DNA of 64,000 nt. Origin: Natrinema sp. HArc-T2. GTDB lineage: Archaea > Halobacteriota > Halobacteria > Halobacteriales > Natrialbaceae. The position numbers were made by a program, and so were the translations under genes. Under the pieces are notes generated by a model. The model had not been told where the DNA came from. It made no database searches and saw nothing but the letters and a program-made list of their open reading frames with translations. Numbering within the stretch: the first letter of the stretch is position 1; every line of letters starts with the position of its first letter. Positions 1 to 64,000 of this stretch are shown in pieces. The stretch is taken from the NCBI RefSeq assembly GCF_041821085.1, contig NZ_JBGUAZ010000007.1, positions 1-64,000 on the forward strand. Direction: 5' to 3'.

Positions 1-603
1 AATTGGGGCCGCCGACTTGCGGCAACACTTGATGCTGTTCGCCTTGTCGAAGATCCAGCGGGCGTCCCACCTGTACTTGGGGAGGACGTCCTGCTAGAAC
101 TCCCCGACGGTGAAGATCGCCACCGATACTGGCTGTGTCGGCAGGCGAACGGGAAATGGTCGTGGCTGTTCCCGACTGACTGGTGGACGCACCTCGAGCG
201 TGATGAACCGGTCTACCGGAATGAGAAGCCCAACGCACGCGTCGGATTCCTTCACCGTCCGGCGTTCGACCGAGACACCATTCTCGAAAACCACGAGCTC
301 ACGTTCTATCTCCGAAATGCGCCGTCCGGAAACGATGACTTCTACCCAGGATTCGCCCAGCGATTTAACGGCGATGACGAGATCCTGGCCGCGCTTCCGG
401 ACCAGTCGGAGAGGCGTGGTCGGAAATCGAATGTCCTGGAGGCCACGTACGAAATTGACCTCGAGGAACATGGCGACTTGTTCACCGGCTATGTCGCTGC
501 GCTAGCGACTGCCGTCGACGAGCACATCGTATCAAACCACGAGTTAGTCGAGCGTATCGACGAACTCTATCAGGAAACACTTGAGGAAGGTCTGAAAGGG
601 TGA
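1..603 (+). CDS. hypothetical protein, 5' end outside window
   Basis: Frame 1 is open from the first base to TGA at 601-603, giving about 200 residues with no start inside the window, so this is the C-terminal part of a longer protein. The product is acidic and soluble. It has a Trp-rich patch around residues 55-71 (YWLCRQANGKWSWLF) and no membrane segment. I do not recognise the family. Use of CTCGAG and acidic codons matches the neighbours, so it is probably native to this replicon. It is convergent with the DUF932-like gene that follows. Confidence 0.7.
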   Translation, partial: NWGRRLAATLDAVRLVEDPAGVPPVLGEDVLLELPDGEDRHRYWLCRQANGKWSWLFPTDWWTHLERDEPVYRNEKPNARVGFLHRPAFDRDTILENHELTFYLRNAPSGNDDFYPGFAQRFNGDDEILAALPDQSERRGRKSNVLEATYEIDLEEHGDLFTGYVAALATAVDEHIVSNHELVERIDELYQETLEEGLKG

Positions 604-630
604 GCTCCTACTCGAGTGCGAACTGGGTTG

Positions 631-1785
631 TTAATTCATCGCCTCTTGGAACCGCTCGCGAAGCGCTTCCTCGCGCTCTTCGAACTGGTCGACCTTTTCC
701 TGTATGTCAGAGTTGACGCGTTCGATGCTGGCGAGGGCGCGCTCGCCGGCGAGTGACGCCTGCGACCCGTCGTCACCATCACCCTCCAACTGTTGTTCAT
801 ACGCCTGTTCGACGCGCTTGATCGTCTCCTCGGGGTTGAACAGAATGTCATTTGCGAGACGGACGTACTGATCGAGTGATGTCCCCTCCTTGCCTTGGAA
901 GAAGTGGGTCAGAGCGTACGTCGCGCCAGAGTGCAGCGTCCACATGTCGATCTCGATGGGTGAGGCGGCGTTGGCCTCTGCATCGCTTGCAGCACGTTCG
1001 GCCAGGTAGTCTGGGAAGCCGAGCAGGCTGTAGAACTCTGTCACGGTGAATGGGAGCTCAGAGAAGTCGAGGTCGATCTCCCGAGCATCTCTAATAAACT
1101 CGAAGAGGTCGTCGGCGACGAGTTCGACCTGTGCGAGAATCTCCTCCCACCACGTCCGAAAGCTCTGGACATCGCCGACGTGCTTGATGACCTCTTTGTC
1201 GGTGAGCGACCGCATCGAGTTCGAGCAGTGGCCATCCTGGGCGAATCCCTCCACGTAGACGGCGTGTTCGCCGAAGAAGTCGTAGCCGGAGGTCACACCC
1301 ATCGTGATTGGATCCACCCGCCCGGGCAACCGGACCTCGAGGCCGTCGAACATAATGTCCATGTGGACCTCGCCACCACCCCGGTAGCGTCGGATCTCGC
1401 CGAACATCACGTCGCCCAGCGGCGTCCCGTCGATGGTCTCCTCGCGGAGGACCTCCTCCAACGGACCGTAGACATCAACCGGATTGATGATCGCGTAACT
1501 ATCTGTGGGGATATGGAATAACGGCTCTGCCTCCGCATCACCCTCTTCTGCTTGTAACCGTGATGGCTCGACGATTGCATTAAACCGCTCTGTCTCGACC
1601 CACTCGTCAGTGTAGGGATTCCGGTATGCGACTGCCGTATCGATTGCCTGTGGCAGATCTCGAACGGCTTCACTGAAACTGAGTGGGTCGGTGACGCCGT
1701 GTCGGTCGGCATACCACTCAGGAAGTTTTGCGTCGGTACGTCCATCAAGGCCTGCGAAGACCGTAGCTGTCTCTGGATCTTTCAT
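631..1785 (-). CDS. DUF932/TIGR03299-like phage/plasmid protein
   Basis: An acidic soluble protein of about 384 residues. The middle carries the pattern seen in the DUF932 (phage/plasmid-like) family: a segment like FHIPTDSYAIINPVDVYGPL, where family members have a conserved Tyr and 'vvqN' motif, and later GHCSNSMRSL, corresponding to the usual Cys-x-Asn patch. The family is common on plasmids and phages but its biochemical role is not established. The start is uncertain: ATG at 1785 is preferred, while an in-frame GTG at 1797 would add four residues. A TATA-like GAATATCC near 1866-1873 would start transcription just upstream of a perfect-stem hairpin at 1818-1842, shared with two other genes in the window. 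The C-terminus is a predicted coiled coil rich in Glu, Arg and Gln. Confidence 0.7.
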   Translation of the reverse strand: MKDPETATVFAGLDGRTDAKLPEWYADRHGVTDPLSFSEAVRDLPQAIDTAVAYRNPYTDEWVETERFNAIVEPSRLQAEEGDAEAEPLFHIPTDSYAIINPVDVYGPLEEVLREETIDGTPLGDVMFGEIRRYRGGGEVHMDIMFDGLEVRLPGRVDPITMGVTSGYDFFGEHAVYVEGFAQDGHCSNSMRSLTDKEVIKHVGDVQSFRTWWEEILAQVELVADDLFEFIRDAREIDLDFSELPFTVTEFYSLLGFPDYLAERAASDAEANAASPIEIDMWTLHSGATYALTHFFQGKEGTSLDQYVRLANDILFNPEETIKRVEQAYEQQLEGDGDDGSQASLAGERALASIERVNSDIQEKVDQFEEREEALRERFQEAMN

Positions 1786-1817
1786 CGTAGCATCCACAGG
1801 CGCGTTGCGTTCTGAAC

Positions 1818-1842
1818 TGCGCCTGCACCCATCGCTGGCGCA
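1818..1842 (-). promoter_or_regulatory. 5'-leader hairpin, copy 1
   Basis: Arms TGCGCC and GGCGCA enclose a 13-base loop containing ACCCATC (plus strand). The element lies 32 bases upstream of the DUF932-like ATG and, judged from the TATA-like box at 1866-1873, falls at the very 5' end of the transcript. Near-identical elements stand at 9406-9432 and 26711-26737. Confidence 0.55.
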
Positions 1843-1983
1843 AAAAAAGACGCTTTACGACGGGGATATTCTGCTTTGTTGACTAGCACCCTCTGAGAGT
1901 GAACTCTGCGAAATCGAGTTGAGGATCAGCGTCGAGAAGCCATGAACCGGTCTGTCTGCAGTGGTGGTCGGATTCGATTGCCG

Positions 1984-2286
1984 CTATTTAGCGGGGCAAT
2001 TGCCACTGTATTCAAAGAGGAGGTCAAAGGCAGGGTGTTTGTACAACACTTCATCGCACCCACGACACCGGGTGAATAACTGACGCTTGGTGTCCCAGTA
2101 ATCGGTCCGCTCGATGACTGCGGTGCCTTGCCGGCCAAAATGCCCACCAGTAGTAGCAAAATGATCAAATTCACAACTCCCACAGACTGGGCAAGGATCA
2201 CTGAGTCCATCCCAGTCATCTCGATCAACGCCTACAATTTCTTTCGTAGTTCCGTCTTCTCTTATCACTTGAATTGAATTTTCCAT
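1984..2286 (-). CDS. small zinc-binding protein
   Basis: A 100-residue acidic protein with two cysteine pairs, CPVCGSC near residue 32 and CRGC near residue 74, which would bind one zinc as a ribbon. It resembles the many small CPxCG-type zinc proteins of haloarchaea, whose roles are mostly unknown and include regulation. It starts with ATG at 2286. The 250 bases upstream (2287-2543) hold no gene I can support. No partner gene is evident: it is followed by the divergently led DUF932-like gene. Confidence 0.75.
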   Translation of the reverse strand: MENSIQVIREDGTTKEIVGVDRDDWDGLSDPCPVCGSCEFDHFATTGGHFGRQGTAVIERTDYWDTKRQLFTRCRGCDEVLYKHPAFDLLFEYSGNCPAK

Positions 2287-2543
2287 TTAGAATCGCCTCC
2301 ACCCCTATGGGCGATAGAAAATCGCATCACATCGCTCACTGACCCAATGAACGAGGGCACCTGTAGCCGCTTCACAGGTTGTGGTGGATTGTCTCTCGAA
2401 CGAAAACCGGTTGATGAGAAACCGCATGAGATTCTCGAGCGGTCACTCCAATCTGACAGGGGATCAGTCTGTACCTGCGAGAGAAACAGATTTGACAGGT
2501 ACTGTTAAGCGGATGACTGTCGAACCAACCATACAGAATTGCA

Positions 2544-2816
2544 ATGGCTCGCGTTACAGATCCACGGCCACCACTTCTGGAGTGGATTCTTGAGTGCTAC
2601 GACCGGCTGTGTACGCACGCATGTCGGCCAGACCATGGAGAAGACAGTGTGCCATTGATCGACTACGACGACGCCACCAATATGCTGATCGCCGATACAG
2701 AGTTAGCACTCGAGCAACGGGATGTCGAGCACGCACTTACGCGCCTCCTCGAACGAGGCTACTTCTACGAAGTCGAAGACGAACTTCGGGTCACATCCCC
2801 GGAAGAGCAGTGTTAA
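2544..2816 (+). CDS. small haloarchaeal hypothetical protein
   Basis: A 90-residue acidic protein with a Cys/His-containing N-terminal half (CYDRLCTHACRPDH) and a C-terminal half (residues ~45-85) whose pattern LALEQRDVEHALTRLLERGY resembles the second and third helices of a winged helix, followed by YFYEVEDELRVT as a possible wing. DNA or RNA binding is therefore plausible but only inferred. ATG at 2544. Just after the stop, the palindrome CTCTTCGAAGAG (2820-2831) could act as a terminator. Its neighbour on the other side of the terminator is convergent. Confidence 0.6.
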   Translation: MARVTDPRPPLLEWILECYDRLCTHACRPDHGEDSVPLIDYDDATNMLIADTELALEQRDVEHALTRLLERGYFYEVEDELRVTSPEEQC

Positions 2817-2955
2817 CAACTCTTCGAAGAGCCATCCTGTATCTCGATAGATCAGCTCACTATACTGATCTCGAGCCACTGCAGTCTCTTCAAAATCGAT
2901 CCTCCATCTCGCCGCTCCATTACCGGAATTGTCCAGAAGCGATGGCTACGTTCTG

Positions 2956-4662
2956 CTAGAGCCCCACCCCATACTCATCAAACACGGACTCGAATCCTTC
3001 GTCGACGACCTGCTGGACAAGCTTCGCGAACGAACTTCGATTATCTGGATCCTCCACGAGCGACCGAAACGTACTCTCGAAGTGATGTCCATGCGAGGGA
3101 CGATCACGACTCGAGGTTTCGTGAGCTGCTTCGTGCAACATCACGAGATACAGGTCGTGCATCCAGACGGCACGCTGGCGGCTCGTCACCGCCGAGTCGG
3201 TGATCACGATGTACGTCCTGCCGTCAGTCCAAGCATCGGCACTCGCCTCGCCGTAGTACACGTCCCGCTCAATCCCAAGCTCTCGTGCGAGCACTCGAGC
3301 GAAGCGGAGATACCGCTGCTGATCAGCGTTCAACTGCGACTCATCCTCGATGCGATGATAGCCAGTCCAGACGCCCTTTGACTCTGCTTGCTCGCCAACA
3401 TCGAACGTCTCTGGCACCGTTATCGATGTGTCCTCGTCAGTGGCGAGATCGCGAAGCCGCTGCGTCGCCGCATCACTCGTATCGAGGACGACGTAACCAC
3501 GCTCGACGAGTTTGTCTGCACCTTTCTGGGCACCGTCAGCCCATCCAATCTTTGGGGCCGCCTGGATCTCTTCGAGGCTGATGCGGGACTCCGTTGCCAG
3601 TTGGAACAGCTTGCGATCGGTCCACTGCACGTCCGATGCATCATCGCCGTCGGACGCCATCGCCTCGATCATCACTTCCCGACTCTCAGCAGTCAGCCGG
3701 TCGTCCGAGACGTCCGCGTACAGGTCGTTACGTGCCTGCTCGAGTGCGTCGTCGATCCGTTGCCATCGATCACAGCCGGACTGGATGTCGTTACGCGCAA
3801 AGTTCAGCGTCAAGTTCCCTTTCGAGACGACGATCCCGCCGAGTCCGTACTCGCGCTTTGTCGTCACGTACAGTCCGTTGCTGTATATGTCGAGCCCGTC
3901 GTGGGGTGTGTACTCGAGTGCGAGGATTACATCCTCAGTTTCACGAGTGAGCGACGGATGTGGAGAGTCCGCCACTACCTCGAGTGGATCGCCGTTGTCG
4001 ACTGGCTTGCCGTTGATCACGACCGAGACGCTCGTTCGAGACTGCACATACGCGAAGCGCTTGCGAAGGTCGCGAACGTAGCGCCGCCAGCGGTAGCTGT
4101 CCGGGTCTGGCACTTCGTCTTCGTAGTGATCGATCTCGACGAGCATCCCCTCGAGATGATGCTCAGCGTCCACAAGCTGGCCATCGCGCCCGCTGACGTC
4201 TGCCCACTGCCCAGAGTTGCGTCGATCTCGGTAGTCAAAGCACAGTGCGGTGTCGTGACTCCAGATACGAACGGCACCCTTCGCGATGATCGCACCCTTG
4301 CCGATCCCCCACTCGCCGATTGTCTCGTCGTCCGACCGTTGCTTGCTTCCTGCGCCGAGCACCGACAAGTTGCGTCGTCCCTCAGTCGACTCGAGGTCAA
4401 CGCCAGCACCGTCGTCGAGGATGATCGATCGCTCGGGTGAGATGCTGACCAACACACGGGATGACCCAGGACTGTCGATGCCGTTTTGGACAGCTTCGCG
4501 AATCGCGTCTGTGAGATCCGCCATCTGATCCTCGATGAGGTACGTTGCGACCCGCTCGTCAGCGGTCATCGTTACGGTCTCGTCTGTCGATGGCTGACTG
4601 GCCGGCCTCGAGTCGGTTGTCTCGTTCGTCGCGAACTCCGATAACGTCGGATGATCTGTCAT
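2956..4662 (-). CDS. GHKL (HSP90/MutL-type) ATPase fused to an HExxH metallopeptidase-like domain
   Basis: The 568-residue product begins with a Bergerat-fold ATPase. Visible motifs are the N box (EAVQN, ~residues 55-60), G1 (DDGAGVD, about 80-86) and G2 (GEWGIGKG, about 112-119), as in GHKL ATPases such as MutL, Hsp90 and MORC. The last 110 residues hold HEAAH near residue 510 followed by HGHHFE, a zinc-protease-like site with a possible third ligand His. ATG at 4662 (MTDHPTL) is preferred over the longer open frame, which would run antisense through the start of the divergent gene at 4828. The fusion suggests ATP-driven remodelling coupled to proteolysis or nucleic-acid handling. An ArdC-like HExxH protein lies nearby. 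Role unknown; family members occur on haloarchaeal plasmids. Confidence 0.75.
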   Translation of the reverse strand: MTDHPTLSEFATNETTDSRPASQPSTDETVTMTADERVATYLIEDQMADLTDAIREAVQNGIDSPGSSRVLVSISPERSIILDDGAGVDLESTEGRRNLSVLGAGSKQRSDDETIGEWGIGKGAIIAKGAVRIWSHDTALCFDYRDRRNSGQWADVSGRDGQLVDAEHHLEGMLVEIDHYEDEVPDPDSYRWRRYVRDLRKRFAYVQSRTSVSVVINGKPVDNGDPLEVVADSPHPSLTRETEDVILALEYTPHDGLDIYSNGLYVTTKREYGLGGIVVSKGNLTLNFARNDIQSGCDRWQRIDDALEQARNDLYADVSDDRLTAESREVMIEAMASDGDDASDVQWTDRKLFQLATESRISLEEIQAAPKIGWADGAQKGADKLVERGYVVLDTSDAATQRLRDLATDEDTSITVPETFDVGEQAESKGVWTGYHRIEDESQLNADQQRYLRFARVLARELGIERDVYYGEASADAWTDGRTYIVITDSAVTSRQRAVWMHDLYLVMLHEAAHETSSRDRPSHGHHFESTFRSLVEDPDNRSSFAKLVQQVVDEGFESVFDEYGVGL

Positions 4663-4827
4663 GGTGTCCACCCATCTGGCACCACAGAAATCACACCGTG
4701 CGGTCACTTGGGAACAGGAATGAACTCCGGTTCGACTTGGCGTAGTCTCCCGGTGCTCTCCAGGAGCGAGTCGAACTGTCGAAGCGAAACGACCTATAGC
4801 ATCTACTTCGAAGAAGTACCACAGACA

Positions 4828-5055
4828 GTGAGCAGCGCAAAAGAACGGCTCGAGGACTTGCCACCGAGTGCGAAGTTGGTCTACAAGACGCTGGAATACG
4901 AGAGCGAGGGCACACAAAAAGAACTGGTCACGGAAACCAGACTTTCATCTCGGACTGTTCGATATGCGATCTCTCGGCTTGAGGAACAGGAGTTAGTTGA
5001 GCAACGAGTGTCCTTTCGAGACGCCCGTCAGAAGCTCTATTCGCTTGCGGAGTAG
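4828..5055 (+). CDS. small winged-helix (MarR-like) regulator
   Basis: A 75-residue protein starting with GTG (VSSAKERLEDLPPSAK). A complete winged helix follows: TQKELVTETRLSSRTVRYAISRLEEQELVEQR, with the recognition helix at SSRTVRYAISRLEEQ and the wing ending in DARQKLYSL. Very similar short MarR-type regulators are widespread in haloarchaea. The frame is open for 60 codons upstream, but that part overlaps the divergent ATPase start and has no family resemblance, so the GTG is chosen. It is divergent from the GHKL gene and may regulate it (inference). Confidence 0.8.
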   Translation: MSSAKERLEDLPPSAKLVYKTLEYESEGTQKELVTETRLSSRTVRYAISRLEEQELVEQRVSFRDARQKLYSLAE

Positions 5056-5178
5056 CCAATAGTCCACGTGGAATCTGGGAATCCTTTGACGTTCTTGTCT
5101 TGGTAGCCTGTTCTACGAAGTTTTGAGCACGGCCATATCGGATGGTGTTACTATCACACGGAGTTCATCAATCGAGAA

Positions 5179-5337
5179 TCAAACCTCGAGATCAGTATCG
5201 GTCTGTGGGCCCGTCGAGTCTACAAGCCGCTCGAGGGCTTCGGCGTCGATCATCCGCTGTAGTTGGTACTCGTCTCGGTCGAGGCCCTGTTCCTCGAGTG
5301 CAGTGATGATCTCGAGCAGAAGCGGTCGATCACTCAT
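5179..5337 (-). CDS. HalOD1-like small protein
   Basis: A 52-residue acidic protein, MSDRPLLLEIITALEEQGLD and onward, ending DTDLEV. The spacing of the two helices and the 'D-x-x-ALERLVDS' ending match the halobacterial output domain HalOD1, usually found as a stand-alone small protein or at the end of haloarchaeal signalling proteins. Its ATG at 5337 lies inside the last codons of the ArdC-like gene (stop 5330-5332), an eight-base overlap that implies translational coupling. Function is unknown beyond a presumed signalling output. Confidence 0.6.
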   Translation of the reverse strand: MSDRPLLLEIITALEEQGLDRDEYQLQRMIDAEALERLVDSTGPQTDTDLEV

Positions 5338-6265
5338 CGTCGACCACCTCGCTGACGATATCGATGATCTCCTGGGCGGTCGAACTGATTCGCTCAAGCC
5401 GATCGAGGATCGTTTCGGGTTCGTCACCGTGCCACGCGGCAAGGTAAAACGCTGAACCGCTCGTATCCAACCCGAAGTACCGCCCAACGATGTAGCCGAC
5501 CGCTTCGGCTTCGAGTTCACGTTTCGATCGCTCAGCCTCGTCGTCGACACCACTGTGTAACAGCGCGTGGGCGTACTCGTGAACGAGCGTGACGGCGAGG
5601 TCAGCGTCGTTCTCGCGATCACGGACGGTGACGCGTGGCTGCTCTTGAGGGCGGTACTCACAGACGCCCTTGGCACTCCCGTGCGACCAGTCCTGGGGTG
5701 GCACGATCTCTACATCTACTTCGAGTGGGTCTGCTGCTTCGAGGAGTGCGGAAACCAACTTGTCAGCGTCACCTCTCGCTTCCGTCTCGAGGTCGGGCAG
5801 TGGCTCGCCGTCAGTCTGCGAAACATCGAAGACAGGCGCTGGCCGAAAGCCGACAAGTCCTTTCTCCCAACTGTCCGGCGATGTCTCGTTATACTCACAG
5901 TCACTGCGCTCGTGGTACGACGGCGAGTTTCCGCAGTCGGGGCACTGCTTTGCGATGATGGGTGCCCAGATCCAGATCGCCGTCTCCCCTTCTTTGACGT
6001 GTCGGTCAAACTCGTTTTGCCACGTTCGATAGCCGGCAACGCGCGTTGCCTCTGGACACTGAAGTTTGATCAACAGCGTGTTTCGGTGCGAGTAGTCATG
6101 GAAGCGACTCTGGACATCTAACCACTCTGTGAACTGCTCGCTCGAGACGGCGTTATCGACCTCGTCGACGAGGTCTTGGATCCATGCTTCGATCGTGCTG
6201 TGCATCTCATCGTGCCGGGTGTCCGAATCGTCGAACGTTTCCCGGGGGCTGCTGCTTGTAGCCAT
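5330..6265 (-). CDS. ArdC-like ssDNA-binding/antirestriction protein with ImmA/IrrE-type peptidase
   Basis: A 311-residue protein. The N-terminal ~110 residues show the ArdC N-domain pattern (WLDVQSRFHDYSHRNTLLI, then the ATRVAGYRTWQ segment), which binds single-stranded DNA in ArdC proteins of conjugative plasmids. A zinc-ribbon insert follows (CPDCG and later Cys near residues 108-123). HEYAHALLH at about 227-235 plus a downstream Glu in ELEAEAVGY forms the ImmA/IrrE-type zinc peptidase site. Such proteins protect incoming plasmid DNA during conjugation, which fits the type IV secretion operon later in the window. The upstream 277 bases hold a GC-rich imperfect hairpin (6312-6332) but no gene. 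It is co-transcribed with the HalOD1-like gene. Confidence 0.8.
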   Translation of the reverse strand: MATSSSPRETFDDSDTRHDEMHSTIEAWIQDLVDEVDNAVSSEQFTEWLDVQSRFHDYSHRNTLLIKLQCPEATRVAGYRTWQNEFDRHVKEGETAIWIWAPIIAKQCPDCGNSPSYHERSDCEYNETSPDSWEKGLVGFRPAPVFDVSQTDGEPLPDLETEARGDADKLVSALLEAADPLEVDVEIVPPQDWSHGSAKGVCEYRPQEQPRVTVRDRENDADLAVTLVHEYAHALLHSGVDDEAERSKRELEAEAVGYIVGRYFGLDTSGSAFYLAAWHGDEPETILDRLERISSTAQEIIDIVSEVVDDE

Positions 6266-6542
6266 GTTTGATCACTGTTTCTCGAGTCGAATCGGATCGA
6301 ATCGAACTGAACTCGAGAAGACCGCCGCCCCTCAGGGGGTCTCAAAAAGACGCTGGACTCGAGCAGCTAGAGAGTCGTCAGTCAGCGGACGCCGGAGTCT
6401 CCACTTTGATCAGCGCATCGTCTGGCGTTCCACTCTTGTTCAAGAGCGACGCGCCGGGTATGCATCGTACGCCGTCCTGATCCGCCGCTATCCAACTTCT
6501 GCGATGGTTTCATATCGCTTGGCAAATGAGAGAACCGGGCGA

Positions 6543-6962
6543 CTAATCTGCGCTGGCGGGAGTACTGTCGACGTCGCCGTCGTCAAGGAGGGGGTAGTCG
6601 ATATGCATCTCGATTTTATCGAAGGGGACGATTGGTTGTATTGCGCCACCAGGGCCGCCTTCTTCAAGTTCGAGAATACCCAGCACCTCGAGGTGCTTCA
6701 GGTCTGCATGGACATCAGAGACATCGCGATCGACGAGCCGTGCAGCTTCACGCATACTCGAGGGGTGCTCTTTGGCGATTGCTTGGATGAGAGTTAGACG
6801 CAGTGGTGTGAGACTGTCAACGAGATCGTCGTAGGTACCGAACTGGAGGACTGCCTGCTCATCACTCTGATCTAGTTCATCAGCTTCGGCGTCTTGGATG
6901 AACTGGAGAGTGTCTTTACGAACCTGTGCTCGATCGCCGACGGTGATGTGAAGTGTGGTCAT
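6543..6962 (-). CDS. winged-helix antitoxin/regulator (HVO_A0114-like)
   Basis: A 139-residue acidic protein. Residues ~60-100 form a winged helix (TLIQAIAKEHPSSMREAARL, then DVSDVHADLKHLEVLGILEL), and the tail contains the wing and a Pro/Asp-rich end. The arrangement matches HVO_A0114-type putative DNA-binding proteins that accompany TumE/DUF6516-type toxins. ATG at 6962 (MTTLHITVG) is chosen; a TTG at 6989 would overlap the toxin stop. It is the second gene of the pair, 23 bases after the toxin stop. By analogy it neutralises the toxin and represses the operon through the palindromes at 7309-7357. Confidence 0.75.
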   Translation of the reverse strand: MTTLHITVGDRAQVRKDTLQFIQDAEADELDQSDEQAVLQFGTYDDLVDSLTPLRLTLIQAIAKEHPSSMREAARLVDRDVSDVHADLKHLEVLGILELEEGGPGGAIQPIVPFDKIEMHIDYPLLDDGDVDSTPASAD

Positions 6963-6985
6963 CGGTTGTGTGGTGTATGCGGTTT

Positions 6986-7300
6986 TCAATAGGGACGTGG
7001 TGGATTGCCACCAGTGGTGTCCCAGTATTCGTCAGCATTGGCCCAGAACTCAACGAGGAGTTCCTCCATTCCAGGAAACTCGAGATCAGTATCGCCAGCA
7101 GCGGTGTGGAGTTCATGGCCTTTGGTATCTTCGTGGGCGTTGTCGTAGCGGATAAGCGTCAGGTCTTGTAGCGTGCCCAAGTGAAGTGTGTATTTCCAAC
7201 CGGACGGGTAGGTGTTTGTATCGGTCGTACGTCGTATGACGACATTTTCGACAAGTCCGGCTTCGACGTGGGTATACCGATGCGTGAGTTCATGACCCAT
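6986..7300 (-). CDS. TumE/DUF6516-like toxin
   Basis: A 104-residue protein with the compact fold signature of the TumE (DUF6516) family: N-terminal strands, the core motif LIRYDNAHED, a His-containing stretch GHELHTAAGD, and a C-terminal helix FPGMEELLVEFWANADEYW. In this family the RyDN and H-x-H patch is the conserved surface and the proteins are listed as toxins of type II systems. It starts at ATG 7300 and precedes its winged-helix partner, an order typical of toxin-first operons. Toxicity is not shown by the sequence. A second, more divergent relative lies at 34073-34507. Confidence 0.7.
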   Translation of the reverse strand: MGHELTHRYTHVEAGLVENVVIRRTTDTNTYPSGWKYTLHLGTLQDLTLIRYDNAHEDTKGHELHTAAGDTDLEFPGMEELLVEFWANADEYWDTTGGNPPRPY

Positions 7301-7308
7301 CCCTCATC

Positions 7309-7357
7309 TGTTGGGATGTTCCCCAACATCAAAAGCATGTTGGGTAAATACCCAACA
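7309..7357. promoter_or_regulatory. twin palindromic operators upstream of the toxin-antitoxin pair
   Basis: Two palindromes share the half-site TGTTGGG: 7309-7328 (TGTTGGG, six bases, CCCAACA) and 7338-7357 (TGTTGGGTA, AA, TACCCAACA, a perfect 20-mer). Their centres are 29 bases apart, about three helical turns, so two dimers could bind on one face. They begin nine bases upstream of the toxin ATG, and they also lie between it and the divergent Mrr gene. Confidence 0.75.
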
Positions 7358-7396
7358 CCTCTCCTAGCTATCTGATACACTCGAGCGACTCAGAAC

Positions 7397-7406
7397 ATAT
7401 TTAATA
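7397..7406 (+). promoter_or_regulatory. TATA box of the Mrr-type nuclease gene
   Basis: ATATTTAATA centred about 35 bases before the ATG at 7437 predicts a start site roughly eight bases before the codon, typical of haloarchaeal near-leaderless mRNAs. Confidence 0.55.
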
Positions 7407-7436
7407 ATTGAGTAATGTGTTCTGGATATCTCTGAA

Positions 7437-8798
7437 ATGGCAGTCTTGGATAATTTCTCTGGGTTCGAATTCGAGGATCTGATGGAGGACGTCTTCCGAA
7501 ACCTCGGTTACGAAAACGTCCGGCAGGCCGCAAAAACGGCTGATGAGGGGCGGGACATTCTGATGGAAGAGGTTGTCGACGGGACTCGGCGAGCGATTGT
7601 TGTCGAGTGTAAGCATACAGGGACTGTCGGACGGCCGGTCGTCCAGAAACTGCATTCGGCCATTGCGACGTTTGACTTCGACGGACCCAAGCGCGGAATG
7701 GTCGTCACGCCAGGTCGGTTTACCAGTCCTGCCCACGAGTACGCTACCCGCCTTGAGCAGAACGGCGATCCATATCCTATCGAGTTGATCGACGGCACGG
7801 AACTCCGCGAGATTGCTGATGAAATCGGCCTTGACCTCTATAACGGCCGCATCGAGATCCTCTGTGACGAGACGCTACGTCCCTACGACTCGGCGGCGAC
7901 TGTCGATGCACCTGTTCGAGAGGCATTCCGCGACATCGAGAACATCGCGGCATCCGACCTTCCGGAGCCACATTCGCAAGTGACGTTCCGTCCAGTCGTC
8001 TCGATTACTGCCGATACGAATGCGGTCTTCGAGACATCGGTGGGTGTCATCCACCAGATCAACGAGCGAACACGGTTCGTCGTCCATGCGGAACGCGGCT
8101 ATCCACAGGTAGCCGATGACAATGTCACGTCGCTCGTCACCGAGAATCTTCATACGACAGTCGACCTTGACGAGGATCGATTTGAGAAGGTCTTTGATCA
8201 CGTCACCGAACGCCGGTTCGGACAGACCCAGACCGAGTACAAGGAGTGGGCCGTCGACCGACTGCAAGACTATCACACGACGAGAGTGACCTACACCGGT
8301 GATAACAACGTCACATACAACAAGACCTGCGAGCCGACCCTCTCGGATATCTCGGTTCAATCGATCGAACCAGTGTATCTGCCTGAAGTCCGACAGACAA
8401 CCGAACTGCAGGCGTACACGTACCCTTACGAGTACTATGCAGCGGGACCGTCACGAGTAACTCTCGAGAACGATATCCACCGCTGTGTCCACTGTGAGAC
8501 GAGCGGCAGCGACGAGACATACACCTACTGTGCTAACTGTGGCGCGATTGCCTGTGGCAGTCACATCAGAACTGAGCGACTCGAGGGTGAACCGGTCTGT
8601 ACAGGCTGTGCGGTCACCGAACGGTTCGCGCTCAAGACGAAATACTTCTACGACGACCACAACCTCGAGGCGTTCCGCACAAAATATGCAGCGATGCCAC
8701 TCCACGAGAAGGCGATGGAGAACAAGCCGCTGGCCGGCGCTCTTCTCGTGTCGCTCTTCGTGATCGTCGTGCTCCTCGCTGTCAGTGGCGTAATCTGA
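7437..8798 (+). CDS. Mrr-type restriction endonuclease with zinc module and C-terminal membrane anchor
   Basis: A 453-residue protein. Residues 1-130 are a PD-(D/E)xK nuclease of the Mrr_cat type: FSGFEFEDLMEDVFRNLGYE leads to GRD (Asp40), then the ECK triad around residues 57-59, and later a QKLH-type helix. The middle ~200 residues are not recognised. Around residues 346-390 stand several CxxC pairs (CVHCETSG, YCANCG, ACGSH, CTGC), a double zinc ribbon. The last 23 residues are a hydrophobic helix (LAGALLVSLFVIVVLLAVSG) that would tether the enzyme to the membrane. It probably acts as a modification-dependent (type IV) or invader-DNA nuclease. It is divergent from the toxin-antitoxin pair. 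Confidence 0.8.
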   Translation: MAVLDNFSGFEFEDLMEDVFRNLGYENVRQAAKTADEGRDILMEEVVDGTRRAIVVECKHTGTVGRPVVQKLHSAIATFDFDGPKRGMVVTPGRFTSPAHEYATRLEQNGDPYPIELIDGTELREIADEIGLDLYNGRIEILCDETLRPYDSAATVDAPVREAFRDIENIAASDLPEPHSQVTFRPVVSITADTNAVFETSVGVIHQINERTRFVVHAERGYPQVADDNVTSLVTENLHTTVDLDEDRFEKVFDHVTERRFGQTQTEYKEWAVDRLQDYHTTRVTYTGDNNVTYNKTCEPTLSDISVQSIEPVYLPEVRQTTELQAYTYPYEYYAAGPSRVTLENDIHRCVHCETSGSDETYTYCANCGAIACGSHIRTERLEGEPVCTGCAVTERFALKTKYFYDDHNLEAFRTKYAAMPLHEKAMENKPLAGALLVSLFVIVVLLAVSGVI

Positions 8799-8825
8799 GC
8801 CAATCAATCGTTCTGCAAATTCGAT

Positions 8826-9383
8826 CTATAGCTCCTCGAGAGCAGTTTCCAGCGGTCCATGAAACTGCCAGGACGCTCGCTTGAACGCCTCGTCTGTCGG
8901 CCCGTCCCACCGCGGAAAGCCGGCGTGGTCGCTCACCTTGACGGTCCACTCTGCCGGATCATTGAATGGGGTTCGCGTTGGCAGTTCGACGACGTAGAGG
9001 TACTCCTCATCTCCATGAATGCCGTTGACGGGATTTTCGACACCGTGGCCGAGCAGGAACAGCGGTTGCTCGAGATGCGCCATGTTCGACGGGTCCAGCA
9101 AATCATCCGGCTGATCAGCGCGAATGCGTCGCTCACGTCCCTCGTCCACGTAGAGGCTCATACTCGAAAGCATCTCGAGGAAGATGAACTGCGCGGCGGC
9201 GTAGCTGGGTCCACGTTCGGTTCGTGTCTTCTCGAGCAGGTACTTGAGCTGGGCAAGGTCACGGAGGACGCTTTCAGGATAGCCATCGGAATGCCGGTAG
9301 ACCTGTGCGATGCGATTGGTTGAATCTTGTTCTGCTGCAGACTCGTTTCGGTGAACGAATCGGAGTTGACTTCGGGTTGACAT
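8826..9383 (-). CDS. plasmid-associated hypothetical protein
   Basis: A 185-residue soluble protein starting at ATG 9383 (MSTRSQLRF). It contains a long helix with SVLRDLAQLKYLLEKTRTERGP, a central Met/Ser-rich helix and a C-terminal region with EYLYVVELPTRTPFND and WDGPTDEAFKRASWQF. I do not recognise a named domain. The promoter region carries copy 2 of the leader hairpin (9406-9432) shared with the DUF932-like gene and the 26156 gene, which suggests co-regulation. It is convergent with the Mrr-type nuclease. Confidence 0.65.
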   Translation of the reverse strand: MSTRSQLRFVHRNESAAEQDSTNRIAQVYRHSDGYPESVLRDLAQLKYLLEKTRTERGPSYAAAQFIFLEMLSSMSLYVDEGRERRIRADQPDDLLDPSNMAHLEQPLFLLGHGVENPVNGIHGDEEYLYVVELPTRTPFNDPAEWTVKVSDHAGFPRWDGPTDEAFKRASWQFHGPLETALEEL

Positions 9384-9405
9384 CGATCTCTCCTCTTCGG
9401 CGCGA

Positions 9406-9432
9406 GTGCGCCGGCACCCATCACCGGCGCAC
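9406..9432 (-). promoter_or_regulatory. 5'-leader hairpin, copy 2
   Basis: Perfect nine-base arms GTGCGCCGG and CCGGCGCAC enclose CACCCATCA. The element sits 22 bases upstream of the ATG at 9383. A TAATTAG sequence near 9465 is placed so that the mRNA would begin just before the hairpin. Confidence 0.6.
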
Positions 9433-9787
9433 AAACAATCCTGTGGACGCTCTGGCGTCTAATTACGGCTATGTCGACTCTCCGTACCGGGTGGGATACG
9501 TCCACGGGTTCGTCCATGGTGTTGGACTCGCCCTGCTCGAGAAGTTCTCTCCGTAGAGTGAGCCACCGAACTGTTCACACGGCCCATATTGAGTCTCCTG
9601 AATCGACAAGTACAGTAACTGTAGAATACATCACGGCATCCTTTCGAAGACGGCGATTGGCTTTGAATTTCGATAGTGTGATGACAAAACTCAACAGCTA
9701 TACTAGCGACTGAGAATATTAACATACGAACTTCTAGAAAGGAAGAGACCCGATTATGTGGAAGAAGAGAGCGTGGAAAGACGATTA
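9433..9787. other. intergenic stretch without a recognised gene
   Basis: About 355 bases between the leader hairpin and the 9788 gene. Short frames on both strands lack acidic haloarchaeal composition and start signals. Apart from the presumed promoter near 9465 nothing distinct is visible. Confidence 0.5.
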
Positions 9788-10063
9788 CTACTCCTGCATC
9801 AACTCCCGCAGGTTTTGCTGAGTGTTTCTATCCTCATTGACCTCAAAGTCGGTTCCTTCTGCGATACTTCTCATTGAATCCATCAACCCTCGATATACCG
9901 GTGAAACTTCCGCTATTGCAAGGCCGCCATCGCTTGATTGTTTCTCAAATACGAGGCCACTGTCGTCCTCAAACTGCATCATCAGGTAGTGGCCACCATT
10001 ACCGTCGCTGAATTCTTTGAACGAGTTCAGGTTCTCCTTGAATTCCTCCGCATCGCTTCCCAT
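9788..10063 (-). CDS. small acidic hypothetical protein
   Basis: A 91-residue acidic soluble protein, MGSDAEEFKENLNSFKEFSD and onward. The central part (GGHYLMMQFEDDSGLVFEKQ) looks like two beta strands, and the C-terminus is helical and Gln/Asn-rich. The ATG at 10063 is chosen because a TATA box (TTATGTTATA, 10091-10100 on the minus strand) lies about 30 bases upstream, predicting a leaderless mRNA; the upstream in-frame start at 10084 would lie before the mRNA start. Composition is less GC-rich than the flanks. Family unknown. Confidence 0.6.
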   Translation of the reverse strand: MGSDAEEFKENLNSFKEFSDGNGGHYLMMQFEDDSGLVFEKQSSDGGLAIAEVSPVYRGLMDSMRSIAEGTDFEVNEDRNTQQNLRELMQE

Positions 10064-10267
10064 AGTCAAGTAATGAATATTCAACCGACTTATAACATAA
10101 CGGCGAACTAATTTTTGTGTGTTTTTATAACATAATATGGACCACTATCTATGCACATCTACTTACCGGCTAATTCACCGCAGCAGTCGGTGGATCAAAC
10201 CAGTGAGAGAGTTCTCTGATACCCGTCGAGAACAAGGTTTAGTCGGGACGGCACGCAACTATCATGT

Positions 10268-11242
10268 ATGCCATTCAGCGTCAGTTGGCACACGCTTCTC
10301 GAGCATCTGGATGAGCTGCCGGCGGACGCGACACTGATCACACCATTGTCGCACTCCCACATTCACATCACAGATATCCAGGAACACCGCATTATCGTCC
10401 AGTTCGACGAGTCCAGCGAGAAGCGCCCGCTCCAACGCGATCAGTTCGAGTCGCTGTATCATCAGATACAGACTGCGCACGATGGGTTCGATCTCGACCG
10501 GCTGCCGCCAGATGCTGACCCGTATCCAGCGGTGTTGAGCGTTCATCCCCGATTCGAGATCGACGAAGACGCGGGTGTGATCACCGAGACAGACGGACCG
10601 ACGACGACCCAACTGGCCGACACAGCACATGAACCAGATACCGACGACGACCGCACCGAACCAGACGGTCTGGACGTCTACTCAGATGCGCTGCTACTGA
10701 TCGATGCACTCGAGCGCCACGATGTAACCGACCTGCCTGAGTTGGAGACGGCCACACTGGTAAATCTCTATACGCTGCTGTCGGATGTCCAGCGTGATGC
10801 CAACGACTTTCGGCAGGAAGTCGCCGATGTGCTTCTCTCACGGCTTCATCACGACCGTCCTGTTGCCGGTCAGTACGGCTCCGTCCAGCGTACGAGTCGC
10901 CGTAACCGCTCGCTCAAAGATGACGAAGAAGTCATCTCCCTGCTCGAGGCGGAAGGGATCGACCGTGAGCACATTATGAGCGTTGATCGCCAGAAGATCG
11001 ATGAAGCACTCGAGGTGACGACACTCACCGAGTCGGATGTCTACGAGATCAATGAGAGCGAGTACGTTCGCAAGGCGGAGGTCGACGACGACGTCAAGGA
11101 GTCGCGCCTCCAGGGCTTGAAGGACCGACTTGCCGCCAGCGAGGAGACAGAAGCCGAGGAACTGCGACAGGAAATCGAAGCACTCGAAGAGCGTATTGAC
11201 GACCTCACAAGCTTCCGGGCAGGGACGGAGGTACAAGGATGA
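10268..11242 (+). CDS. conserved haloarchaeal plasmid/virus-type hypothetical protein with C-terminal coiled coil
   Basis: A 324-residue, very acidic protein. Residues 1-85 appear as a compact alpha/beta domain (HIHITDIQEHRIIVQFDES), followed by a Thr/Asp-rich linker (about 110-130), a helical middle (LYTLLSDVQRDANDFRQEVADVL) and, from about 205, a charged region ending in a heptad-rich coiled coil (SEETEAEELRQEIEALEERI). No catalytic motif is visible. It stands alone between divergent and convergent small genes. A structural or DNA-associated role is possible but unproven. Confidence 0.65.
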   Translation: MPFSVSWHTLLEHLDELPADATLITPLSHSHIHITDIQEHRIIVQFDESSEKRPLQRDQFESLYHQIQTAHDGFDLDRLPPDADPYPAVLSVHPRFEIDEDAGVITETDGPTTTQLADTAHEPDTDDDRTEPDGLDVYSDALLLIDALERHDVTDLPELETATLVNLYTLLSDVQRDANDFRQEVADVLLSRLHHDRPVAGQYGSVQRTSRRNRSLKDDEEVISLLEAEGIDREHIMSVDRQKIDEALEVTTLTESDVYEINESEYVRKAEVDDDVKESRLQGLKDRLAASEETEAEELRQEIEALEERIDDLTSFRAGTEVQG

Positions 11243-11332
11243 CTACTGATGGCTTTTGTGGCATCATGTACAGAGTAAGGGGTTGACGGGGTGTTGCCGG
11301 ACGTCCTGTAATCTGTTAACAATAGCGTTGAG

Positions 11333-11560
11333 TTAGTCATCGTCGTCCTGTGAGCGGAGTTCGTTGGCCCGTCTCTCGAGTCGGCGGAGGATCGGAACAC
11401 GTTGCTGATGTTTGTTTTCGTAGGCGATGCAAGCTCGCAGCGTATCCATCTCGTTGATCGTTTCGATGCCGGCATCGATGAGTCGCGTGTTCGGTGCCTC
11501 AAGCCGCTGTGCTGGTGAGAGTCTGCTCGAGTCTTGTGTGTGTTCTGGCGTGTCGCTCAT
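11333..11560 (-). CDS. small conserved haloarchaeal protein
   Basis: A 75-residue helical protein with the well-defined core LSPAQRLEAPNTRLIDAGIE, then ACIAYENKHQQRVPILRRLE and an acidic tail. I recognise this as a recurrent small protein of haloarchaeal plasmids, with no known function. ATG at 11560. A hairpin with arms TGCCTC and GAGGCA stands immediately upstream at 11568-11589, in the position where other plasmid genes of this window carry leader hairpins. Confidence 0.7.
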   Translation of the reverse strand: MSDTPEHTQDSSRLSPAQRLEAPNTRLIDAGIETINEMDTLRACIAYENKHQQRVPILRRLERRANELRSQDDDD

Positions 11561-11567
11561 TGGATGT

Positions 11568-11589
11568 TGCCTCTACTCCTGTTGAGGCA
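11568..11589 (-). promoter_or_regulatory. leader hairpin upstream of the 11333 gene
   Basis: TGCCTC, ten bases, GAGGCA, followed on the distal side by CGAAAAAC. The position and A-rich distal flank resemble the three conserved leader hairpins, but the stem sequence differs. Confidence 0.4.
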
Positions 11590-11788
11590 CGAAAAACTGT
11601 GCTGCTCTGTTGAGAATCTCTGTGAGCGAGAGAATAGCTATTCTCTGCGGTATGTACAGGAAATTCACATAAATCAACGAAGGACAGACATAGGGTTCAG
11701 TGTTCTAAAATAAACTATAAGGGTATCAGACATAAACCTCAAAAATATATCACACATTATCGTCCTTTGTTTCTACTACCATAGAATC

Positions 11789-11905
11789 TCACTCATCTAA
11801 AAGAGTTTTCCATACTTCTTCACACTCCTCACAAAGATACCCAGAAAATCCGTCTACGTCGTGGCATTCAACGGAGGTATCTTTCCCACACCGTTCACAC
11901 TTCAT
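11789..11905 (-). CDS. 38-residue zinc-ribbon microprotein
   Basis: This frame is too short for usual gene callers. ATG at 11903-11905 opens a 38-codon frame ending in TGA at 11789-11791. It encodes MKCERCGKD, a VECHDVDG middle and LCEECEEVWKTLLDE. Two CxxC pairs (CERC and CEEC), 18-19 residues apart, would hold one zinc. Tiny CxxC zinc proteins of this type are common and sometimes regulatory in haloarchaea. It lies in an AT-rich stretch (about 11.57-12.3 kb). Confidence 0.6.
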   Translation of the reverse strand: MKCERCGKDTSVECHDVDGFSGYLCEECEEVWKTLLDE

Positions 11906-12094
11906 GAGATCTAGTTAAACACACTTGTACTAAACATCCCTGCTCTGTTCATACTATAGAAGTCTAACAATTTCACACAAAATCTGTTCTTTATAACTTA
12001 TAATAAATATTCACACGGCATTTTTGAATATATTGGATTATAGGGTGAGGGAAACCACACCGAGCACTAAGATTGTTCTATCTGGATAATGGGG

Positions 12095-12304
12095 TCACTC
12101 GAGGGTAATTTGAATAAGAAATGAAATGAGAAATAAAAAGATACCTATGTATCCAATCCCATTTGAAGTAGAGGTTGATATTGAATATGGATACCCAACA
12201 ATTTGTAAAACTATTGAGATAGTGATGAGAAGAATGCCACAAAACATAGTGTATACTAGCCAACGATGATTTGACTCGGAGTGTTTGTCAGTTTGTTCGG
12301 GCAT
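12095..12304 (-). CDS. small two-helix membrane protein
   Basis: A 69-residue protein with two hydrophobic helices, WLVYTMFCGILLITISIVLQ and IGYIGIFLFLISFLIQI, joined by a Ser/Thr/Asn-rich loop, and a polar N-terminus. GAATATAC at 12322-12329 (minus strand) is a plausible TATA box for a leaderless start at ATG 12304. Base composition is strikingly AT-rich for a haloarchaeon, suggesting recent acquisition. No family is recognised. The 200 bases between this gene and 12506 show nothing I can support. Confidence 0.5.
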   Translation of the reverse strand: MPEQTDKHSESNHRWLVYTMFCGILLITISIVLQIVGYPYSISTSTSNGIGYIGIFLFLISFLIQITLE

Positions 12305-12505
12305 ACGAGATAGATTCGTCGTATATTCAAAAAGATGTCTTCAGCATTATCGTAGTGGCTGTTGGAGGGCCCTGCATTGCTCCGAGTGTTCGTCGTAGTA
12401 CAGTTCCAACCGTCCCCGTTTTTTGATCGAGCAATCCACTAGAGGCAGACACCTTTCCCAGAGGCGTGCTACCCGTAGCAAGCACCGGATTTCTGTAGTC
12501 AATTT

Positions 12506-13258
12506 TCAAGTGGCTTCTTCAGCGATGAATGCGTCAAGTGTGTGTTCAGTGTCACCGCTATGGGATAGCACTGTGACGATATCATTTGATTGAATAACGG
12601 TTGTTCCGTGAGGTGTCAATACGCGATCTCCGCGTTCAATAGCGATGACCAGTGAGTCATCATCAAGAATATCGTTTTGGACTGCCTCTTCAAGTGTATG
12701 ATCGACAATAGGGGCATCAGCCTGCACAGTCACATCAACAATGTTTGCATCTCCAGTAAGGCTAATAAAATCTGCTGCCGTCTTGGCCGAAATTTCCTCG
12801 TCAGGGCCAAATAATGTATAAGGACTATGATTTTCAGACTCCACGAGCGTTTCATCTTCAATCTCAATACCCAGGTGGGAGAGTGCGCGAGTGATTCGTC
12901 TAAGGTGTTCTGTATTTTCACCAACAGCCATGATATGTAGGTTTCGACGGCCAGTCATTAATTGACGGACATTGATGACACCTGGGACAGCACTCGCCTT
13001 CTGTGCAAGTGCTTTGCGTTCGGAGACTGGTGCGTTGCAAATATAGAGGTTTGTCAAGTGGCTATCTGCTCGTTCGAAGTCAATCTCAGCGGTATACTTA
13101 CGGATGATATTGTTTTCCTCGAGTTGGCTGATTCGATTTCGGATCGTTGCAGGAGAGACGTTCACTTGGTCAGCGATCGTTGGCGAGGACGTATTCCGGG
13201 CATCATGCATCAATTCGTAAATAATGCGCCGGTCGATTTCATCAAGCCGATAGTCCAT
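12506..13258 (-). CDS. Lrp/AsnC-type regulator with TrkA-C (RCK_C) domain
   Basis: A 250-residue regulator. Residues 1-60 are the AsnC-type helix-turn-helix (LDEIDRRIIYELMHDARNTS, then SPATIRNRISQLEENNIIRKY). Residues ~65-140 form a RAM-like domain (GVINVRQLMTGRRNLHIMAVG). Residues ~165-248 form a TrkA-C domain (IVDVTVQADAPIVDHTLEEA, then GDRVLTPHGTTVIQSNDIVT), which in other proteins binds nucleotides or ions such as c-di-AMP. It is divergent from the permease-Usp gene and is likely its regulator. A TATA box at 13283-13290 places the mRNA start on the ATG (leaderless). A paralogue lies at 16524-17264. Confidence 0.9.
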   Translation of the reverse strand: MDYRLDEIDRRIIYELMHDARNTSSPTIADQVNVSPATIRNRISQLEENNIIRKYTAEIDFERADSHLTNLYICNAPVSERKALAQKASAVPGVINVRQLMTGRRNLHIMAVGENTEHLRRITRALSHLGIEIEDETLVESENHSPYTLFGPDEEISAKTAADFISLTGDANIVDVTVQADAPIVDHTLEEAVQNDILDDDSLVIAIERGDRVLTPHGTTVIQSNDIVTVLSHSGDTEHTLDAFIAEEAT

Positions 13259-13282
13259 GATACCCGTCTAGTATTGTGGTAC

Positions 13283-13340
13283 TTTATATCAATGCTCTGA
13301 ATGTGAATTACTTAATCAGTAATCACATGGGGTATATATT
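13283..13340. promoter_or_regulatory. divergent promoter region between the Lrp-type regulator and the permease
   Basis: GATATAAAG (minus strand, 13283-13290) lies 27 bases from the regulator ATG. TATATATT (13333-13340) lies about 35 bases before the permease ATG at 13372. The two TATA boxes are back to back within 60 bases, so one bound regulator could control both genes. Confidence 0.65.
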
Positions 13341-13371
13341 ACTGATAGAGAAATCATACCGGGGTTCTTAT

Positions 13372-15669
13372 ATGAGTGGTGCTCAATTGCTCGGTATGAG
13401 CCACGGCGAGGGTGACGAGGAACTGGCAAAGGACCTCGGCCTCATTTCTGCGATGACAATCGGTATTGGAACGATGATCGGTGCCGGGATTTTCGTCTTA
13501 CCCGGTGTTGCCGCCAACGCAGCAGGGCCGATCGTCGTCGTGTCGTTCGTCGTCGGCGGACTGATTGCGATGGTAAACGCACTGTCCATCTCTGAACTCG
13601 GGACTGCGATGCCGAAAGCGGGTGGTGGATATTACTACATCAACAAGTCACTCGGGCCGATGTTCGGATCGATCGCGGGCATGGGTGATTGGATGGGGCT
13701 TGCCTTCGCCTCCGCGTTCTACTGTATTGGATTCGGGCAGTATCTCGCCGTTTTTGTCCCGTTACCCGAGGTTGCGTTCCTCAGCCCGATCCAGCTCGGG
13801 GCGCTCCTTGCCGGCGGTGTTTTTGTTGGCGTCAACTATATTGGAGCCAAGGAGACCGGGAGCATCCAGACGATCATTGTGTTCACGTTGCTTGCGATTC
13901 TCACTGCGTTCTCACTCGCGGGCTTTTCCTCGTTCGAGTACGCGACACTGGCTAACGAGGGCGGCCTTGCACCGTTCGGGACAGGTGCGATTCTGCCGGC
14001 GACTGCACTGGTGTTCGTGTCGTTTCTCGGCTACGCGAAGATCGCAACTGTCGCCGAGGAATTGAAAAATCCGGGACGGAACCTCCCCATCGCCATTATC
14101 GGGAGTGTCGGGATCGTGACCGTCATCTACGCGATCCTCGTGACGACGATGCTCGGGGTTATCTCGTGGCCAGACCTCAGTCAAGATGCACCGGTCGCAC
14201 AGGCTGCTGAGGTCGCGTTTCCCGCCTCTATCGGCCCCGTCGGGGGTGTCGCTGCTGCGGCAGCAGCCCTGATGACCGTTGGTGCGCTGTTGGCGACGGC
14301 ATCGTCGGCGAACGCCTCAATCCTCGCCTCAGCGCGCATCAACTTCGCGATGGGCCGTGACAAGATCGTCACGAACTGGCTCAACGAGATTCATCCGAAC
14401 TTTGCGACGCCCTATCGGTCGATTCTCGTCACTGGTGGGCTCATCATCGTATTTATTGCATTTTTAGGGAAAGACCTCGAGGTACTCGCAAAAGCAGCAA
14501 GCGTCCTCCACCTCATCGTCTACGCGCTGATGAACGTCGCGCTCATCGTGTTCCGAGAGGCGGACGTCCCGGAGTACGATCCCGATTTCCGGGTTCCGTT
14601 CTATCCCATCACGCCGATCCTCGGCGCGGTATTATCGCTCGGACTCGTCGCGTTTATGGACAATCTGGAGATTGCACTGTCTGCAGCGTTCGTCGTCGTT
14701 GCTGTTCTCTGGTACTTCCTCTACGCCCGCAATAAAACGTCACAACAGGGTGTACTCTCGCACTACATTCGAAGCCGTGAAGAAGAACTGCCGGATCGCG
14801 TTGTCGGGGCTGCCGACGCAGTTGCGCCGAGTGGATCGGACGGGCCGACGATCATGGTCGCACTGGCCAACCCGCGAACAGAGAGCGCGCTTATCACACT
14901 TGCCAGTGCGATCGCTGAACACGAAGGCGGGCGTGTGCTCGCAACACACATCGTCACCGTGCCAGACCAGACAACGCTTACCGCTGCCGCCGAGAACGGC
15001 GATCTTAACGCTGCCTCGGAGACGCTTCTCGACGCCGCCAAACAAGACGCAGCGGCATTCGATGTGCCCATTGAGACGAAGACGATCCTGTCCCATCGCA
15101 GTCTCGAAGAAGTGTACGATGCAGCGCAATCGAACGATGCTGACAGAGTCGTGATGGGCTATGGCGGCACGCAGTTTGCGGGTGGGCGTGCCGAACGTAC
15201 CCTTGATGAACTAACACACGACTTGCCGTGTGATTTTCTCGTCCTAGACGCAACGGAGTTCGATCCGACCGATATAGTCGTCCCCACTGCCGGCGGAGCG
15301 TCGTCGGATCTCTCCGCAGAGGCAGCCCTCGCACTGCAGGAAACGCTCGATACCGAAGTGTCGTTGTTACACGTCGTCAACGAGGGAGAAGAAGCGGAAG
15401 GGCGTGAATTCCTGCGTGACTGGGCCGACAGCCATCAGTTGTCGGATGCCGACTTACACATCGAGACTGGTGATACCGAGACCGTGATCGAACGCATCAG
15501 TGCCGATCACGATCTCGTCATACTCGGCGCGACAGAGCGTGGACTCCTGTCACGTATTGTTCAGGGTTCACTCGTGTTTGATGTCATCGAGGAACTCGAC
15601 ACACCGGTTCTGTTGACCGAACGCCCATCGTCGCGTTCGCTCCGCGATCGGCTGTTTGGCCGCCGTTGA
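13372..15669 (+). CDS. APC-family amino-acid permease fused to two UspA domains
   Basis: A 765-residue protein. The first ~440 residues carry 12 hydrophobic segments of an amino acid-polyamine-organocation permease, including GIGTMIGAGIFVLPG in the first helix, the substrate-binding signature of the family. Two universal-stress-protein domains follow (about 490-620 and 625-750): TIMVALANPRTESALITLAS, DRVVMGYGGTQF and HDLVILGATERGLLSRIVQG contain the ATP-binding Gly motifs. ATG at 13372 is chosen because the TATA box at 13333-13340 would exclude the start at 13276. It presumably transports amino acids or related solutes under nucleotide or stress control, and is regulated by the divergent Lrp/TrkA-C protein. 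Confidence 0.9.
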   Translation: MSGAQLLGMSHGEGDEELAKDLGLISAMTIGIGTMIGAGIFVLPGVAANAAGPIVVVSFVVGGLIAMVNALSISELGTAMPKAGGGYYYINKSLGPMFGSIAGMGDWMGLAFASAFYCIGFGQYLAVFVPLPEVAFLSPIQLGALLAGGVFVGVNYIGAKETGSIQTIIVFTLLAILTAFSLAGFSSFEYATLANEGGLAPFGTGAILPATALVFVSFLGYAKIATVAEELKNPGRNLPIAIIGSVGIVTVIYAILVTTMLGVISWPDLSQDAPVAQAAEVAFPASIGPVGGVAAAAAALMTVGALLATASSANASILASARINFAMGRDKIVTNWLNEIHPNFATPYRSILVTGGLIIVFIAFLGKDLEVLAKAASVLHLIVYALMNVALIVFREADVPEYDPDFRVPFYPITPILGAVLSLGLVAFMDNLEIALSAAFVVVAVLWYFLYARNKTSQQGVLSHYIRSREEELPDRVVGAADAVAPSGSDGPTIMVALANPRTESALITLASAIAEHEGGRVLATHIVTVPDQTTLTAAAENGDLNAASETLLDAAKQDAAAFDVPIETKTILSHRSLEEVYDAAQSNDADRVVMGYGGTQFAGGRAERTLDELTHDLPCDFLVLDATEFDPTDIVVPTAGGASSDLSAEAALALQETLDTEVSLLHVVNEGEEAEGREFLRDWADSHQLSDADLHIETGDTETVIERISADHDLVILGATERGLLSRIVQGSLVFDVIEELDTPVLLTERPSSRSLRDRLFGRR

Positions 15670-15685
15670 GACACTTAGCGTGTAA

Positions 15686-16135
15686 TCACTCAGCTGATTC
15701 GTCTCCATCTGTCCGCGGTAGTGCGATGACGGGCCGATTGGCTTGGGTAACGAGTTTGAGCGAGTGGTCACCCGATAGAAACTGCATGAGTCGGTTTCCA
15801 CCACGGGAACGATACGCGATAGCGCTCGCATCTACCTCATCAGCAGCCTCGAAAATAGCAGCGACGACATCGCGAGCGTAGGCAGTGTGGTCGTTCGCAT
15901 CAGGAAAGACCCTGCGGACAGCGGCGTATGATTCTGCAGCGATGTTTTCGGATTGCTCGACAGGCGTCTTATCCGGAACGCCCTCTCCCTTTTCGACGAC
16001 GTGAAGTACTGTCACCTTGTCTGGATCGTACGGTTCAAGCGCCAGCGCTGTCTTCTCGGCATCGTTCTCGTTTGCGACCGGAACAAGAACGTGTGCAAGA
16101 AGATTACCATGGGAGGAATCAGGTGTACTGCCCAT
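15686..16135 (-). CDS. universal stress protein (UspA family)
   Basis: A 149-residue single UspA domain: HVLVPVANENDAEKTALALE at the N-terminus, DKVTVLHVVEKGEGVPDKTP, a helix DVVAAIFEAADEVDASAIAYRS, then RGGNRLMQFLSGDHSLKLVT, the position of the usual G-x2-G-x9-G-(S/T) nucleotide loop, here slightly altered. ATG at 16135 is supported by CTGTTATG near 16161-16168 acting as TATA for a leaderless mRNA. It is convergent with the permease-Usp fusion and so shares the ion and solute-stress context. Confidence 0.85.
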   Translation of the reverse strand: MGSTPDSSHGNLLAHVLVPVANENDAEKTALALEPYDPDKVTVLHVVEKGEGVPDKTPVEQSENIAAESYAAVRRVFPDANDHTAYARDVVAAIFEAADEVDASAIAYRSRGGNRLMQFLSGDHSLKLVTQANRPVIALPRTDGDESAE

Positions 16136-16199
16136 ACAAGAGAAGGAAGACAACACACAGCATAACAGTTGGGTACCCCAATAACCTTAATCAAGGCGC

Positions 16200-16512
16200 T
16201 AATGCCTTTTTCTCAGCAAGCGCCGACCGAAGGGAAGTGGCACGATTTCCTGCACAAACTGTCGCATCACTACGCTCGAGAGTACGACTCGTGGCGGTCG
16301 AAGATCTCAACGCGAATAGGTTGATGGAGCTCCCATCGAACAGCCACAACCGTGTTAGTGCAGCGTGGGGTACGTTTCTCCAATGCTCGAATACAAGTAC
16401 GAACCGAGGTACGCACTTCGTCGCTGTTGATCCGTCTGGAACGACCCCTGCAAAGCGCGTCTTGGAAGCAGGAAGCACTTCCTTCAAGCGCGAGCCGTCA
16501 GGCGAGCGGTAG
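16200..16512 (+). pseudogene. tnpB: TnpB (IS200/IS605, IS1341-type) remnant
   Basis: Translated in more than one frame, this stretch gives recognisable TnpB pieces: GKWHDFLHKLSHHYAREYD (16229-16290), then in another frame VAVEDLNANRLMELP and NSHNRVSAAWGTFLQ, and finally GTHFVAVDPSGTTPAKRV. These match the RuvC-II region (E-D-L-N) and the segment before the zinc finger of IS1341-type TnpB. Frameshifts separate them, the N-terminal third and the CxxC zinc finger are absent, and no TnpA lies nearby, so the copy is dead. It marks a past insertion between the UspA gene and the second Lrp-type regulator. Confidence 0.7.
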
Positions 16513-16523
16513 GGTGGGATAGT

Positions 16524-17264
16524 TCACCCAGTGAATACCTCTAAGGTATCATCAGTGATTCCCGATCGCGAATGAATCGTAACGAAGTCATCCTCCCTGA
16601 TTGTGGTCTCTCCTGTTGGAGTAATGGCTTGATCGCCTCGATCAATTCTCACTACCAGTACACTTGCGGGGATAAGGTTCTCTTTGTTGGCCTGTTGAAG
16701 CGTTTTGCCAGTGATTGGTGCACCCTCCTTCACAATGACTTCGATTACATCTGCATCTCCAGCAAGACCTGCAACACCGGTTACTGGCGAAATTGGTTCC
16801 TTTTCCCGGGGACCGAACTGAGCGTATGGGCGGACATATTCTCGATGAATAAGGCCCTCATCATCAATTTCGATACCAAGAGCTGTAATATCCTGTGCGA
16901 TGCGTGTGAGGTCATCAGTATCCATACCAACTACCTTGATTTGGAGATCTCCTTTGCCAGTCATGATCTCTCTGACGTTGATAACGCCTGGAACATCGAG
17001 AACCCGCTGGGCCTGTTCCTGCCGATCAGTCGCTGGCGTGGTACAGGTGAATAGATTTGTTAATCGACCGTCGGCTTGTTCGTAGTCCACATGAGCATGA
17101 TAGCCCTGAATAATTCCATCTTCTTCGAGACGGCGAATCCGATTACGAACAGTCGGAGCAGAGACATCTACTTTCTCAGCGATATCAGGTGCAGACGTAT
17201 GACGCCCCTCCTGCGTAAGATAATACAGTATCTCCTCGTCTATCTCATCGATACCTTTGGACAT
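16524..17264 (-). CDS. second Lrp/AsnC-type regulator with TrkA-C domain
   Basis: A 246-residue paralogue of the 12506 gene with the same order: AsnC-type helix-turn-helix (residues 1-60; HTSAPDIAEKVDVSAPTVRN), RAM-like domain (GVINVREIMTGKGDLQIKVV), and TrkA-C (residues ~165-245; VIEVIVKEGAPITGKTLQQA, TPTGETTIREDDFVTIHS). It lies upstream of a TrkA/TrkH set and may sense ions or nucleotides to set K+ uptake. Start ATG 17264. A TTTTAAC sequence near 17297-17304 is a possible TATA. The 231 bases up to 17495 hold no other gene. Confidence 0.88.
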   Translation of the reverse strand: MSKGIDEIDEEILYYLTQEGRHTSAPDIAEKVDVSAPTVRNRIRRLEEDGIIQGYHAHVDYEQADGRLTNLFTCTTPATDRQEQAQRVLDVPGVINVREIMTGKGDLQIKVVGMDTDDLTRIAQDITALGIEIDDEGLIHREYVRPYAQFGPREKEPISPVTGVAGLAGDADVIEVIVKEGAPITGKTLQQANKENLIPASVLVVRIDRGDQAITPTGETTIREDDFVTIHSRSGITDDTLEVFTG

Positions 17265-17495
17265 ACTTATATGAGATAATTGGTTCCCTTTTGGCTTTTA
17301 ACTTGACCTTTGTTCTCGATTGGAAACAGCATCAACCATCCCACATACGTGATACTGTTTGATGGAGAAGTAGGGATTTCACGGCGGACACGGTATCTCA
17401 AGGCCGATAAACGATAGGAAAGAATTCTGGGGTTGAAGAAACGCATCCGTAAATCTAGCGGAAGTTATTTTGCTTTCCAGAATAGCGGTCCATGT

Positions 17496-17846
17496 ATGAG
17501 CAATTCAGACGACGAACGATCTCTCTCAGAGCGGCTCCCAGATGCCCTTGTTGAGCAACTTGACACCCTTGAGCCGCCAGAACTTCGCACAGTACACGAA
17601 TACGTCGAACAGATTCTTGAAGAAGCTCATCCGCCGATAGAGAAACAGATCCGCGAAGAAGCGAAAGGTGATGTTCTCGCCATTGAGGATGAGGAAGTAT
17701 ACACATTAGTCAAAATGCGGTCTCCTGATACGGGTGATTCGGACAGTGACTCACCCCCTGTTTCCCTCTACCACGTGACTCGAGAGAGACATCCAGATGG
17801 AGAAGAAGCCCTCAACTGGTCATTTCTCGGCGATCTGGAAGAGTGA
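17496..17846 (+). CDS. acidic haloarchaeal hypothetical protein
   Basis: A 116-residue strongly acidic protein (MSNSDDERSLSERLPDALVE and onward). Residues 20-50 form a helix with PPELRTVHEYVEQILEE, and the C-terminal part LYHVTRERHPDGEEALNWSF looks like a beta hairpin. The start at 17496 is chosen over an upstream frame that has basic composition. Similar short proteins occur in other haloarchaea without assigned function. The following 268 bases, up to trkA, contain only short, non-acidic frames that look like decayed coding sequence. Confidence 0.6.
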   Translation: MSNSDDERSLSERLPDALVEQLDTLEPPELRTVHEYVEQILEEAHPPIEKQIREEAKGDVLAIEDEEVYTLVKMRSPDTGDSDSDSPPVSLYHVTRERHPDGEEALNWSFLGDLEE

Positions 17847-18114
17847 TCTGCTAATGCAATCTCCTGTAGAATCTATTGTTGTTCCACGTTGTTCTAGTTT
17901 CCACCGAGGCGAACGCACGGGACATGGCAGCTATCTTCGAACGCTATCAGTTCTACCGCGTCACAGGTATCCATGCCGTAGAAAAGGCGATGGCTCCCTT
18001 GTGGAGAGCATTGGCGAACAAACGGACGGAACAGTCATGATGGCACGTGGGCCAGCGGAGTCTCCCATGTCGATTCGGGAAGCAATCGTGCAGCGACTCA
18101 AGGTGTGAGTATAC

Positions 18115-18801
18115 ATGTATATTATCATCGTTGGAGCAGGCGATATCGGAACGCCATTGATCAATATCGCGACTCGGTCGGGCAACGAAGTCGTCGTCAT
18201 CGAGAACGACGAAGAACGGGCTGATCGAGTTGCCGGTGAGTACGATTGTCTGATTCTCAATGCCGATGCGACGGCCCATGGGACACTCATGGATGCCGGG
18301 ATCGAAGAGGCAGACGCCCTAATCAGCACGACCGACCGAGACGCGACCAACATCATGGTCTGTCTGCTCGCCCAAGAACACGAGGTTCCAGCAGTCGTCT
18401 CAGTCGTGCACGATCCAGAACACATGAACGTGTTTCGCCAGATCGGCGTCAATACGATGGAAAATCCGCAAGAACTCATCGCCGAATATCTCTACCGGGC
18501 GATTGCTCGTCCCGCGATCGTCGACTACATGCGAATCGGCGACGAGGCGGAGGTCTTCGAGATCACTGTCACCGAAAATGCCCCGATCGCCGGCAAAACG
18601 ATCGTCGAGGCAGCGGAGGAAAGGGTCCTCCCCGACGACGTCCTGATCGTCGCGATCGAACGCGAAGGACAGGACCCACCACTTACTCCGAAAGGAGGGA
18701 TGGAGATCCAAGCCGGTGATCTGCTGACCGTCTATTCGGCGTTCGGCGCTGACCCCGAACTGACTGACGTGTTCGGTCATCCTGAAGACCGAGTTAAATG
18801 A
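18115..18801 (+). CDS. trkA: Trk potassium uptake regulator TrkA
   Basis: A 228-residue cytoplasmic protein. The Rossmann motif GAGDIG (residues 7-12) starts the TrkA-N (RCK_N) domain that binds NAD(H) or ATP and gates TrkH. VIENDEERADRVAGEYDCLI and NADATAHGTL follow the usual order. Residues ~140-225 are TrkA-C (VFEITVTENAPIAGKTIVEA, then LTPKGGMEIQAGDLLTVYSA). trkH lies 126 bases downstream on the same strand, so the pair probably forms one transcription unit. A close paralogue is encoded at 20909-21595. Confidence 0.93.
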   Translation: MYIIIVGAGDIGTPLINIATRSGNEVVVIENDEERADRVAGEYDCLILNADATAHGTLMDAGIEEADALISTTDRDATNIMVCLLAQEHEVPAVVSVVHDPEHMNVFRQIGVNTMENPQELIAEYLYRAIARPAIVDYMRIGDEAEVFEITVTENAPIAGKTIVEAAEERVLPDDVLIVAIEREGQDPPLTPKGGMEIQAGDLLTVYSAFGADPELTDVFGHPEDRVK

Positions 18802-18927
18802 CAACCGAAATGAGGAGTCGAAGCGGTAATCTGTACTTTCTAAACCATTTATGTCAGAAATATCGCTTAAAATGGATGGCCAGTACATCGATGCAAATAA
18901 AAATTCGACGATGAAGGTGGGATGTGT

Positions 18928-20478
18928 ATGAACGATGCGATGGAAACAATCAGCCGAGACTTGGGGCGCATATTTCAAGCGCTGGCCGGGTTACTGTTTG
19001 TCTCGCTGCTCATCCCGCTTGTCTGGGGAGAGTACTGGGCGATGCCGGCTCTCATCGTCTCCGGGTTACTCCCGCTTGGGATCGGCTACCTCTTGACATC
19101 GACGTTTCGGGAGGCGACCCAGCCTGGGAAGTTACACGGGATGATCATCGCCGCGACGGGCTGGTTCTGTGTCGCGCTCTTCGGATCGGTCCCGTTCCTC
19201 CTCATTGCGTGGACCGTTGAGCTTGGACTACCAGTCCTCGAGACGCCGGCACAGACGGAGACACTCGCGGCGTTTACCAATCCACTCAACGCCGTCTTCG
19301 AGAGTATGAGCGGCTTTACCGGGACTGGCCTGACGATGACCGACAACGAGGAGGTCTTACCACGGACGCTGCAGTGGTGGCGATCGTTCATCGAGTGGGT
19401 CGGTGGCGTCGGCGTGATCGTCCTGACGACGGCGATCCTCGCCCGCCCTGGCAGTGGATCACTGACGCTCTATGAGAGCGAAGCGCGATCCGAACGGATT
19501 CATCCGAGTATCGTCTCCACGGTGCAGACGATCTGGTGGATCTTCCTCCTCTTTACGTTCGTCTCGATCCTGTTACTCTGGGTTGTCGGGATGCCTCTCT
19601 GGGGCGCAATCAACCACGCGATGACAGGACTCTCAACTGGTGGATTCTCGATTACCGACAACTCGATCGCCACCTACGACAGCGCCGCTATCGACTTCGC
19701 ACTCCTGCCGATCATGCTGCTCGGTAGTATCGCCTTCCCAGTGCACTATCTCATCCTGCAAGGCGACCTCCGAAATCTCTATACGGATCTCCAGACTCGA
19801 TGGGTATTCATCTACATGAGCGCTGGCACGCTCGCTCTTACCGCGCTCGTCTACGTCACCGAAACGTATGATACCCTGTTTACGGCGTTTCGGTACAGCT
19901 CCTTCCAATTCGTCTCGGCGGCGACCTGCGCTGGCTTCCAAACTGCAGTCGATTCGACGAATGTCGCGCTTGGCCGGTGGCCAGCACAGGCCCAACTCAC
20001 GGTGGTCTTCGGGATGATTGTTGGCGGTGCAGCTGGGTCGACAGTCGGCGGAATCAAGCTCATCCGGGCGCTCACGCTATTAAAAGGAATTCGCTTCCGT
20101 ATCATGGATGTCTTTTATCCAAAGACAGCCGTCCGCCGGCTGGAAATCAACGGTCGCCGTCTCAACGAACAGGAAGTCCGCCAAGAGTTCGAGGAAGCGG
20201 CCATTATCGGCTTTCTCTGGTTTGTCTTCCTTGGCATTGGGATGTTTGTGCTTCTCCTAATACTTCCACAGGGGGAGTACACCCTCGAAAACGTCATCTT
20301 CGAGGTCGCAAGCGCACAGGGCAACGTCGGCCTCTCCGCGGGCATCACCGGGCCGGAGTCGCTTCCGACGCTTGGGAAACTCATGTTCTTGTTCAATATG
20401 TGGATCGGTCGCCTCGAGATCATCCCCGTGCTAGTGACGCTTCGGGCAATCTTCCGCCGGGGTGGAATATACCAATGA
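18928..20478 (+). CDS. trkH: Trk potassium uptake channel subunit TrkH
   Basis: A 516-residue membrane protein of the TrkH/KtrB superfamily with four repeated M1-P-M2 units. The selectivity-filter loops are visible: ESMSGFTGTGLTM, ALTGLSTGGFSI (as MTGLSTGGFSITDNS), ATCAGFQTA, and AQGNVGLSAGIT near the end; the conserved Gly of each filter is present. It forms the K+-conducting dimer, gated by the TrkA ring encoded just upstream. The start is either ATG at 18928 or at 18922. The last codons overlap the small membrane protein gene (ATGA). Salt-in haloarchaea rely on such uptake for osmotic balance. Confidence 0.92.
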   Translation: MNDAMETISRDLGRIFQALAGLLFVSLLIPLVWGEYWAMPALIVSGLLPLGIGYLLTSTFREATQPGKLHGMIIAATGWFCVALFGSVPFLLIAWTVELGLPVLETPAQTETLAAFTNPLNAVFESMSGFTGTGLTMTDNEEVLPRTLQWWRSFIEWVGGVGVIVLTTAILARPGSGSLTLYESEARSERIHPSIVSTVQTIWWIFLLFTFVSILLLWVVGMPLWGAINHAMTGLSTGGFSITDNSIATYDSAAIDFALLPIMLLGSIAFPVHYLILQGDLRNLYTDLQTRWVFIYMSAGTLALTALVYVTETYDTLFTAFRYSSFQFVSAATCAGFQTAVDSTNVALGRWPAQAQLTVVFGMIVGGAAGSTVGGIKLIRALTLLKGIRFRIMDVFYPKTAVRRLEINGRRLNEQEVRQEFEEAAIIGFLWFVFLGIGMFVLLLILPQGEYTLENVIFEVASAQGNVGLSAGITGPESLPTLGKLMFLFNMWIGRLEIIPVLVTLRAIFRRGGIYQ

Positions 20479-20690
20479 ATCTTCGCGACCTCCCGGTCGT
20501 TGGAGAACTCCTTGGGGCAGGTGCTGAGGATCGGGTCTTCGATGTACTGCTGCTTATTGGTCCACTGATGATTCTTTTCATCGCTGTCGTGGGACGGTCG
20601 ATTCTCACATCTGCTGGTGCAATCATCTATATATTATCATTCATCTCATACATAATTTACCGTAGTATAAGCACTTCTGGAATCGCGTAG
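20475..20690 (+). CDS. small membrane protein coupled to trkH
   Basis: ATG at 20475 overlaps the trkH stop (ATGA), indicating translational coupling. The 71-residue product has a polar N-terminus (MNLRDLPVVGELLGAGAEDR) and two hydrophobic helices (VFDVLLLIGPLMILFIAVVG and AGAIIYILSFISYIIY). Its position suggests an accessory subunit of the Trk system, though no family is recognised. The following 218 bases, up to the convergent second trkA, contain no gene. Confidence 0.65.
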   Translation: MNLRDLPVVGELLGAGAEDRVFDVLLLIGPLMILFIAVVGRSILTSAGAIIYILSFISYIIYRSISTSGIA

Positions 20691-20908
20691 TACGCGCTCC
20701 AGATCAAGGGATTTGAGCAGCGAGACGTACAAGATTCAGTTAGCGCCGAAACATCAGCCGCAAGTCTCAGCCGACTGTTTCCGTCGCCTTGTCTATTTTC
20801 CCCCGGTTTCGGTTGATATACACGTCTAAATAGTAATTCGTTTGAATTTATGTCCTCAATGAGGGGAGTTGTCGAAAGTCACGAGTCCATCGTCGTTCGG
20901 TTCAGGCG

Positions 20909-21595
20909 TCATTTCACCCGGTCCTCGTAATGGCCGAACACGTTTGTCAGTTCGGGTTCGGCACCAAATCCTGAGTAGACGGTTAACAGATCGCCGGTCT
21001 GGATGGTCGTGCTTCCCTTTGGAGTAATCGGCGGCTCCTGTCCTTCACGTTCGATGGCAACGATCAGCACATCGTCGGGAATTATTTCTTCATTCGCGGC
21101 CTCGAGGATCGTTTTTCCGATAATCGGCGCGTTTTCAGTGACTCGGATCTCGAAGACCTCCGCCTCCTCGCCGATTCGCATGTAGTCGACGATAGCGGGG
21201 CGAGCAACCGACCGATACAGGTACTCCGCGATGAGTTCCTGGGGGTTCTCCATGGTGTTGACGCCGATCTGGCGAAACACGTTCATGTGCTCGGGGTCGT
21301 GCACGACTGAGACGATCGACGGTACCTCGTGTTCCTGCGCGAGCAGACAGACCATGATATTGGTCGCGTCCCGGTCGGTCGTGCTGATCAGGGCGTCAGC
21401 CTTCCCGATTCCAGCGTCGATGAGCGCTTCATGGGCCGTGGCGTCGTCGTTTAAGATCAGGCAGTCGTACTCACCGGCGGCCCGATCCGCGCGTTCGGGA
21501 TCTTTCTCGATGACGACGACCTCGTTTCCCGATCGAGTCGCGATATCGATCAGCGGAATCCCGATATCGCCCGCACCGACGACGATGATATACAT
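20909..21595 (-). CDS. trkA: second TrkA-type regulator
   Basis: A 228-residue near-duplicate of the 18115 TrkA, with the same GAGDIG Rossmann motif and most residues identical along the length (for example EVVVIEKDPERADRAAGEYD against EVVVIENDEERADRVAGEYD). The TrkA-C half carries ITPKGSTTIQTGDLLTVYSG. ATG at 21595. It sits between the two trkH genes on the opposite strand, so the two TrkA and two TrkH genes look like a duplicated and partly inverted set. Either TrkA could serve either channel. Confidence 0.92.
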   Translation of the reverse strand: MYIIVVGAGDIGIPLIDIATRSGNEVVVIEKDPERADRAAGEYDCLILNDDATAHEALIDAGIGKADALISTTDRDATNIMVCLLAQEHEVPSIVSVVHDPEHMNVFRQIGVNTMENPQELIAEYLYRSVARPAIVDYMRIGEEAEVFEIRVTENAPIIGKTILEAANEEIIPDDVLIVAIEREGQEPPITPKGSTTIQTGDLLTVYSGFGAEPELTNVFGHYEDRVK

Positions 21596-21710
21596 TGTGC
21601 TAAGCTTGTCGCGTCTCGGATGAAAACATACCGCTTCGGCACTGCTCGCCCCCATCTCCCGGCCTCGAGCGACAGTCAGCTGAATTCGTTCGGCGGACGG
21701 CCGTCACCAC

Positions 21711-21956
21711 TTACTGATCCCAGGGAGGTCGCTGTCGTCGTCGCTTCGACTGTTCCTCCGATTCAGCCAGGATTCGCTCGATCGCCCACCCAGCCCACAG
21801 AAAGACGATCGCCATGAATACGACCATCTCGATCCGGACGACCGATCCATGTCGAACCGTGAGGACAAGTGCCATGATTGCCACCGCTGTAGCGACGACA
21901 CCGAACACGTCGTAAAACGAGTGTGGGTGGCGAACACTTGGCAATTGTACGTTCAT
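21711..21956 (-). CDS. small two-helix membrane protein
   Basis: An 81-residue protein with two hydrophobic helices (SFYDVFGVVATAVAIMALVL and IEMVVFMAIVFLWAGWAIER) and a basic, Arg/Gln-rich tail, giving a predicted cytoplasmic C-terminus. It is encoded between the second trkA and the divergent second trkH. Function unknown; its location suggests an ion-transport accessory. ATG at 21956. Confidence 0.55.
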   Translation of the reverse strand: MNVQLPSVRHPHSFYDVFGVVATAVAIMALVLTVRHGSVVRIEMVVFMAIVFLWAGWAIERILAESEEQSKRRRQRPPWDQ

Positions 21957-22191
21957 AGGTCACACTACGCACGGTTCGTATAAAGTACCTGTACCCGTCT
22001 CGCGTCGGTGCCACGAGCTCAGAATCGGCGCTCGCGGTGGTGATACTGTCGGATACCATCCCGCCGCACGGAGCGAGCGGCGGCCGGATTGAGGACGCCG
22101 GGCAGCGCGTCGGTCACGATGGATTCATTACGGCCTTAGCGAAATGCCGTTACAACCGTGTCCAGACGTGACTCCGTGAGTGGGGGGTTCT

Positions 22192-23730
22192 ATGCGGCTC
22201 CGAACTGAGTGGCGCGCCAGCTTCGCGCTCGTCGGGACCGTCCTCAAGTATCTCTCCGTTCCGTTAGTGATCCCAATCGTCGTGGCGCTCATTTACGGCG
22301 ACCCGGTGTTCCCGTTCGTCGCGACGATCGCACTGACGATCGCCGTTGGCCACGGCCTCGAGCAACTCGACCTCGATCCGGACCTGCAGATCCGGGAGGC
22401 GATGCTGTTCGTCGCGATCTCGTGGCTCGCCGTCGCCGCCGTCGGCGCGGTCCCGTATGTGCTCGCTGGCTGGGGAACCGAATCGACGCTTGCCGACCCA
22501 GTCAACGCGCTGTTTGAGTCGATGTCTGGCTTTACGACCACTGGGGCCACCGTCCTCGGGGAGATCTCTCTTGAGCGCCACTCTCACGCCGTGATGATGT
22601 GGCGACAGCTCACGCAGTGGCTCGGCGGGATGGGGATCATCGTCTTGATGGTCGCGATCCTGCCAGAGATCGCCGTCAGCGGTGCCCAACTCATCGAGTC
22701 GGAGGCGCCGGGTCCGGAGCTACAGAAACTGACCCCGCGGATCGCCGAGACGGCACGGATCCTCTGGCTCGTCTACTTCGCTTTTACTGCTATCTATATC
22801 GCGCTGCTCTATGGCTTTCATCTTGCAGGGATGGCACCGAACATGGGGCTGTACAACGCCATCGCCCACGGGTTCACAACGCTCCCGACGGGCGGGTTCT
22901 CCCCAGAGGCCGACAGCGTCGCGGCCTTTTCTGCGATCGTCCAGTGGACGGCAATCCCCTTCATGATCATCGCCGGGACGAACTTCGCCCTGTTCTGGCA
23001 CGTCTTCAGCGGTGACGGTCATCGCTTCGTTCGAAACACCGAGTTTCGCGCCTACATCGCCGCGATCGCCGGGCTGACCGTCCTCCTCGCTGGAATGCTC
23101 TATGCCGGTGCCGCGCCAGCGCTATCGGGCCTCGGCGGCGTGACCGAGGGCGTCCTCGGGAACTCGCTACGCCAGAGCGCCTTCCAGATCGGATCGCTGC
23201 TGACCTCAACCGGTTACGCGACCAGCGACTTCGTCGAGTGGACCTCGACGGGGAAGATCGTCCTCCTGTTTGCCATGTTAGTCGGCGGCTGCGCCGGGTC
23301 GACCGGCGGTGGCGTCAAAGTGGTTCGATGGGTGATCATTTTCAAGGTCCTCCGACGGGAACTGTTGACAGCCTCTCACCCCGAAGTCGTTCGACCAGTC
23401 CGTCTCGGCGGTAACGTCGTCGACGAGGACGCGATCCGCGGCGTCCTCGGCTTCACGTTCATGTATCTCCTCATCTTCGCCATCGCAACGCTGTTCATCG
23501 CGCTCGATGCCAGCCGTATCGGCTACACGTTGACGCCGCTCGAAGCATTCAGCGCCAGTCTCGCGACGATTGGCAATATTGGTCCTGGGTTCGGCTCGCT
23601 CGGCCCGTTTGGGAGCTACCTCGAGTTTCCGGATAGCTCGAAGCTCGTGATGGTCTTTCTCATGTGGATTGGCCGCCTCGAGATCATTCCTGTGCTTGTG
23701 CTGTTCACTGGTGGCTTCTGGACACGCTGA
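22192..23730 (+). CDS. trkH: second TrkH-type potassium uptake protein
   Basis: A 512-residue TrkH/KtrB-type membrane protein with four filter loops: ESMSGFTTTGATV, GFTTLPTGGFSPE, STGYATSDF, and IGNIGPGFGSLG. The conserved GGCAGSTGGGVKV segment precedes the fourth unit. It is clearly related to but divergent from the 18928 TrkH. ATG at 22192 (MRLRTEWRAS) is preferred to the GTG at 22180. No TrkA follows directly; the second TrkA is encoded divergently upstream. Downstream is the convergent antiporter gene. Confidence 0.92.
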   Translation: MRLRTEWRASFALVGTVLKYLSVPLVIPIVVALIYGDPVFPFVATIALTIAVGHGLEQLDLDPDLQIREAMLFVAISWLAVAAVGAVPYVLAGWGTESTLADPVNALFESMSGFTTTGATVLGEISLERHSHAVMMWRQLTQWLGGMGIIVLMVAILPEIAVSGAQLIESEAPGPELQKLTPRIAETARILWLVYFAFTAIYIALLYGFHLAGMAPNMGLYNAIAHGFTTLPTGGFSPEADSVAAFSAIVQWTAIPFMIIAGTNFALFWHVFSGDGHRFVRNTEFRAYIAAIAGLTVLLAGMLYAGAAPALSGLGGVTEGVLGNSLRQSAFQIGSLLTSTGYATSDFVEWTSTGKIVLLFAMLVGGCAGSTGGGVKVVRWVIIFKVLRRELLTASHPEVVRPVRLGGNVVDEDAIRGVLGFTFMYLLIFAIATLFIALDASRIGYTLTPLEAFSASLATIGNIGPGFGSLGPFGSYLEFPDSSKLVMVFLMWIGRLEIIPVLVLFTGGFWTR

Positions 23731-23793
23731 ATATCATTCAAATTGTCATACCTGGCTAAAGTCCTGTTCTCTCACTGGGTGTTGAGTCCACGG

Positions 23794-25665
23794 TTAGGTA
23801 CGGAGATGCGGGTGGCACTGCTCGAGTGCCTCGTGAACCGCGTTTCGGCGGCCAACGAACGTGAGGTGGTCTCCGTGTTGAAGCGTCAAGTCTGCATCAG
23901 GGACCTCCGACTCACCATTGCGACTAACGAGTGCGACTAAGACGCCATCTGGGAGCTCTTGGTCGAGTTCGCGGATCGATTTTCCGACCAGTTTTTCGGC
24001 CGTCACCTCGATTTCTTGAACGTCACCGGTTCGTCCGAGTTCAGTCATCCACTCCGAGAGGGCTGGTCGTTCGATCGCATTATCCATCGACTGAGCGATC
24101 GATTCATCAGCTGCAATCGCTCGAACACCCAGGTCTTCGAACGCGTCGGCATTCCCTGGTGTGTTCACTCGAGCGATGACCGTCTCATTGTCGAACTTCG
24201 AGTTTGCGAGCTGGGCGATGAGGAGATTTGCATCGTCGTCACCCGTCGCTGCGGCGACGATCTTCGCGTTCGCCGCGCCCGCAGATTGCAGGACGGACGT
24301 GTCCGTTCCATCGCCATGGTGGACGGTGAATCCAGCGTTCCGTGCTGCCTCGACTTTTTCTTGGTCATTGTCGATAATGATCACGTTTTCACCACGATCC
24401 TCCAGCCGTTCGGCGAGGCCGCGACCGACACGACCGCCGCCGACAACGATTACGCGCATTGGTAGTACCTTGAGTGCTTGTGCGATGTGCCTGGCAAACC
24501 CTCCTTCGAAAACGACCGTTGTCAGAATCACCAGAAACACGGTCCCGACGAGAACGGTCGCTGCTTCGGGGTTCGACGACCGGAGCTCGAGTGCGAAGAG
24601 TGTTGCCACGCTTGCTGGGATAATACCGCGAGGACCAACTCCACTCATAAATAGTTGCTCGCGGAACGAAAAGTGCTCGCCGTACGTACAGAGGAGGACT
24701 GCGACAGGTCGGATGACCGCTACCACAACGAAGACAACCACGATACCACCGACCCCGAGTGAGAGAAGGTCCTCAAACGAAAGAAGTGTCGTGAGAGATA
24801 TGAACACAAATGAGAGGACGATCAGCGTGATATCGCCCTTGAACGCCGCAATTTCCTCCTCATACGGGACGCCAGCGTTCCCGAGGAGCAGCCCGGCTGT
24901 CGCAACTGCCGCGATGCCTGCCTCCGTGATAATCGCGTTTGCGATTCCGTAGGTGGCAAGTGCTCCGACAAGAACGATGAGGCGCGAGTTTCGGACGGCG
25001 TTCGACGGCGAGAGATCGACGTGGGTGAGCAGATACCAAAGAACGCCTGCTGTCAGGACACCGATGAGGAGACCGATCCCGAGCCGAGACACGAACTCTT
25101 CGACCAGAACCTGCAGTTCGCTCTCCTCGGAGACGACCATCTCGAAGACGGCGACTGCTAAGATCGCAGCCGTGACGTCGTTGACGATCCCTTCCGTCTC
25201 GAGCGCTGCCGCCACGCGGTCTCGAACCGGCACCACATCTAAAATCGGTGTAATCACCGTCGGCCCGGTCGCGATGAGGAGTGAACCGACGAGAAACGAC
25301 AGCTCCCATGAGACATTGAGTGCGAATCGGACAACAACAGCTGTCCCGACGAGAGCGATAAGTGCGCCTACCGTGATCAACCGAATCGCTTCACGCGGTG
25401 TCTGTCGGAGCTTCGTGAGTTTCAGATGGAAGGCACCCTCAAAGACGATAATCGCGACTGACAGTCCAACGATCGCTGAGAGGGGTCCAGGTCCGCCGAG
25501 TGATTCTAATCCGATAATGTCGAGTCCTTCAGGCCCAACAGCGACCCCTGCGAGAATCAGAAAGAGGACACTGGGAATCTCCAAGCGATCGGCTAACACT
25601 TGGGAAGCGACGCCCAGCCCTAAGATGATCACGACGAGGGAAATTAATGCAGAACCGGCACTCAC
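23794..25665 (-). CDS. CPA-family Na+(K+)/H+ antiporter with TrkA-N and TrkA-C domains
   Basis: A 623-residue protein. Residues 1-390 hold about 12 hydrophobic segments of a monovalent cation/proton antiporter, including the LAGVAVGPEGLDIIG loop and GSLLIATGPTVITPILD, the region holding the transport-site helix. Then comes a TrkA-N domain (VIVVGGGRVGRGLAERLEDR, IIIDNDQEKVEAARNAGFTV) and a TrkA-C domain (QEIEVTAEKLVGKSIRELDQ). GTG at 25665 is chosen because TTTATAG at 25701-25707 (minus strand) places the mRNA start about 12 bases before it. It completes the ion-homeostasis block by exporting Na+ or adjusting K+ and pH, with nucleotide gating. Confidence 0.9.
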   Translation of the reverse strand: MSAGSALISLVVIILGLGVASQVLADRLEIPSVLFLILAGVAVGPEGLDIIGLESLGGPGPLSAIVGLSVAIIVFEGAFHLKLTKLRQTPREAIRLITVGALIALVGTAVVVRFALNVSWELSFLVGSLLIATGPTVITPILDVVPVRDRVAAALETEGIVNDVTAAILAVAVFEMVVSEESELQVLVEEFVSRLGIGLLIGVLTAGVLWYLLTHVDLSPSNAVRNSRLIVLVGALATYGIANAIITEAGIAAVATAGLLLGNAGVPYEEEIAAFKGDITLIVLSFVFISLTTLLSFEDLLSLGVGGIVVVFVVVAVIRPVAVLLCTYGEHFSFREQLFMSGVGPRGIIPASVATLFALELRSSNPEAATVLVGTVFLVILTTVVFEGGFARHIAQALKVLPMRVIVVGGGRVGRGLAERLEDRGENVIIIDNDQEKVEAARNAGFTVHHGDGTDTSVLQSAGAANAKIVAAATGDDDANLLIAQLANSKFDNETVIARVNTPGNADAFEDLGVRAIAADESIAQSMDNAIERPALSEWMTELGRTGDVQEIEVTAEKLVGKSIRELDQELPDGVLVALVSRNGESEVPDADLTLQHGDHLTFVGRRNAVHEALEQCHPHLRT

Positions 25666-25783
25666 AGGGAATGCACCTAGTTGATCGACTCGACTCCTAC
25701 TATAAAGCAATCGTGAAATCCGCTGCAGTCAGTGACGAACTCGATTCTGAGCGATTAGCTTGCGCTCTCGCTCCCACCTGCTG

Positions 25784-26149
25784 TTAGCGTTCTGCACCGT
25801 AGACGATTTTCGAGGGGGCTTCGTAGCCACAGTCTGGACAGTCGAACCATCGTTTGACCTTCGCACCAGTGGCAGATTTCTGGCCGACGATGACGTCGTT
25901 GTTTGGACACTCAGGACAAGCGAGTTCAGGGGCTGGGCGGTTCCGGAGTTCATCCCGAACGCTGGTCGCTTCTTTTGTCTCGAAGCCGTGCGACCACACT
26001 GGATAGCCGTCGACGAGGATCGCTGCCCGCCACTTGTACGCGTAGGAGTCCGGGGCACGATGCAGGACTGCTCGCGCTCCAGTCTCCGTGTTTCGATATG
26101 CCAGCGTGGGTGTTCGACTCTCTCGTGTCCAGTTGGTGATTCGGGGCAT
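25784..26149 (-). CDS. haloarchaeal zinc-ribbon protein (DUF7568-like)
   Basis: A 121-residue protein with an N-terminal part TNWTRESRTPTLAYRNTETG and RWRAAILVDGYPVW-type strands (here YKWRAAILVDGYPVWSHGFE), then a zinc ribbon CPECPNND and CPDCGYEAPS. I recognise it as a widespread haloarchaeal family. Its function is not known; the fold suggests nucleic-acid or protein binding. The start is ATG 26149, seven bases after the stop of the upstream 26156 gene, so the two form an operon. Confidence 0.75.
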   Translation of the reverse strand: MPRITNWTRESRTPTLAYRNTETGARAVLHRAPDSYAYKWRAAILVDGYPVWSHGFETKEATSVRDELRNRPAPELACPECPNNDVIVGQKSATGAKVKRWFDCPDCGYEAPSKIVYGAER

Positions 26150-26155
26150 GAGTAC

Positions 26156-26656
26156 TCAGAAATGGACGTCTGCCGGCACGATCCAGCACGTCTCGCGCTC
26201 GTCAGTGTCCTCGAGGAGGCGATCGAGGTGTCTGCGATGGCGGATCCCAGTCGCGTGCTGATCATACAGACAGATCGACGGGCCACGGGAGGCACCGACC
26301 TGCTGGAAAGCGTGCCGAGCGAGGCCTTCGTCGCGCATGATCTCGCCGTCGCTGTGTTCCTCGAGTGCTTGCTTCACCCGATTCAGATTTCGTTGGAACG
26401 TTTCCGTCGTGGTCTCCCAGGCCCGCTCGAGGAGTTCTTCACCTTCGTCGGACGTAACGGGCGCAGCCGTCGGCAGGTCGCCCCGCCGTGCTTTTCCAGC
26501 CACTGTCGTCTCCTCTTGGTCGAAAGTGACGTAGTAGTCGAACACCGCACAGGAATGCGGCTCCGCGCCAACCAGTCGATCGAACACGGTCTTTCCGGTT
26601 GACAGTGCCTCGTCTGCTGTCGATGCCTCTACCAACGAATAAATGATCATATGCAT
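26156..26656 (-). CDS. plasmid hypothetical protein, paralogue of the 28718 protein
   Basis: A 166-residue soluble protein (MHMIIYSLVEASTADEALST and onward; a second ATG at 26650 is equally possible). The C-terminal 40 residues (SICLYDQHATGIRHRRHLDR, LLEDTDERETCWIVPADV) align with the C-terminal core of the 28718 protein (TYLYDEGGSGIRDEQRLATL, LLDNAGDDAWLVPAIA), so the two are paralogues. Copy 3 of the leader hairpin lies 54 bases upstream. It is followed directly by the DUF7568-like gene. Function unknown. Confidence 0.65.
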   Translation of the reverse strand: MHMIIYSLVEASTADEALSTGKTVFDRLVGAEPHSCAVFDYYVTFDQEETTVAGKARRGDLPTAAPVTSDEGEELLERAWETTTETFQRNLNRVKQALEEHSDGEIMRDEGLARHAFQQVGASRGPSICLYDQHATGIRHRRHLDRLLEDTDERETCWIVPADVHF

Positions 26657-26710
26657 CTGGGATACCTCACTGTGCCGACGCTCTGGTCAGTACTCGTCTG
26701 TCCTTACTCA

Positions 26711-26737
26711 GTGCGCCGGCAGCCATTATCGGCGCAC
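26711..26737 (-). promoter_or_regulatory. 5'-leader hairpin, copy 3
   Basis: Arms GTGCGCC and GGCGCAC enclose GGCAGCCATTATC. It differs from copy 2 at only four loop or inner-stem positions and sits upstream of the 26156 gene. No clear TATA box is visible for this copy. Confidence 0.55.
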
Positions 26738-26988
26738 AAAATCACGGTGCAACGCGTCTGTCTCATGGAGTAGAGCGATCCGGATCGGTAGTGGCATTGA
26801 CAGTGGTCGTCAGGCCGCTCGACTCGTCGATAGCTTCGAAATGACCGCGAGTGCCTTCGGAAACTTGGATCCTCAACTCGAGTTTGAGTACCAGTTAGTA
26901 TACCATCATAAAATGACTTACAAGTGATTTGTTTCAACACCTTTTGACTGAATCAGCTGGTGAGTAGATGTGAGTACTGAACATCAAG
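26738..26988. other. intergenic stretch without a recognised gene
   Basis: Together with the hairpin region, about 360 bases between the 26656 start and the 27020 start. The right end becomes AT-rich and carries TTATATTAAG (26991-27000), the TATA box of the 27020 gene. No protein-coding frame is convincing. Confidence 0.5.
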
Positions 26989-27019
26989 AGTTATATTAAG
27001 TCGCTTTGACATTCTTCTC

Positions 27020-27685
27020 ATGGATTATATACGTGGATTGTATGTTATAACAATTTTTAGTGTTTTCCTTATAGGTATTGGATTAATCTTCAATCCATTT
27101 TATCTCCATCCAGATGGTGGTGGGGCTAAGCGAACATATCATGTTGAACAGATTGAAAACAAGTCAATGGCGAATCAAGCGTTCGGCCTCTCGGAGAAGG
27201 TCTTGGACTGTCCTGGTAACAGACCATGTGTATTAGAGGAACAGATCCTTGAAGAGGATTCTGTAGAATCTACTGTTCCCGTATATAATGATGATCCACC
27301 GTGGTACTCCGTTGTTAGGACTGCAAATGGAACCTATATTCCCAAACAAAGTGCTGAAAACAATACGACTATACTTACACTTGAGGAGGTGAGTGCGATG
27401 ACGGCAGTTGAACAGCTCGCTGTCCCTGCAGGTGAACAACCAGAAGAGACTCAGAAAGCCATCGAAACTGGATCGGTCACAGTCTACGGCGAGGTGATTG
27501 AGCCGTTCGAACGGCACGAGGTTCTCGAATATGAGGGAGACTACTATATGCACAAAAAATACGAAGGAGTAGGTAGCCACTGGACCGCAGATGGTGGCCT
27601 CGCCATAGCCAGAGCCATCCTCTTTCTGATCGGTAGTGGATTAGTCGCCGCTTCTGGCTGGCACTTCCGGAGCCTATACGACTAA
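27020..27685 (+). CDS. membrane protein with large external domain
   Basis: A 221-residue protein with an N-terminal hydrophobic helix (LYVITIFSVFLIGIGLIF), an external domain of about 150 residues, and a C-terminal helix (AIARAILFLIGSGLVAASGW). The external part contains a Cys pair (CPGNRPC, residues ~68-74) that could form a disulfide, and several potential N-glycosylation sites (NKS, NGT, NNT). A TATA box lies 25 bases upstream, giving a leaderless mRNA. The first half is AT-rich compared with the neighbours. Family unknown. Confidence 0.6.
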   Translation: MDYIRGLYVITIFSVFLIGIGLIFNPFYLHPDGGGAKRTYHVEQIENKSMANQAFGLSEKVLDCPGNRPCVLEEQILEEDSVESTVPVYNDDPPWYSVVRTANGTYIPKQSAENNTTILTLEEVSAMTAVEQLAVPAGEQPEETQKAIETGSVTVYGEVIEPFERHEVLEYEGDYYMHKKYEGVGSHWTADGGLAIARAILFLIGSGLVAASGWHFRSLYD

Positions 27686-27778
27686 CAAAGATTGGCTACC
27701 GATCGGTCATGATCTACCTTCACTGACTGTTCACTACAGCGTCAAATGGGTCCGTGACCGATTCTATGACCCGCTCGG

Positions 27779-27967
27779 TTAGGATTTACTGTGGATATCA
27801 GTAGGTCCACCACGCTCTGGTCGAGTGAGAAGACTCACTTCCTCCAAGAGCGCCGTTGCTGTCTCGATTCGTTCTCTGTCTGCGTCAGTCAGCTGATCTC
27901 TCTCGAGATCGTTGAGTTGGCTGAGTGCACGATGCAGTCTGTATCCTGGTGTGTTGCGTGGATCCAT
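27779..27967 (-). CDS. small helical haloarchaeal protein
   Basis: A 62-residue acidic protein (MDPRNTPGYRLHRALSQLND and onward) predicted as two helices, with DADRERIETATALLEEVSLL in the second. Similar short proteins recur on haloarchaeal replicons without known function. ATG at 27967 is chosen because the upstream part of the frame lacks acidic composition. Confidence 0.55.
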   Translation of the reverse strand: MDPRNTPGYRLHRALSQLNDLERDQLTDADRERIETATALLEEVSLLTRPERGGPTDIHSKS

Positions 27968-28112
27968 TGGATGCGCCTCAGCCGATCGCGGCGCAGATAA
28001 ATATGATCTGATAGCATGTAGTGAATTCCTGCACCCCAACTATCTCTTGACCGATGTCATCGGACGGTGTTTCTTGAACCCCGCCGTCTCAACCATCTCC
28101 CACAGTAGTCGA

Positions 28113-28526
28113 TTAGTCATATTGGTTACCAGCCAGCCAACGCCCAACCCGTACTCCCACTTCACCGGTGAGCGCTGAAATTCCGAATCCAAGGACTGCA
28201 AACACAATCGTGGCACCGATCGCGCTCGCCACAAACCATACTGGGCCGGCTAAGTGGAATGTGGTTGTAAGAAGATCGAAAACAACCCAGAATACTGGAA
28301 GTCCGCCAACAATCCCGACCCGAACCCCAACTCCGCTAATTTCACCGTTCACACGCCCGATCAGATAGCCGGCAAGAATACCACCGAAAAACACCGCTCC
28401 AAGCGAGAGTTCGGATCCTGTTTGCCAGTAACTGAAGGTGGTGAATGGAAGAGAGCACAACCCACCGATGAGAGCGTACTTCCATTGGGTCATTCCGGGC
28501 TGTAGAGGAGAACCAGCTTCAGGCAT
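28113..28526 (-). CDS. four-helix membrane protein (DUF5518-like)
   Basis: A 137-residue protein with four hydrophobic segments: KYALIGGLCSLPFTTFSYW, LGAVFFGGILAGYLIG, GIVGGLPVFWVVFDLL and AIGATIVFAVLGFGISALTG. The Gly-rich motif FFGGILAGYLIGRVNGEISG resembles the haloarchaeal DUF5518 membrane family, function unknown. ATG at 28526. Copy (a) of the CGGTAAGTACAG 12-mer lies about 105 bases upstream. Confidence 0.65.
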   Translation of the reverse strand: MPEAGSPLQPGMTQWKYALIGGLCSLPFTTFSYWQTGSELSLGAVFFGGILAGYLIGRVNGEISGVGVRVGIVGGLPVFWVVFDLLTTTFHLAGPVWFVASAIGATIVFAVLGFGISALTGEVGVRVGRWLAGNQYD

Positions 28527-28630
28527 AGTATTTCAATCAATGATTGGTGTTGTAAGATTATAATAATTTTCCTTACAGAATATGCTATTGTGCCGCCCTT
28601 TGTCGCGTCTCTCTGCAAACAAGACACACC

Positions 28631-28642
28631 CTGTACTTACCG
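28631..28642 (-). repeat. CGGTAAGTACAG element, copy a
   Basis: Exact 12-mer on the minus strand, upstream of the 28113 membrane gene, preceded by GTGAAAATCG and, further upstream, TTTATTCAG. Confidence 0.5.
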
Positions 28643-28717
28643 CGATTTTCACGCCTCACTCTGAATAAAGAAACAGTGCTACTATCTACTGCTAAGCGAT
28701 CATGTTCCACATCTCAT

Positions 28718-29602
28718 TCACTCTGGACTCGGCCCATAGCACGGCGTCCCGCAGACCTGGCACTCCCAGATTGCGTGGCCGGTCCAGGTTTCGTCGGGAA
28801 CTGATTCATGCTCGCTGAATCGATGCTCGGTTGTGCGTCCGCACTGGTGACACTCGAGGTGTTGTTTGGTTGGAATGCCACTATCCTGATGCTCAGGTTC
28901 ACGTTCTTGAGGTGCCTGCTGGAGGGCAATCGCAGGAACTAGCCACGCATCATCACCGGCGTTGTCGAGCAGCGTCGCAAGTCGCTGCTCATCGCGAATT
29001 CCGGACCCACCCTCGTCGTAGAGATAGGTTGTTGGTTCACAGTCGCTCTCCACCGCTGATTGGTCAGTCCACGCTGTTCGATCGCGGGCAGCCGCGAGAA
29101 GTTGCTCACCGCCAGTGGACGTAATCTGTGTTGCAGCAGGAAGCACGGGCCACCGATCGGTTAATTGGGCTGCGGGCTCGTCCTCGAGATCGTAGATGAT
29201 TGTGCAGTCGTCGACAGCCTGTTCGGTCGCATTCGAGGCAAGGAGTGTCGCGGCGGCCGCGCCTTTCGCGACGGCACCGTAGAACGTAGACGACTCGACA
29301 AGCATGTGAACGACGCCAAGCAGTGTCCACTCTGTTGCTGGTGCGTCTGTCTCAGAAGAGGAGTCCTCGAGATGGTTGGTGAGACAGAACAAGCATTTGG
29401 TCTGATCAGCAGGAATCGGTGAGCCACAGGAGCGACACTCGGTATCCGTTTCCGTTGGAGTGTCCGGATATCCAGTCGTCGCCGTCGCAATTCGCTGTCG
29501 ATCAGGTTCGCGGTCATCATCCCTGCTGAGTGTCTCATCTGGAATATGCGACGCTTCGCCGGTCGGACGAAGCTCTTCAAAGTCAGAATCGCGATCAGTC
29601 AT
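28718..29602 (-). CDS. zinc-ribbon hypothetical protein, paralogue of the 26156 protein
   Basis: A 294-residue protein. The acidic disordered N-terminus (~1-55) is followed by a zinc ribbon (CRSCGSPIP, then CLFCLTNH, ~57-80), a helical middle containing AVAKGAAAATLLASNATEQA, the core shared with the 26156 protein (TYLYDEGGSGIRDEQRLATL, ~205-235), and a C-terminal zinc ribbon (CHQCGRTTEH, CQVCGTPC). Two zinc sites around a conserved core suggest a nucleic-acid-binding plasmid protein, but no function is known. ATG at 29602. Confidence 0.65.
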   Translation of the reverse strand: MTDRDSDFEELRPTGEASHIPDETLSRDDDREPDRQRIATATTGYPDTPTETDTECRSCGSPIPADQTKCLFCLTNHLEDSSSETDAPATEWTLLGVVHMLVESSTFYGAVAKGAAAATLLASNATEQAVDDCTIIYDLEDEPAAQLTDRWPVLPAATQITSTGGEQLLAAARDRTAWTDQSAVESDCEPTTYLYDEGGSGIRDEQRLATLLDNAGDDAWLVPAIALQQAPQEREPEHQDSGIPTKQHLECHQCGRTTEHRFSEHESVPDETWTGHAIWECQVCGTPCYGPSPE

Positions 29603-29686
29603 TGATTGGGTAGTGGGTTGTATGGTCTCACGTCTTGATCAGGTCCAGTTCGATAGAGACGATCTGAAAATGAGATTACTGAGACG

Positions 29687-29824
29687 CTATTGCTGGCGGA
29701 GTCCTGCTTCTCGGGCTTCACGGTTGCTGGCACAATGGATACACGCTGGCAGATCTCCATCAACGGCGAAAACCCGGTAGTAGTTCTCTGTGACATGAGA
29801 TCCACAGCCATCACATTCTGGCAT
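29687..29824 (-). CDS. 45-residue zinc microprotein (DUF7563-like)
   Basis: A short frame from ATG 29824 to TAG 29687-29689: MPECDGCGSHVTENYYRVF, then DGDLPACIHCASNREAREA. Two pairs, CDGC and CIHC, would bind one zinc. The length and the pattern 'MPxCxxCGxxVTxxYxRVF' match small haloarchaeal DUF7563-type proteins. It lies 85 bases upstream of the 28718 gene on the same strand and may share its transcript. Confidence 0.7.
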   Translation of the reverse strand: MPECDGCGSHVTENYYRVFAVDGDLPACIHCASNREAREAGLRQQ

Positions 29825-29899
29825 TATCCAAATCTATGTTGTTGCTCCAGTAAATATCTTGTTCCAATACTTGTGTAGTTTTTCTCAATAGCATTCTAT

Positions 29900-30085
29900 T
29901 TAAGTAGGATTGACTCTTTTCTGGGTCTGGTATTGTTGCGGTTCAATAAGGTGTCCACAGTCCTCACAACGAGTTTCGACTGCGTTGGTGGTGACTCGGC
30001 CATTGCACTTGGGACATGGACTGGTTCTTGAGTCGGGTTGGATGTCTTCGTCGAACGTTGTCTGGTAGATCTCTCTGAGAGTCAT
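29900..30085 (-). CDS. small TFIIB-like zinc-ribbon protein
   Basis: A 61-residue protein, MTLREIYQTTFDEDI, a short linker, then CPKCNGRVTTNAVETRCEDC followed by GHLIE. The ribbon spacing (CPKC-x13-CEDCG) resembles the N-terminal zinc ribbon of archaeal TFB, without the cyclin repeats. Such stand-alone ribbons are frequent on haloarchaeal plasmids. They may contact RNA polymerase, but this is inference. The start at 30085 is chosen over an upstream in-frame codon. Confidence 0.65.
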   Translation of the reverse strand: MTLREIYQTTFDEDIQPDSRTSPCPKCNGRVTTNAVETRCEDCGHLIEPQQYQTQKRVNPT

Positions 30086-30205
30086 GGTGTTCACGAGGGG
30101 CAATGAGTAACTCCGACTGCCCCTCACCTGCTCGTGGGGTGGAGAAACCTATCTCGAAGTAGACCGTAGCATGGTTCCTTTATTCAGGATTCCTTGCGAA
30201 ACTCG

Positions 30206-30217
30206 CGGTAAGTACAG
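30206..30217 (+). repeat. CGGTAAGTACAG element, copy b
   Basis: Exact 12-mer, preceded by TGCGAAACTCG and followed by a near-perfect inverted partner GTACCTACCG (30223-30232), so this copy forms an imperfect palindrome. It stands in the 190-bp gap upstream of the TFIIB-ribbon gene. Confidence 0.5.
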
Positions 30218-30276
30218 GCGAAGTACCTACCGTTCAGTGCAGTATGTATTGTTCAGTACAGAAATTTGATCAGATA

Positions 30277-30543
30277 CTACATGAATGACTTTCTGGTTTT
30301 TCGGAAGAGAAACACCACAACTGCCGAAAGGAGAGCACTGTAGATGATCCCCACAACGATGAAGAGTAACATAGCAGCCCCACTGGAAGAGAATCGAAAT
30401 GAGAAAACAGAGAAAATGAGGTCCAGAGTAAACCCCGTAAGATGTAGCGGGACTGTGCGTACAGACTCTATCCCCCAGATCAAAACGGTAGTTGCGAGAA
30501 AGGTGACGATATCAAGTGGGGTGACAATAGTAGTCCTCTTCAT
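30277..30543 (-). CDS. small membrane protein
   Basis: An 88-residue protein with hydrophobic segments at PLDIVTFLATTVLIWGI, LTGFTLDLIFSVFSF and AAMLLFIVVGIIYSALLSAV, and a basic C-terminus (FRKTRKSFM). ATATATAGA at 30571-30579 (minus strand) lies about 30 bases upstream of the two possible starts (30546 or 30543), consistent with a leaderless mRNA. No family recognised. Confidence 0.55.
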   Translation of the reverse strand: MKRTTIVTPLDIVTFLATTVLIWGIESVRTVPLHLTGFTLDLIFSVFSFRFSSSGAAMLLFIVVGIIYSALLSAVVVFLFRKTRKSFM

Positions 30544-30671
30544 CATCTTCCAATCATTTACTGTAACCGATCTATATATGTTTTCTGTGGCAATATTTTA
30601 TTCGCACATGTAGTTACCGCGGGGTTGTGTCCGAGAACTCGGAGAGAGTCGGACAGGAAACCGTGAACCGG

Positions 30672-30683
30672 CGGTAAGTACAG
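30672..30683 (+). repeat. CGGTAAGTACAG element, copy c
   Basis: Exact 12-mer, preceded by CGTGAACCGG, 57 bases upstream of the 30740 gene. Confidence 0.5.
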
Positions 30684-30739
30684 CGCGAAGAGTTAGCGCT
30701 CAGTACGGCATAACGTTTTACTACGCAAACAACACACAT

Positions 30740-30982
30740 ATGACTATAAACATGACCAATAGAGTGAACGAGTATCTACGGAAACGGCCTGTTCTTGGCA
30801 CAGCGTTTTTTCTACTGATGTTTGTTAGTGGCAGTATCGTGGGGATAGCAATAATGCAGCCATCTCGTCCGCTATTCTCAATTTTGTCCGATGAGGGTGT
30901 CTGGTTTACTATTGGCCTACTTGCAGTGCCCTCTGGGCTGGTATATTTTATTGTTTCGAAGCGGACTCACTCGCAGACCTAA
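30740..30982 (+). CDS. small two-helix membrane protein
   Basis: An 80-residue protein with a basic N-terminus (NEYLRKRP) and two hydrophobic helices (LGTAFFLLMFVSGSIVGIAI and FTIGLLAVPSGLVYFIVS). ATG at 30740, with a second in-frame ATG at 30752. It resembles the 30277 product in style but not in sequence. Function unknown. The 247 bases after it, up to the RPA-like gene end, contain GC-rich imperfect hairpins and no gene. Confidence 0.5.
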   Translation: MTINMTNRVNEYLRKRPVLGTAFFLLMFVSGSIVGIAIMQPSRPLFSILSDEGVWFTIGLLAVPSGLVYFIVSKRTHSQT

Positions 30983-31229
30983 TCGAGGAGAGACCTTTCG
31001 GTCAATACGCAGATGTAGTTACCGAATTGCTCGACTCAGTTTCAGTCATATTTCTGATAGAGAAGTCGTGTTACTAACTACTAGGTGATGGCAAAGTGTG
31101 GAGCAGATTGATGCTGTGGCGAAAGCCCGGCAGCGCAACGGCCATTGGCCGTAAGCAGCCCGGACCGTGGAGGTGGTGGGGGGTGGCGGTGACTGCGTTC
31201 ACACCAGCAAAAAAGGGGCTTCACCCCGG

Positions 31230-32126
31230 CTATTCCCACCAGCGGCCGCGCTCGGGGAAGTGGATCGTCGACCACCCGGTCACGGCCAGTGAAACACGGC
31301 CTTCGTGCCAGTTTCGGGCAGCCTTGTGAATGCGCACTTGCTCACCTTCCTCAATCCACGGCGCGTCTGATGACTTCCAGATCGTCACGCGTGTCTGTCC
31401 ACTGTCATCTGCGATGAGCCCGACCTGTGCGATGCTTGGATGCGAGGGATCCCACAGGGTTTCGACACGCCCTTCGATGCTCACCTCTTTTCGAGAAACC
31501 TCCTCGAGTTTTCCAATGGGGATGACGTGTCCGGGCGCCGTCTGCAGTTCCTCGAACACGTTGACGACCGCACTTGTCAGGTCTTGGCCACCGACGACGG
31601 CTTCACTCAACCGACGGCTGATCGCCGCTCGAGACCAGCTATCCAACTGCTTCGCGAGTCGCATCGACTGCTTGTTCACGGCCGCCAACTGCTCCTGGGT
31701 GAGTTCTGTCCGGGGATCCGCCCGCTCCGGGTCCGCCATTGGGTCCACGCTTGCCGCCCGTTTTTGGAACTCGAGACGCCGCGCTTTGTTCTGGTTCGCA
31801 GCGATCGTTCGTGTCCGCTTCTCTCGACCTTCTTGTGTTCCTATCTCGGCCTGGGCACTGATTCGTTCGAGTTCGTCCTCTCGTGCTCGAATCCGCTCTT
31901 CCTGCTCGAGGGTCGCGCCGTGAATCCGCTCATCGCTCGTATCGACGATGCCGTCTGGGTGGTTCGCATCCACCTTTGCTTGGACCCCTTGCTTGACTGT
32001 TGCCTCGAATTCCGGCGTCTCGTCGACGACCGGGAAGCCGTCTTCATCGACTGCCTGCTCATCCGCCTGTTTGAATGCCTGTTCATCGACCGTAACGACC
32101 TTGCTACTCGAGTTGTTACTAGACAT
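31230..32126 (-). CDS. RPA-like single-stranded DNA-binding protein (plasmid type)
   Basis: A 298-residue protein. The N-terminal 150 residues are acidic and helical with a coiled coil (ATLEQEERIRAREDELERIS). Residues ~150-200 form a helical segment (LAKQLDSWSRAAISRRLSEA). The C-terminal 100 residues form an OB fold: KLEEVSRKEVSIEGRVETLW, VGLIADDSGQTRVTIWKSSD and EGEQVRIHKAARNWHEGRVS are typical of haloarchaeal replication factor A OB strands. It probably protects or organises single-stranded plasmid DNA in replication or transfer. ATG at 32126. Two tandem hairpins (32143-32184) precede it within a GC-rich leader. Confidence 0.8.
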   Translation of the reverse strand: MSSNNSSSKVVTVDEQAFKQADEQAVDEDGFPVVDETPEFEATVKQGVQAKVDANHPDGIVDTSDERIHGATLEQEERIRAREDELERISAQAEIGTQEGREKRTRTIAANQNKARRLEFQKRAASVDPMADPERADPRTELTQEQLAAVNKQSMRLAKQLDSWSRAAISRRLSEAVVGGQDLTSAVVNVFEELQTAPGHVIPIGKLEEVSRKEVSIEGRVETLWDPSHPSIAQVGLIADDSGQTRVTIWKSSDAPWIEEGEQVRIHKAARNWHEGRVSLAVTGWSTIHFPERGRWWE

Positions 32127-32142
32127 TGCAGTATACTCTGAA

Positions 32143-32184
32143 GGCGCTCACGCGCCTGCCACCGCGATGCCACTACATCGCGGT
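32143..32184 (-). promoter_or_regulatory. tandem hairpins upstream of the RPA-like gene
   Basis: GGCGC, TCAC, GCGCC (32143-32156) and ACCGCGATG, CCACTA, CATCGCGGT (32161-32184) are two perfect-stem hairpins 17-58 bases before the ATG. They could control translation or bind the protein itself (inference). Confidence 0.5.
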
Positions 32185-32937
32185 TTTCCGACGACACCGA
32201 CGACTAGATCCATCTGCGCGCTCGCGCTCGCGCCTTCGCGAGCGCCCATCTGGGCGCGAGCGAGAGCGCGCCTGAATGCGGTGTTCCAACCAGCACCGCG
32301 CGGCGTCCTGCCGAGCGAAGCGAGGCAGGGCTCGAGGCGCGAACGGTGTGAGCGCCTCGGCGACCCGCCCGGAGCGAGCGGCCAGCTTTAAGCCGTTTCT
32401 CGTGTCCGGCCCGGACTGCGGATCCGTGTCCAGCGCGACTGTCGACGAGAACGCGCGCCGCGGTGTGGCGCGCGACAGCGCAGGCGGCACCAAGCGCTGG
32501 AACGCGAAAGCCCGCGAGGGGCGCAACCGAAAACGCGCTTAATGCTGGCGTCGAGACCAGATTCACTGTAGCCCGGAACGGTGAGCGACGTCAGGAGCGA
32601 ACCGCAGCCCGGAATGGTCGGTCGCGAGCGACGCGGAGGGCGGCACGCGGCGAGCGGGGCGGGCCGAATACTAAGAGCGGGCAACCAACGCAACAGCAGC
32701 CCGATCAATCCACGTGGGTGGGATCAAAAGGGGCTGGCGCGCTCGAGGAACCCCACCGACGCAAGCACCGCAACCTGTGAGGAGCGCAGCGAGGCGCGGG
32801 ACTCGAGCGTGCCAGGGGCTTTCACCTATTATCGAAAGCGGTGATTGCAAGCCGCTCAGTGAGATCTACTCCATCACAGCTGGTTCAGTGACTCCTCCAC
32901 ACACTACAGTTGCAAACCTCTCGCTTTTTCGGATCTC
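32185..32937. other. 750-bp GC-rich non-coding region
   Basis: No credible gene. Frames on both strands are Arg/Ala-rich, unlike the acidic haloarchaeal proteins around them. The stretch is full of short GAGCG/CGCTC-type repeats and inverted repeats (for example 32217-32275). Its right part (about 32720-32820) contains GGGATCAAAAGGGGCTGG followed by a GAGGAGCGCAGCGAGG-type GC-rich tract. It could be a long leader of the RPA-like gene, a structured RNA or a replication-associated region. Confidence 0.45.
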
Positions 32938-33195
32938 TTATTCCCAATCCCGCCAGCCTTCGAAGAGGTGGTTGTTTTTCCGCCAGAGTTGGGGTTTGAG
33001 TAACTGGTTTGAATCAACTGCTGGATGATCTCGATCAAGACCAGAGTGTTCTGCTACCCAATCTCGGTACTCAGATACGTTCTGAGGCTTCTCGGGGGTG
33101 TGAGTCTCCATATCGGGCGTATTGAGGTAGTTCAGTGGTTCCCCACATACCATGCAGGGGAGCATGCCTTCATTCGGCTCTTTTCCCTCTGTCAT
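32938..33195 (-). CDS. small zinc-finger protein (Ros/MucR-like)
   Basis: An 85-residue protein with MLPCMVCGEPLNYLNTPDME, THTPEKPQNVSEYRDWVAEH and a C-terminal KPQLWRKNNHLFEGWRDW. The C-x2-C and a following His, with the eYR motif after the finger, resemble the single zinc finger of Ros/MucR-type regulators, so DNA binding is plausible. Copy (d) of the CGGTAAGTACAG element lies 40 bases upstream of the ATG at 33195, in its promoter region. Confidence 0.65.
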   Translation of the reverse strand: MTEGKEPNEGMLPCMVCGEPLNYLNTPDMETHTPEKPQNVSEYRDWVAEHSGLDRDHPAVDSNQLLKPQLWRKNNHLFEGWRDWE

Positions 33196-33234
33196 AGTAG
33201 GGACCTGTGTCTCACTGCATGATAATTCTATGTT

Positions 33235-33246
33235 CTGTACTTACCG
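33235..33246 (-). repeat. CGGTAAGTACAG element, copy d
   Basis: Exact 12-mer on the minus strand, 40 bases upstream of the 32938 zinc-finger gene. Confidence 0.5.
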
Positions 33247-33291
33247 ACTCAAGAGAACAAAGCAAGAATTCAGACCACTTCTGATCTCCAT

Positions 33292-33564
33292 TTAATCGAT
33301 GTACTGGGATTTCCACTCACGGCGATCCTCAATCGCTTGTTCTCCCTCGTCTGTAATCGCGTAGTAGTTTGTGCGTCTGTCGAGCTGTCCTTTTTCGACA
33401 AGGTCCTTATTCACAACCGTATCGAGATTGGGATACAACCGCCCGTGATTGATCTCTGAACCATAGTACTGCTCGATCTCGTCTTTGACATCCTGTCCAG
33501 ATGGCTGGTCAGCGCCCGCGATCACGTACAGCAGGTCTCGTTGGAATCCTGTGAGGTCGTCCAT
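33292..33564 (-). CDS. PadR-family transcriptional regulator
   Basis: A 90-residue winged-helix regulator of the short haloarchaeal PadR type: LTGFQRDLLYVIAGADQPSG, DVKDEIEQYYGSEINHGRLY, NLDTVVNKDLVEKGQLDRRT and NYYAITDEGEQAIEDRREW. The recognition helix region INHGRLYPNLDTV and the wing DRRTNYYAIT are intact. ATG at 33564. Targets are unknown. A degenerate relative lies just upstream at 33777-34062, so this is the functional member of a tandem pair. Confidence 0.88.
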   Translation of the reverse strand: MDDLTGFQRDLLYVIAGADQPSGQDVKDEIEQYYGSEINHGRLYPNLDTVVNKDLVEKGQLDRRTNYYAITDEGEQAIEDRREWKSQYID

Positions 33565-33776
33565 GGCCCAGCCATTCAGGCGAGATGATATTTGTTATTC
33601 CACACGTACGTAGATGTAAGGTAATCCAACTAGTCGATTCTTTATACCACTAGCTGATTCTCGTTCCATTCACGCCATCCTGAGACTGTGGTCATGATGG
33701 AACGCTCGAGAGATCAGATCCAGCGCGCACGCTCAGTGGTCAGGGCCGTCTCACTCCAAATCTGAGAGTCCCTCAC

Positions 33777-34062
33777 CACATACTGATCTTCTCACTCCCG
33801 ACGGTCCTCGAGTTCGCGTTGACCACGCACTGTGATCGTGTAGTGGTTCGTTCGCTTGTCGGCCTCGCCTTTGTAGACGAGCCCTTTGTCGATGACCGTA
33901 TCACGATTCGGATAAAGCCGCCCAGGGTGGATCTCGTTCTCGTAGTACTCCTCGAGTTCACCTTTGATCGAGAGGCCCTGAGGACCGTCCCGGCCGGTGA
34001 TCACGTACGAGATGCCAACGTTGGAAGCGGATGAATCCACTTTGGCGCAGAAAAACTGCCAT
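33777..34062 (-). pseudogene. degenerate PadR-family gene
   Basis: The central part (LSIKGELEEYYENEIHPGRL, PNRDTVIDKGLVYKGEADKR) matches the intact PadR at 33292 over the winged helix. The open frame ends early: the codon matching the conserved Trp in EDRREW is TGA (33792-33794), followed in frame by GAA GAT CAG TAT GTG, the expected tail. At the 5' end the family motif GFQRDLLYVI is split between frames: SGFIRFQR is read in one frame and SYVITG in another, implying a one-base insertion near 34010-34025. Both lesions fit a decaying gene. An 82-residue product could still be made. Confidence 0.65.
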
Positions 34063-34072
34063 CACTGATGGC

Positions 34073-34507
34073 TTACTCGTCCCACAACCTGGTAATTCGT
34101 TCTTCGATCTTGTCAAGGACGACCCGCAGTACATCCCGATGATCGCTTGGCCACGAACTGTCCTCACCGGGTGTCGGGGCAGTGGGCGGAGGATGAAAGT
34201 GGTCTCGCGTATTGTGAGGGTTCGGATGCCGGTCCCACCGGCACTCCCAGGCGTGGTCTGGATGCACCTCTCGGTAATGGATTTTGAAGTCGTCGTTCGT
34301 GTACCAGCGAACAGTGAGACTCGCCTCTTCCACGGTTTCAGGATAGTACGATGGTGCGAGTGTTACATAGAGTTCAAGATGTCCACTCGAATCCGTGATC
34401 GTCGCTCGAGCGACCTGTGCCGTGGCTTGGAGGCGTGCCTGAAGAAACTCGAGCACTGGGCGGTCGATAGGCGCGGGGCTACGTCCATCTCCTGCAGGCG
34501 GCGTCAT
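34073..34507 (-). CDS. TumE/DUF6516-like putative toxin
   Basis: A 144-residue protein: N-terminal helix, strands GHLELYVTLAPSYYPETVEE and SLTVRWYTNDDFKIHYREVH, then the His-rich core WECRWDRHPNPHNTRDHFHP and a C-terminal helix VLRVVLDKIEERITRLW. The 'RWD-x-H ... H-x-H' core and closing helix resemble the TumE-like fold of the 6986 protein, though only distantly. It starts eight bases after the stop of the upstream winged-helix gene, so the two form an operon and probably a toxin-antitoxin pair (inference). Confidence 0.55.
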   Translation of the reverse strand: MTPPAGDGRSPAPIDRPVLEFLQARLQATAQVARATITDSSGHLELYVTLAPSYYPETVEEASLTVRWYTNDDFKIHYREVHPDHAWECRWDRHPNPHNTRDHFHPPPTAPTPGEDSSWPSDHRDVLRVVLDKIEERITRLWDE

Positions 34508-34515
34508 CGATGAGA

Positions 34516-35049
34516 TTACCCAGATGCTTGGTCGGTCTCAGCGCCAGCACGTTGCTGACGAGCACGTTCGTAGCGCTTGCGCTCATCTCGAGCGGTCGCC
34601 CAGTCGGCAAGGTCGCTATACACATCGTCGATCGTCCGTTCGTCGCTTGTCTCTGCAGCATCGACAGCGTCGACGGCTGCCGGCGTTGTGGCATCGTACG
34701 TTTCTTCGTAATCTGTAATCCGTGTCGTGAGCGTGCGGACGTGCTCTTGGAGTTCGTCGATGGTGTGCTCGGCAGCGAGCTGATTGATGCGCCGCCACTG
34801 GAAGTATGCATCATTGCGCTCGTAGGTCGTCGGATGGCCATCGTGGTGCGTGACGATTCCGAGGTCGCTGAACCAGCCCAGATATTTTCGAGCTGTCTTC
34901 GGGTCGCATTCGGCCTGCTCTGCGATAGCGCTCGCCGTTGCAGGTTCGCGGGTCTGAAGGATTGTCCCGTAGATGCGTTGTTCGACATCATCGTCACGAA
35001 ACGCATCCTCAAAGGATGGGGGGCCGTCTGGAGACTCTGTATTGGACAT
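34516..35049 (-). CDS. winged-helix regulator, DUF7342-like
   Basis: A 177-residue protein. GPPSFEDAFRDDDVEQRIYG and TILQTREPATASAIAEQAEC followed by DPKTARKYLGWFSDLGIVTH give a clear winged helix (~residues 10-75). The rest is helical with a coiled coil (AEHTIDELQEHVRTLTTRIT). The start of the sequence is characteristic of haloarchaeal DUF7342-type proteins. As the first gene of the pair it may act as antitoxin and autoregulator. A degenerate copy of the 28-37 kb repeat element (35161-35199) lies in its 220-bp upstream gap. Confidence 0.75.
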   Translation of the reverse strand: MSNTESPDGPPSFEDAFRDDDVEQRIYGTILQTREPATASAIAEQAECDPKTARKYLGWFSDLGIVTHHDGHPTTYERNDAYFQWRRINQLAAEHTIDELQEHVRTLTTRITDYEETYDATTPAAVDAVDAAETSDERTIDDVYSDLADWATARDERKRYERARQQRAGAETDQASG

Positions 35050-35271
35050 ACTCGATCTTGCGCGGCTACCGATATAATTCTTACTTCGAGGAATAGTTTC
35101 CTGGGTGGATGAGGTCGGGTGTCCGTATCATTTCTTCAGTATCCTCTGTGATTTTCACGACTTATTCTGAACTGCTCACGAAACTCATGACAAGTACAGG
35201 GAAGGAGTGATTAGTATCTTCCCACCATAAATTGCAGAAGGTAGAAAACACGATACTACTGTCGTTCAGTA

Positions 35272-35454
35272 TCAGTGGTTTCCAATATTGAGTGCTCTGA
35301 CGGCCTCAGCCGGGGTGACATCCCACGCGACGAGTCGGTCCGCAGCCAGTTGCCACGCATGGTTGGCAAGGTCGGGATCGACATCTTCGGTCTCGTAGCT
35401 GAACTCTGCCAAAGCGACCGCAATCAGGAGGTCCTCCTGTCGATTGGAGAGCAT
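35272..35454 (-). CDS. small conserved haloarchaeal protein
   Basis: A 60-residue helical acidic protein, MLSNRQEDLLIAVALAEFSY, then DPDLANHAWQLAADRLVAWD and PAEAVRALNIGNH. Short proteins of this type recur on haloarchaeal plasmids; no function is assigned. ATG at 35454. It is divergent from the metallo-beta-lactamase lipoprotein gene. Confidence 0.6.
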   Translation of the reverse strand: MLSNRQEDLLIAVALAEFSYETEDVDPDLANHAWQLAADRLVAWDVTPAEAVRALNIGNH

Positions 35455-35605
35455 CGCTGTCGTTGGCCGCGGCTTTGGATAAAAAGAGTGGGATGTTCTA
35501 CCGAAATCACGGACGCTTCGTTCGGTAACGTGGCTTCCAGTCGGGCGTTGACGGTACTATTCTACTGGACGGAACACTCAAACAGCTCCTTTGACATGAA
35601 CAGGT

Positions 35606-37066
35606 ATGGACCGAGCGATCCTCGTAGTCTTCGTGACGCTCCTCGTCGTTCTTGCAGGATGTGCGGGCGGCACCGAAGGAGCCGAGGACGCGATCGGCGA
35701 CTCGCAGTCGGTTGGGGATGCTATCGAAGTCGTCGAGTTGAACGTTGCGGACGTATCACCCGATGAGGAGTACATTGTCCTCCAGAACACCGCCGATGAG
35801 CCCGTTGATTTGTCCGGGTTTGAACTCCGAGACCGAGAGGATGGGCAGGTCGATGGCGGCCTCTCACCGTTTTCGTTTCCAAGTGAGTTTATCCTCGAGT
35901 CCGGGGAGACTGTGAAGATAACGACCGGTGAAGGCGACTCAACGGAGACCGAACTGTACTGGGGGTACAACGTGAATATCTGGCGAGGCGATGGCGATGT
36001 GGTTCGGTTCGTCGACGCCAATGGCCAAGTCGTGCTCGAGCACGCTTACGGCGATATCAATCTCGATGAGTCTGAGTCGGACGGCGATGTAGATGGCGGC
36101 ACTGGTGACGAGAGCGATGGAGACGGCGAGAGTGCTGTCGAGGGCGAACTCGAGATTCACCACATCGACGTTGGACAAGGCGATTCGACTCTCATCATCA
36201 CGCCAGCCAATGAGACGATCCTGATCGATACTGGTGACTGGCGACAGGACGGCAGTGAGGTCATCGCCTATCTCGAGGCCCAGGGGATCGATCGGATCGA
36301 CCACCTGGTCGCGACGCATGCCGATGCCGATCACATCGGTGGCCACGCCGCTGTGATCGAGCACTTCGAGACGACTGGTGAGGGCGTTGGGGCTGCGTAC
36401 GATTCGGGTGTCCCATCGGATTCAGCGACCTATGAGAACTATCTCGATACCGTCGACGAGTACGACGTCGAGCTGCTCATCGTCGAAAGCGGCGATGAGC
36501 TACCGCTTGAGGGCGACATCTCTGCCCAGGTGATGAACCCGCCTGTTGGGGACGCTGGGAGTGACGTTAACGATAACAGTGTGGTGCTGGCGTTCGAGTT
36601 TGGCGACTTCCAGTATTTAGCGCCCGGCGATGTCGATACTGGCGTCGAGCAGCGGCTGGTCGACGAGTGGGGAAGCAACCTCGAGAGCGCCATCTACAAA
36701 GCCGGCCATCACGGCTCATCGACCTCCTCGAGTGAAGCCTTCGTAGATGCCATCGCTCCTGAGACAGCCATCATCTCGAGTGCCTACGACTCACAGTACG
36801 GGCATCCGAGTGACGAGGTACTCGAACGGTTTGCCGATCGGGATATCGAAACGTACTGGACTGGGGTCCACGGCGATATCGTAGTGCGGACTGATGGGAC
36901 GTCGATCGCTGTCGAGACGAGTGAGTCGTTCTCGACGAACCCAGCGGATATCCTCGCGGAGACACCTGATTCCGACGACGAGATGAATGCACTGGCACCC
37001 CCTCCGCTTGTCGCAGGCAGTGTGGCCAGTGGGATTGATGGAGCTGTCGCTCCTGCTATGGGATGA
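35606..37066 (+). CDS. lipoprotein with lamin-tail-like domain and ComEC-type metallo-beta-lactamase hydrolase
   Basis: A 486-residue exported protein. The signal segment ILVVFVTLLVVLAGCAGG ends in a lipobox (LAGC), so the mature protein is lipid-anchored outside the cell. Residues ~40-150 resemble a lamin-tail domain (VVELNVADVSPDEEYIVLQN, PVDLSGFELRDREDG). After an acidic linker, residues ~180-440 are a metallo-beta-lactamase fold: HIDVGQGDSTLII, the zinc motif THADADHIGGH, then APGDVD and KAGHHGSSTSSS, as in the ComEC/Rec2 hydrolase domain. It probably hydrolyses phosphodiesters or DNA at the cell surface. It is translationally coupled to the DUF3006 gene. Confidence 0.85.
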   Translation: MDRAILVVFVTLLVVLAGCAGGTEGAEDAIGDSQSVGDAIEVVELNVADVSPDEEYIVLQNTADEPVDLSGFELRDREDGQVDGGLSPFSFPSEFILESGETVKITTGEGDSTETELYWGYNVNIWRGDGDVVRFVDANGQVVLEHAYGDINLDESESDGDVDGGTGDESDGDGESAVEGELEIHHIDVGQGDSTLIITPANETILIDTGDWRQDGSEVIAYLEAQGIDRIDHLVATHADADHIGGHAAVIEHFETTGEGVGAAYDSGVPSDSATYENYLDTVDEYDVELLIVESGDELPLEGDISAQVMNPPVGDAGSDVNDNSVVLAFEFGDFQYLAPGDVDTGVEQRLVDEWGSNLESAIYKAGHHGSSTSSSEAFVDAIAPETAIISSAYDSQYGHPSDEVLERFADRDIETYWTGVHGDIVVRTDGTSIAVETSESFSTNPADILAETPDSDDEMNALAPPPLVAGSVASGIDGAVAPAMG

Positions 37067-37350
37067 GAGAGATGGATGGGACCTACACTGGTGTTGTCGA
37101 TCGAATTGAAGACGGTGAGATTGCTGTCATCTTGCTCGAGGAGGACGAGCAGGTGATCGAGCAAGTGGATATCCCTGCTGATCGACTCCCAGAGCCCGCC
37201 CGAACGGACGGTGGCGTGCTGTCGGTGACGCTCGAGGATAGTGAGGTCGTGTCGATGGAGTACCGACCGGACGCAACGCGAGAGCGCCGTGAATCTGTTC
37301 AGGAGAAGTTGGATCGGTTGTCCGAGCGGTTATGTGATCGCGAGGAGTGA
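37063..37350 (+). CDS. DUF3006 family protein
   Basis: A 95-residue protein: GTYTGVVDRIEDGEIAVILL, EEDEQVIEQVDIPADRLPEP and a helical, Arg/Glu-rich tail. The start of the sequence is diagnostic of DUF3006, a small beta-barrel-like family that in many genomes sits next to ComEC-like metallo-beta-lactamases, exactly as here. ATG at 37063 overlaps the upstream stop (ATGA); ATG at 37072 is an alternative. The role is presumed to assist or regulate the hydrolase. Confidence 0.85.
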   Translation: MREMDGTYTGVVDRIEDGEIAVILLEEDEQVIEQVDIPADRLPEPARTDGGVLSVTLEDSEVVSMEYRPDATRERRESVQEKLDRLSERLCDREE

Positions 37351-37461
37351 GTTGACGAACAAAGAATCGGACGTGCTCAACGCCTCCCTGTACTTGCTGT
37401 ACTGTTCGTTCGAGGATGTTACAGAACGGTTCACATACCCTCTCTGCGCTTACCCGACGAA

Positions 37462-37473
37462 CGGTAAGTACAG
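37462..37473 (+). repeat. CGGTAAGTACAG element, copy e
   Basis: Exact 12-mer in the gap between the DUF3006 gene and the convergent DUF7344-like gene. Confidence 0.5.
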
Positions 37474-37478
37474 GACAG

Positions 37479-37739
37479 TTATCGGTCGGCTGGTTCGGCG
37501 ACCTGAACCCAGCCGTCGCCGCAGACGGTGATACGATACCCACGGTACTCGAAGTCGAGACCGCCGCCTGCGCCCGCAAGCACTGCGATGGCCTGCTCGA
37601 CGTGTTCCGCCCGGGCGATAGTCTTGTCCTCGCTGTCGAACGTGACGATGCCCTCGTCAACGAGTTTCGGGAGGTTCGTGTGATATAGTAGGGCGTACAT
37701 CTGGTTGGTGGCTGTGAACGTAGCCATCTGTGTGCTCAT
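37479..37739 (-). CDS. DUF7344-like winged-helix protein, probably N-terminally truncated
   Basis: An 86-residue protein. The segment MYALLYHTNLPKLVDEGIVT followed by FDSEDKTIARAEHVEQAIAV matches the second half of the haloarchaeal DUF7344 winged helix, where a His-x-Leu-Pro-Lys-Leu motif forms the recognition region. The first helices of the domain are missing, and the residues before it (MSTQMATFTATN) look unrelated. It may be a truncated regulator or a remnant. The C-terminal GYRITVCGDGWVQVAEPAD is typical of an extension of unknown function. Confidence 0.5.
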   Translation of the reverse strand: MSTQMATFTATNQMYALLYHTNLPKLVDEGIVTFDSEDKTIARAEHVEQAIAVLAGAGGGLDFEYRGYRITVCGDGWVQVAEPADR

Positions 37740-37999
37740 TCTTTGCCGACAAGTTCGGAGGTATGGTGCAACCTGAAAACGGCTGAACGGATATCGATCG
37801 CGGCGGTCAGCATGTTCACTATTTCTGCGAGGCACACTCGCTCATGCGGATTTCTAAACTGGAGGATGACAGATCTTAGCGGCTGATCTCTGCTGACGAG
37901 TCCCCGTTATGCAATGGGGTTCCAAGTACTCACGTAGGTAGGCCGTAGTAAACTCGGGAGCGAAAGCCATATTATCAATTAGTGTTACATATCGGCCAA

Positions 38000-38395
38000 G
38001 TGTACGGAGGAACGGATACGGAAATCGGCCCTAGCCCCGCAGGGACTACTATAACGACCACTGCAACGGTTGACCCACCTGTCTCACTAGATACCTTCGA
38101 CCGAATTCCGGTCCATATCACGTTTCACTACTCGAGCGGGGAACCATGGACACGTGAATTCAATAAGGGAATGCGTGCGCGTCTCCTGCTCGGCCTCTGG
38201 GACAAATTCGGCCCCTTCCACCCTGTTGAAGGCAGTACTCCGGACGAGATTATCACCGCCGGGCGGAAGGCACAAGCGGCGTACTGGTATGCGATGAAAT
38301 CACACTCACTGAGTGAGGCGGCTGATGCACTCAGCGTACAGAAATCAACGATTAGTGTCTATTCTAGCCAAATTAGGTGGACGTTCTCTGAGTAG
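38000..38395 (+). CDS. hypothetical protein with C-terminal helix-turn-helix
   Basis: A 131-residue protein. The C-terminal 50 residues (KAQAAYWYAMKSHSLSEAAD, ALSVQKSTISVYSSQIRWTF) form a helix-turn-helix with recognition helix QKSTISVYSSQIR. The N-terminal half holds a beta-rich segment (IPVHITFHYSSGEPWTREFN). GTG at 38000 is chosen because CATATTAT at 37967-37974 lies about 27 bases upstream; an in-frame GTG at 37982 is the alternative. It stands just before the inverted-repeat element and the ubiquitin-like operon and could regulate them (inference). Confidence 0.55.
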   Translation: MYGGTDTEIGPSPAGTTITTTATVDPPVSLDTFDRIPVHITFHYSSGEPWTREFNKGMRARLLLGLWDKFGPFHPVEGSTPDEIITAGRKAQAAYWYAMKSHSLSEAADALSVQKSTISVYSSQIRWTFSE

Positions 38396-38496
38396 CCCTC
38401 GCGTACGCGCGTGCGTTACATTAGAAATTTGCAGCGAGAGAGGCTTAACTGCCTGTTTACCGGCAAGCTTATATGTGGGACTATTGTGTATTCGCT

Positions 38497-38690
38497 TGGT
38501 TAGTGAGACGGCGAGGCAGTTCACGCTGTTCTCGCCAATCAGTAATTTTACGGACGCACTCTGGTAGAGTTATCTCTGTGTGTATTGGTAACATCATTCG
38601 CGTTCATTTATATCACGGAAATTTAAATATCCTATCGGTCCAAATTCAGACAGGTCCGTAACGACCCCCGCCTCGCCGTCTCACTAACCA
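38497..38690. repeat. 194-bp element bounded by 21-bp perfect inverted repeats (MITE-like)
   Basis: Positions 38497-38517 and 38670-38690 are exact reverse complements (beginning TGGTTAGTGAGACGGCG on the left). A second, inner pair TTACGGAC (38548-38555) and GTCCGTAA (38654-38661) is nested inside. The interior is AT-rich and non-coding. The size and terminal repeats fit a miniature inverted-repeat element, but no target-site duplication is visible at the borders, so a long hairpin of another kind is possible. Confidence 0.65.
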
Positions 38691-38903
38691 CCCCGGATCC
38701 TAACGGTTCGGACAAGGCGGTCGGTGGGTTGAAAAACTACGACCGGAGTCAATGCCCGCGCGAGCGGGGTTCGGTCGCAGTATGCCCGCCGTGTTTCCGG
38801 CTGTCAAGCGGTCGGACTATGACTACCTTCGGAGGTAGAAACGGTGTGCTAGTCGTGGCTCCGTGTCGCCCCCTGCCGGGAGGGCATCTTGGCAGTGATA
38901 CAC
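38691..38903 (+). promoter_or_regulatory. structured leader region of the ubiquitin-like operon
   Basis: No gene. GC-rich sequence with a perfect hairpin CTACCT-TCGG-AGGTAG (38823-38838) and a further GC-rich stem-loop candidate near 38866-38885. TTTAAATATC at about 38622-38632, inside the inverted-repeat element, is the nearest TATA-like box, which would give the operon a leader of roughly 250 bases. Confidence 0.4.
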
Positions 38904-39218
38904 ATGAGTGACGATAACTCAAATCCGACCGATGAATCGCAGAAGAACAAGAACGCGGACAACGGCCATAACCCCGGCGACGAGGGTGAAGGCATCCACG
39001 TCGTCCACATCGGCAGCGAAAAGGAGAAGTTCAACGCTGACACGGTGAAAGCCCGCGAAATTATCTCACTGGTTGAACCCGACGCTGACGAGTTCACCCT
39101 AGAAGCACGTAATGGTAACTCTACCGTTGAAGAGTGGGGACCTGACGACCCTGTGGACCTCACCGAAAAGCACCGGAGCCATTTCCGAGTGATGGCCCGT
39201 GGCGGGGGCAATTCGTGA
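38904..39218 (+). CDS. ubiquitin-like protein with processable Gly-Gly-Gly tail
   Basis: A 104-residue protein. Residues 1-30 are polar and probably disordered (Asn/Asp/Lys-rich). Residues ~31-102 read as a single beta-grasp domain: IHVVHIGSEKEKFNADTVKA (two strands and helix), REIISLVEPDADEFTLEARN, then DDPVDLTEKHRSHFRVMARG, like the 'multiubiquitin' domains of prokaryotes. The tail is GGG followed by Asn-Ser. Removing the last two residues would expose a Gly-Gly terminus as in ubiquitin, and the JAB domain encoded two genes downstream is the expected protease. There is no cysteine. The GTGA overlap with the next gene shows tight coupling. Conjugation is inferred, not shown. Confidence 0.75.
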   Translation: MSDDNSNPTDESQKNKNADNGHNPGDEGEGIHVVHIGSEKEKFNADTVKAREIISLVEPDADEFTLEARNGNSTVEEWGPDDPVDLTEKHRSHFRVMARGGGNS

Positions 39219-39748
39219 GCTCAGTGAACGACAACCCTGACAGAACGGAAGCGGACCAACCCCTGAACGACGAGTGGCCGGACCCCTATATTCCCGCGAA
39301 CCACGAGAAGTTCAACGACAAGTTCCGAAACGGACTGCGCCACCTCCAGAATCGCTTGGAAGACCCGATGGTCCGTCCGGTGGCGTTCGGCCGGAACCAG
39401 AACACAGTCTACATCGTGCTCAACGAAGTCGAGCTCGATGCCGACCTCTGGAAGGAGGACACGACGGACGTTTACATGAGCGTCCCCGTAAACTTCGGAA
39501 CCGGGATACCCTATGGGTTCGTCACACACCCGCCCGTGAACCGTACGGACGGCAAGCCAGTGAGCCGTCAGCATCGCGGGAGACCCGATGCTCAACCGCT
39601 GGCGGACGCCCTCGGCGTATCCAACAGTGACCTCTCGTGGTGGTCCTACAAGTGGAAGGGTATGACTGTCAGCGACGGCACGGACATGACCAAAGGCATC
39701 GGCATCATCCGCCGCCGCCTCTCCGAAAAGGAGGGCCATAACGCATGA
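39215..39748 (+). CDS. E2/UBC-like protein (Prok-E2 family E type) lacking cysteine
   Basis: A 177-residue protein. After a polar N-terminus, residues ~35-170 follow the order of prokaryotic E2-like proteins: a helix with GLRHLQNRLEDP, strands TVYIVLNEVELDADLW and DVYMSVPVNFGTGIPYGFVT followed by HPP (the 'YP..P' region of E2s), then SWWSYKWKGMTVSDGTD and a closing helix KGIGIIRRRLSEK. The pattern is closest to the Prok-E2_E family found with ubiquitin-like and JAB/E1 genes. The whole protein contains no Cys, so it cannot form an E2 thioester. GTG at 39215 overlaps the previous stop, and its own stop overlaps the next ATG. Confidence 0.65.
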   Translation: MSSVNDNPDRTEADQPLNDEWPDPYIPANHEKFNDKFRNGLRHLQNRLEDPMVRPVAFGRNQNTVYIVLNEVELDADLWKEDTTDVYMSVPVNFGTGIPYGFVTHPPVNRTDGKPVSRQHRGRPDAQPLADALGVSNSDLSWWSYKWKGMTVSDGTDMTKGIGIIRRRLSEKEGHNA

Positions 39749-41517
39749 GTGGTGACGATTCAACCGCGAACGGAGGTGACGGCGCATCCTCCTTCGGGGG
39801 TAACTACACAAACGAAGAGGGTGGCGAAGCCATCTCCGACAAGACCGGCACTGAGGGCAAAACCCGGAAACCAGAACCCGACCGACTCGCCGCATTACAT
39901 GGCCGTGAAACGGTGAATGCAACGGTCGGCGCTGATGAAGTACACCTGTCGATGACTCGTGAGCGGTGCCGGGAACTCCGCGAGATTCTATACCCGCACC
40001 CCGAGCACCCCCACGCTGAACTTGGCGAACGCGGGGTCATCGGAATAATCGTGCCGAGTACGGGCCGAAACCGAACCACGTTCGTCCTCCGCGAACTCGT
40101 TATCCCCGACCCAGAGTTTGAGGTCGGAGATCGTGGCCACGACGACCCGTGCGATATCTACGAGGAAGGAACCGGGTTCGACAAACGGTTTTGGTTCGAC
40201 ACCTCCTACCGAAGTCGAGCGACCGATGAGGCGGCTGCGCTCGAATCCGACCGAGCTGGTCTCGTGTACTTCCACACCCACGGGCCGGGCGTCGGTGTCG
40301 AACCGAGTCAACCCGATATCGATGGGGCCGAACGTGACTACCGACTCCACCGCCGCCACTTTCACGATGACAGCCCTATGCTGAAGGCCATCGTCTCGGC
40401 AAGTAGCGGTACAATCGACCGGACCGACGAGGAAGCCTACCTCCCGGAAGCTAACCAGCTTCGCTGGCATGTCCGTTCGTTCCGGCCGGACGAGCCTGAC
40501 GAACCCGTGCGCGCTGGTGCAGTTCGAGTCGTTGGTCCACGCGTCGAAAAACATTCAACTGATACCCGTCCTGACGGGCCAGCAGGTGCCGGAGGGACAC
40601 CCCAATACGCCACGCAGAACTCAACGGAGCAACTGTGGGGCGAACCAGGCCAGCGAATCCTTGCAGGCCTCCGAGTCGGCCTCGTCGGCTGTGGCGGTGT
40701 CGGGTCGATACTCTCTGAACACATCGCCCGTCTCGGTGCTGGCGAGATGGTCGTTGCCGACTTCGACAACATCGAGTATGGGAACTTGAACCGGGCGCAA
40801 GGAGCGACCGAAACGGACGCTCGACTCGAACGCTCGAAGGCTGAAGTCGCAGGCGAACTCGCCATGGAGAGCGCGACCGCGGACGACTTCGAGGTCCGCG
40901 TCGTTGAAGGGAGCATCATCGAAGAAAACCCTGAGGACGCTGTAGTTCCGGCCCTCCTTGACTGCGACATCATCATCAACGCAGCAGATAACGCATGGGC
41001 ACGGACCGTCCTCGACGACCTCGCCTACGCACACCTCATCCCCGTCATCACGGGTGGCACCATTCTTCGGATGGACGACGGCGGGACGCTATCCCAGAGC
41101 GCAAAATCGGAAGTGATGGTCACTGGACCGGGTCACGTCTGCATGGAGTGCGCGTACGTCTACAATCAGGACGACGTATCGACTGCCATGCGGCCGCCTG
41201 ATGTTCGAGGCGACGGCGCCTACGTCCGGGGTGGCGTGGACCCGGACGACCAACCTCGCGCCCCGTCAGTCATCGGGGCGAACGCGACAGTCGCCGGAAT
41301 GATAGAGTACCGGCTAAAGGGACTTGCCCTCGGTGTCACTGAACGCGTCGTCGGCGTTCAACGGCATTTCCCCCGTACCGGGTTAATGGAGTGGGGTCCG
41401 ACAGAAGAGTGCAAGGACTCGTGTGGACGGACAAAGAGTAATCATCTTGGGATGGGCGATGCGTTCGACCTCCCAACAGGGACCGACCCAGATCTCGCGT
41501 ACCACCGCGAATCCTAG
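39745..41517 (+). CDS. JAB (JAMM) peptidase fused to E1/ThiF adenylyltransferase
   Basis: A 590-residue fusion. After a disordered N-terminus (~1-50), residues ~60-245 form a JAB/MPN+ domain with the metal motif H177-T-H179 ... S188-Q-P-D191 and Glu92 or Glu95 as the likely general base. Residues ~300-590 form an E1/ThiF domain: GCGGVG (315-320), Asp339-x-Asp341, NLNR (347-350), Lys365 and AADN (413-416). Cys466/Cys469 and Cys556/Cys560 form the usual zinc site. No spare Cys stands in the position of an E1 catalytic cysteine. The fusion would both trim the ubiquitin-like tail and adenylate it. It is the last gene of the operon; a T-rich stretch follows the stop. Confidence 0.88.
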   Translation: MSGDDSTANGGDGASSFGGNYTNEEGGEAISDKTGTEGKTRKPEPDRLAALHGRETVNATVGADEVHLSMTRERCRELREILYPHPEHPHAELGERGVIGIIVPSTGRNRTTFVLRELVIPDPEFEVGDRGHDDPCDIYEEGTGFDKRFWFDTSYRSRATDEAAALESDRAGLVYFHTHGPGVGVEPSQPDIDGAERDYRLHRRHFHDDSPMLKAIVSASSGTIDRTDEEAYLPEANQLRWHVRSFRPDEPDEPVRAGAVRVVGPRVEKHSTDTRPDGPAGAGGTPQYATQNSTEQLWGEPGQRILAGLRVGLVGCGGVGSILSEHIARLGAGEMVVADFDNIEYGNLNRAQGATETDARLERSKAEVAGELAMESATADDFEVRVVEGSIIEENPEDAVVPALLDCDIIINAADNAWARTVLDDLAYAHLIPVITGGTILRMDDGGTLSQSAKSEVMVTGPGHVCMECAYVYNQDDVSTAMRPPDVRGDGAYVRGGVDPDDQPRAPSVIGANATVAGMIEYRLKGLALGVTERVVGVQRHFPRTGLMEWGPTEECKDSCGRTKSNHLGMGDAFDLPTGTDPDLAYHRES

Positions 41518-41769
41518 ATCCTTTCCCGACTTTCAAATTTTTGAGGTGGCATTGTGTTAGAACGCAAACAAGCTGTCACTTAGCACCGGCTCAACCCCGC
41601 GTTCACTCGATCGGCCAGAATGCGGAATTCGTTGGCTCAAAGTCTACTGGCCCCGCCGCCGTACCGCATTTTCAATAGAGAAAATTGTTCAGTTCGCAGA
41701 CTTACTTACCAATCGGGTGTCCCTATCATAGCTTACTCTGAATTGAAGAAACGATCCTCCCAACGATTG

Positions 41770-43032
41770 TTATTTGGAGCTATCGCCGAATAATCGTCCC
41801 CACAGAGAGGATGTCTCTGAAGCGGTATCACAATCGGACGTCGTCCCGGCTTGTTCTTCTCGAGTCTGCTTGATCTCTCGGTCACGCTCTGCAAGTTCGG
41901 TTTTGAGATCGTCGATCGTGGCCTCGAGCTGCTCGATACGCTCATTTTTCTGTTCGAGCGTGGTCTCCAGTTCGTCGACACGGTCGGTCAACAGTCGGTT
42001 CTTCTCGACCAGATACGCACGGTTCCTATTCCGTTCCGATTCGCCACGGCTGGCAGTGGTCGACGACTCGCTCGTTCTGGGAACAGATTCGGTTGCTGTC
42101 TCTCGAGTGTCCGGGTCGTAGAACTCGGAGGTACTCGAAATCGCTCGTTCGATGGTCTTTTCGCCATATGTAGAGCCATCTGCATAGTGGACTTCGTCCC
42201 ACTTGTCTCGAAGCAGTCCCGATTGGCGGAAGAGCCGGTCCATCTGCTGCTGATCCCCGCCAGTCCAGAACGCCAACAAACAACACAGCGCCATATCTGC
42301 TTCCGACTGACTCTCATAACCAGCAGTCGAGCCACGCCACAACCGCTCGAACTTCTCACCGTTTGACGCATTCTGCGCTCGCTCAAGCAGCTCTTGGTCC
42401 TCGAGGTCGACGTTGGTATCGGCTGCGCTGATCGTCGTTGTTGTCTGCTCATCAGTGGTGCTATAGGTCCCGGATTTGTGCTCTGAGTCCGGCTTAGAAT
42501 CTTGGACGTACTCACGATGGATCGCTACCAGCGCGTCCTGCCGACGTGCAACGCGAGGTGGTGTGTCCTCGAGGCGGTCGCAAGTCACGGTGAAAAACCG
42601 AGCAGTGTCGTATAGTTCGATGCTGCCACGGCGGTTCCGTCCATCTGGGAGTTCTCCCCTGATGAGTACATGGAACCCAGTACCCGACGGAGAGATCTCC
42701 GTATAAGAATCGAGTCGCTCGATGATGTCCAGTGCTGTGTCGTCGACGTCATCGCTTTCGGGATCTCGACAGTCATCCAGATCCACGCCGACGATGGGAT
42801 CGTCGTCGGTAAAGACGAAGCCGATGCCATCGGCGTTCTCCGTGCCGGCGTACTCGAGGGCTGTCTCGAACGACGCCCATGTTTCGGGATCCGTCGATGA
42901 CGCGAACGCACCACTCCCTGGCGTCACTGGTATCTTCGTCGGCTTCCCATCTCGAGGTTCTTCTTTCCAGCAGACCCACTGGTCGCGCTCACGTAGTTCC
43001 TCGGGGAGTACCGAGACAGTGCTCTCAGACAT
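41770..43032 (-). CDS. plasmid primase/polymerase, NrS-1-like (AEP superfamily)
   Basis: A 420-residue protein. Residues 1-160 carry the NrS-1-type primase-polymerase pattern: LRERDQWVCWKEEPRDGKPT, then KIPVTPGSG, DGIGFVFTDDDPIVGVDLDD (the metal-binding D-x-D), YTEISPSGTGFHVLIRGELP (catalytic SPSGTGxH) and IELYDTARFFTVTC. Residues ~215-310 contain a helical C-terminal primase region (DMALCCLLAFWTGGDQQQMD). The last 80 residues are a coiled coil. It likely starts replication at the iterons just upstream (43179-43265). Adjacent ATGs at 43035 and 43032 are both possible. The 250 bases between its stop and the ubiquitin operon hold no gene. Confidence 0.8.
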   Translation of the reverse strand: MSESTVSVLPEELRERDQWVCWKEEPRDGKPTKIPVTPGSGAFASSTDPETWASFETALEYAGTENADGIGFVFTDDDPIVGVDLDDCRDPESDDVDDTALDIIERLDSYTEISPSGTGFHVLIRGELPDGRNRRGSIELYDTARFFTVTCDRLEDTPPRVARRQDALVAIHREYVQDSKPDSEHKSGTYSTTDEQTTTTISAADTNVDLEDQELLERAQNASNGEKFERLWRGSTAGYESQSEADMALCCLLAFWTGGDQQQMDRLFRQSGLLRDKWDEVHYADGSTYGEKTIERAISSTSEFYDPDTRETATESVPRTSESSTTASRGESERNRNRAYLVEKNRLLTDRVDELETTLEQKNERIEQLEATIDDLKTELAERDREIKQTREEQAGTTSDCDTASETSSLWGRLFGDSSK

Positions 43033-43178
43033 CATCGATCGACCTCGTAATATGCGTCCAGTTGGACATCGTGCATCCACTATCACGATGCTGACAAACA
43101 CACCGACATCCAGTGGGCTGTTCGCTACCCTGTCCAACGGGGGCTACCCCTTCTATACTAGTTGGTTTTGACCCGGGA

Positions 43179-43265
43179 TTTACCCTGAACACTGCTCCCG
43201 TGATGCGGTTTTTACCCTGAACACGGGTGGAGGGTTTACTCTGAACATTTGTTTTACCCTGAACA
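43179..43265. other. iterons, candidate replication origin
   Basis: Four direct repeats of TTTAC(C/T)CTGAACA at 43179-43191, 43211-43223, 43235-43247 and 43253-43265, with starts 32, 24 and 18 bases apart. They lie in the 357-bp gene-free gap between the primase start and the end of the VirD4-like gene. Iterons beside a primase gene are the usual layout of a plasmid origin. The remainder of the gap (43266-43389) is AT-rich and featureless. Confidence 0.65.
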
Positions 43266-43389
43266 GAGTGTAGTATGAAGCCCAAACCAAGGCCCTGATG
43301 ACTATACGCGCCTGATTTGTGATTTGATTTCTGAGTCAGTTGCTCATGTGATTCACTTGACCCATATTTGTTCATAGTTCTGATATAAC

Positions 43390-46300
43390 TCATTGATCAA
43401 GCAGCTGGGAGCCCCCTGGTGTCAGGTCGATACCGGTGTAGACTGTCACCAAATCATCGCCGTTTTCTCTGACACGGCCACTTTCATATTCGACGACGTT
43501 CCCGAGCTTCCGACTGAACCAGACTGAGTTTAGTCCGTCAATATCGTGCTGATCAGTCCAGACCGAGTACGCCTGAAACAGCGTTTCCTTTGGGACTTGC
43601 GCTCCATCAGCTTCTCTGATGTACATCGCTGCGAACGCCTCGATACCGTCACCACTCGGATCGATCCCCTCCGACCCATCCGTTGGTGGGCTAGACCCCG
43701 TCGATGGTGTCTCCTCATCGGCATCCATCGATATTGTAGCCTGTGCGTGCTCACTAGTGGCGGCGTCCGGCCACAAGTCCTCCTCGTCTGGGTTCTCGGA
43801 GAGTGTATACAGTTCCCCCTGCTGGAATATTTTGGGAGCACCGTCCTCCGGGAGCACTAGCACAATGTAGCTGTCGCGCGAATAGTCCGCATCTGGGAGT
43901 TCGATATCGGGAATGAACGGTCGCTTGATCGGCGTCCACTCCGTCTCGAACTCGTCTTTCGAGTCGTAGACGCGAGTCTCGCCGGGTTTGTGGACGGTGT
44001 ACTGTCCGGTTTCGTGGTCGTAGCTGTAGTAGGCCGGGACGCCGTCTTTCGAGAGCGGCCCCTCGTCTGGAACACGGGCGAACTCCGTTTCACCGTCTGA
44101 GAGTACACGCTCACCGTCGTCACGCGTCCAGACTGTCCGATTCGTGTCGGCCGTCCGGGGGCGAACGGCGGTTACCCCACCGTGGGCGGTCGCCCCACCG
44201 CCGAAGGTCACGACCTCGTCGCAGTTATAGAACTGCTCGGTGCCGTCTGCTCGCTCTCGTAGTGGCGGCGAGAGAATATTCTCGAGTCGCGTCGCCCACT
44301 CTGTCTCGGGGTCACCGGGCCGGACGACGAAGAGCGGGACGCGATCAGCTTCGTGCGCTCGTGTGAGGTTCTGCAAGACTTTTGCAGGTCGGTCAGGCGT
44401 CGTCGTCTCGGCCTCGATGTTGAACACGACGTCGTGGTCTGGGTGCGTCGCGGTGGCGTCGGGTTGTTCGCTCCCATCCTGTTCGAGAACATCGACGCTG
44501 AATCCGCGCTCGGTGAGTGCCCGCTCGGTATCCATAAGCACCGCATCGTGGTCGGATCCGCCTGCCGATTCGACAGCCCCCGTTTCGGGCTGTACCTCCG
44601 TTTCCCCATGGTCGGAGAGCCGCGTCACGATGTCGTCATCCTGTAGCTCGACCTCGATCAACCGCGACGCGTCACGTACATCGGGGAGGTCCTCGTACTC
44701 GTAGTCGATGTCTGCTTGGCTATTCTCGAGGCGGATCAAGAGTTCCTCGTCGACGGCGGTGACATCCACCCAGCCATTCTCGTCTCGAACGCCCTCCCGT
44801 AGCTGCATCGCTCGAACCGCTTCGGCCATTGTCTCACCCAGTATCTTCGTCGGGTTGGCGGCTTCATTGGCATCGCTGTAGATGAGGTTCTGGAGGATCT
44901 CTGCGTCCGTTAGCGGGTCAGTTCCGTAGCGCTCTAAACTCTGTTCGATGATATCATCGACAGTCTCAGTCGACCGAAGCGGTGGATACGGCGGGAACGA
45001 GTTGATGAGGACCGGCTCAGAATAGCGCCCACCCTCGAGCGGAAGTTTCGTCCAGGCCTTGTACTGATCAGTCGAGATCAAATTCTCTGCCGTGTAACCC
45101 TGAAACCGCTTCATCAGCAGTTGGGCGTCGTCGACGTCGTTGACCGAGAAGGCAAGAAGGTTATCACAGTTGTTCTGCATCGCTTTCAGCGTATCCTCAT
45201 CAAACTGCGAGGGGTACTGGGAAGCGAGCGTCACCGATAGTCGCATCGAGCGAGCACGGGCCAGCATCGACTCGATATCAAGATTGTCGCTAGCAATGTC
45301 GTCGAACTCGTCACACAGGACAAAATAGGGGTCTGGATCGGTATCGCGTTCGTACGACCGGTGCTGAATGGCACTCCAGAGGTTGCGCATCACACCGAGC
45401 GTGACCATCTTCTTGATATCTGTATTCTCGACGGGCGTTCGAACGATAACGATCCGATCGTTGTCGATGATGTCTCGGAAATCGATCGTACTCTCACGAT
45501 GGGCAATGATCCGACGAATCACCGAATTCTCAACCCATGACTTGATCCGTTTCAGGAGGGGACGGATCGTCTCCTCCTCCATATTCGCAATCTCGAGGCA
45601 GAACTCCCTGATGTAGGGATCCTTAACGTCGAGGGCGAAATCTTCGCGCCGCTCGGCGTTGAGCAACGTGAAGTACATATCGATGATCGAGAACGGTTTC
45701 TCCGATTTCATCATCGCCCGAGCCATTGACTCGGTGATCGCCTCCATGTTGATGCCCCAGTAGTCGGAGGTGTCGAAGACCGCTTTCAGGTTCTCGACTC
45801 GGTTTTCGATCTCGTTCTCGAGTTCTTCGGTTGTCTCGCACTCGGGCACCTCGAGGAAGTTCATCCCGATCGTCTTCTCATGGGTGGTCGAACCGGGCTC
45901 AATCCAGACCACGTCCTCGAGTCGATGTTCAGGGAGTTTGCGCAGGAGCTCTCGAGAGTCTCGGCCTTTCGGATCGAAGTACGTGAAGCCATAGCCGGAG
46001 TAGGCCCACTGGACCATCATATTCAGTAGCGCTGTGGTTTTCCCGTAGCCAGTGGTGCCCGTAATCCAGATATGGCGGAAAAGCGAGTCAAAGCGGAGCG
46101 GAACTTCACGGAAGCCCCGCTGTGGGTCCTTATCGTAGCCGACCCAGAGTGGTGCAGACGGTGTCTCAACACCTGCTTCGAACATCTCGCGGACAAATGG
46201 TCCTGCAACAGTGCCCTCCTGAGCCGTTTCGGTGATAGCTTGCTTCCCTCCGATGGAACTGGTCTTCTGCTCACCGATATCGTATGTCTCGCCGAGTTGG

Positions 46301-46419
46301 GATTGGGGAGCCGGTGGTGAATCGAGCGGAGAGTCACCGTCACCAGTAGCTTGTGTCGCTGGCTCGGTCTTCATACCCTCTTCGGATTTGCTGCGGTCAA
46401 AGAATCGATCAAACACCAT
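43390..46419 (-). CDS. VirD4/TraD-type coupling ATPase
   Basis: A 1009-residue cytoplasmic ATPase. Walker A GTTGYGKTT lies near residue 120 within HIWITGTTGYGKTTALLNMM, and Walker B FVLCDEFDD near 365-375. A Q-type motif follows (VTLASQYPSQFDEDTLKAMQ), as in TraD/VirD4-like and HerA-FtsK-like conjugation ATPases. No N-terminal membrane helix is visible. The C-terminal ~500 residues include a nuclease-like or substrate-binding region (EHDVVFNIEAETTTPDRPAK-type) and a final winged-helix-like segment (FQAYSVWTDQHDIDGLNSVW). It probably feeds DNA to the secretion channel. The start at 46419 overlaps the previous gene by 11 bases; it is the last gene of the operon. Confidence 0.85.
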   Translation of the reverse strand: MVFDRFFDRSKSEEGMKTEPATQATGDGDSPLDSPPAPQSQLGETYDIGEQKTSSIGGKQAITETAQEGTVAGPFVREMFEAGVETPSAPLWVGYDKDPQRGFREVPLRFDSLFRHIWITGTTGYGKTTALLNMMVQWAYSGYGFTYFDPKGRDSRELLRKLPEHRLEDVVWIEPGSTTHEKTIGMNFLEVPECETTEELENEIENRVENLKAVFDTSDYWGINMEAITESMARAMMKSEKPFSIIDMYFTLLNAERREDFALDVKDPYIREFCLEIANMEEETIRPLLKRIKSWVENSVIRRIIAHRESTIDFRDIIDNDRIVIVRTPVENTDIKKMVTLGVMRNLWSAIQHRSYERDTDPDPYFVLCDEFDDIASDNLDIESMLARARSMRLSVTLASQYPSQFDEDTLKAMQNNCDNLLAFSVNDVDDAQLLMKRFQGYTAENLISTDQYKAWTKLPLEGGRYSEPVLINSFPPYPPLRSTETVDDIIEQSLERYGTDPLTDAEILQNLIYSDANEAANPTKILGETMAEAVRAMQLREGVRDENGWVDVTAVDEELLIRLENSQADIDYEYEDLPDVRDASRLIEVELQDDDIVTRLSDHGETEVQPETGAVESAGGSDHDAVLMDTERALTERGFSVDVLEQDGSEQPDATATHPDHDVVFNIEAETTTPDRPAKVLQNLTRAHEADRVPLFVVRPGDPETEWATRLENILSPPLRERADGTEQFYNCDEVVTFGGGATAHGGVTAVRPRTADTNRTVWTRDDGERVLSDGETEFARVPDEGPLSKDGVPAYYSYDHETGQYTVHKPGETRVYDSKDEFETEWTPIKRPFIPDIELPDADYSRDSYIVLVLPEDGAPKIFQQGELYTLSENPDEEDLWPDAATSEHAQATISMDADEETPSTGSSPPTDGSEGIDPSGDGIEAFAAMYIREADGAQVPKETLFQAYSVWTDQHDIDGLNSVWFSRKLGNVVEYESGRVRENGDDLVTVYTGIDLTPGGSQLLDQ

Positions 46420-47557
46420 CGTGTCCTCTGTTAGTAACGTTGTGTTCAGTGGAAGCGCTGCTACTGGTGGACTGTTCGTATTGGCCGAGATCGGCAGGGG
46501 CACGGTCACCACGTCGGGTATATCGCCAGTCGATATTCGGCGTCTCAATCTCCGCATTGGGGATGTGTGCGACGCCGGCGAGTTCGTCGACTGTCATAAT
46601 CATGTGCCGGTCGATCCACTCGCGATCACACATTCGCTGAACGAACTGTCGAAGCTGCGTGGCACGTTTGCGCTCTCGCCGATGCCAAACAGGGTTGTCG
46701 TCAAGGCCCTGTTCAGTGATGGCGTTGTAGTACTTCCTGAACATCCCCGCGACGCCACGAGCACGGGCCTCGGCTTCGGCCTGTTCGCTCGAGATAGCGA
46801 GGACGCGAATGTTTACGTGGAACGCCTGTTGACCACGTTGCTGTTCGATGGTTTTCGCGGCCTGTTTGTCCTTCTCGCTTGGCGGTCGCGTACGAGGGTT
46901 GAGCCAGCCGACGGATGTCCCCTGCCGAAGCGCATGGGCGAGTTCGTCGACGCTATTGTGCTTGAACCGGTCGCCGTCGGTCCACGACTGTTTCGCAGGT
47001 CGGAAGACGACCTGCGTAACGACGGTACTCTCATCGAGCGATAGCATCTCGCTCGTAATCTCGCCGTAGGGATCCGTCTCGAAGCCCTCGCTGTTGTGAT
47101 GACGAATCGGATAGTAGGGGATCTTCTCCATCTCGAGCCACGCACCGGCAACGTGCTCATCAGAGTGGATGACGGGGAACGCATAGCCCTCCTCGACCGG
47201 GAAGACCTCACTGTTGGCGTAGTTGTTCCCGACACGACGGCGGAACTTGTCCGCAGCTGCCTCGGTGGCAGCGTGCATGTAGAACTTGATTTTGCCTTCG
47301 TCGAACCAGACCTCGAACGAGTGATGGTCACTCGTATTCTTCCCACGGAAGTTCGTCGTCACATCGTGGACCGACTGTAGGACTCCAGCCCCATCCGCGA
47401 TACCGTTGTTCTCTTTGTAGGGTCGGATCCGAAGCAGCGTGCCTGGCGTATCCGCTTGCCGTTGGACGAACGAATCGTGTTCTCCGAAGTTGAGTTGCGT
47501 CGCCTCGTACCGTGGCGACGAGTCTATGATCGTCTTGATTTGGTTGAGCCTAGTCAT
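46409..47557 (-). CDS. conserved conjugation-cluster protein between VirB4 and VirD4
   Basis: A 382-residue soluble protein (MTRLNQIKTIIDSSPRYEAT and onward). It contains FEVWFDEGKIKFYMHAATEA, EEGYAFPVIHSDEHVAGAWL and QAFHVNIRVLAISSEQAEAE, a layout reminiscent of the N-terminal non-ATPase domains of archaeal transfer ATPases. A C-terminal disordered tail ends SSSASTEHNVTNRGHDGV. The start ATG 47557 overlaps the VirB4 stop by eight bases; longer frames upstream are antisense-like. It likely acts as an adaptor between VirB4 and the coupling protein (inference). No named family recognised. Confidence 0.75.
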   Translation of the reverse strand: MTRLNQIKTIIDSSPRYEATQLNFGEHDSFVQRQADTPGTLLRIRPYKENNGIADGAGVLQSVHDVTTNFRGKNTSDHHSFEVWFDEGKIKFYMHAATEAAADKFRRRVGNNYANSEVFPVEEGYAFPVIHSDEHVAGAWLEMEKIPYYPIRHHNSEGFETDPYGEITSEMLSLDESTVVTQVVFRPAKQSWTDGDRFKHNSVDELAHALRQGTSVGWLNPRTRPPSEKDKQAAKTIEQQRGQQAFHVNIRVLAISSEQAEAEARARGVAGMFRKYYNAITEQGLDDNPVWHRRERKRATQLRQFVQRMCDREWIDRHMIMTVDELAGVAHIPNAEIETPNIDWRYTRRGDRAPADLGQYEQSTSSSASTEHNVTNRGHDGV

Positions 47558-50500
47558 GGTCTTTCGTACCACACTTGGTTTCAGTCGTATCCTCTGCAGT
47601 AGCTGACTCCCCCGATTCTCCACCATCAGGCCGGACAGACGATTTCTCACCGTCTGTCTCGAGGAAATGCTCGACGACTGCATCGAGAACCTCCTCTTTC
47701 GTGAGATCTGCCTCGAGAAGGTGTCTGACCGCATCTGCACTGAGATCGAGACGGGTTGCAAGCGCGTTGCGCTGGGCTTCGTTCTCGACGAACTCTTCGA
47801 AGGCGAGCAACTCCGCTGGCTCGTCACGAATTGCCTGCTCGATAAAGGCCTGATCCTCAGGCTCGTAGTCGATAACCCGTTTCTCGAAGTCGTCAGCAAC
47901 GATATGCAGCGGGTACGTTCCGTGTTCTTCGACGCGAACGAGTGCCTGACTGTAGCCAAGGTCTTCGTTCCCAGCGTCGGCACCCCTGACGTACCGGCGC
48001 TGCTCTTCGGTTAGCCCGATCTTGTCCGCTGTCCGATCATCTAATTCAGGGAGCTTGTGGAGGACCTTGATCGGACACATGCCGATGATCTTCTCCGCCT
48101 GCTCGGTCTCGTAAAATTCCTGAGCAGTTTGGGAGAGTAATACCATCCGAAGCCCTGCATGGCGTTGGTGCCGGAACGCTGTCTCGAGGAAATCGAGATT
48201 CGCTTGGTCCTCGAAGAGATAGTGGGCTTCGTCGATCGCGAGTTCGACGTTTCGCTGAGTGTTTTTCGCCTGCTGATATATCGTTGACAGCAGCAGTTGC
48301 ATCAGGAATGTCTGGCGATCGATCCCCGATGCACTCCCTTCGATTTGACCGAGGTCAATATAGACGACCTTGTTGTCGCCCTCAAGGATATCGATCTCTG
48401 AATGGTGAGAGAGGTTTTCGTAGGACCCGCCCTCACGGAATGGCTGGAACGCAATCGCGAGTTCATCTGCATACTGTGCGGCACGCTCGCGAGCGGAGTC
48501 GGATTTCGCGATATTGTGCTCGTCCGGGTTCTCAGCGATATCACAGAGGATCCGGTGGACATCCTGCATTGTCGGTGAATTCGCCGATGTGTGCGTCGAG
48601 ACATCGTCCTCGACGATCCCTGCTTGCCGGTAGGCTTCGTCGATGACGTATGAGAGGACGCCCGTCTCGGTTCCGAGTTCGATATCGCGAGCGTCGAGGA
48701 AGTTCTCGAGGACAGCGTAGACCTCGTCTTTCTTCGCTGAAAGGGGCGAAATCCCGTCACTAGAGTCGAGGACGTGTTGGGGCGTCTCGCGGATTTCGAG
48801 TGGGTTGAGCTTCGTATCGCCACCGACAGTGATCGTCTTTGCGTTCAGCGCGTCTGCGATCCCGCGGAAGCCACCAACTGGATCGACGAGAACGAGCATG
48901 GTATCGGTGCGGCGTTTCATCATCCGAAGGTGGCGCATGATGTCGCCGAACGTCTTCCCAGCGCCCGGCATTCCGACGACGAGTTCACTGTGACCCGTCT
49001 CGAGCGCCCACGGGTTGATCCGGATTGGAGAGCTGTTGTGGCCGTGATAGCCGTACTCGATACCCTCGTCCATCATCAGGTAGTTCGACGAGAACGGGAA
49101 CATCGCGCCGACGGCTTGGTTCGTCAGCGTCGACATGCGGTCACGGCCAAGTTCGTTCGCGCCAAGCGGTGACACTGTTGCGAGCCCGCGTTCCTGCCAG
49201 CGACTCGCAACCTTGAGCGTACAATTCGCCGGCGCATCCTTGATTATCGACCGCAGGCGCGTCGTGTGATTATCGAGTTCCTGTTGACTATCAGCGGCGA
49301 GGCGAATGAACACACCACCGCGATAGAACGATGCTTTGTTCGCACGGACGAGCGACCGCATATACTTCGCCTGATCGATGTCTGCCTGGAGATCCTCGGA
49401 TTTGAGGCTATTCGAGTCATGCTGGTTGATCTTCAAATCCGAGATCCAGTCTGCCATCATGTCCTGAGCCGACTGGCTATCGAACGGATCGAGATGGATG
49501 CTGATGTCGGTCTGCAACTCCGTATCGAGTAACAGTCGCTCGAGAAGGCCATCCGGGGGTTCTTCGGGGAACTGTTCAATCCAGAACGTGCGAACGTACG
49601 TCTCGTCGTTGATCACTGCGTAAGTCGTCTCCCAATCGACCGTCGACGGTGCGACCACCGACTGGTGCATCGTCGACGTGTCTGGCAGCTGATCGCCAGT
49701 TCCGGCGGACGAGTCGTCGATAGTGTCTTCACCACGATCGCTCGAGGCCGTATCTGACGGACTGTCGTACTCAGCCATCGCATCGAGGACATCATCGGGA
49801 TCGGGCGTTGCTGGGACACCGTCGCTTATCCCGTGGGAAACGACTGGGAACGTCCCGAGTGCATTCGTGATATCGGCGTACTCTTCGGGATGGCACGTCC
49901 AGTACTCCTTCGTGATCCGAGCGAGATCGTAGGCATCGAGGGGGCTGATCGAACACCGATAGAGCGACGACCCACCACGACGGAGTTGTGTGAGTCGTGA
50001 CTCGAGATGTTCTTCCTTGAATTGCTCTCGCTCAGCGTCGGTCAGGTCGTCAGTTTGGAACCGACCGAAGAGCCGTCCAATAGCAGGAAGGTCAGCAAGA
50101 TAGGCGAGGACACTGTCGTCCGTTTTATCGAAGTGCTCGATATCATCGTCGTTCACCGCGGTAATAAGGTAGTACTCGCGGATCGTGGTCGTCTCAGAGT
50201 CGATTTCACCGTTGTCAGTCGTATTCGCCGCAACGTATTTCTCGAGAAGCCGTTTCAACACGGGGCGTGAGCGAACATCAGCGTCAGCGAGTCGGTTCTG
50301 ATGTGCACGGACGATCTCGTCGTCATCGACCTCGCGGCTAGTGACGTAGATCTTCACTGGAAAGTCGACAGTCGAGTTGGCGAACTCCGAGAGTGACTGA
50401 ACAGCCTTCGCCCACGCGTCGTCGTCCTCAAGAGCCATGTTCGCGGGCTCGACTTTCATCGCCCCAACGAGTGCGCCATCCGTTCGTTCGATGGCATGCG

Positions 50501-50861
50501 GGTACACTCGCTGTAGGCGAGTCAGATACCGTACTTCGCTATTGTCTTCGCCGCCGTGCGTGTACTCCTTGTTCTTGATCGCCCAGCTAAGACGAGCAGC
50601 GAGCCACTCGGTGAGCCACAAATATCCGGGCTTGACCTTGTGGAGCAAGAACAGCAGCGTCGTAAGCATAAGTCCGAATCCCAGGACCGGGATTGTCAGT
50701 GCTGATGGGATGAACGTCGCTACAACGACCGTGACGAACGCGACTGCGAGAAACAGCATGAGTTCGCCGATCGTATAGCCCTGGAAAAAGGCCGTTGTGC
50801 CACCTAATGACTGGTGGATCTTTCGCGCATCATACTCGTGATCCTCAGTGTTCGTACTCAT
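47550..50861 (-). CDS. virB4: VirB4/TraC-type transfer ATPase with N-terminal VirB3/PrgI-like membrane domain
   Basis: A 1103-residue ATPase. The first ~75 residues hold two membrane helices (GELMLFLAVAFVTVVVATFI and TIPVLGFGLMLTTLLFLLHK) in a VirB3/PrgI-like arrangement, so the inner-membrane component is fused to the motor. After ~550 residues of VirB4 N-domain, Walker A GMPGAGKTF appears near residue 630 and Walker B LAIDEAHYLFED near 875. A conserved RHQRHAGLRMVLLSQTAQEF follows. It energises pilus assembly and substrate transfer. ATG at 50861 (MSTNTEDHEYD) follows the VirB6-like stop closely; the next gene overlaps its end. Confidence 0.92.
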   Translation of the reverse strand: MSTNTEDHEYDARKIHQSLGGTTAFFQGYTIGELMLFLAVAFVTVVVATFIPSALTIPVLGFGLMLTTLLFLLHKVKPGYLWLTEWLAARLSWAIKNKEYTHGGEDNSEVRYLTRLQRVYPHAIERTDGALVGAMKVEPANMALEDDDAWAKAVQSLSEFANSTVDFPVKIYVTSREVDDDEIVRAHQNRLADADVRSRPVLKRLLEKYVAANTTDNGEIDSETTTIREYYLITAVNDDDIEHFDKTDDSVLAYLADLPAIGRLFGRFQTDDLTDAEREQFKEEHLESRLTQLRRGGSSLYRCSISPLDAYDLARITKEYWTCHPEEYADITNALGTFPVVSHGISDGVPATPDPDDVLDAMAEYDSPSDTASSDRGEDTIDDSSAGTGDQLPDTSTMHQSVVAPSTVDWETTYAVINDETYVRTFWIEQFPEEPPDGLLERLLLDTELQTDISIHLDPFDSQSAQDMMADWISDLKINQHDSNSLKSEDLQADIDQAKYMRSLVRANKASFYRGGVFIRLAADSQQELDNHTTRLRSIIKDAPANCTLKVASRWQERGLATVSPLGANELGRDRMSTLTNQAVGAMFPFSSNYLMMDEGIEYGYHGHNSSPIRINPWALETGHSELVVGMPGAGKTFGDIMRHLRMMKRRTDTMLVLVDPVGGFRGIADALNAKTITVGGDTKLNPLEIRETPQHVLDSSDGISPLSAKKDEVYAVLENFLDARDIELGTETGVLSYVIDEAYRQAGIVEDDVSTHTSANSPTMQDVHRILCDIAENPDEHNIAKSDSARERAAQYADELAIAFQPFREGGSYENLSHHSEIDILEGDNKVVYIDLGQIEGSASGIDRQTFLMQLLLSTIYQQAKNTQRNVELAIDEAHYLFEDQANLDFLETAFRHQRHAGLRMVLLSQTAQEFYETEQAEKIIGMCPIKVLHKLPELDDRTADKIGLTEEQRRYVRGADAGNEDLGYSQALVRVEEHGTYPLHIVADDFEKRVIDYEPEDQAFIEQAIRDEPAELLAFEEFVENEAQRNALATRLDLSADAVRHLLEADLTKEEVLDAVVEHFLETDGEKSSVRPDGGESGESATAEDTTETKCGTKDHD

Positions 50862-50866
50862 CAAAC

Positions 50867-52072
50867 TCACCACCTCGAGACCTTCTCTTTCGTGTTTTTG
50901 AGCCCACGCTTCGCTCGAGTCGACGCCTTCTGTGTAGCTTTGCGAGCGTCATCAGCGGCCTTATCGCGCATCCGTCCTGTCTTCGACTTCCGCAAGTTGT
51001 TGTAGCGGCCGGCGTGATCCTTCGTTGAGCGAGCCGAGGAGCCAAGCTTGTACGCTTTCGAATTGCCGCTCTGGAGCGTCGTCTGGCCGCTTTTCGTGAT
51101 GGCACCAATCTGGTTATCTGCGTATCCACGGTGGACGTTTCGGGCTCCACGGACAGCTTTTCCAGAGGTCCGTTTTGCCTTTGCAGCGCCAGCTTTGGCC
51201 GCTGCAGGATTCGTTGCAGTAGCCCCTTTCTGGGCGATCGTCCGCATAGCTGGGCTACTCCAGTAGACCGTCATGACCATCGCAATAATCGCTGCAGGAA
51301 TCAGTGCAAGTCCGACAAACACGGAGTAAATCCCTTCAAACGTAGTGTTCAGGTCAATTGCCCAGCCGATTCGAAATAAGACCGCTGCTGGAAGCCCCGC
51401 AAGCACCAGCCCTGGATAAATCCCAGCGACACGACGTGCCATGTTGGATGCTGGAGTGAATGGCCAAATCTCGAGCGCCCAGAGAACACCCAACAATGGC
51501 ATAACTGGTGTCAGGACAAGGATCCCAATTTCTCGGAAAGCAACAATAAATCCAGCTACGACGAGTGCCACATTGGACAATACGACCATCGCAAGAATGG
51601 CGAAGATTCCTCCCAGTGCTCCTTTGATCAGCCCCTCGAAATTTGCAGTCATGTCGTCAATTGGAGCAATTGTCATTCCGACTGCGTCGATAAATTGCAA
51701 CGGGATAGAGACTAGAGGGAACCAGACGAATGTCGCCATAAATACAAGCCCTAGCCGCCGCAGGAGTCGTTTCCGCCGATACTCGCTAATCGAGCCTGCC
51801 CGAAGCCCGATAAATGCGAAGGCAACGATTAGAATCATAATAGTCAGAGGCATCACATACTTCAGATAGACATCTTGGTATATACTAGCCCAAGGCTCAT
51901 TATCTGGCGTTCCGATAACCATATATCCCGAATCAGATGTCGGTGCTGGAACACCAACGATCGGAGATAGGATGCCCTCATAAATGGTGTTCATGAGTCC
52001 AAGGAGCATCTCTGTCATATCCTCGACGACATCCTCGATTGCTCCCTTGACCTCTTCTCTTAGCCATGCCAT
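50867..52072 (-). CDS. VirB6/TrbL-like polytopic membrane protein
   Basis: A 401-residue protein. The amphipathic N-terminus (MAWLREEVKGAIEDVVEDMT) is followed by at least seven hydrophobic segments, among them LTIMILIVAFAFIGLRAGSI, GGIFAILAMVVLSNVALVVA, FREIGILVLTPVMPLLGVLW and IYSVFVGLALIPAAIIAMVM. A ~120-residue basic, Lys/Arg/Ala-rich tail follows, probably cytoplasmic. Size, topology and position before VirB4 fit the VirB6/TrbL channel subunit. The start codon overlaps the lipoprotein stop (TGATG), so translation is coupled. Confidence 0.75.
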   Translation of the reverse strand: MAWLREEVKGAIEDVVEDMTEMLLGLMNTIYEGILSPIVGVPAPTSDSGYMVIGTPDNEPWASIYQDVYLKYVMPLTIMILIVAFAFIGLRAGSISEYRRKRLLRRLGLVFMATFVWFPLVSIPLQFIDAVGMTIAPIDDMTANFEGLIKGALGGIFAILAMVVLSNVALVVAGFIVAFREIGILVLTPVMPLLGVLWALEIWPFTPASNMARRVAGIYPGLVLAGLPAAVLFRIGWAIDLNTTFEGIYSVFVGLALIPAAIIAMVMTVYWSSPAMRTIAQKGATATNPAAAKAGAAKAKRTSGKAVRGARNVHRGYADNQIGAITKSGQTTLQSGNSKAYKLGSSARSTKDHAGRYNNLRKSKTGRMRDKAADDARKATQKASTRAKRGLKNTKEKVSRW

Positions 52073-52947
52073 CAGAGATCACCATCCTCTGACAAGGAGT
52101 CGTCTGAACTGTTATCGATAATAGTGAGATCGCACGACTGGTCTGTACCACCATATCTAATCTGTTGAGAATACGAGTGATTCTCACCAACTTGGACGAT
52201 AGCCGTCACAGTTAGAGATTCAATCCCAAGTTCTCCACAATCAACAGAGCTATGTGGACTCTCGGTTCGATAAATTCTCCCACCGGAATATACCGTGGTA
52301 GTCTCACCGGGCGGTAAGAGCGTTTCGTGGTAGTACGATTTGGTCTCAGTCGAAAGGAGATTATTGATTGGCGCTCCTGTCCATTGGATCTCAGTGAGCA
52401 GCGACGGGATATTCCCCTTATTCTCAATTAAGACGGCTGCATTTTTGTCCCAGACAGGCGAATTCTTGTCCCAATCCATGTCGGGATTCTCTGCTGCCCA
52501 CAGCACATCCGTAATCGTACACTCAGCCTCGAGCGTGATTGTTGTCGTATCGACCTGCTCGTCTCCATCGAGAGCAACCAGTTCGTAGTCCCCAGTGGGC
52601 ACACTGTCCTCATAGCGACCGAGAATTTCGAATGATGTCGTGGTCTCACCGGTCGCGAGGCGTTGTTGATCAAACAACTCGCCGTTCGGATCGATGAGGT
52701 TGATGAACTCAACTGACGCATCATCGGCAACCTCGATCTTGAGAGTTGTGTCACCCATCTCGACAGAGGCGAAGACGTCACTTCCTTCCGCGCTAATTCC
52801 GTTGCCATCCGTGCTGTTACTGCTGTTTGATGGGTCTGTGGACGTGTCCGACGTACAGCCGGCAAGGGCGGCTGTGCTCACACCAAGGCTAGCAAGGACT
52901 GCTCGGCGAGCGATACCACTGTCGTCTCGATTGGTATTTTCTGTCAT
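52072..52947 (-). CDS. Tat-type lipoprotein of the conjugation operon
   Basis: A 291-residue exported protein. An Arg-Arg motif (ARRAVLASLGVSTAALAGC) with a lipobox ending at Cys31 marks a Tat-exported lipoprotein, usual in haloarchaea. A Ser/Asn/Thr-rich linker (~32-55) follows. The mature part is beta-rich (ASVEMGDTTLKIEVADDASV, LVALDGDEQVDTTTITLEAE) and contains several cysteines that could pair. It resembles haloarchaeal immunoglobulin-like surface proteins. Its place in the operon suggests a cell-surface part of the transfer apparatus, such as a VirB7-like anchor (inference). Confidence 0.75.
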   Translation of the reverse strand: MTENTNRDDSGIARRAVLASLGVSTAALAGCTSDTSTDPSNSSNSTDGNGISAEGSDVFASVEMGDTTLKIEVADDASVEFINLIDPNGELFDQQRLATGETTTSFEILGRYEDSVPTGDYELVALDGDEQVDTTTITLEAECTITDVLWAAENPDMDWDKNSPVWDKNAAVLIENKGNIPSLLTEIQWTGAPINNLLSTETKSYYHETLLPPGETTTVYSGGRIYRTESPHSSVDCGELGIESLTVTAIVQVGENHSYSQQIRYGGTDQSCDLTIIDNSSDDSLSEDGDL

Positions 52948-54698
52948 GGATGGTCTCGTAGTCCAAGGACCGCACCGCCAGTCAGGTAGTCAAAGCCGTA
53001 GACAGCCAGAGCGACCGGGAGGAACCAGAGCAGCGTCACGAGGAACAGCTGGACAAGCTTCTGGAACTTGGGGTAGTTCGGAGGAACCGTCGCCCGATCC
53101 TCGGCTGCTGAGTACAACTGATCGGCACGCCACCAGTCTGCGGGAACGTACTGGCCATCGATGAGCGACGACGGCTGCTTCTCGAGCTCAAGAACGGCAA
53201 TTCCACTCGCGTTCAGTGCAGCCGATTGGCTTCCGATTTTGACTCTCCCAGTCGTGATCGGATCACCGGTCGTCGTCTCCGTGACGGTTGCCTGAACGAG
53301 CGTTCCCGACGAGTTTGCCTCGAGAACCGTCAACTCGAGGGTTGTGTCACGAACGGTTCCGTTGTCGGTGACCGAAATCGTCTCTGACTGGCCACGAACG
53401 ATTCCGTGGACAGTCACCTCGTCGAAGGTCGCTGCTGGAAGCGTCTCTGATCGGACAGCGATCGACGTCGCATTCGTATAGTTGTCAACCGTCGGAATGG
53501 CGATCTCGCTTGGAAGGGACGGGCCAGCGTGTTTGCTCCCCCACGCCTCTTCGATCACTAGCGGTGGCTCGGCATCCTCTGTTGCCTTGCTCGGCATATC
53601 CGGTTGTTTCTGCGTGGGGATAGCATGGAGTTGTGCCGGACGAACGGACGAATTCGTCCGAGTCGTCTCTGTTTCCGTCCGAGACACCATCGTCCGCCAG
53701 CCGTCGACTCCCGCCGAATAGAACCGCCAGTTTCCACGCAAGCGCGCATCACTGCTAACATCGATTGCCGACCAGCGAGTTCCCGGATGGATAACAACAC
53801 CAGTGTGAGTCGCATCGCTCTCGAATGCAACACGCTTCCCGCCTCTGTCGTTGATCTGTGTGACAACTGCGTGGCGGGAGTCAGTCGCTGTTACCTGTTC
53901 GGTTGGATAGTCGACCTCTGTCTCCCATGACCCCTCACAAGATCCGATCGTGCTATTGTAATTCGTGCACGTCCGGGTTTCATGCCGAAGGCGAGCGGTA
54001 ACTGTCGCTTCAACGGTCAGATTCTGCGCTCCCGACAGTCCCCGATACTCGAGCGTGGAGCGATGGCCACGATCAGCGTCGAGTACCCAACTATCTGTCT
54101 GTAGGACAACCGTGTCAACGGCAGTGTCAGCAATTGACCAGTGATGGCGGACAGAGCCGCTCGTGTCATCGTCTGGGACACGGACCCGGTAATCGGCTAT
54201 CGCAAGGACCTCGCCGTCTGGCATAATGTACCGCGCCGACGTGTTCCCCGAGTGCAGCACCGTCGACGGCTGGACTGCAACGATGCTCGTGTACGCATCC
54301 CGGATGTAGAGCCCATCCTCGAGGTGTGCCCGTTCTGGATGGACAGAGGTTTTCTCACCACCAGGGTCAAAGTCTTGGAGATCACCGCTGTTCCACCTCT
54401 CGACATCGTCGATTGGTTTCTCGAACGGGACGTCCGTCGACCCTGCAAGCCGGGTCGAAAACTCCGGCGCAGAGGAAATTGTGTCCCCGAATTCCTCGCT
54501 CGAGCGGTTTTGCTGATCGAGGTCGTCTGACCACAACAGCGGGAATCGTGTCTCGTTCACGCCGTAATCTGGCCCATCCGCAGGGATCGCTGGACTCGAA
54601 TTCGGCTCGGCAACAGCGACACCGACAGCCAAGAACACAGCGCCTCCGCTTGCGACGAGAAGCATGAGGGCAACGTCGATCACACGTGGTGTGGTCAT
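52944..54698 (-). CDS. large surface-exposed membrane protein of the conjugation operon
   Basis: A 584-residue protein with an N-terminal signal or anchor (VIDVALMLLVASGGAVFLAV GV, ending near residue 29) and a C-terminal helix (LVQLFLVTLLWFLPVALAVY), leaving ~500 residues outside. The external part is beta-rich, has many potential N-glycosylation sites (NRS, NTS, NYT, NGT) and a Cys pair (CTNYNSTIGSC). Residues ~450-520 look like an Ig-type module (TTGDPITTGRVKIGSQSAAL). It may be an adhesin or mating-pair factor. The stop overlaps the lipoprotein start (ATGA). Confidence 0.7.
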   Translation of the reverse strand: MTTPRVIDVALMLLVASGGAVFLAVGVAVAEPNSSPAIPADGPDYGVNETRFPLLWSDDLDQQNRSSEEFGDTISSAPEFSTRLAGSTDVPFEKPIDDVERWNSGDLQDFDPGGEKTSVHPERAHLEDGLYIRDAYTSIVAVQPSTVLHSGNTSARYIMPDGEVLAIADYRVRVPDDDTSGSVRHHWSIADTAVDTVVLQTDSWVLDADRGHRSTLEYRGLSGAQNLTVEATVTARLRHETRTCTNYNSTIGSCEGSWETEVDYPTEQVTATDSRHAVVTQINDRGGKRVAFESDATHTGVVIHPGTRWSAIDVSSDARLRGNWRFYSAGVDGWRTMVSRTETETTRTNSSVRPAQLHAIPTQKQPDMPSKATEDAEPPLVIEEAWGSKHAGPSLPSEIAIPTVDNYTNATSIAVRSETLPAATFDEVTVHGIVRGQSETISVTDNGTVRDTTLELTVLEANSSGTLVQATVTETTTGDPITTGRVKIGSQSAALNASGIAVLELEKQPSSLIDGQYVPADWWRADQLYSAAEDRATVPPNYPKFQKLVQLFLVTLLWFLPVALAVYGFDYLTGGAVLGLRDHP

Positions 54699-54734
54699 TG
54701 GGATGCAGGCAACCGCAGGCTCTGTTCTGATGGG

Positions 54735-55190
54735 TCAGAATGGTTTGACACAGTCTGAGAAGCCGAATCCCATCTGACTTCCAACCTTGTCAATCAGTTC
54801 AGGTGAGATCAGCGCGAGGACGATGATCCCGAACCCGACACCCGACATCACGAGTCTCTCTTTGGCCTGATTCTTCTTTTCGGGATTCCCACCGGCACGC
54901 ATGTACGAGAGGCCAGCTCGACCGACGTAGAATCCCGTTGCTGGAAGACCGAGACCAGCAACAGCTCCGAAAACGATGCCAATGCCGGTCTCGACACCGG
55001 TTCCACAGTAGACGTCACCCACATTCGACTGGGCAGCTGCTGACCCGGAAGCGAGGGCGATGAAGGCCAGCCAGACTGTGAGTGAGGTCACTGCCGGCAC
55101 GACTCGCCTACACGCTTGTCGGAACCCAGCCAACAAATCAGGGCATTCAGTCGACGCATCTGACGACTTACGCGGTGAATTAGTATTCAT
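54735..55190 (-). CDS. VirB2/TrbC-like pilin precursor
   Basis: A 151-residue protein with a long N-terminal signal region: a basic stretch (PDLLAGFRQACRRVVPA), then VTSLTVWLAFIALASGSAAA as the signal helix with cleavage after AAA. The mature ~90 residues contain two hydrophobic helices (VETGIGIVFGAVAGLGLPAT and LVMSGVGFGIIVLALISPEL) separated by a short basic loop (NPEKKNQAKER), plus Cys near each end (VYCGTG and SDCVKPF) that could form a disulfide. Size and topology fit a VirB2-type pilin. ATG at 55190 lies within the end of the previous gene. Confidence 0.75.
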   Translation of the reverse strand: MNTNSPRKSSDASTECPDLLAGFRQACRRVVPAVTSLTVWLAFIALASGSAAAQSNVGDVYCGTGVETGIGIVFGAVAGLGLPATGFYVGRAGLSYMRAGGNPEKKNQAKERLVMSGVGFGIIVLALISPELIDKVGSQMGFGFSDCVKPF

Positions 55191-55428
55191 TAGTGTAACG
55201 GTCTGTATGGAATGTTTCGAACAGCGCCTCGAGAGCCACACTAACGGGGGCTGCTTCAGTTCGATCGCTCACCTCACCTCGAGGACTCCGAGAACGAGTC
55301 TCGTCGAAGGGCGTCTGCTTGACCAGTCCGTCTTGGGACCTAGTAGGCGGATGTGGCTCGGGTTGTGGGAGGACTGATACTGCGTCGATCAGTTGGACCA
55401 AGCCACTCATAGTGTCTGCATTTTGCAT
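55180..55428 (-). CDS. first gene of the conjugation operon, small hypothetical protein
   Basis: An 82-residue polar protein (MQNADTMSGLVQLIDAVSVL and onward) with a Pro-rich middle and a C-terminal helix (SVALEALFETFHTDRYTNEY). No domain recognised. Its end overlaps the pilin start by 11 bases, and a strong TATA box lies 50 bases upstream of the ATG at 55428, so it appears to lead the operon. A regulatory role is possible. A second ATG at 55410 is an alternative start. Confidence 0.5.
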   Translation of the reverse strand: MQNADTMSGLVQLIDAVSVLPQPEPHPPTRSQDGLVKQTPFDETRSRSPRGEVSDRTEAAPVSVALEALFETFHTDRYTNEY

Positions 55429-55475
55429 GGTTCATTCACCATGGGAGTTGAACACACAGAACACTTATTGAATAT

Positions 55476-55486
55476 ACTATATAAAA
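55476..55486 (-). promoter_or_regulatory. promoter of the conjugation operon
   Basis: TTTTATATAGT on the minus strand within an AT-rich stretch (55450-55495) is the best TATA box in the region. It predicts a start near 55450, about 20 bases before the first gene. No other convincing promoter is visible down to 43390, where all spacings are short. Confidence 0.6.
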
Positions 55487-55524
55487 ATTTCCGGTGGAAC
55501 TTACTAATGGAGAGGGTTCAATCT

Positions 55525-56442
55525 TCAAAACCCGCTATCACTCTCAAGAGGTGCTAAAAAGAACGATAGGTGGCTGCTACGCATCGTTTGAAGGTTATTC
55601 ATCGTCCGGTTGTTGGCGTCCCCGCGGATGTATTGGAGAACGCGATCGCTCATTCCCTGGTTCTGTATGAGCGTCGTGAACACCGTACGGAAGGTTTGAG
55701 GCGTGGACTTACGGTGAAAGCAGGTTTCGCCCTCGGTCATCACGTTCGCTTTGACTGCTGCTTTGCGCACTGCCCGCTGAACCTGTGTGCTGGAAACACG
55801 GTTGCCTCGAACACTCAGGAACAAATATTCCGAATCGGTGTCCGGATGAATGAACTGATATTGTTTGATGGCGTGTTTCACCTCCTCGTCGATCGGGACG
55901 ACCGTCTGGCCGGCACCCTTGCGCACACGGCCGTCATCGAGCATTAGATCGCCCAGTTCGATTGAGAGTGCCTCGTGAATCCGACAACCCGTTTTCGCCA
56001 GCACGACTGCAATCGCCTTGTTCCGCGGGTCAGCGATATTGTGGGAGATTTTCTTCGCATTCTCCCCCATTGCGCAGTCCGGGCGCTCGCGAGACACCTG
56101 CGGGATCTCTTCGAGTACGACGGCGGCGGGATTGCCGGTGATCCCCTCGTACCGAGGACGCTTCATTGCCCAGCCGAAAAAGGACCTCAGCGACTCTAGG
56201 TATCGACGCTTCGTGTTCTGTGAGAGATCGCGGGCGGCGGGCGAACTGATATAGTCCTCGATGTGGCGCACTTCGACGTCTTCGAGCGCAACATCTGGGA
56301 ACTCCTCGTGGAAGAACGCACATAGGGTGCGAGAGTAGGCATTGAGTGTCCGGCGACTACGTCCCATTGCCTGCTTGCGCTCGATAAAGTCATTGACTGC
56401 GTCGTGCTTGTTTTCATAAATCTTCTCGCGTGTCGCCAGTCA
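55525..56442 (-). pseudogene. degenerate XerC/D-type tyrosine recombinase
   Basis: An intact 280-codon frame runs from ATG 56367 to 55525 with the N-terminal SAM-like domain (TLNAYSRTLCAFFHEEFPDV) and a catalytic domain with the first Arg (TGCRIHEALSIELGDL). The box normally HxxR reads TPQTFRTVFTT, with Gln for His, and the tail RTMNNLQTMRSS has Leu where the nucleophilic Tyr is expected. Upstream, an ATGA-coupled start at 56443 opens MTGDTRE, but two bases are missing in CGAGAAG, so the N-terminal codons shift frame. Together these lesions suggest an inactive recombinase. The smaller intact frame may still be expressed. Confidence 0.65.
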
Positions 56443-56915
56443 TGCACTCACCTCTTGCCCGTCATCGAGGTCGGATGCGAGTCGCGATCCGTAGCCCTGC
56501 TTGTATTCGACTTTCCCCTGATCGGCGAGATCGAATAACTGCTCCTCGACAGCATCCTTGACAACGCCCACGAGCACTCCGCTGCTGGTGATCTCGTTCA
56601 ATAGGCGCTCGAATGGTTGATAACGATCAGTGAGGAATGCGGTGACGAACTCCTCGAGCTGCTCGATCTGTAGTTGCAGCTCTTCGACTTCCGACTCGTT
56701 CTTGTCGTAGGCAAGGAATCCCTCTTGATGAAACGCACGTGCCTCCTGAATCAATTCGTAGAGGTACTTCGACCGACTCCATAGCCTTGCTCTTCTGCCT
56801 CTTCCATCCACTGTTCTGCGTGCTTGCGACTCAGGTAGATGGCGACGTAGGTCGTCTCCTCTGACAAGCCGACTTCGGTCTCCCACTCGGTCTGCTGTGG
56901 TTCTTCGTCACTCAT
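56440..56915 (-). pseudogene. frameshifted partner gene of the recombinase
   Basis: Two frames together make one protein. MSDEEPQQTEWETEVGLSEE to AEEQGYG reads from ATG 56915 in one frame, and SRSKYLYELIQEARAFHQEG to DLDDGQEVSA continues in another to TGA 56440. The join is a one-base loss near 56780 (GGCTATGG then AGTCGG). The rebuilt product (~158 residues) starts with a strand-helix segment (TTYVAIYLSRKHAEQWMEEA) and ends in a helical region with LFDLADQGKVEYKQGYGSRL. It is coupled to the recombinase by an ATGA overlap and so likely belonged to the same excision/integration module. Confidence 0.65.
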
Positions 56916-57046
56916 TCGTGTCTCACAACAGACAATCACAACTGAAGACACCTAGACGTATGGATAGATAGGTCTCATATTTTGACCGTGGATATAGTGA
57001 CTGTAGCGTCGTAAGAAATATCTGTATATCGTCTGATAGCAGAATC

Positions 57047-58849
57047 ATGAAGACCCGTACCGAGACACTTGCGTCCCTGTATCAGGACGGCCTTTTCGAT
57101 GTTCCCTCGTATCAACGGAGCTACTCCTGGGAAAAGTCACAATTAGAGGACTTGATTGATGACCTTCGATATCTCCCAGAGGACTCCTCCCACTTCTTTG
57201 GAAACATCATCCTTGACGAGCAGGATGACGAATACAGGACAGACAAGGGTAGACGTTTTGATAAATACGATGTTGTTGACGGTCAACAGCGCCTTACGAC
57301 CGCCCTCATACTTCTCCACGTCGCCACACAGTTTGACGACGTGGTTGATGAAACTGTGTCAGAGGATAGCCTGGTTTACCCTGTTGAAGAACGACCTCGT
57401 CTATTGCCACAGGACCAAGATGAGGAGTTCTTCCGAGACAGCCTGTTCGGGGATTCAAATCTTGAAACGAAAACGCCCTCACAGGAGCGTCTCGAATTCG
57501 CATACGAGTTCTTTAAATTCCAATTTGAGGACCCCCCATCGGATATGTCCGTCCGGGAGCTATCTGAACGGTTGCGCTACGATTGCAAAATCAATATCGT
57601 AGAACTGGATGACGATTCCGAGGCAGCATCTATCTTCGAAAGTCTGAACGACCGTGGTAAGCCTCTTTCCTCGCTGGACAAGACGAAGAGTTTCCTGATG
57701 TATATGGACGACCGGTCGAGTAACCGGGGCGCACTTGAGACCAAAATCAAACAGCGGTTTGGAGGCATCTACCGCGAGCTATTCGTCCTATCAAACGGTC
57801 ACGAACGAGTCAACGATTTCGATGAAGACAGTTTCCAGCGATTTCACTGGGGAATCTACGATGGTTACGATTCAGACGAGTACTACAATAGCCTCGACAC
57901 CCTGAAAACCCGCCTACGGAACGACTATCGGCAGGGAGACTATGAACAGGTTCAGTCTGAAATAGACGAGTACACACAAGACCTCCGGGAAGCCTCGTCT
58001 GCCTTCTCAGCACTATTCCGACCACCACAGCGTCCCGAACCAGTCCGGGCACCGCTCAAACGTCTTCTCGAATTGGGTCGGGTCGCCAACGTCCTCCCGG
58101 TACTGATAGCGGCACAGATGGAGTACGGTGACGACGACCCCGAGAAGATGGTCAAGATTATTGAAGCATGTGAAACCCTCGCGTTCAGGGTATATGCAAT
58201 AGACGGACGCCGTTCGGATACAGGACGCGGGAAACTAGTTCGTCTCGCCCACAGCATCCATACAGACGATGAATACGACTTTGAGGACGCTATCGAACGA
58301 CTTGACTCCATTACCAGAAACTACACGGCGAACGAACGGTTCGTCCGGAAACTACGTGACCCAGAATTTTACGACTCAGTTACCAGTCAAGACACCCGAT
58401 ACCTGCTGTATCACTACGGGCAGAGTTTGGAAGCAGCGGTTGATGAGCACGTTGAGCACAACCTCTCGCAAATCCTCTCATCAGATTTCGAGGTGGAGCA
58501 TATCCTCGCACGGAAGCTTGATGAAGAAGATGTTCCCGCAGACCTACGCGAAGAATTCGTTGATTACGTCCATCGACTTGGAAACCTCACGACAGCCAGC
58601 GAATACTGGAACAAGACATATGGGAACCTCCCGTTTGAGGACAAGAAGACTGCAGAAGGCGATAGGGAGAAGGCATACGAATCATCCAGCCTCCGGGTTC
58701 AGCGGGTTCTATCCGAATACGATGGGTTCGGAAAAGATGAAATCGAAGAACGCGAAGAGGAGATAATCGAGTTCGCGTTGGTAGAATGGGATGTCGAACA
58801 GCCGGAAATGAGCGGACTAGAGCGGGTTGTCAAAGAAGCAAGCGAGTGA
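57047..58849 (+). CDS. GmrSD-type IV restriction enzyme (DUF262 plus HNH)
   Basis: A 600-residue single-chain GmrSD-like protein. Residues 1-200 are the DUF262/GmrS domain: FDVPSYQRSYSWEKSQLEDL, HFFGNIILDEQ and the nucleotide-binding signature YDVVDGQQRLTTALILL, then FESLNDRGKPLSSLDKTKSF. Residues ~460-590 hold the GmrD/DUF1524 HNH nuclease: FEVEHILARKL, then HRLGNLTTASEYWNKTYGNL. Such enzymes cut DNA with modified (for example glucosylated) cytosines from phages. The gene contains no CTCGAG, unlike flanking genes, and opens a defence cluster with the Mrr-type gene downstream. ATG at 57047. Confidence 0.9.
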   Translation: MKTRTETLASLYQDGLFDVPSYQRSYSWEKSQLEDLIDDLRYLPEDSSHFFGNIILDEQDDEYRTDKGRRFDKYDVVDGQQRLTTALILLHVATQFDDVVDETVSEDSLVYPVEERPRLLPQDQDEEFFRDSLFGDSNLETKTPSQERLEFAYEFFKFQFEDPPSDMSVRELSERLRYDCKINIVELDDDSEAASIFESLNDRGKPLSSLDKTKSFLMYMDDRSSNRGALETKIKQRFGGIYRELFVLSNGHERVNDFDEDSFQRFHWGIYDGYDSDEYYNSLDTLKTRLRNDYRQGDYEQVQSEIDEYTQDLREASSAFSALFRPPQRPEPVRAPLKRLLELGRVANVLPVLIAAQMEYGDDDPEKMVKIIEACETLAFRVYAIDGRRSDTGRGKLVRLAHSIHTDDEYDFEDAIERLDSITRNYTANERFVRKLRDPEFYDSVTSQDTRYLLYHYGQSLEAAVDEHVEHNLSQILSSDFEVEHILARKLDEEDVPADLREEFVDYVHRLGNLTTASEYWNKTYGNLPFEDKKTAEGDREKAYESSSLRVQRVLSEYDGFGKDEIEEREEEIIEFALVEWDVEQPEMSGLERVVKEASE

Positions 58850-59046
58850 GCTGGCGATGTCCCATCGAAATCGGTCAGTATGGCGTGAGTGCCCGGAGCG
58901 CGGTGAGAAACAGAAAGTAAAGCAAAGTGACTGGGCGACTTGCTGAAACTGCGGCGAGAACTTCCGTGTATAGTAATCTCGGACTCGTCGTAGGTGGTAG
59001 AACGTGCGAACCTTGATATTTCGAGGTTCGGAATAGTTCGGATAAT

Positions 59047-60057
59047 ATGGCTGAGCGAGCGTTCATGGTTCGCGCCGGGAATGACAACGAGTTAGTCGGG
59101 GAATTCGAGTCTCGTTCTCTGGTCGCTATCGGATGGGAGGAGTTGGGGGATGTTTCTGATGTCCGGTCATACGAGGAGATGAAAGCCCGGTTCAACTCGA
59201 CTGACGAGTATTCCGAGCACAATAGTCGACGTATCGCCCAGAACGCTGGGCAGGTGAACCGGTTCGCGCTTGAGATGAAGGAGGAGCATCTGGTTCTGAG
59301 TTACGACAAGACGGAGCGCGAGTATCTCATCGGAGAGGTCACGAGCGGGTACGAGTGGAAACCAGGCGACCACCCACCGGGATATCCACACGTCAGGCGT
59401 GTCGAATGGAAGGACACCGTTTCGCGCGACGAGTTCACGACCTCAACGAAGAACACGCTCGGAAGCACGCTCACGGTGTTCTCGCTTGACGACTGCGTTG
59501 ATGAAATCACGGGCGTTCTAAGTGGAGAGACACCTGATGAGAGCGAGGACGAGGAGGACACCGTACCATTCGTCGACGAGGTGGAGAATCAGGCAGATGA
59601 ACTCATCTCCGACATTCTGGCGAACATGGACCCGTTCGTCTTCGAGGGACTGGTCGCCGCAGTCTTGCGAGCGATGGGGTACCACGCGAAAAAGACGCGA
59701 GACAGTCAGGACCGCGGTATCGACGTAGTCGCTCACCCCGACTCGTTGGGATTCGAAGAACCATATATCAAGGTTCAGGTCAAACGCCAACAGTCGAAGG
59801 TCGGTTCCCCGGACATGCGAGCGTTCACAGGAGCCCTTGGGAATGGTGAGCGGGGACTGTTCGTCTCGACTGGGGGATACACGAGTGAGGCGCAGGATGC
59901 TGCACGGAACGCTGAACAGCGGGTCACGCTCATTGACCGGGATGAGTTCATTGATCTCCTGATCCAGCACTACGACGACCTCGAATCCAAATATCAGGCG
60001 ACAGTCCCGTTGAAGCAGGTCTATATCCCCTCACAGGACCCGCCATTAGAAGAATGA
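59047..60057 (+). CDS. Mrr-type restriction endonuclease
   Basis: A 336-residue nuclease. Residues 1-160 form an N-terminal sensing domain (RAFMVRAGNDNELVGEFESR, SLVAIGWEELGDVSDVRSYE, HLVLSYDKTEREYLIGEVTS) of a type often found fused to Mrr_cat. Residues ~200-310 are the Mrr PD-(D/E)xK catalytic domain: PFVFEGLVAAVLRAMGYHAK, DRGIDVVAHPD (Asp), YIKVQVKRQQSKVGSPDMRA (Q-x-K) and RGLFVSTGGYTSEAQDAARN. It probably restricts modified foreign DNA. It lies 198 bases after the GmrSD gene. No CTCGAG. ATG at 59047. Confidence 0.88.
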   Translation: MAERAFMVRAGNDNELVGEFESRSLVAIGWEELGDVSDVRSYEEMKARFNSTDEYSEHNSRRIAQNAGQVNRFALEMKEEHLVLSYDKTEREYLIGEVTSGYEWKPGDHPPGYPHVRRVEWKDTVSRDEFTTSTKNTLGSTLTVFSLDDCVDEITGVLSGETPDESEDEEDTVPFVDEVENQADELISDILANMDPFVFEGLVAAVLRAMGYHAKKTRDSQDRGIDVVAHPDSLGFEEPYIKVQVKRQQSKVGSPDMRAFTGALGNGERGLFVSTGGYTSEAQDAARNAEQRVTLIDRDEFIDLLIQHYDDLESKYQATVPLKQVYIPSQDPPLEE

Positions 60058-60157
60058 TTGAAAATAAGTTAAGATGTTGTCACCACTATAGGATCGCTAA
60101 ACATCTCCAATTTGTATAGAAAGTGAGTCACAGTACTGTAGATGTCTAGTCTAAACA

Positions 60158-61249
60158 CTATGGTAATTGATCCAGGTCACGCTGGAAAAACCTAGCGCGG
60201 TCCTGTTCGATCTTACGTGTTTTCTCGTTTTCACCCTCAAAGAATTCGATGATATGCGGACAGAAGTAGTGGAATAGACCGATCAGCTCTTGGAAATCTG
60301 GTATCGTGTCGTCGGAAGCATCTAATTGGAACAACTTATATCGATTCGTAACTCGTGTTGGCCAATCACAATCAAGTCGTTTAGAGCTATTTGTGTGTCG
60401 TTGAATAAATGATTCCCGACTAGGATATTCACGTAGTGCACCATCAAGATGTATACACTTACGAAGGTCTTCAGAAAGAACGGCATGAGTGTAACGAGTG
60501 TAGTAGTCTAAGTAGTCGTTTCGCAATTCTGTTCCGACACTATAGCCGATTCCTCGTCGCGGGAGAAGTTCCTCAATTTCTAAAATCCATTCATCACCTC
60601 GGTTCTTGAATAAAAATTCTGTCTTGTCTTGAATACCTTCGTCATAACTTTTAGATCCATGGACGATCAATACTTCTGGCTCAAATGAGGAACGAACTGC
60701 CTCTAAACTCTTCGGCCCAAACCAATGACCTGCCAAGAACATCTCTTGAGCGGTATCGCGCAATCCTATAGAATGTGGATCAAATGCTACCCTGAGTTCA
60801 AAATCTCCGTTCCACTTTGAGAAAAGGTTTTGAGTGAATCGAAAGTTATAGTAAAGAGAATGAGGCATAATTAAATAATGATTTTTGTATTCCCAACCAT
60901 TTTTGTTATACTCCACTGGGTATTCAACTTGTACGAGTCCAGTATCTAGATGTTCTTCTAACTCTGGATACTCTTCGATAGCTCTATTTCGCTTGATCTC
61001 TACATCAATATCCCAAAGGCCCAGTTTCTGCAACTCGTCGAAGTCTAAATCCACCCGTTTGTCAACCATCTGCTCTAATTGGGATGCATGAACTGATGGA
61101 TCATCTTCTACGAGTTGTTTTAATTCATTGTATTCTTGGTCAACTTTTTCCGGCACATAATCGTCCCAAAGTAAATTGGTTCCAGAAATATTGTGCCTCT
61201 CACATAAGTCGACAACATGAGATAACTGTTCTTCGACTCGTGGATTCAT
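60158..61249 (-). CDS. unrecognised 363-residue protein in the defence cluster
   Basis: An acidic soluble protein with no membrane helix or signal. The N-terminal third is helical (VEEQLSHVVDLCERHNISGT, YNELKQLVEDDPSVHASQLE). The middle is beta-rich: GLVQVEYPVEYNKNGWEYKN, HYLIMPHSLYYNFRFTQNLF and FELRVAFDPHSIGLRDTAQE. It continues with EVLIVHGSKSYDEGIQDKTE and a Tyr-rich segment DYLDYYTRYTHAVLSEDL. No nuclease or nucleotide motif is evident. Base composition is much more AT-rich than the replicon and there is no CTCGAG, so it was probably acquired with the adjacent restriction genes. It is convergent with the Mrr gene. Candidate new defence protein (inference). Confidence 0.65.
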   Translation of the reverse strand: MNPRVEEQLSHVVDLCERHNISGTNLLWDDYVPEKVDQEYNELKQLVEDDPSVHASQLEQMVDKRVDLDFDELQKLGLWDIDVEIKRNRAIEEYPELEEHLDTGLVQVEYPVEYNKNGWEYKNHYLIMPHSLYYNFRFTQNLFSKWNGDFELRVAFDPHSIGLRDTAQEMFLAGHWFGPKSLEAVRSSFEPEVLIVHGSKSYDEGIQDKTEFLFKNRGDEWILEIEELLPRRGIGYSVGTELRNDYLDYYTRYTHAVLSEDLRKCIHLDGALREYPSRESFIQRHTNSSKRLDCDWPTRVTNRYKLFQLDASDDTIPDFQELIGLFHYFCPHIIEFFEGENEKTRKIEQDRARFFQRDLDQLP

Positions 61250-61258
61250 TTATGTATA

Positions 61259-61444
61259 TCACGAATCACATACATAAAATTCACTCGGTAGAACATTGAT
61301 AAACGGTGCCGCTATTTTGCCATCGATCGGCCCCTCGAAGACAGTCCACTCGTCGCCGTCGTGGGCAGCCACGAGCCACTGTTGACGATCGTGATCGTCG
61401 ACAGCGATCAGTTCGTCGTCGAAATCAAGTATGAGATCGACCAC
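61259..61444 (-). CDS. small hypothetical protein
   Basis: A 61-residue acidic protein, MVDLILDFDDELIAVDDHDR, then QQWLVAAHDGDEWTVFEGPI and a hydrophobic end PFINVLPSEFYVCDS. It looks like a small beta-sheet domain with strands IAVDDHDRQQWLV and EWTVFEGPI. It ends nine bases before the 60158 start, so the two may be co-transcribed. The C-terminus may have been cut when the defence genes inserted. Confidence 0.5.
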   Translation of the reverse strand: MVDLILDFDDELIAVDDHDRQQWLVAAHDGDEWTVFEGPIDGKIAAPFINVLPSEFYVCDS

Positions 61445-61491
61445 TAATTAATATTCTAATATTAATACGTTGGATCTATTGAAGCAGGTGG

Positions 61492-62715
61492 CTATTTTGA
61501 ATCGAATGCTTCCGCAAGCCGATCACGCATGTACTCACGGCGATACTGTCGCCGTTCGGTCTCCGAGAGATAGTTTTTCAGTACGACACTCGCGTCCGAG
61601 CTGCCCTGATCCGCTGCGATCGCGTCGAGATTCTCGAGCAACTGCTTTTGGGCATTCGCATACGCCGTATACCAGAACCGCCGGCCCATTTTCGAGGTTG
61701 GCGTCTCGCCACGCACCCGAACCTCTGCTCGCTCGGCGACGCGCTGAAAGCGTGCCTGTATTGTCTCACCGACGACGTGACCGCTGTCGGCCCGCTTCGA
61801 GGGGAACAAGTGGCCCGACCATTCACGGTTGGCGCTGCCAAGCGCATCGGTTCGATCGGCCAGCGTCTCACGCCCGTAGAGCAACGCGACTGTCCCGGGT
61901 CCGTTCTTACGTTCCTCGAAATAGATGTGTGGATCGTCACCCTCGAGGACGAACTGGGAGACGTGCAACGATGCAACTTCGTTGCGACGCAAGCCCCACC
62001 CACAGAGGGCCAGTACCAACAGTTCCTCGTCGGGACTCTCGACGACGTCGTACAGCCGCCGTACCTGCGTACTCGACAGCGTGGGGTTGTCGGGTTCTGA
62101 TCGTTCCCACCCATACTCCATGTCGATGGTCTCGGCAGGATTGTACGCGGCTTTCCCACGGCGCTGGAGATGTTCGTAGAACTGCGAGACGTCCCCGAGA
62201 TAGCGGAGCTTCGACGCCTCGCTGTTTAAGTCCAGATCTAGCTCGTCAAAGACTGCAAGCACGTGTTCGATTTCATCGGCTCGGTGCTCGAGGTCGTCAA
62301 GGCGATCGGCAAGATCGGCGCTGCCATGCACGTCTCGATACAGGCGCGCATAGGTGGCAAGCCGCGAGCGTTTCGTCTCGACTGTGCTGTCCGCGAGATT
62401 GCGTCGCCGAGACAGCGTGCGGATATACGACTCGAGTTCGTCGATAGACGTCTCATCGTCGATACCCCACTGGTAGCCCTCGCTGTCGTCCTCGAAGTAG
62501 CCGACGGAGCGAAGGAACTCCGTAAGCGTCATGTCGTGTTGTTCGCGCAGGGCGTCTTGGAGGCCGCCGTAGCCCGCCTCGAGGAGGTCACTGTACGAGG
62601 GTCGCTCGGAAAGATCGACGCCGGCCCGTCGGAGGTCGGGTTCGATTTGCTTGTTCCAAAACGAGCGGAGTTCGTCGGGGGATTTGTGCGACCAGCGGAT
62701 TCGTTCGCTACTCAT
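61492..62715 (-). CDS. tyrosine recombinase (integrase)
   Basis: A 407-residue integrase. Residues ~100-215 form a SAM-like core-binding domain (SIDELESYIRTLSRRRNLAD, STVETKRSRLATYARLYRDV). The catalytic domain follows with the first Arg in LCGWGLRRNEVASLHVSQFV (~240-245), SGHLFPSKRADSG and a C-terminal KMGRRFWYTAYANA, where the usual HxxR box appears as R-x-x-x-Y-T. The tail LKNYLSETERRQYRREYM supplies candidate nucleophilic Tyr residues. It resembles haloarchaeal (SNJ2-type) integrases. A palindrome at 62823-62845, upstream, is a possible core site. Unlike its neighbours to the left it contains several CTCGAG sites. Confidence 0.82.
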   Translation of the reverse strand: MSSERIRWSHKSPDELRSFWNKQIEPDLRRAGVDLSERPSYSDLLEAGYGGLQDALREQHDMTLTEFLRSVGYFEDDSEGYQWGIDDETSIDELESYIRTLSRRRNLADSTVETKRSRLATYARLYRDVHGSADLADRLDDLEHRADEIEHVLAVFDELDLDLNSEASKLRYLGDVSQFYEHLQRRGKAAYNPAETIDMEYGWERSEPDNPTLSSTQVRRLYDVVESPDEELLVLALCGWGLRRNEVASLHVSQFVLEGDDPHIYFEERKNGPGTVALLYGRETLADRTDALGSANREWSGHLFPSKRADSGHVVGETIQARFQRVAERAEVRVRGETPTSKMGRRFWYTAYANAQKQLLENLDAIAADQGSSDASVVLKNYLSETERRQYRREYMRDRLAEAFDSK

Positions 62716-62822
62716 CGGTTCTCCACTCGAGAAGGCCGTTTGCTCCGGGGTCTGGTGATTCTAAGACTGCCATTTCTGTACGTCTCTGTTTTCGTGACAG
62801 TCACTAATAGTTATCATGTATT

Positions 62823-62845
62823 TAGTTGTCGCCACTGGACAACTA
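62823..62845. other. palindrome near the integrase: candidate attachment core or operator
   Basis: TAGTTGTC, seven bases (GCCACTG), GACAACTA: perfect eight-base arms around a seven-base spacer, 108 bases upstream of the integrase ATG. Inverted arms with a 6-8 base spacer are the typical core of tyrosine-recombinase sites; an operator for integrase control would look the same. Confidence 0.45.
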
Positions 62846-63588
62846 ATCTACACTCTATAGCCGAGAAAGTCGACTAAGTGGTGTAAACCACATATCGCTA
62901 CATAAATCTCCGTCAAATCTGAACGGGCGGCTTGTGTGTCGAATCCGCCGAAAACAGCCGTATCGAGATTCAGCAGGACAGATCGAGGGTTGATAGCGGC
63001 GCTACGGTTTTACTGGCAGGCATAGCCATCCTCCGTGCGCTGCGCAAGATCCTGGTGTACGAGCGAGGTAAGAATCGGCAGCAGCATAAGTTTCGGCAGG
63101 ACCAGCATCTGCTGGAGTTCGGTCGTTGTTGCCTCCTCTGTCACGAGGAGCGCCAGATAGGAGAGTTTAGCTTGAAATGATCGAGCTTGGATACTGCTGT
63201 GAACTTCTGTTCGGATACCCCGATGTCTTGTGAACTCGTGAACATCATAGCCAGCAAAACCGGCAACGACTTGATATATAAATACATAGTAATATCCGTG
63301 TACACGCTTCACGGTATTCATCACCAAAGAGTGTTTTCTGGTAATGTCTATGATAGCACTAGAGGTGCGATCAGGGGGTAGACGGTCTCGCGACCAGCAC
63401 CATCTACTCGGTGCGGCATTTACTCATTTGTTCTTCTACCGCATCTCGCTCTTCACGGTAGGTTGCAACATCGCGAGATGTCAAGGAGCGATAGCCCAGA
63501 ACTCACGTCTCAGCGCTATGCGTGAACGACCAGAGGATCAACGGGAATAGCCATAACCGCATTACGGTCTCTCGGGATGTGCGTTGAC
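62846..63588. other. gene-poor stretch
   Basis: Apart from the winged-helix-like remnant at 63010-63195 I see no gene. There is a short inverted repeat GTGGT-GTAA-ACCAC (62878-62891) and an AT-rich TATA-like stretch (TATATATAAATAC, about 63274-63286). Remaining frames lack haloarchaeal composition. Confidence 0.45.
63010..63195 (-). pseudogene. winged-helix-like gene remnant
   Basis: The minus strand encodes AKLSYLALLVTEEATTTELQ, then LPKLMLLPILTSLVHQDLAQ and RTEDGYACQ, which reads like the end of a winged-helix domain (helix, recognition helix, wing). No start with a matching promoter is in frame. A start shortly after the TATA-like stretch near 63274 (MMFTSSQDIGVSEQKFTAVS) is in another frame, suggesting a frameshifted gene. 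Confidence 0.35.
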
Positions 63589-64000
63589 TTATTCTGAATC
63601 TTCGTCCTCGGCTGTATCCTGCTCAGCCGATTCGGCTTCCTCTTGGAGCATCTCCGCGAACTCAGATTGACCGACAAATCCACCACCGATACCGGCTGCT
63701 AAGACATCCTGCCGATGACTGAGCCAATCCTCGAACGACTTATCTGTATCGGTATTGAATGTGTATTGATACCCAGTCTGGGGCATCTCAACCGGGTCAA
63801 CCGTCTGTCTGAAATTCAGCCACTGGGTCGGGTCTATCTCCTCTGCTAAGAGTTGTTCAATCACGGAGATGATCTCGTCGTCCGAGACCTCACGACGCAA
63901 CACCGGATTAAACTCCTCCATGACGCCGTCTGGAGTTTCGTTCGACAGGTACTCGAGATAGAGAGTGGTACCGATCCACAGCTGTTTGAATGAGTTTAAT
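63589..64000 (-). CDS. acidic hypothetical protein, 5' end outside window
   Basis: The frame is open from the window edge (64000) to the stop at 63589-63591. The visible 137 residues include FKQLWIGTTLYLEYLSNETP before the internal Met at 63921, which is therefore not necessarily the start. The rest is acidic: EVSDDEIISVIEQLLAEEID, then YQYTFNTDTDKSFEDWLSHR, a Gly-rich turn AAGIGGGFVGQSEFAEML and a Glu/Asp-rich tail (EEAESAEQDTAEDEDSE). No family recognised. Confidence 0.6.
   Translation of the reverse strand, partial: LNSFKQLWIGTTLYLEYLSNETPDGVMEEFNPVLRREVSDDEIISVIEQLLAEEIDPTQWLNFRQTVDPVEMPQTGYQYTFNTDTDKSFEDWLSHRQDVLAAGIGGGFVGQSEFAEMLQEEAESAEQDTAEDEDSE

Follow-up and report, generated by a model that had tools for sequence, protein, structure and literature searches.

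Can three small genes on a haloarchaeal element encode a complete protein-conjugation system, and if so, to which known systems is it related and by what chemistry would it work? These questions are raised by a locus in Natrinema sp. HArc-T2. The window, meaning the whole 64,000-nucleotide stretch of DNA that was analysed, contains three complete open reading frames on the + strand: a gene for a ubiquitin-like protein (Ubl; 38904..39218, 104 residues, BubA-like), a gene for an E2-like protein (39215..39748, 177 residues, BubB-like and related to Prok-E2_E), and a gene for a JAB-E1 fusion protein (39745..41517, 590 residues, BubCD-like). As the original prediction had stated, adjacent genes overlap by four bases, gTGA at 39215-39218 between the Ubl and E2-like genes and aTGA at 39745-39748 between the E2-like and JAB-E1 genes. 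That prediction described a compact haloarchaeal operon akin to the bacterial multiubiquitin/Prok-E2/E1/JAB neighbourhoods, a description that is supported by what follows. Two features that it singled out, the JAB-E1 fusion and the minimal three-gene layout, are not new: both are already known in bacteria, since row 6e in Table 1 of Iyer et al. (2006, PMC1779556) lists JAB-E1 fusions whose gene is preceded by a free-standing E2-like gene and, before that, the Ubl gene, and the structure of the Citrobacter BubCD fusion has been solved.

Only one domain of the trio exceeds its Pfam cut-off, the ThiF domain of JAB-E1 (3.7e-30). The Multi_ubiq match of the Ubl (15.7 bits against a cut-off of 24.5, E 0.017) and the Prok-E2_E match of the E2-like protein (13.5 bits against 25, E 0.063) are both sub-threshold, so that of the profiles originally suggested as a check ThiF is clear and these two are weak. 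Standard annotation misses the Ubl and the E2-like protein because of these low scores. Prok-E2_E is found above the cut-off in two of 393 genomes of the phylum, and Natrinema sp. HArc-T2 is not one of them.

The Ubl ends in RGGGNS, which agrees with the GGG-Asn-Ser terminus noted originally. AlphaFold2 models it as a single β-grasp domain, at about residues 30-99, behind a disordered acidic N-terminus, with pLDDT of 89-92 at residues 31-70 and 87-89 at residues 71-100. The closest folds are bacterial multi-ubiquitin proteins (Z 8.4-10.6, Foldseek/VIA), and BubA from the Citrobacter BubCD-BubA complex matches with a Z of 8.4 by the same method. By fold the Ubl is therefore of the multi-ubiquitin type, with the Pfam score remaining below threshold. 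The tandem Ubl domains usual in bacterial Bub/6e loci are absent, both here and in the other archaeal Ubls read, all of which have a single domain. Type 6e loci usually encode a polyUbl, unlike the archaeal trio, and a tandem arrangement is not strictly defining, because Iyer et al. record a solo Ubl in one species. 

The predicted JAB cut falls after Gly100-102 (codons 39201..39209, + strand), leaving ...RGGG and removing Asn-Ser. Archaeal Ubl tails (GGGNS, DGNSDTIA, GSGRS, GDGENYV, TPGNS, RGQVFI, DGGKIAYE, EGGVV, GGGPVWQ, PPGGYI, GGGGFS) have a glycine followed by 2-6 residues and are otherwise not conserved, which is what JAB trimming to glycine would predict. It may be added that several archaeal Ubl genes (at L027, L035, L036, L037, L069-L070 and L072) encode an extra N-terminal stretch of some 90-120 residues, probably helical and possibly an oligomerisation domain, that the window's Ubl lacks.

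The second protein was originally called E2/UBC-like. The fold is borne out: the AlphaFold2 model is a UBC fold, whose top structural match is Citrobacter BubB (Z 11.8 from a second aligner, VIA, with an rmsd of 2.8 over 126 residues; the Foldseek E-value is only 0.02), followed mostly by eukaryotic E2/UEV (UBC-fold) proteins at Z of about 5-7.4. The protein is not an ordinary E2, because its 177 residues include no cysteine, a point that went unremarked in the original prediction. Its relationship to the bacterial proteins is seen most clearly by profile comparison, in which the archaeal E2-like profile matches bacterial Prok-E2_E proteins with Prob 97 and E 9e-11. The same profile finds open reading frames immediately 5' of bacterial E1 genes, and Pfam assigns several of these frames to Prok-E2_E. 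It is thus a cysteine-free, UBC-fold protein of Prok-E2_E type, as expected of the Bub/6e family, although it does not itself reach the Pfam cut-off.

The JAB-E1 fusion is homologous to BubCD along its length. Citrobacter BubCD is its closest solved structure by sequence (E 2.9e-13), and a profile of eight archaeal JAB-E1 proteins aligns with Citrobacter JAB-ThiF over 385 columns, JAB included (hhalign Prob 99.4, E 6.7e-22). All of the JAB residues named in the original prediction are present, forming the JAMM motif H177-x-H179-x8-S188-x2-D191 (40273..40317, + strand), with a further glutamate, E95 (40027-40029, + strand), upstream. The eight archaeal proteins all have E95, H177, S188 and D191, and H179 is kept except in one clade (L027, L051, L054, L069, L070), where HxH has become HxQ. 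JAB activity is therefore not universal: the broken motif suggests, from its sequence, that activity has been lost in that clade, though its Ubls retain residues after the glycine.

The E1/ThiF adenylation domain occupies approximately residues 296-545 (40630..41379, + strand), from the ThiF match and motif alignment. The predicted GCGGVG at 315-320, D339/D341 and K365 are all there, together with N349-R350, so that the nucleotide-binding and adenylation residues are retained. In MoeB/ThiF-type enzymes the catalytic cysteine sits in the crossover loop. None of the archaeal or bacterial Bub-type E1s examined has a crossover-loop cysteine before APSVIGAN. The paired cysteines reported earlier are C466xxC469 and C556xxxC560 (41140..41424, + strand); all four are invariant in the eight-sequence archaeal alignment and form a putative structural zinc site, and in this the archaeal E1 differs from Bub, the Citrobacter homologue having no CxxC counterpart.

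On these grounds the trio almost certainly belongs to the Bub/6e family, since all three of its proteins match parts of one solved Bub complex (BubCD, BubB and BubA/multi-ubiquitin). The Bub pathway was reportedly described by Ye et al. in Nat Struct Mol Biol in 2026, and the Citrobacter structures used here are PDB 9ea4, 9ea5, 9ea8 and 9eae. By homology, Bub would be the characterised form of operon type 6e. The Citrobacter plasmid homologue encodes a fusion of multi-ubiquitin with Prok-E2_E, a fusion of Prok-JAB with ThiF, and DUF6527. It shares with the archaeal trio a Ubl, a Prok-E2_E-type protein without a catalytic cysteine, and a JAB-E1 fusion; the JAB-E1 homology is full-length, and BubB and BubA rank first or nearly first among the structural matches. 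In the archaeal trio there is one Ubl domain, against several in tandem in Bub; its Ubl and E2-like genes are separate, whereas in Bub they are fused; and the archaeal loci searched lack DUF6527. None was found in the Natrinema genome or at any archaeal locus covered by the profile search, in which only two bacterial loci besides Citrobacter gave a match. As most bacterial loci in that search are also without a match, DUF6527 is not strictly defining for 6e.

Type 6e likewise has in common with the trio a Ubl, a cysteine-free E2-/RWD-like domain (sometimes as a separate gene) and a JAB-E1 fusion. It usually includes a metal-binding fourth protein, unlike the trio, and its listed hosts are all proteobacteria, actinobacteria or cyanobacteria. 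The trio represents operon type 6e in an archaeal variant that has three genes and a single Ubl domain. A 2010 survey of archaea (PMC2948915) found no E2-like proteins, and one methanogen with a Jab-E1 fusion; a eukaryote-like E1/E2/RING cascade was later described in an uncultured archaeon (PMC5654768). The archaeal branch of Bub/6e looks new.

This branch extends well beyond one genome. Another genome of the same genus (G017) carries the trio, with 44% identity in E1. All 12 haloarchaeal plasmids that have a homologue, from several families, encode Ubl, E2-like protein and JAB-E1 in the same order, in genes that overlap or stand a few bases apart. A full-length JAB-E1 homologue occurs in about 16 of 391 sampled genomes of the class (about 4%), and those loci that were read have both upstream partners. 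The trio is also complete in one Thermoplasmata MAG, whose Ubl ends in GGGGFS. The survey of gene linkage proposed with the original prediction thus found the trio kept in every copy inspected, and the linkage is not due to chance, because the same order recurs in the plasmid homologues, G017, the survey loci and the Thermoplasmata MAG. Bub-type conjugation genes therefore exist in haloarchaea and Thermoplasmata, spread by plasmids and lying below standard profile cut-offs. Among viruses, a single-protein query with JAB-E1 found no relatives in viral contigs, GenBank phages yielded none, and an alignment query of the viral contigs found one distant E1 (L147), with a Prok-E2_E open reading frame upstream.

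In a tree of E1 domains the 16 archaeal members form one clade (support 100/99) inside the Bub-type group, and the host's UbaA/MoeB-like E1 is a separate gene on a separate branch. This bears on whether the trio could serve a sulfur-carrier or cofactor pathway of the ThiS/MoaD/SAMP kind rather than protein conjugation. The match to the ThiF family would suit such a role, and archaeal Ubls are often involved in sulfur transfer (PMC2948915). The position of its E1 apart from the UbaA/MoeB-like enzyme, the missing crossover-loop cysteine, the JAB fusion, the adjoining E2-like gene, and the failure to find any rhodanese, thiamine or molybdopterin gene close to the trio, whether at the plasmid loci or in the window, together make it very improbable. 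The haloarchaeal SAMP/UbaA system resembles the trio in that a Ubl is activated by a ThiF-type E1 and removed by a JAMM protease (PMC4443979), but it has a UbaA/MoeB-type E1 and no E2, whereas the trio has a Bub-type E1 and an E2-like gene.

The best explanation overall, and a likely one, is that this is a plasmid-borne, three-gene protein-modification system of the Bub family in archaea. Bil (BilABCD) and CBASS Cap2/Cap3 are prokaryotic systems that conjugate Ubls or proteins using E1, E2 and JAB activities in an antiviral context, and both use cysteine relays through E1 and E2. The trio differs from the Bil pattern, its E2-like protein and E1 crossover loop being free of cysteine, and this raises the question of what, if anything, carries the activated Ubl.

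A candidate is Ser144 of the E2-like protein (codon 39644..39646, + strand), the inferred nucleophile in place of the catalytic cysteine. S144 is the sole invariant residue in all 22 archaeal and bacterial E2-like sequences, an alignment in which cysteine occurs at most twice in any column. In the archaeal-versus-bacterial profile comparison it aligns with a bacterial serine, which in turn lines up with the cysteine found in a second group of haloarchaeal E2s (Prob 96.6, E 6e-10): bacterial FSWH lies over YCIH, with a histidine at +2 and then W.P in both. The correspondence between S144 and cysteine runs by way of the bacterial sequences because the direct comparison of the archaeal set with the second haloarchaeal group is too weak (Prob 20, with an alignment that stops short of S144). 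An early E2 alignment, built with actinobacterial sequences among its members, put the serine in the wrong register, and this alignment was left out of the structure modelling.

We hypothesise that the JAB domain would remove the 2-6-residue tail of the Ubl to expose its C-terminal glycine, which the fused E1 domain would adenylate with ATP. The acyl group would then pass to Ser144 as an oxyester, with no thioester on an E1 cysteine; alternatively, it would go straight to the target, with the E2-like protein serving to position it. The Ubl would end on an amine or hydroxyl of the target, from which the same JAB domain could strip it. Genuine conjugation by the trio is probable, while a relay through S144 may be regarded as evenly balanced. 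The full scheme, archaeal conjugation without any cysteine relay, in which the Ubl, once adenylated by E1, is held as an oxyester by a serine E2, is put forward tentatively.

An invariant serine could also be structural. In that case the E2-like protein could be a dead adaptor of UEV/RWD type that binds Ubl and substrate, and a target lysine or a small molecule would attack the E1-bound Ubl adenylate directly. The lack of cysteine in both the E2-like protein and the crossover loop is as this reading expects, and Iyer et al. (2006, PMC1779556) judged the 6e E2-/RWD-like domains catalytically inactive because they are cysteine-free. Against it, a merely structural serine is unlikely to outlast all other residues, and S144 does so at the position where cysteine-bearing relatives have their cysteine. 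Adenylate-only transfer is accordingly a lesser prospect, though one to be taken seriously. A cysteine-free relay is directly testable with three small genes, and Haloferax genetics makes a test of function practical.

The second haloarchaeal E2 group belongs to a second, separate Ubl operon, seen at L056-L058, L060-L062 and L064 (genomes G270, G085, G384, G312, G354, G383 and G009). Its Ubl ends in VFG or PFG plus 0-2 residues, its E2-like protein has a conserved YC/WC cysteine, and it too has a JAB-E1 fusion, whose E1s form their own clade (support 97/90). Loci L056 and L057 have an additional E2-like gene without this cysteine, perhaps a UEV-like partner. Because the second group also matches Prok-E2_E weakly, one E2 family appears, from these comparisons, to hold both cysteine and serine forms. 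If this is true, haloarchaea would have both versions, and the switch of nucleophile could be studied within the group. A further haloarchaeal set (L059, genome G057) combines a clear Prok-E2_E protein (E 2e-25) with a Ubl and JAB-E1, and resembles the bacterial form more than the clade of the window's trio does.

The window lies on a 123 kb plasmid-like contig (C7), on which type IV secretion genes (TraG/TrwB, TrbL) adjoin the operon. About 16 kb downstream there are restriction genes, for a GmrSD-type protein (57047-58849) and an Mrr-family nuclease (59047-60057; PADLOC PDC-S02). Neither the Ubl nor the E2-like protein is picked up by PADLOC, whose 'E1-E2' models match JAB-E1 at the ThiF domain only. 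Most archaeal copies are plasmid-borne, many with type IV secretion genes, and the module might thus tag host proteins for the benefit of the element, in transfer, exclusion or counter-defence. This is unlikely, given that some copies (those of G017:C1, G066:C1 and G232:C1) lie on large contigs that may be chromosomal, and that several plasmid copies have helicase/nuclease or Piwi genes beside them, much as in a defence island. On the L028-L033 plasmids a recurrent cassette surrounds the operon, with a UvrD/GajB-like helicase, a PLD/TDP-like protein, DEAD/DEAH helicases and an RNase H-like protein, and a Piwi gene in L028; this cassette may be a larger defence island. The gene context fits a role in defence or in mobile-element conflict, and the antiviral function suggested in the original prediction is possible. 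Phage protection has not been shown for bacterial Bub (PMC13373217), and a defence role for the trio is slightly on the doubtful side of even.

An upstream HTH gene (37982-38395) was considered as a partner of the operon and rejected, as it is not conserved beside other copies. Also upstream is a perfect 21-nt inverted repeat (38497-38517 and 38670-38690, 152 nt apart), present as a single copy in the genome. Just upstream, at 35606-37350, are a lamin-tail and metallo-β-lactamase (ComEC-like) protein and then DUF3006, and the Halopiger copy of the trio (L035) also has a lamin-tail protein nearby.
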